From: Clostridia bacterium
GTDB lineage: Bacteria > Bacillota > Clostridia > Christensenellales > Borkfalkiaceae
Assembly (NCBI GenBank): GCA_029054485.1
Contig: JAIDFD010000236.1
Coordinates: 1-13,793 of the forward strand
Length of the DNA stretch: 13,793 nucleotides
Direction of reading: 5' to 3'
This document shows, in pieces, positions 1 to 13,793 of this stretch. Below the pieces are notes generated by a model. It saw only the letters and a list, made by a program, of their open reading frames with translations. It searched no databases and was not told where the DNA came from. Numbering within the stretch: the first letter of the stretch is position 1; each line of letters begins with the position of its first letter. The position numbers and the translations under genes are program-made.

Positions 1-3
1 ATA

Positions 4-12
4 TGTTATAAT
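4..12 (+). promoter_or_regulatory. Extended -10 promoter of the tetR-aldo/keto reductase unit
   Basis: The sequence TGTTATAAT is an extended -10 element (TGn plus a perfect TATAAT). It lies about 32 nt upstream of the first start codon, so the leader would be roughly 25 nt. Any -35 box would fall outside the window. A GGAG ribosome site at 33-36 serves the ATG at 45. Confidence 0.6.
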
Positions 13-44
13 CCGGTTACAATTAAAATTACGGAGATTTTAAA

Positions 45-656
45 ATGACAAACCGACAGATAGCGGCGCAGGAAACAAGACGAAAAATAGTTGAAGCGGC
101 AAAAAAAATAATTTGCGAAAAAGGACTTGCAAATACTTCGGTCGATGAAATAACCGAAGCGTGCGGCGTGGCAAAAGGTTCGTTTTATACCTATTTCAAG
201 CGGAAAGAAGAAATAGTTTTTGAATTGAGCCGCGGCATGTTTGACGAAATATTGAGTAATGCCAAAAATCACAGCGGAACTTTTTTGGATAAACTGCAAA
301 AGTATATGACTGAATTTGCAAGCTACATTGAAAAATCCAGCGTCAAACTTACGCAGGAGTGGATAAAAAACGTTGTTGTGCCTGAAACAATACCAAACGG
401 ATATGAAAACAATAAACTTGAAATTGATTTAAATAATACTATCGATTTATTGCAATACGGCGTTGAAACCGGTGAACTGCAAAAAGACAGCCCTGTTACT
501 CAACTTGCTTATATAATAACTGATTTATTATACGGACAAATGCTGTGTTGGTGTATGAGCAACGGGACTTACAGTTATGAAAAAAGAACGCAGGAATTTT
601 GCAAAATGTCTTTGTATCCGCTTTTCAAAAATTATTTAATTAATAAGGAGATATAA
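45..656 (+). CDS. TetR/AcrR family transcriptional regulator
   Basis: This is a DNA-binding repressor-type protein of 203 residues, the usual TetR length. The N-terminal helix-turn-helix spans about residues 13-58, with the family pattern of an alanine-rich helix, EKGLANTSVDEIT, a GVAKGSFYTYF recognition helix and the KEEI turn. The remaining roughly 140 residues are the helical ligand and dimer domain, which gives no clue to the ligand. The ATG is preceded by GGAG at 33-36. The stop is only 2 nt before the aldo/keto reductase start, so the two are almost certainly co-transcribed and the regulator probably controls its own unit. No clear operator was found in the 44 nt available upstream. The family call is secure; the inducing ligand is unknown. 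Confidence 0.95.
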   Translation: MTNRQIAAQETRRKIVEAAKKIICEKGLANTSVDEITEACGVAKGSFYTYFKRKEEIVFELSRGMFDEILSNAKNHSGTFLDKLQKYMTEFASYIEKSSVKLTQEWIKNVVVPETIPNGYENNKLEIDLNNTIDLLQYGVETGELQKDSPVTQLAYIITDLLYGQMLCWCMSNGTYSYEKRTQEFCKMSLYPLFKNYLINKEI

Positions 657-658
657 CC

Positions 659-1501
659 ATGAAAAAAATTTTACTCAACAACGGCAATATGATGCCCGCA
701 GTCGGCATCGGTACGTTTATGATTTCTCCGAAAGACGCTGAAATCTGCGTAAGCGAGGCGTTGAAAACGGGATACAGGCTTGTAGATACCGCTAACGCTT
801 ATGTGAACGAAAGAGCAGTTGGAAGAGCAATCAAAGCTTCAGGAATAAAGAGGGAAGAAATTTTCGTAAGCACTAAGCTTTGGGCAACGGAATATCTTAA
901 TCACGATGCGGTGGAGCAAACTTTGGAAAGACTTGGTTTGGATTATGTGGACCTTTTATTTATTCATCAGCCCACCGAACATTATATGGAAGGATATAGA
1001 ATGATTGAAAAAGCCGTAAAGGAAGGTAAGGTCAAGTCAATCGGTATATCTAACTGCGAGGGAAAATATCTTGATAGCATTTTGACCGACTGTGAAATTA
1101 AGCCGCAGGTTATGCAGGCGGAAGCGCATCCGTATTTTACGCAAGCCGAACTTATGACCGAACTCAACAAACACGGTATTAAACTTATGAGTTGGTACCC
1201 GCTCGGGCATGGAGACGCAAGTCTTATAAACGAACCCGTATTTGCCGAGCTTGGTAAAAAATACGGCAAATCCCCCGTACAGATAATACTCCGCTGGCAT
1301 TTGGAAATGGGCTTTTGCGTAATTCCGGGAACAAGTAATGTAAATCATGTGAAAGACAATTTCAACGTTCAAGATTTTTCACTTACAAAAGAAGATATGG
1401 AAAAAATCGCAAAGCTCAATAAAAATAAAAGATATTATTACCGGACGGACGAAATGCTGAAATTGTTTGCATCGATGAAACCGGCATATGAAAAGAAATA
1501 A
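659..1501 (+). CDS. Aldo/keto reductase (AKR family, 2,5-diketo-D-gluconate reductase-like)
   Basis: This is a cytoplasmic NAD(P)H-dependent carbonyl reductase of 280 residues, typical for a bacterial AKR. The catalytic tetrad is visible: D43 and Y48 in DTANAYVNE, K73 in VSTKLW and H103 in LLFIHQP. The AKR motif GISNCEG (about 129-135) and the C-terminal cofactor region IPGTSNVNHVKDN (about 222-234) are also present. In that last region G-T replaces the Lys-Ser of classic NADPH-preferring members, a variant also seen in other bacterial AKRs, so cofactor preference is open. The start follows AAGGAG at 645-650, inside the last codons of tetR, and the stop-to-start gap is 2 nt. Pairing with a TetR regulator suggests induction by a reactive aldehyde, a quinone or another xenobiotic. 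The physiological substrate cannot be read from sequence. Confidence 0.93.
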   Translation: MKKILLNNGNMMPAVGIGTFMISPKDAEICVSEALKTGYRLVDTANAYVNERAVGRAIKASGIKREEIFVSTKLWATEYLNHDAVEQTLERLGLDYVDLLFIHQPTEHYMEGYRMIEKAVKEGKVKSIGISNCEGKYLDSILTDCEIKPQVMQAEAHPYFTQAELMTELNKHGIKLMSWYPLGHGDASLINEPVFAELGKKYGKSPVQIILRWHLEMGFCVIPGTSNVNHVKDNFNVQDFSLTKEDMEKIAKLNKNKRYYYRTDEMLKLFASMKPAYEKK

Positions 1502-1591
1502 AACAAGGTATAGATATACCGACGCGCCGCTGGCAAGGACAAGAAGAACCGGTAATTGCCGCAAAAAATAAAAAAAAATTTTAAAAAACTG

Positions 1592-1620
1592 TTGACAACA
1601 TAAAATAACAGTGTTATAAT
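1592..1620 (+). promoter_or_regulatory. Consensus sigma-A promoter of the tetR-ABC exporter operon
   Basis: The -35 TTGACA (1592-1597) and -10 TATAAT (1615-1620) are both perfect and are separated by exactly 17 bp, with a TG one base upstream of the -10. This should be very strong unless repressed. The 90 nt between the upstream reductase stop (1501) and this promoter are AT-rich, with a weak 6-bp hairpin (GGTATA/TATACC near 1508-1521) and no convincing terminator or gene. Confidence 0.9.
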
Positions 1621-1631
1621 AACTTTGTTAT
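1605..1631 (+). promoter_or_regulatory. Double inverted-repeat operator over the -10 of the tetR-ABC promoter
   Basis: Two 13-bp inverted repeats lie in tandem. The first is ATAACA-G-TGTTAT (1605-1617) and the second is ATAAC-TTT-GTTAT (1619-1631), with centres 14 bp apart. Together they form a 27-bp quasi-palindrome. It covers the -10 box and the expected transcription start, the classic place for a TetR-family autorepressor. The first repressor gene starts 20 bp downstream. Binding by the 1651-2271 product is inferred from position and symmetry. Confidence 0.75.
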
Positions 1632-1650
1632 TAAATAAAGGAGGCGAACC

Positions 1651-2271
1651 GTGCGGAAGAAAAACGAGCTTGCCGTAGACAAAATTTTAGAGTGCGCCAA
1701 AGACGAATTTCTTGAAAAAGGATTCGAGGGTGCTTCCATGCGCACGATTGCCGAGCGCGCAGGATATACCACTGGTATGGTTTACGGCAGATTTGCCGAC
1801 AAGAGCGAACTGTTCCGCGAGCTGGTGGAAGAGGGCGCGAACAAGCTTTTCGATTATTTTTCAAATTCGGAAGAAGATTTTGCTAAGCTTACGCCCGAAA
1901 GACAGCGCGAAGAGATGCACTCTTACGTTGAGGCAAAGCTTGACGATATGATTGACATAATCTACGACCATTTCGACGCTTTCAAGCTTATCGTGTGCAG
2001 GAGCGCGGGGAGCGGTTACGAGTACTATATAGATAAAATGATAGAGATAGAAACCGCAAGCACCGTTCGTTTTATCAACGCGCTCGACGGCGCGGGGATA
2101 AAGACAAACGAGGTTCGCGCGGATTTAAGCCATATGCTGTCCAGCGCAATGTTTAACGGCGTGTTCGAGGTCGTTGCCCACGATTTGCCCAAAGAGGAGG
2201 CGAGCGGCTATATAAAGCAAATCCACGATTTTTTCACTGCCGGCTGGCAGAAAATTTTAGGGCTTGAATAA
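1651..2271 (+). CDS. TetR/AcrR family regulator of the adjacent ABC exporter
   Basis: This TetR-type repressor has 206 residues. The helix-turn-helix lies at about residues 10-56: EFLEKGFEGASMRTIAERAG, then the recognition helix YTTGMVYGRFADKSELF. The C-terminal part is the helical ligand/dimer domain. Translation starts at a GTG preceded by AAAGGAGG (1637-1644) with a 6-nt gap, an excellent ribosome site that decides the start. The gene lies directly behind a consensus promoter whose -10 sits in a double inverted repeat, which suggests negative autoregulation. The two ABC subunits follow in the same direction after 86 nt, so exporter substrate is probably the inducer. The ligand is unknown. 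Confidence 0.95.
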   Translation: MRKKNELAVDKILECAKDEFLEKGFEGASMRTIAERAGYTTGMVYGRFADKSELFRELVEEGANKLFDYFSNSEEDFAKLTPERQREEMHSYVEAKLDDMIDIIYDHFDAFKLIVCRSAGSGYEYYIDKMIEIETASTVRFINALDGAGIKTNEVRADLSHMLSSAMFNGVFEVVAHDLPKEEASGYIKQIHDFFTAGWQKILGLE

Positions 2272-2289
2272 AGCTGACTGAAAATAAAA

Positions 2290-2307
2290 GCGGTATTAAA
2301 ATACCGC
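2290..2307. repeat. Perfect 18-bp palindrome between tetR and the ABC genes
   Basis: GCGGTATT and AATACCGC abut as a perfect palindrome 18 nt after the tetR stop. As RNA it would form a 6-bp stem with a 6-nt loop. No U-run follows on the plus strand, so it is not a normal terminator. It could be an mRNA processing or stability element, or a protein site. The 86-nt gap also holds the AGGAG ribosome site of the first ABC gene (2346-2350). Confidence 0.55.
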
Positions 2308-2357
2308 AAAATAAATATTCAAAAAATTAACCACAGTTTATATTTAGGAGACAAACA

Positions 2358-4136
2358 ATGAAAAAGAAAAAGAGCAATCTTTCCGAGCTTATGCAATTTG
2401 CGGGAAAGCATAAGTATCTTACTTACTCGTCCTGGGTGCTGTCGGTGATAAGCGCGGCGCTCGCGCTTGCGCCCTTTGTATTTATCTTCTTTATAGTGAA
2501 AGAAGTGATAGAAGTCGCGCCTGATTTTTCCGCGGCTACAAATATAGTATTCAACGGCTGGATGGCGGTTGTGTTTGCGATAGCTTCAATAATATTTTAT
2601 TTCGGCGCGCTGATGTGTTCGCACCTTTCTGCGTTCAGAATAGCGGGCAATATGCGCAAAAAGACTATGAAACACATAACCGAACTTCCGCTCGGCTTTA
2701 TCGGTGAGGCAGGCAGCGGAAAGGTGCGCCGGATAGTGAACGAAAGTAGCCGCGCAACCGAAACGTTCCTTGCGCACCAACTGCCCGATATGGCTGCCGC
2801 GGTTGCAACTCCGGTCGGTATGATTATTATGCTGTTTTTATTCGACTGGCGGTTCGGGCTTATCAGCCTCGTTCCGGTTGCACTCGGATTTTTGTGTATG
2901 TTCAAAATGGCGGGACCCTCTATGGCGGAGGATATGAAAAAATATAACGGCGCGTTAGAGGAAATGAACAATCAGGCGGTGGAATATGTGCGCGGCGTTC
3001 CCGTAGTAAAGACGTTCGGGCAGACCGTTCACTCGTTCAAAAAATTTAAGGGCTCGATTGACAACTACTACAAATTCTGCGTGTCATACTGTAAAAAGTG
3101 CCGCGGACCTATGCTTTGGTTCACGACCCTTATTAACAGCGCGTTCGCTTTTCTTATTGCGCTTGCGCTGATACTCGCGGGCGGTGAAGCGGTAACGCAG
3201 GGCGTTCTGTTAAACTTCATTTTCTACGTAATCTTTACGCCCATAATAACTACCTCGCTCACAAAAGTTATGTATATGAGCGAGAACGGAATGATTGTTG
3301 CAGACGCGCTACAACGCATACATTCCATACTCGATTTAAAGCCCTTGCCAGAAGCAAGTATAAGCGAAGTTCCCGAAGATAATTCGGTTGAGTTCAACGG
3401 CGTTATATTCCGCTATTCCAACGCGCAGACGGACGCTCTTAAAAAAGTTTCGTTTAAAATCGGCGCGGGCGAAAAGGTCGCCTTCGTAGGACCGAGCGGC
3501 GGCGGAAAAACTACGGTCGCGGGGCTTATATCCCGTTTTTGGGACGTACGCGAAGGCGCGGTTAAAATAGGCGGCGTTAACGTAAAGGATATTCGCCACG
3601 AAGAGCTTATGAACAGCGTTTCCTACGTCTTTCAGGACAGCAGACTGTTAAAGACTACTATTTTGGAAAACGTCCGCCTCGGCAATCCGCGGGCGAGCGA
3701 GCTTGAAGTTATGGAAGCACTGCAAAAGGCGCAGTGCGGCGATATTATCGCAAAACTGCCCGAAGGAGTAAATACGGTTATCGGCGCAAACGGCGTCTAT
3801 TTATCGGGCGGCGAACAGCAGAGGATAGCGATTGCGCGCGTAATGCTGAAAAAGGCGCCGATAGTCGTTTTGGACGAGGCGACCGCATTTGCCGACCCTG
3901 AAAACGAGGCGCTTGTGCAAAAGGCGTTTGACGAGCTTTCAAAGGACAAGACGGTAATTATGATTGCGCACAGACTTACCACCGTCAAAAACGCGGACAG
4001 GATTTTCGTACTCAAAGACGGACAAATCGAGGAAGAGGGCGCGCACGAAAAGCTTTTGCAGAATAAAGGCTTATACACAAAAATGTGGAAGGACTATACA
4101 ACGTCGATCAGCTGGCGTGTAGGAGGTGCAAAATGA
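2358..4136 (+). CDS. ABC exporter half-transporter, membrane plus ATPase domains (subunit 1)
   Basis: This is an inner-membrane ATP-driven exporter subunit of 592 residues, a normal length for a fused TMD-NBD half-transporter. The membrane domain has hydrophobic segments within about residues 20-310. The nucleotide-binding domain has Walker A GPSGGGKTT (378-386), Q-loop Q426, signature LSGGEQ (482-487), Walker B IVVLDE (502-507) with catalytic E507, and switch histidine H538. The site after Walker B reads ATAFAD where most relatives have ATSALD or ATASLD, a D-loop variation. AGGAG lies 7 nt before the ATG. The stop overlaps the start of the next ABC gene as ATGA, pointing to a coupled heterodimer. 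The overall look resembles the IrtAB/YbtPQ-like branch common beside TetR genes in Clostridia. Substrate and even transport direction are inferences. Confidence 0.95.
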   Translation: MKKKKSNLSELMQFAGKHKYLTYSSWVLSVISAALALAPFVFIFFIVKEVIEVAPDFSAATNIVFNGWMAVVFAIASIIFYFGALMCSHLSAFRIAGNMRKKTMKHITELPLGFIGEAGSGKVRRIVNESSRATETFLAHQLPDMAAAVATPVGMIIMLFLFDWRFGLISLVPVALGFLCMFKMAGPSMAEDMKKYNGALEEMNNQAVEYVRGVPVVKTFGQTVHSFKKFKGSIDNYYKFCVSYCKKCRGPMLWFTTLINSAFAFLIALALILAGGEAVTQGVLLNFIFYVIFTPIITTSLTKVMYMSENGMIVADALQRIHSILDLKPLPEASISEVPEDNSVEFNGVIFRYSNAQTDALKKVSFKIGAGEKVAFVGPSGGGKTTVAGLISRFWDVREGAVKIGGVNVKDIRHEELMNSVSYVFQDSRLLKTTILENVRLGNPRASELEVMEALQKAQCGDIIAKLPEGVNTVIGANGVYLSGGEQQRIAIARVMLKKAPIVVLDEATAFADPENEALVQKAFDELSKDKTVIMIAHRLTTVKNADRIFVLKDGQIEEEGAHEKLLQNKGLYTKMWKDYTTSISWRVGGAK

Positions 4137-5851
4137 TTAAAGCAATAATGAAAAAATTTGCGCTCTCGCGCGAAGGTGCAAAGGGATTTATCGGCGCGGT
4201 GATTGCCTGCGTTATCGGCGACCTTGCTTTTATGGTGCCCGTGTGCCTGTTGTACTATCTTACAAACGATTTTTTAAGCGGCGCGGTGCCGGTGAGCCAT
4301 TACTATATGTACGGCTTCGGCGCGCTTGCCTCGCTGATGCTCATTTTCTTCACGGCGTGGTGGAAGTACAACGCGACTTACTTTACAACCTATAAAGAAT
4401 CGGGCGTGCGCCGTATCCGACTTGCCGAAAAACTGAGAAAGCTTCCGCTATCTTTCTTCGGCAAAAAGGATTTGGCGGATTTGACCAACACCGTTATGAG
4501 CGACTGCGCGACAACCGAGCAGATGATGTCGCACTACGTTCCGCAGTTCTGGGGTTCGGTAATTTCAACCTGCATAATCGCAATAAGTATGTTCGTTTTC
4601 GACTGGCGGCTCGCGCTGGCGGCGCTGTGGGTATTGCCTATAACCCTTGCGATTGTGGCGGTATCTAAAAAGGCGCAAAACTATTTCACCCGCAAACAGA
4701 CCGAGGCGCAGATTTCGGTTGAGGACGGAATACAGGAGTGCCTGGATACCGTGCGCGATTTGAAGAGCAACAACGCGGAAAAGAAATATTTGCAGGGACT
4801 TAACAAAAAAATCGACCGCTTAGAGGGCAGGCACATAAAAAGCGAGCTTGGCTCGGCAATGTTCGTAGTGCCGTCGTCGATGATTTTAAAACTCGGCATT
4901 GCAAGCGTTGCGCTTGTCGGTGGAATGTTGCTCATAGGGGGCTCGCTGTCCTTAATAACTTTCTTTATGTTCCTTCTTGTAGTATCGAGAATTTACGAGC
5001 CTTTGACCGGCACTTTGCAAAATCTTGCGGCAATGAATTCGTTGCAGGTGAATATAGACAGAATTAACGATATGGAAAACACCAAAGAGCTTGGCGGCGG
5101 CAACGTGTTCAATCCCGACGGCTATGATATTGAGTTCAAAGACGTTGGCTTTGCGTACAACACGGGCGAAACCGTTTTAGACGGCGTATCTTTCACCGCA
5201 AAGCAGGGCGAGGTTACCGCGCTTATCGGCGAGAGCGGAGGCGGCAAATCCACCGCGGCAAAGCTTGCGGCAAGGTTCTGGGACGCGGATAAAGGAAGGG
5301 TCACGGTCGGCGGCGTGGACGTAAAGACCGTCGAGCCCGAAGAATTGCTCAAAGCTTATTCGATAGTTTTTCAGGACGTAACCCTTTTCAACAACACGGT
5401 TATGGAAAATATCCGTATCGGCAAACAGGGCGCGTCCGATGAGGAAGTTTTGCGCGTTGCAAAAGAGGCGCAGTGCGACGAATTCGTCAATAAGCTTCCA
5501 GACGGCTATAACACTGTTATCGGCGAAAACGGCTCAATGCTGTCGGGCGGCGAGCGGCAAAGAATTTCAATCGCGCGGGCAATGCTCAAAGACGCGCCCA
5601 TAGTAATTATGGACGAGGCAACCGCTTCTTTGGACGCCGAAAACGAAACAGAGGTACAGACCGCGCTGTCCGCGCTGATTAAAGACAAAACCGTGTTGAT
5701 TATCGCGCACCGTATGCGCACGGTTGACGGCGCGGAAAAGATTGTGGTTTTGCAGGGCGGAAAGGTTGCCGAGCAGGGCACGCCTGAAGAGCTTAAAAAG
5801 AAAAACGGCGTTTACGCCAAAATGCTTGCACTTCAAAGCCAAAACGCATAA
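4133..5851 (+). CDS. ABC exporter half-transporter (subunit 2)
   Basis: This partner half-transporter has 572 residues. The chosen start is the ATG at 4133, which overlaps the upstream stop (ATGA) and has AGGAGG at 4121-4126 with a 6-nt gap. An in-frame ATG at 4085 lies deep in the upstream gene without a ribosome site. The membrane domain covers about residues 15-300. The ATPase domain has Walker A GESGGGKST (366-374), Q414, signature LSGGER (470-475), Walker B IVIMDE (490-495) with E495, and H526. Unlike some heterodimeric exporters, neither subunit has lost the catalytic glutamate or switch histidine, so both ATP sites look competent. Both subunits carry FDWR in the middle of the membrane domain. 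Together with the tetR gene this is a regulated efflux module; the substrate is unknown. Confidence 0.95.
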   Translation: MIKAIMKKFALSREGAKGFIGAVIACVIGDLAFMVPVCLLYYLTNDFLSGAVPVSHYYMYGFGALASLMLIFFTAWWKYNATYFTTYKESGVRRIRLAEKLRKLPLSFFGKKDLADLTNTVMSDCATTEQMMSHYVPQFWGSVISTCIIAISMFVFDWRLALAALWVLPITLAIVAVSKKAQNYFTRKQTEAQISVEDGIQECLDTVRDLKSNNAEKKYLQGLNKKIDRLEGRHIKSELGSAMFVVPSSMILKLGIASVALVGGMLLIGGSLSLITFFMFLLVVSRIYEPLTGTLQNLAAMNSLQVNIDRINDMENTKELGGGNVFNPDGYDIEFKDVGFAYNTGETVLDGVSFTAKQGEVTALIGESGGGKSTAAKLAARFWDADKGRVTVGGVDVKTVEPEELLKAYSIVFQDVTLFNNTVMENIRIGKQGASDEEVLRVAKEAQCDEFVNKLPDGYNTVIGENGSMLSGGERQRISIARAMLKDAPIVIMDEATASLDAENETEVQTALSALIKDKTVLIIAHRMRTVDGAEKIVVLQGGKVAEQGTPEELKKKNGVYAKMLALQSQNA

Positions 5852-5856
5852 TAAAA

Positions 5857-5897
5857 ACCCTTCCGCGGGTTTAACCTGCGGAAGGGTCAATTTTTTT
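5857..5897. terminator. Bidirectional intrinsic terminator between the ABC operon and the XRE gene
   Basis: A perfect 10-bp stem, ACCCTTCCGC (5857-5866) with GCGGAAGGGT (5878-5887), encloses GGTT/AACC. It is followed by seven T (5891-5897). On the other strand the same hairpin is followed by TTTTTA. It therefore serves both the plus-strand ABC operon and the minus-strand MATE-XRE operon. The T-run enters the stop codon of the XRE gene. Confidence 0.9.
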
Positions 5898-6099
5898 ATT
5901 CTATTAATTCATCGAGGGAAACGCCGTACAGGTTTGCAAGCTTAACAAAATTTTGTAGTGTGGGATAGGCTGTGCCCCATTCGTAAGCCTGATAAGAAGA
6001 GCAGGTTATTCCTATTTCATTTGCAACTTTTGTCTGAGTATATTCGTATTGCTTACGCAGGTCTTTCAAGTTTTTTGCCAAATTAGTTAATTCTATCAT
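5896..6099 (-). CDS. Small XRE/Cro-type helix-turn-helix regulator
   Basis: This is a 67-residue protein that is almost entirely one lambda-repressor-like DNA-binding domain. The helix-turn-helix occupies about residues 21-42 (TQTKVANEIGI, then CSSYQAYEWG), followed by the usual YPTLQNFVKLANLYGVSLDELIE tail. It has no separate sensor domain. The ATG (6099-6097) lies 3 nt beyond the MATE stop, and a GAGGTG about 12 nt upstream sits inside the MATE gene, so translation is probably coupled. As the distal gene of the pump operon it may regulate that operon, but no operator pair was found to prove this. Its stop codon overlaps the tail of the shared terminator. Confidence 0.88.
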   Translation of the reverse strand: MIELTNLAKNLKDLRKQYEYTQTKVANEIGITCSSYQAYEWGTAYPTLQNFVKLANLYGVSLDELIE

Positions 6100-6102
6100 T
6101 TT

Positions 6103-7503
6103 TTATGCTTGCACCTCTTCCATGGGGCGGACTTTCTTTTTGCACGCGTACCAGAGTATTAGTGCGGACGCGGCGGCGGTGGCAAACTCGATAATGGGGA
6201 AGGTCCACCATACAAGGTTTACGGGGTCGTTTGAAAGCGTGAAAAGATAGGCAACGGGCAAAACGAGCGCGCACAACCTCAAAAGGGAAATTAAGAGGGG
6301 GAACAGCGCGTAGCGGAACGCCTGCAAAACACCCTGCACCGCAACGCTGAACGCCATAAAAATATAGCCTATGCTCGAAATGCGGATAGCCATAGTCACA
6401 ACCTCTTCGATTGCGCCGCCGCTTTCGCCGCTTGCCATACCGAACAGCTTTGCAAGAACAATGGCAAGCCCTTCAAACAGGATTGTGATAACCGTAACCA
6501 CTATCACGCTGTCTAAAATTCCGAATTTGATACAGTCCTTTACGCGCGGTTTGCTCTTCATTCCGTAGTTGAAGGACAGAATGGAAATTATCGCGTTGGA
6601 TACGCCGAACGCGGCAAAAAGCGCAAACTGCATTATTTTGAAGTAAATTCCAAAGCTGCCCTGCAACAGTTGGGCGGTTTCGCTGTCCTTTACCGTGCCT
6701 AAAATCTTGGTCATACCCAGCATCATTACAGACAACAGCCCCTGCATTATCGCCGCGGAAATTCCTATTTTGTAAATTCCCTTGATTACAGTCCAGCTCG
6801 GTTTCAACGCTTTTATGCTGTTTTTCAGTTCCTTGTTGGTGAGATAGTGGAACAGCATCGATGCCACGAGCGAAACCATTTGCCCCGCAACCGTTGCCCA
6901 AGCCGCGCCTTCAACCCCCATATTGCAGGGATAGATGAAAACGTAGTCTAAAATAATATTCGTAATCGCGCCCGAAACCTGCGATATTGTGGAAAAGAGC
7001 GTTCTGCCCGTGCTTTGCAAAAAGCGTTCGTAAACGGTGAAGCCTATCGCGCCAAAAGAGAGAATACAGCAGATTTTCAAGTAATTCGTTCCCATTTCGG
7101 CGGCTTGCGCATTGTCGCCCGCCTGCATTGAGATAAACCAGTTACAGCCGAAAATTCCGAAAATGAGAAATACAACGTAAATACATACGGCGAGAAAAAT
7201 TCCGTTGCCCACAGTTTTGGTCGCGCCGGTTTCGTCCTTTTCACCCAGCTTTTTAGATAGCAGTGCGTTCACGCCGACCCCAGTGCCAACGCCGACTGCG
7301 ATTATTAAAAGCTGTATCGGAAAAGCGTAGGTGAGGGCAAGGTTGCCGGCAATTCCGTCCTCGCCCATATTGATAACAAACGCGGTGTCTACGATATTGT
7401 ACACCGATTGCAGCACTAACGAAATTATCAGCGGCAAACCCATTTTCCAGATGAGTTTGTGCATGGGCGTGGTTTCCATTTTGTTCTTTTTGACTTCTTC
7501 CAT
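6103..7503 (-). CDS. MATE family multidrug efflux transporter
   Basis: This is an inner-membrane cation-coupled antiporter that expels drugs or toxic metabolites. From the preferred start it has 466 residues, the standard size for 12 membrane helices, and hydrophobic segments run along the whole length. The N-terminal motif M-G-L-P (P24) followed by VYNIVDTAFV (D39) and the G-rich GVGTGVGVNALLSKKLGE are characteristic of clostridial MATE/MepA-like pumps. An upstream in-frame ATG (7518) gives 471 residues. It directly abuts a U-run, however, and has no ribosome site, whereas the ATG at 7503 has AAGGAG (7514-7509) 5 nt upstream. The gene is transcribed with the XRE gene behind it. Its short leader has a terminator-like hairpin, suggesting attenuation. 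Substrate and coupling ion are unknown. Confidence 0.94.
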   Translation of the reverse strand: MEEVKKNKMETTPMHKLIWKMGLPLIISLVLQSVYNIVDTAFVINMGEDGIAGNLALTYAFPIQLLIIAVGVGTGVGVNALLSKKLGEKDETGATKTVGNGIFLAVCIYVVFLIFGIFGCNWFISMQAGDNAQAAEMGTNYLKICCILSFGAIGFTVYERFLQSTGRTLFSTISQVSGAITNIILDYVFIYPCNMGVEGAAWATVAGQMVSLVASMLFHYLTNKELKNSIKALKPSWTVIKGIYKIGISAAIMQGLLSVMMLGMTKILGTVKDSETAQLLQGSFGIYFKIMQFALFAAFGVSNAIISILSFNYGMKSKPRVKDCIKFGILDSVIVVTVITILFEGLAIVLAKLFGMASGESGGAIEEVVTMAIRISSIGYIFMAFSVAVQGVLQAFRYALFPLLISLLRLCALVLPVAYLFTLSNDPVNLVWWTFPIIEFATAAASALILWYACKKKVRPMEEVQA

Positions 7504-7518
7504 TTGCTCTCCTTGCAT

Positions 7519-7555
7519 AAAAAAATGCGTAAATCCTCTCAGCCGGACTTACGCA
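7519..7555 (-). terminator. Terminator-like attenuator hairpin in the MATE leader
   Basis: Read on the minus strand, TGCGTAAGTCC, an 8-nt loop and GGATTTACGCA give an 11-bp stem with one G-U pair, followed by seven U. On the plus strand the same position is an A-C mismatch and no U-run follows, so the element is built for the minus-strand RNA. It ends 15 nt before the preferred MATE start, after the promoter and before the ribosome site, so it would terminate transcription of the pump unless bypassed. A competing GCAA/TTGC mini-hairpin just upstream uses part of the 5' arm. No convincing leader peptide was seen. Confidence 0.7.
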
Positions 7556-7578
7556 AAAATTGCTACTCACTTATTATC

Positions 7579-7607
7579 ATAATATCATTTGAGCAAAAAA
7601 ATTGCAA
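7579..7607 (-). promoter_or_regulatory. Promoter of the MATE-XRE operon
   Basis: On the minus strand, -35 TTGCAA (7607-7602) and -10 TATTAT (7584-7579) are separated by 17 bp. The expected start is near 7572, giving a leader of about 70 nt that contains the attenuator hairpin. Confidence 0.7.
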
Positions 7608-7649
7608 ACGATTTTGGGCGGGCTTAGCTTTGCACCGCGCATAAAATTC

Positions 7650-7675
7650 GGCTTTTGAGCCATACTGAAAGTATG
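7650..7675 (+). repeat. Two adjacent small inverted repeats covering the start of the small ORF
   Basis: GGCT-TTTG-AGCC (7650-7661) is followed directly by CATACT-GAA-AGTATG (7661-7675). The second includes the proposed ATG of the 49-residue ORF. As RNA hairpins they could hide the start; as DNA, CATACTGAAAGTATG could be a protein site. No recognisable ribosome site or promoter accompanies the ORF. Confidence 0.45.
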
Positions 7676-7822
7676 GGTAAGCGCAGAACAAAAAAGATGA
7701 TCGAGGATATGATGGACGCGGTCGCGTGCGCCAACGAGTGTACGGGGCTGTATCAGAAAGTATCTTTGGACACCGATGAAATTGCAAAATTTCATAAGCA
7801 GTTTATAGAGGAAGAGGACTAA
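7673..7822 (+). CDS. Small hypothetical protein, 49 residues
   Basis: This is a short open frame from ATG 7673 to TAA 7820. The product is charged and helical-looking: basic at the start (MGKRRTKK), then MIEDMMDAVACANECTGLYQ, then an acidic end (FIEEED), with two cysteines three residues apart in the ACANEC segment. I do not recognise the family. Support for a real gene is the sensible amino-acid composition and a very strong terminator beginning 3 nt after the stop. Against it, the ATG has no good Shine-Dalgarno and sits inside a small inverted repeat. An internal ATG at 7697 is no better. The opposite strand reads only as poor, low-complexity protein. It may be a small cytosolic protein of unknown role. 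Confidence 0.55.
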   Translation: MGKRRTKKMIEDMMDAVACANECTGLYQKVSLDTDEIAKFHKQFIEEED

Positions 7823-7824
7823 AA

Positions 7825-7862
7825 AGCCGCCCGCGCCGGTTGGCGCGGGCGGCTGTTTTTTT
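7825..7862. terminator. Strong bidirectional terminator between the small ORF and the membrane protein gene
   Basis: A perfect 13-bp stem, AGCCGCCCGCGCC (7825-7837) with GGCGCGGGCGGCT (7842-7854) and a GGTT loop, is followed by G and seven T (7856-7862). On the opposite strand it is followed by five T. It separates the two convergent genes and is the most stable simple hairpin in the window. Confidence 0.93.
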
Positions 7863-7864
7863 GT

Positions 7865-8473
7865 CTACTTATTTTTCAGATACTGTTTGTAAGCCTTTGT
7901 ATCGGGCTTGCCGTCTTTGATTATGTAAACCGTTTTGCCCGACTTGCGGCGGGTTCCCTCGCGCTCGGCAAAGCAGACCTCGGTGTACTTCGCTCCCCGT
8001 TCCCAAAGCTTGCAGAATGTTGCAGAAAGCCTGTTTTCAATCGCGGTAAGCGCGGTTATTTTTTTTGAAAGCGACAGCTTGCCGAAAACGCTGAAATCGA
8101 ATGCGATTTTTTCCTTATAGCCGTTCACCTGCAAATTTATCGCTGTATCATCAACGTTTAAATAAAAGGAAAGGGAGTTTCTTTCGGGGTGGAAAAGCGC
8201 GGCGTTTTCGATGCACACATCGCGCACATAGCCGTTGATAAGCTTTTCAATCGCGCCGCCGTACTTAATATTGCAAAACGCGCCGACCGCCGCACCGATA
8301 ACGATTAATACGGGTGCGGAAATTAGCGCGGTCAGCTCTAAGCTGTATATATTCTGCGTTTTTGCAACCGTGTAGCAGATAATAAAGTACGCTATAACGG
8401 CGGCGCAGAATATTGTTGCCACAAGCCCTACGGCTTCGCCTTTTTTAAGTTTTGTAACAGTTTTTTCGTCCAT
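7865..8473 (-). CDS. Hypothetical membrane protein with two N-terminal membrane segments
   Basis: This protein has 202 residues and I do not recognise its family. Two hydrophobic segments at about residues 15-37 and 46-68 form an N-terminal hairpin in the membrane. The remaining roughly 130 residues are soluble and mixed alpha/beta, with a strand-rich stretch at about 100-130 and a lysine-rich end (KAYKQYLKNK). Both termini are probably cytoplasmic, since the basic segments KLKKGE and KYGGAIEKL flank the hairpin. The ATG is preceded by GAGG (about 8 nt away), and a good promoter lies just upstream. It stands alone: convergent with the small ORF and divergent from the large surface protein. 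A shared regulatory region with the surface protein gene is possible. Confidence 0.8.
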   Translation of the reverse strand: MDEKTVTKLKKGEAVGLVATIFCAAVIAYFIICYTVAKTQNIYSLELTALISAPVLIVIGAAVGAFCNIKYGGAIEKLINGYVRDVCIENAALFHPERNSLSFYLNVDDTAINLQVNGYKEKIAFDFSVFGKLSLSKKITALTAIENRLSATFCKLWERGAKYTEVCFAEREGTRRKSGKTVYIIKDGKPDTKAYKQYLKNK

Positions 8474-8491
8474 TTTGTAAACCTCGTATAT

Positions 8492-8520
8492 ATTCTATCA
8501 CCGCGCGGAAAATTCGTCAA
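8492..8520 (-). promoter_or_regulatory. Promoter of the two-segment membrane protein gene
   Basis: On the minus strand, -35 TTGACG (8520-8515) and -10 TAGAAT (8497-8492) are separated by 17 bp. The transcript would start near 8485 and have a leader of only about 12 nt with the GAGG ribosome site. Confidence 0.78.
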
Positions 8521-8563
8521 GTGATTGAAAAAACGGCTGTTAAAATACAAAACCGGCGTCGAA

Positions 8564-8603
8564 AACCACAATATGTTGTGGTTGAAAAAATTGGAAACCA
8601 CAA
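8564..8603. promoter_or_regulatory. AACCACAA inverted repeat plus extra half-site between divergent promoters
   Basis: AACCACAA-TATG-TTGTGGTT (8564-8583) is a perfect inverted repeat with 8-bp arms. A third copy of AACCACAA lies at 8596-8603, exactly 32 bp (about three helical turns) from the first, on the same face. The group sits between the two divergent promoters, 25 bp upstream of the plus-strand -35, where an activator or repressor could act on either. The hexamer ACCACA recurs at 8663-8668 and as TGTGGT at 8821-8826. No U-run follows, so it is not a terminator. The binding protein is unknown. Confidence 0.55.
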
Positions 8604-8627
8604 GTTTTTATTTTTTCAAAAAAAGGG

Positions 8628-8656
8628 TTGAAATTGTCGAAACCGCGTGCTATAAT
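8628..8656 (+). promoter_or_regulatory. Promoter of the surface protein leader and gene
   Basis: -35 TTGAAA (8628-8633) and a perfect -10 TATAAT (8651-8656) are separated by 17 bp. An A/T-tract region (8605-8624) just upstream resembles an UP element. The expected start is about 8661-8663, which coincides with the first base of the long leader stem. This leaves an untranslated leader of about 240 nt before the ATG at 8904. Confidence 0.88.
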
Positions 8657-8661
8657 CACAG

Positions 8662-8882
8662 TACCACATTTTACTTATAATATTTTAGTAAGGAGCCGTT
8701 TTTTATTTTTTAAAACTTAATCTTTCTTTCATATACAAGACTACACAATTTGGCATTGTGTATCTCTTGATATTCTTGTATGTGAAAGAGTTGTAGCTTC
8801 AATGAATATTGTAAGTAAGGTGTGGTAACCGTAAGAGATACTACATAGCAGAGTGTGTCTCTTCGGAGCCACACTTTTTTTT
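8662..8882 (+). ncRNA. Structured leader RNA, candidate riboswitch/attenuator (class not recognised)
   Basis: The predicted transcript begins with a segment (8662-8685) that pairs with 8804-8827 over 24 uninterrupted positions: 20 Watson-Crick and 4 G-U pairs. Inside, 8692-8696 can pair with 8796-8800 (5 bp). A second long helix pairs 8724-8740 with 8774-8790 (17 bp, two G-U), capped by an 8-bp hairpin, TACACAAT (8742-8749) with ATTGTGTA (8755-8762). An 11-nt bulge (8763-8773) contains TCTCTT, complementary to AAGAGA at 8833-8838. The RNA then ends in an intrinsic terminator at 8852-8882. No promoter fits between the terminator and the gene, so the gene depends on readthrough. Motifs of c-di-GMP-I, SAM, TPP or lysine riboswitches were not seen. 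A 6S-like rod RNA or a DNA inversion switch are alternatives. Structure is drawn by hand, not folded. Confidence 0.65.
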
Positions 8883-8890
8883 ATGTAGTA
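8817..8890 (+). promoter_or_regulatory. Mutually exclusive antiterminator and start-region pairings
   Basis: AAGGTGTGG (8817-8825) can pair with CCACACTTT (8869-8877), the 3' arm of the terminator, over 9 positions with one G-U pair. The same bases are needed for the 3' arm of the long leader stem. AAGAGA (8833-8838) can pair either with the leader bulge (8763-8768, up to 9 bp as AAGAGATAC with GTATCTCTT at 8760-8768) or with TCTCTT (8858-8863) in the terminator. In addition TACTACATA (8839-8847) pairs perfectly with TATGTAGTA (8882-8890), the bases directly before the ribosome site AAGGGG (8891-8896). These pairings link the leader fold to both termination and access to the ribosome site. 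Confidence 0.55.
8852..8882 (+). terminator. UUCG-capped intrinsic terminator upstream of the surface protein gene
   Basis: AGTGTGTCTC (8852-8861), loop TTCG (8862-8865) and GAGCCACACT (8866-8875) form a 10-position stem with one T-C mismatch, closed by the very stable C(UUCG)G tetraloop. The T-run spans 8875-8882. It ends 21 nt before the start codon, so it must act as an attenuator for that gene or as the end of a separate RNA of about 220 nt. Confidence 0.85.
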
Positions 8891-8903
8891 AAGGGGTATT
8901 ACA

Positions 8904-11900
8904 ATGCGAAAAATAAAAACAAGAAATCTATTGACGGTTATTCTTTCCGCATTTTGCGCGGTTTTTCTATGCTCGTCTGTTATTATGCTTAATGGCATAA
9001 GTAATAAGAATGCAGATGCCCAGACCTCGGCTTATACCGTTACCGTTGACGAAATTTATAAAGGCAACGGTAAAACAACCGTTAGCGCAACTGAAAGCGT
9101 TTTCGACGGCATTAATATGCAAAAGCTGTATGCTCAAATTACGGGTGATGCGAATGCTGATTATAGTACGGTAGCCGCTTTGGCAAGCGGCGATGTTACA
9201 GCAACGACATTGAGTGCAAATGCGAAGAAAATCAATTCGAGTTATAACGATATTATTGTAAAATTTGCGGGACTTGATTGGACTGCAACACTCTTGACGA
9301 CAGATTCCAATCAAAACGTGGTGTTAACATTGTGGCTTGCTAGCCACTACATTTCCGGAGACCCTCTGGTCGATCAATGGAACACACAAGCCTCAAACAC
9401 AAACGGACCGTATCCGAACGGTATGTATGGTACGAGTTATATCCGTGCCGCAGTCTTGAATAACGGTGGTAATTACGCCGCTACTTACAATGCTACAACG
9501 TTAACGGACGTTGCACAAGACGCAGATAATACTTTTGCAAGGTTTACAATGAACAGCGTTACCGATAACGTAACACAGTTTCTGGTTAAACCTGCTAACG
9601 TAGCCAGCTCGTCTAAAAGCTCTGTTCACAGAAACGATGTGGGCATTCCATACTTTGGTAATAGTTCAGATGCAAACGTAATTGCAACGTATACGCGTTG
9701 GTTGGAAGATTTATTGTGGCTACCCAGTTCGACTGAAGTGTTGTCGGGTAATTTATGGCAAACCACTGCAACCCAGAGAACAAATACGTCAACCGGTGTT
9801 TGGACCAGGTCTGCAGGAAGCGGACACTATTATTACGCACGCGTATTGACGGCATCCGGAACAGATGCTTACTATACAACTAATTCAAGATACGGGATAC
9901 GCCCCGCGCTTTATTTGAATTTAACGCTTGCAGAAGGCAATGCTTCGGAAGCCATAAGAGTTCCGACTGTTGATAAAACGGAAGTTACTTACGACCCTTC
10001 CGCAACTCAATCTTTCACATTGGATTACGATGATACGAAAGTATCTCTTAAAAGCTTAACAGCCAAAACAACAAGCGGTGTGGATATTGCAAGTTCGACT
10101 TACTCTTTCAATCAGTGCGTTTTAAATGCTAAGGAAGCCGGAACTTATACAATGACGTTTGAAATTGTGCAGCCATCAAATCCCGATCAATTATATGAGT
10201 GGCAAGATTCAGAAACCAATTCGGACGATACCCGAACGGTTACGGTTACTATAAAGCGAAAAGAATACGGCGTGCCGACCATAAACAACAGTACGCAAAC
10301 CTACAAGGGCGCAGACTATTTGTTTGACATTGATAGTCATTTCGACCCCGGCACAATGGAAATCGCGCGACCTAACGGAATTACGGGAGCGGGCGGCGTA
10401 TATTCGGACGGATTAAGCTATGATTCAACCAATAAACAATTCACTGCAAAGAATGCGGGAACGTATAACGTAGTATTTAAACTTAAAGATACCGCTAACA
10501 CGATATGGAACGTGAACGGCGGCACAACAGTGAACGACCAGACAGTACCCATAACAATAAATAAAAAGGCGCTCACGTTTACTTACACGCCCACGAACGC
10601 AAATATGGAATGGGGCTTGGGGGACGGCGGCAGTGTAACGCTGACAACGCCGACCGTATGCACGGGCGATAGCGTAGGGCTGTACCTGTACTATGTAAAC
10701 GCGTCCGGAAACGAGTACAGACAGGGAATAGCCGGCAACGTGCTTGACGTATCCAAAATAACGAGCACAGGCGAATACACGCTGTGTGCAAAGTTAATTA
10801 CGGATAAGACGGATACGGGCTACAGCGCTGACAACGAAAACTATACCATAAGCGAAAACGACGGCGTTTATAAATTGCCTGCAAATATAGTCATAAATGC
10901 GGCAGGCGTAAATGCCAGCAGTCTTAACTGGCAGTACCGCCAGACTGACGAGATAGCTACGAAAGATTTAATAGTCGGCGGACAGCAGGTGTCGTTGCAG
11001 TATACATCGGATAAGCAGTATTTTGTAACCGCGCTCGGCAACGATTATATGGAAATATACAGTACATATAGCAACGACGGGTACGTAAACGGCTTCAAGA
11101 CGGTTGATGCGAACGGCAAAGTCGTTACAAACGGCTGCAGTGCGGTGGGCAAATATACGACCTATGTTGCAATCCACATCACCAACCCCGATTACGCATT
11201 CAAGCCTGAAAATATGCTTGATACGGACGATAAATACGGCTGGCTGAGCTATGAATGGGAAATTTCGCCGCGCGAGCTTGATTTTGCGGACGCGAAATGG
11301 GAGTACTCTTACGACAGGAACAACTGGTACGACTTTGACGCGGACGGTGACCCCGAATATACAATGTTGGGTGTTTACGTAAGGTTGAGCGATGCGTATC
11401 TCAGATCTCTTGGACTTAATGCCAACAGTGCCGATTCGGTTGAAATCATATACAACGACGGCAATAGAGACTACAACACTGGTTACGCACCGTTTAACAA
11501 AAAAGGGTCCAACACGATTACTGCCGAATTAACCATAAATGACAGTAACTATACGATAAGCAACAATACGGCAAGCAAAACCTTTGAAATTACCGCGAAA
11601 CAAATTAAAATCAAGTGGAGTTCATCTGCGCTTGAATTTGAAACGAAGGATACAACGAGCTATACCTGGGGCGTTACGATAACCAACACCGATGGTGTGG
11701 ATTACTCTGATTATATTGAGTATACTTTTGTATTCAACGACAAAGACGGTAACGAGCTTCGTCTTTCGCTTGACGAGGCGCGCGAATACTTCAAGGCTAA
11801 TGCTAGCTCTGCCGCAGAAGATCTGATAAACGGAACGGTTTACGTTTCGGTTAAAGCGGATAGCGCAAGCGATTATATTATTACCGGTGCGGACCTTTCG

Positions 11901-13745
11901 CACAGCTTTTCCGTAGGCGAGGGCAAGGATACTATTAAGGTTGAAATCGAAGGAAGCGGTAGCGAGTACAAAAAGGTTGAATTCAGTATAACGGCTACGT
12001 TCGGCAGCTCATCTTTCACACAGTATCTGGACGTTGAAATTTACTCACCTGACAGCGAACTTTTGGATACGTTTAAGGCGAGCAATGCTTCGGCAATCCG
12101 TGAATATCTGAATACTCTCGATGCGGGAAATTATACATTTGGTATAGTTGCCCCCGATGACATTGCGGCTATTTATGCCGTAAGACCCGATGTTGTAACG
12201 TTTGTAATCGCCAAACAAAATGTTGAAGCTCCTACGGTTGTAAACTCCGACCAAATAATATATAAAGCGGCTGAATACTCTATTACGGATTATTTGTCCG
12301 GTTTTAATTCCGAGCTTATGGAAATCGATGAGCTTCACAGCGACACGGCGGGCAAAACTGCAAAAGATTACACACTAACCATAAATTTACTTGATAAAAA
12401 CAACTACAAGTTTGTTTATCCGGAGACTTCGGCAACTCCTGCAAAGATACAAGTCAGAACGGCTTTGACGGACGGCGGGTCCGGTTCAACAAATATGAGC
12501 ATTGCTTCGGACGGGTCATATGTGGATATTATCTGGACGATACAGAAATTTGTGATTACGGACAGTATGTTCAGTACGACTACCGGCGAACTTAAACTGC
12601 CCGCCCAGTTTAACGATTTACTGGCAAACGATTTGTTGCAAGTCGGTTATCAATACTATGCAGATAAAACGAGCAATGAACCCATAACCGAACTCAAAGC
12701 GGGCGAAACCTATTACGTTGTCGCAAGTCTTGGCGGCGAGAGTGCAAATAACTTTGTGTTTGAAAACCCGAGTCTGACTTCGGAAACCACGTCGCAGAGA
12801 GTAACGTTTAAGTCTCCCCAGTCAGGTTTCAGTGCAGTGCTTGGAAATCTTAAAAATTTTACAACCAAAACTTGGCTTGGGCTTCCTATATGGGCGTGGC
12901 TTTTAATCGGTTTATTCCTGCTGATACTTCTTATAATCATAATTGCGGTTGCATGCAAACGCAGGAAGAGCAAGGAAGAGAGAGCGGAAGCGAAAGCGCG
13001 CCGCGAGGAAGAAAGACAGTTACAGCGTGAAAAGCTCGAAGCGGAGCGTGAGCTTGCGAAAGCAAAGCAGGAAGCCGAGCTTGAGAAGATACGCGCGCAG
13101 GCGGGAATGGGAATGGTTGGCGCAGGTATGGCTACAATGGCTATGCAACAGCCCGCTCAGCAGGCACCCGCACAGCAGCCCGCTCAACAGCCGCAGATGC
13201 AGTCGCAGAGCGTACAGCAAATGCCTATGCAAATGCCTATGCAGATGCCTATGCAACAGCCCGTACAGGCGGCGCAGACTTCCGGCGGTATGAACGCAAG
13301 CGAAATGATGGCGATGATGTTTGCCCAGCTTGCGGGAATGAAAGCGGATAACGCGGATAAGGAAATTGCGGCTTTGAAGTCGGATAAGGAAATTACCGCG
13401 CTGAAAACCGAAATAGAAATTATGAAGCTGAAAATGGAACAGCTTAAAGAAAGCAAGTCCGTGCAGTCGGTCGACGGCAAGCCCGAACTTACGCCCGAAT
13501 TCCTCGGTGCGGTGATAGCTTCCGCAATGCGCAGTAACGGCGTTCTGCCCCAGACCGCGCCCGTAGCCGAGCTCCCCCAGCAGATATCCGAAAATGCGAG
13601 CGTGAACTGTGAGTATCCGCCCGATGCTGTGATTACGACCACAACGACTGTTGATACCACAACCAAACCTCAGCCGAGAAGGACGGAGCGCGGTGCAAAG
13701 GACGAATTTATGGACGTAGACGGTTTCTACGACAAGTTCGAGTAA
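8904..13745 (+). CDS. Large surface protein: DUF6273-like domain, Ig-like repeats, membrane anchor, cytoplasmic tail
   Basis: This protein has 1613 residues. A signal peptide (about 1-39, cleavage likely after ADA) leads to an extracellular part of about 1290 residues. Residues about 115-342 resemble DUF6273: WLPSSTEV, then GVWTRSAGSGHYYYARV and the ending YGIRPALYLNL. Ig-like/MBG-like beta modules follow. The module near 456-556 (VPTINNSTQTYKGADY, ending VPITINKK) recurs near 1108-1216 (APTVVNSDQIIYKAAEY, ending WTIQKF). A single membrane segment (about 1328-1350) is followed by CKRRK, placing about 263 residues inside the cell. That tail has a charged coiled coil (about 1352-1398), a Q/P/M-rich stretch (1402-1455), a second coiled coil (about 1483-1518) and an acidic-aromatic end (DEFMDVDGFYDKFE). 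There is no LPXTG signal. The ATG follows AAGGGG with a 7-nt gap. Function is unknown; adhesion or envelope sensing linked to a cytoplasmic partner is inference. Confidence 0.9.
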   Translation: MRKIKTRNLLTVILSAFCAVFLCSSVIMLNGISNKNADAQTSAYTVTVDEIYKGNGKTTVSATESVFDGINMQKLYAQITGDANADYSTVAALASGDVTATTLSANAKKINSSYNDIIVKFAGLDWTATLLTTDSNQNVVLTLWLASHYISGDPLVDQWNTQASNTNGPYPNGMYGTSYIRAAVLNNGGNYAATYNATTLTDVAQDADNTFARFTMNSVTDNVTQFLVKPANVASSSKSSVHRNDVGIPYFGNSSDANVIATYTRWLEDLLWLPSSTEVLSGNLWQTTATQRTNTSTGVWTRSAGSGHYYYARVLTASGTDAYYTTNSRYGIRPALYLNLTLAEGNASEAIRVPTVDKTEVTYDPSATQSFTLDYDDTKVSLKSLTAKTTSGVDIASSTYSFNQCVLNAKEAGTYTMTFEIVQPSNPDQLYEWQDSETNSDDTRTVTVTIKRKEYGVPTINNSTQTYKGADYLFDIDSHFDPGTMEIARPNGITGAGGVYSDGLSYDSTNKQFTAKNAGTYNVVFKLKDTANTIWNVNGGTTVNDQTVPITINKKALTFTYTPTNANMEWGLGDGGSVTLTTPTVCTGDSVGLYLYYVNASGNEYRQGIAGNVLDVSKITSTGEYTLCAKLITDKTDTGYSADNENYTISENDGVYKLPANIVINAAGVNASSLNWQYRQTDEIATKDLIVGGQQVSLQYTSDKQYFVTALGNDYMEIYSTYSNDGYVNGFKTVDANGKVVTNGCSAVGKYTTYVAIHITNPDYAFKPENMLDTDDKYGWLSYEWEISPRELDFADAKWEYSYDRNNWYDFDADGDPEYTMLGVYVRLSDAYLRSLGLNANSADSVEIIYNDGNRDYNTGYAPFNKKGSNTITAELTINDSNYTISNNTASKTFEITAKQIKIKWSSSALEFETKDTTSYTWGVTITNTDGVDYSDYIEYTFVFNDKDGNELRLSLDEAREYFKANASSAAEDLINGTVYVSVKADSASDYIITGADLSHSFSVGEGKDTIKVEIEGSGSEYKKVEFSITATFGSSSFTQYLDVEIYSPDSELLDTFKASNASAIREYLNTLDAGNYTFGIVAPDDIAAIYAVRPDVVTFVIAKQNVEAPTVVNSDQIIYKAAEYSITDYLSGFNSELMEIDELHSDTAGKTAKDYTLTINLLDKNNYKFVYPETSATPAKIQVRTALTDGGSGSTNMSIASDGSYVDIIWTIQKFVITDSMFSTTTGELKLPAQFNDLLANDLLQVGYQYYADKTSNEPITELKAGETYYVVASLGGESANNFVFENPSLTSETTSQRVTFKSPQSGFSAVLGNLKNFTTKTWLGLPIWAWLLIGLFLLILLIIIIAVACKRRKSKEERAEAKARREEERQLQREKLEAERELAKAKQEAELEKIRAQAGMGMVGAGMATMAMQQPAQQAPAQQPAQQPQMQSQSVQQMPMQMPMQMPMQQPVQAAQTSGGMNASEMMAMMFAQLAGMKADNADKEIAALKSDKEITALKTEIEIMKLKMEQLKESKSVQSVDGKPELTPEFLGAVIASAMRSNGVLPQTAPVAELPQQISENASVNCEYPPDAVITTTTTVDTTTKPQPRRTERGAKDEFMDVDGFYDKFE
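13221..13256 (+). repeat. Three 12-bp tandem repeats encoding MPMQ units
   Basis: ATGCCTATGCAA occurs three times in a row, the middle copy ending CAG. It encodes MPMQMPMQMPMQ inside the cytoplasmic Q/P/M-rich linker of the surface protein. The near-identity at DNA level suggests recent slippage expansion, and the copy number keeps the frame whatever its value. Confidence 0.9.
13356..13409 (+). repeat. Two diverged 27-bp tandem units in the second coiled coil
   Basis: The segments 13356-13382 and 13383-13409 both begin GATAAGGAAATT and encode DKEIAALKS and DKEITALKT. This is a 9-residue duplication within the cytoplasmic coiled coil. The second halves have diverged at synonymous and conservative positions, so this is older than the MPMQ repeat. 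Confidence 0.7.
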
Positions 13746-13793
13746 TAAACGTTCCGTTTAATCGCGTAGCTTTATTACTAATCAAATTTATAT
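13746..13793. other. Downstream end of window, no gene or clear terminator
   Basis: A second TAA follows the stop of the surface protein. The remaining 48 nt are AT-rich, with no hairpin followed by a U-run, so the terminator of this gene is beyond the window or absent. Confidence 0.6.

Follow-up and report, generated by a model that had tools for sequence, protein, structure and literature searches.

The window analysed here, a DNA stretch of 13,793 nt, contains on its plus strand two TetR-like ORFs followed by two adjacent ABC exporter-like ORFs (45–5851 as a whole, with the exporter pair at 2358–5851; judged from their translations), and on its minus strand a gene for a MATE family transporter (PF01554; 6103–7518). 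A predicted leader RNA (8662–8882) and its promoter are situated between a divergently oriented gene (7865–8473, minus strand) and a 1613-codon gene (8904–13745, plus strand). The product of the latter has an N-terminal signal-like sequence, a C-terminal membrane segment (encoded from about position 12873) and a charged tail, and its only Pfam match was a sub-threshold one to DUF6273. The same gene also encodes a low-complexity repeat of the MPMQMPMQ type (approximately 13215–13281), located beyond the membrane segment.

As shown in Table 1, the leader is preceded by a promoter whose −10 hexamer ends 5 nt upstream of the base of the first stem (P1). Further upstream (8563–8622) we observed the palindrome AACCACAATATGTTGTGGTT together with the repeat ACCACAAGTTTTTATTTTTT. 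Sequence resembling this region also precedes the copies of the element in some genomes (L010, L015, L100), and it is possible that the palindrome and the repeat form a shared operator.

Table 1. Features of the leader RNA, its promoter and the downstream gene
Feature	Position	Strand	Basis
Promoter: −35 TTGAAA (8628–8633), 17-nt spacer, −10 TATAAT (8651–8656)	8628–8656	+	sequence
P1, 5' arm; first base is the expected transcription start	8662–8685	+	fold; P1 covariation
5-bp inner helix, 5' arm with 3' arm	8692–8696 with 8796–8800	+	fold of the window copy only
Motif AACUUAAU upstream of P2	8714–8721	+	sequence; similar motif between P1 and P2 in compact copies
P2, 5' arm (partner 8774–8790)	8724–8740	+	window fold; helix at the same place, of other sequence, in the folds of many relatives
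P3, apical hairpin, loop UUGGC (8750–8754)	8742–8762	+	fold; GGCA columns 82–95% identical in alignment A5
Pseudoknot, 5' strand GUAUCUCUU	8760–8768	+	complementary to 8833–8841, −9.9 kcal/mol; covaries
P2, 3' arm	8774–8790	+	fold
P1, 3' arm (P1'), ending GGUGUGGUA	8804–8827	+	fold; covariation
Switch strand (tail) ACCGUAAGAGAUAC	8828–8841	+	pairs with 8760–8768 or with 8855–8866; covariation
Outer stem 8839–8848/8881–8890 around terminator and U run	8839–8890	+	window fold; stems of relatives by eye
Intrinsic terminator: UUCG-capped hairpin core (8853–8874) and U8 (8875–8882)	8853–8882	+	fold; −9.2 kcal/mol
Antiterminator partner GUGUCUCUUCGG, within terminator 5' arm and loop	8855–8866	+	antiterminator hairpin −15.8 kcal/mol; covaries with the tail
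Downstream gene, 1613-aa exported protein, AAAGGGG upstream	8904–13745	+	ORF

Folding of 8655–8903 gave −82.8 kcal/mol, compared with a mean of −47.75 kcal/mol (sd 4.29) for 200 dinucleotide shuffles (z = −8.17), none of which was as stable as the native sequence. The fold reproduced the long stem, the inner 17-bp helix and the 8-bp apical hairpin that had been proposed in a sequence-only reading of this region. P1 consists of 24 uninterrupted pairs, four of which are U·G, so that all of its non-Watson-Crick positions are G-U pairs, as that reading had stated. P2 is predicted to comprise 17 pairs (the covariation support described below rests on other helices), and P3 comprises eight (8742–8749/8755–8762). 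The 5' strand of the pseudoknot lies mostly within the bulge on the 3' side of the rod (8763–8768), its first three nucleotides (8760–8762) being also part of P3. At the other end of the RNA, the UUCG-capped hairpin at which it had been proposed to terminate runs directly into eight U residues. The window fold also contains an outer stem (UACUACAUAG/UUAUGUAGUA), which stops just 5' of the Shine–Dalgarno (SD) sequence; counterparts recognised by eye in relatives (including L007–L009, L105, L109 and L212) read GUGCGGU/ACCGCAC or are GCAGGG/CCCUGC-like. Such a stem may structure or protect the read-through mRNA.

Distribution and shared anatomy of the RNA family

A BLAST search of the window's own genome with the leader identified four further copies of its 3' core. 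Combined with the six matches of a covariance model built from 18 compact copies (R1), these give a total of seven loci in this genome. The pattern GTGTGGTRACCNNNAGAGATRY was detected at 58 loci in a collection of named genomes, 56 of them in Clostridia MAGs; the other two (L045, Lentisphaeraceae; L055, Gammaproteobacteria) look like chance occurrences and were rejected. Many of the MAGs carrying pattern loci bear isolate names of the 'Lapin-' type, which suggests a rabbit origin.

Within the genus, R1 matched 38 of 93 genomes, with at most nine matches in a single genome. Weak R1 hits led to the recognition of a shorter, more divergent subfamily, and a second covariance model (R2) was built from 22 of its copies. 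R2 matched 45 of the 93 genomes (49 for the union of both models), as well as 35 of 297 genomes in the order sample (10 families) and 45 of 391 in the class sample (14 further families), the 45 of 391 being possibly untypical of other draws. The only match among the 398 genomes of the phylum sample, which includes at least 14 same-class genomes without a match, was the window's own genome. The core pattern did not occur in viral contigs, and the window copy had no match in phages or plasmids. The occurrence of the element as a multi-copy family across many bacterial families, together with the pseudoknot and the antiterminator described below, goes beyond the sequence-only reading.

At two loci (L243 and L268) copies were found in tandem, the second one (12 of 12 P1 pairs) beginning 103 and 91 nt, respectively, past the first tail. 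Promoter-and-P1-like sequence was also noticed by eye downstream of the copies in L207 and L218, neither of which passed the tandem-copy test.

In a search of the whole window against Rfam 15, no family attained its gathering score, in line with the initial impression that it belongs to no recognised class. Around the element, four matches appeared at E ≤ 10 (E 3.3–5.6), all far below the cut-offs. Over the element in 37 homologous loci (20 searched at gathering score and 17 at E ≤ 0.5) no family reached its cut-off; the only matches above cut-off in these loci (tRNA, tmRNA and permuted tmRNA) were located elsewhere. Of the sub-threshold calls in these loci, one (Phe_leader, 32.9 bits versus a cut-off of 55) fell on the L202 copy and was likewise rejected. 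Among the papers listed by full-text searches of the open literature none describes this RNA class, and it is possible that it has an unnamed entry in supplementary tables or among the 224 candidate RNAs catalogued in 2017. None of six terms looked up in PMC11109978 and PMC8632094 occurred there. Fremin and Bhatt (2021; PMC8040213) provide a large list of unnamed candidate structured RNAs of the human microbiome that could contain members of the family, and the text passages of that paper covered here name no such class.

The anatomy of the family was drawn from the inspected sequences of many of the matches. From the base of P1 onwards, the elements form a P1–P2–P3 rod that bears a bulge on its 3' side; the tail, the terminator and the start codon follow in this order. 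The long P1 is followed by a 5'-side loop (usually AAUA) and by P2, which is variable in length. The P3 loop bears GGCA or GGUA, and the 3' bulge after P3 carries GUAUCUCUU or its variants; GGCA and AUA are the conserved loop positions across copies. The tail that follows P1' reads ACCGUAAGAGAUAC in the window and ACAAUCGGAGAUAC in many other copies. The start codon, preceded by an SD sequence, is located at a median distance of 63 nt from the tail (50–75 nt in 94 of 141 copies). The insert of the window copy is longer than that of the compact copies: its P1 start is separated from GUGUGG by 158 nt, a distance of 91–111 nt among the 20 shortest.

The best −10 hexamer matched at least four of six positions in 184 of 188 distinct promoters, and 158 of these hexamers end exactly 5 nt before P1. 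A control window placed further upstream also contained a hexamer of this quality in 156 of 188 cases, and thus it is the sharp spacing, and not the presence of the hexamer, that is informative. Because of this spacing (158/188), it is very likely that the RNA of the related copies starts at the base of P1, as had been supposed for the window.

Covariation of competing structures

P1 was tested at a fixed register, because the MAFFT alignment A1 had misplaced the variable stems. The test, run in Python, used the 57 of 64 distinct copies of subfamily 1 for which the 5' end was found. At P1 positions 10–18, 469 of 513 cells pair, compared with 243.5 (sd 12, maximum 275) in 1000 permutations of the 3' arms. 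An earlier count, in which 254 of 281 elements had at least 10 of 12 P1 pairs (the filter excluded 27 of the 281, i.e. short, antisense or wrongly bounded matches), was discarded as proof, because with an optimised register swapped arms also reach at least 10 pairs in 54.5% of cases. At the adjacent P1 positions 8 and 9 (8669–8670/8819–8820), U·G pairs occur in all 57 and in 53 of these subfamily-1 copies, respectively. It had been argued that four random mismatches would rarely all be wobble-compatible and that selection on RNA pairing is therefore more likely than decay of a DNA repeat; this reasoning is partly superseded, since two of the wobbles are themselves conserved, and it is the compensatory changes in other copies that prove the RNA pairing. 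GGUGUGG of P1' could alternatively pair with the 3' arm of the terminator.

Alignment A5, fitted with R2, contained 111 rows, including 11 antisense matches of this palindromic element that were kept in. Double-sided changes were found at all 21 tested pairs, and 91.9% of the cells pair, versus 78.1% in shuffled and 26–64% in slid controls. The highest value (97.5%) was recorded for P1, which is part of the model, so that the alignment leans towards it. For the two P3 pairs kept in the count (three others share columns with the pseudoknot and were omitted), only 73.9% of the tested cells pair, which counts against the model. The two pseudoknot helices (seven pairs) lie outside the search model, and 78.9% and 89.3% of their cells pair, with compensatory changes at each. 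For example, GUAUCUC/GAGAUAC is replaced by GUACCUC/GAGGUAC in L104, GUGUUUC/GAAACAC in L124, GCGUCUC/GAGACGC in L190 and CUUCUC/GAGAAG in L183. The predicted leader structure is backed by this covariation.

The tail has two mutually exclusive partners, i.e. the 3' bulge (pseudoknot) and the terminator hairpin in its 5' arm and loop (antiterminator). Both pairings were examined by permutation (145 usable and 114 distinct tails, with some antisense rows remaining, including L104 twice). Tails combined with their own bulges gave a mean of −12.49 kcal/mol, compared with −9.05 kcal/mol for swapped tails, and tails combined with their own downstream regions gave −18.59 kcal/mol, compared with −12.02 kcal/mol for swapped regions; in neither test did any of 2000 permutations match the native energy. 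The check for covariation in homologous leaders, called for by the sequence-only reading, thus gave a positive result in permutation or shuffle tests for P1, the pseudoknot and the antiterminator alike.

A terminator-like hairpin followed by a U run is present in 149 of 158 copies examined, and in 148 of these 149 it is overlapped by the partner of the tail. As judged from these comparisons, the leader carries a mutually exclusive terminator/antiterminator pair coupled to the putative aptamer. Only in 96 of 149 copies does the stability of the antiterminator equal or exceed that of the terminator (medians −16.4 and −15.7 kcal/mol, respectively), which leaves the default state of the switch uncertain. 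The corresponding energies in the window are −9.9 kcal/mol for the pseudoknot, −15.8 for the antiterminator and −9.2 to −12.1 for the terminator. A further point against the proposed switch is that the pseudoknot strand sits at a considerable distance along the rod, whose length varies, so that the rod must bend to bring this strand to the tail.

We also considered, in 141 copies, whether the P1' tail pairs with the beginning of the coding region. At least 11 bp were reached in 11 of them, versus 3.7% of swapped pairs, and the means were nearly equal (7.65 and 7.52), which rules out this pairing as a general rule. In a minority of copies (L271, L121, L104, L124, L190 and also L140) we observed complementarity of 13–15 nt between the first ten codons and P1' plus tail, although in L190 the complementary segment falls on the SD sequence and not on the first codons. 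This complement tracks the changes in P1 (CCACGC in L121, GUCACCACAC in L271 and L140), with L190 unlike the others. In these copies the complementarity may add a translational level of control.

Downstream genes and interpretation

Signal-peptide-like sequences were found in 104 of 141 ORFs downstream of the RNA (61 with a lipobox), compared with 24 of 120 control ORFs (8 with a lipobox; Fisher p = 1.4e-18), the controls being taken only from L023–L080 and the window under a slightly different selection rule. This count covers 141 of 251 distinct predicted ORFs, scored with a home-made rule based on hydrophobicity; a few antisense rows were kept, and the choice of downstream ORFs favours ATG with an SD sequence. 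By the same rule 37 of the 141 ORFs do not look exported, and in the subset from other orders 23 of 36 do, with a lipobox in only one. Pfam analysis of 91 downstream proteins revealed BspA-type leucine-rich repeats (24), zinc ribbons (4), DUF6273 (4), MBG (2), the N-terminal domain of copper amine oxidase (2), GDSL lipase (2), SLH (1) and SPFH (1). The predicted regulon is thus mostly one of surface and export functions, with no metabolic pathway, and it does not name the ligand, because export, and not a pathway, is what these genes have in common.

We propose, with a probability of roughly 0.72, that the region is a member of an apparently undescribed class of riboswitch-like transcription attenuators, in which an aptamer fold and a tail switch between terminator and antiterminator. 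The attenuator reading is supported by the covarying pseudoknot and antiterminator that compete for a single tail, by the frequency of terminators and by the SD-bearing genes downstream. According to the sequence comparison, RNA synthesis would begin at the base of P1, and the P1–P2–P3 rod would present, in its 3' bulge, a strand complementary to the tail; a second complement of the tail is found in the terminator's 5' arm, and compensatory changes maintain the two pairings. Since pairing of the tail with the aptamer excludes it from the antiterminator, folding of the aptamer would free the terminator and shut the gene: the folded aptamer and the pseudoknot would hold the tail, the terminator would form and transcription would stop. 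With the aptamer unfolded, the tail would make the antiterminator and the surface-protein gene would be transcribed. To judge from this wiring, the switch is probably ON by default and OFF once the aptamer folds. The folded aptamer may be stabilised by a signal inside the cell to which many genes for exported proteins respond, a small molecule or an ion being the most likely candidate.

A broader reading, to which we assign even odds, is that this RNA is a new riboswitch class, with matches in 24 families of one class (Clostridia, going by the named relatives), and acts as a master control of the cell surface at the RNA level in response to one cellular signal, possibly a novel second messenger or a precursor of the envelope. 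Lipoproteins and BspA-type leucine-rich-repeat, S-layer, MBG and zinc-ribbon proteins would all be subject to it, with up to nine or more copies of the RNA per genome. A riboswitch-like class of this abundance, with a covarying switch and no Rfam 15 entry, would be an orphan of considerable interest. The regulon of exported proteins, which do not belong to one metabolic pathway, points to a global signal and offers a way into the surface biology of gut Clostridia, most of which are uncultured, and the mapped pseudoknot and antiterminator allow ligand screens and termination assays to be designed directly.

The main rival is a protein-dependent attenuator, in which a conserved RNA-binding protein would bind the rod (at the apical GGCA loop and the AAUA loop) and select the terminator or the antiterminator. 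Conservation of the GGCA and AUA loop positions is compatible with such a protein, and up to nine matches per genome would suit a trans-acting regulator. However, an extended conserved structure whose pseudoknot overlaps the expression platform is more often seen in riboswitches, and we consider a protein-dependent mechanism unlikely.

The sequence-only reading had left a choice between a riboswitch-type attenuator and a stand-alone structured RNA. The former is favoured by the present results; the latter, i.e. an sRNA that ends at the terminator, with the gene expressed by read-through or from another promoter, is not, and seems highly improbable. Such an sRNA would account for transcription from its own promoter and for the prevalence of terminator-like hairpins, but not for the SD-preceded start codons at a median of 63 nt from the tail or for the export signals that the downstream ORFs share, and a covarying antiterminator would be useless to an RNA that merely ends there.

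Still less credence is due to an inverted-repeat DNA element (MITE-like or a recombination site) that folds as RNA by chance. Several copies per genome, some of them at contig ends, are what such an element would leave, but the arms vary between copies instead of being shared as in MITEs, and their pairing is kept by compensatory change. The conserved U·G pairs, the sharp promoter spacing and the negative searches of phages, plasmids and viral contigs also oppose it, and the covariation makes it very unlikely, unless cruciform DNA is itself under selection.

Relation to known regulatory RNAs

In Clostridia, c-di-GMP-I and c-di-GMP-II riboswitches govern surface and adhesion genes, so that surface-protein regulons are typical for this messenger. 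A c-di-GMP riboswitch of divergent sequence can nevertheless be practically dismissed, since the element has no Rfam covariance match to either class, 26 of the 49 genomes of the genus that carry the RNA yielded no GGDEF (including that of the window, which is 97% complete; some carriers are incomplete), and GGDEF is not associated with the RNA (23 of 49 carriers versus 17 of 44 non-carriers, p = 0.53), which makes c-di-GMP unlikely as the ligand.

The segment UGGUAACCG bears what we take to be a superficial resemblance to the T-box sequence, and T-box leaders likewise employ a terminator/antiterminator pair. Their identity lies in an invariant UGGN bulge and an RF00230 score. Here, in contrast, UGGU is part of a P1 arm and varies together with its partner (e.g. 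UCGCA, UGACA), no match to RF00230 was obtained, and the downstream products seen are not enzymes of aminoacylation or amino-acid metabolism; assignment to the T-box class was therefore rejected.

The closest parallels are pseudoknotted riboswitches of the terminator type, such as preQ1, fluoride, ZTP and others. The predicted RNA resembles them in being a 5' leader, in sharing a pseudoknot strand with the expression platform and in opposing a terminator to an antiterminator. It differs from them, apart from having no Rfam 15 match, in its P1–P2–P3 rod, in the pairing of the 3' bulge with a tail situated beyond P1, and in its regulon of exported proteins.
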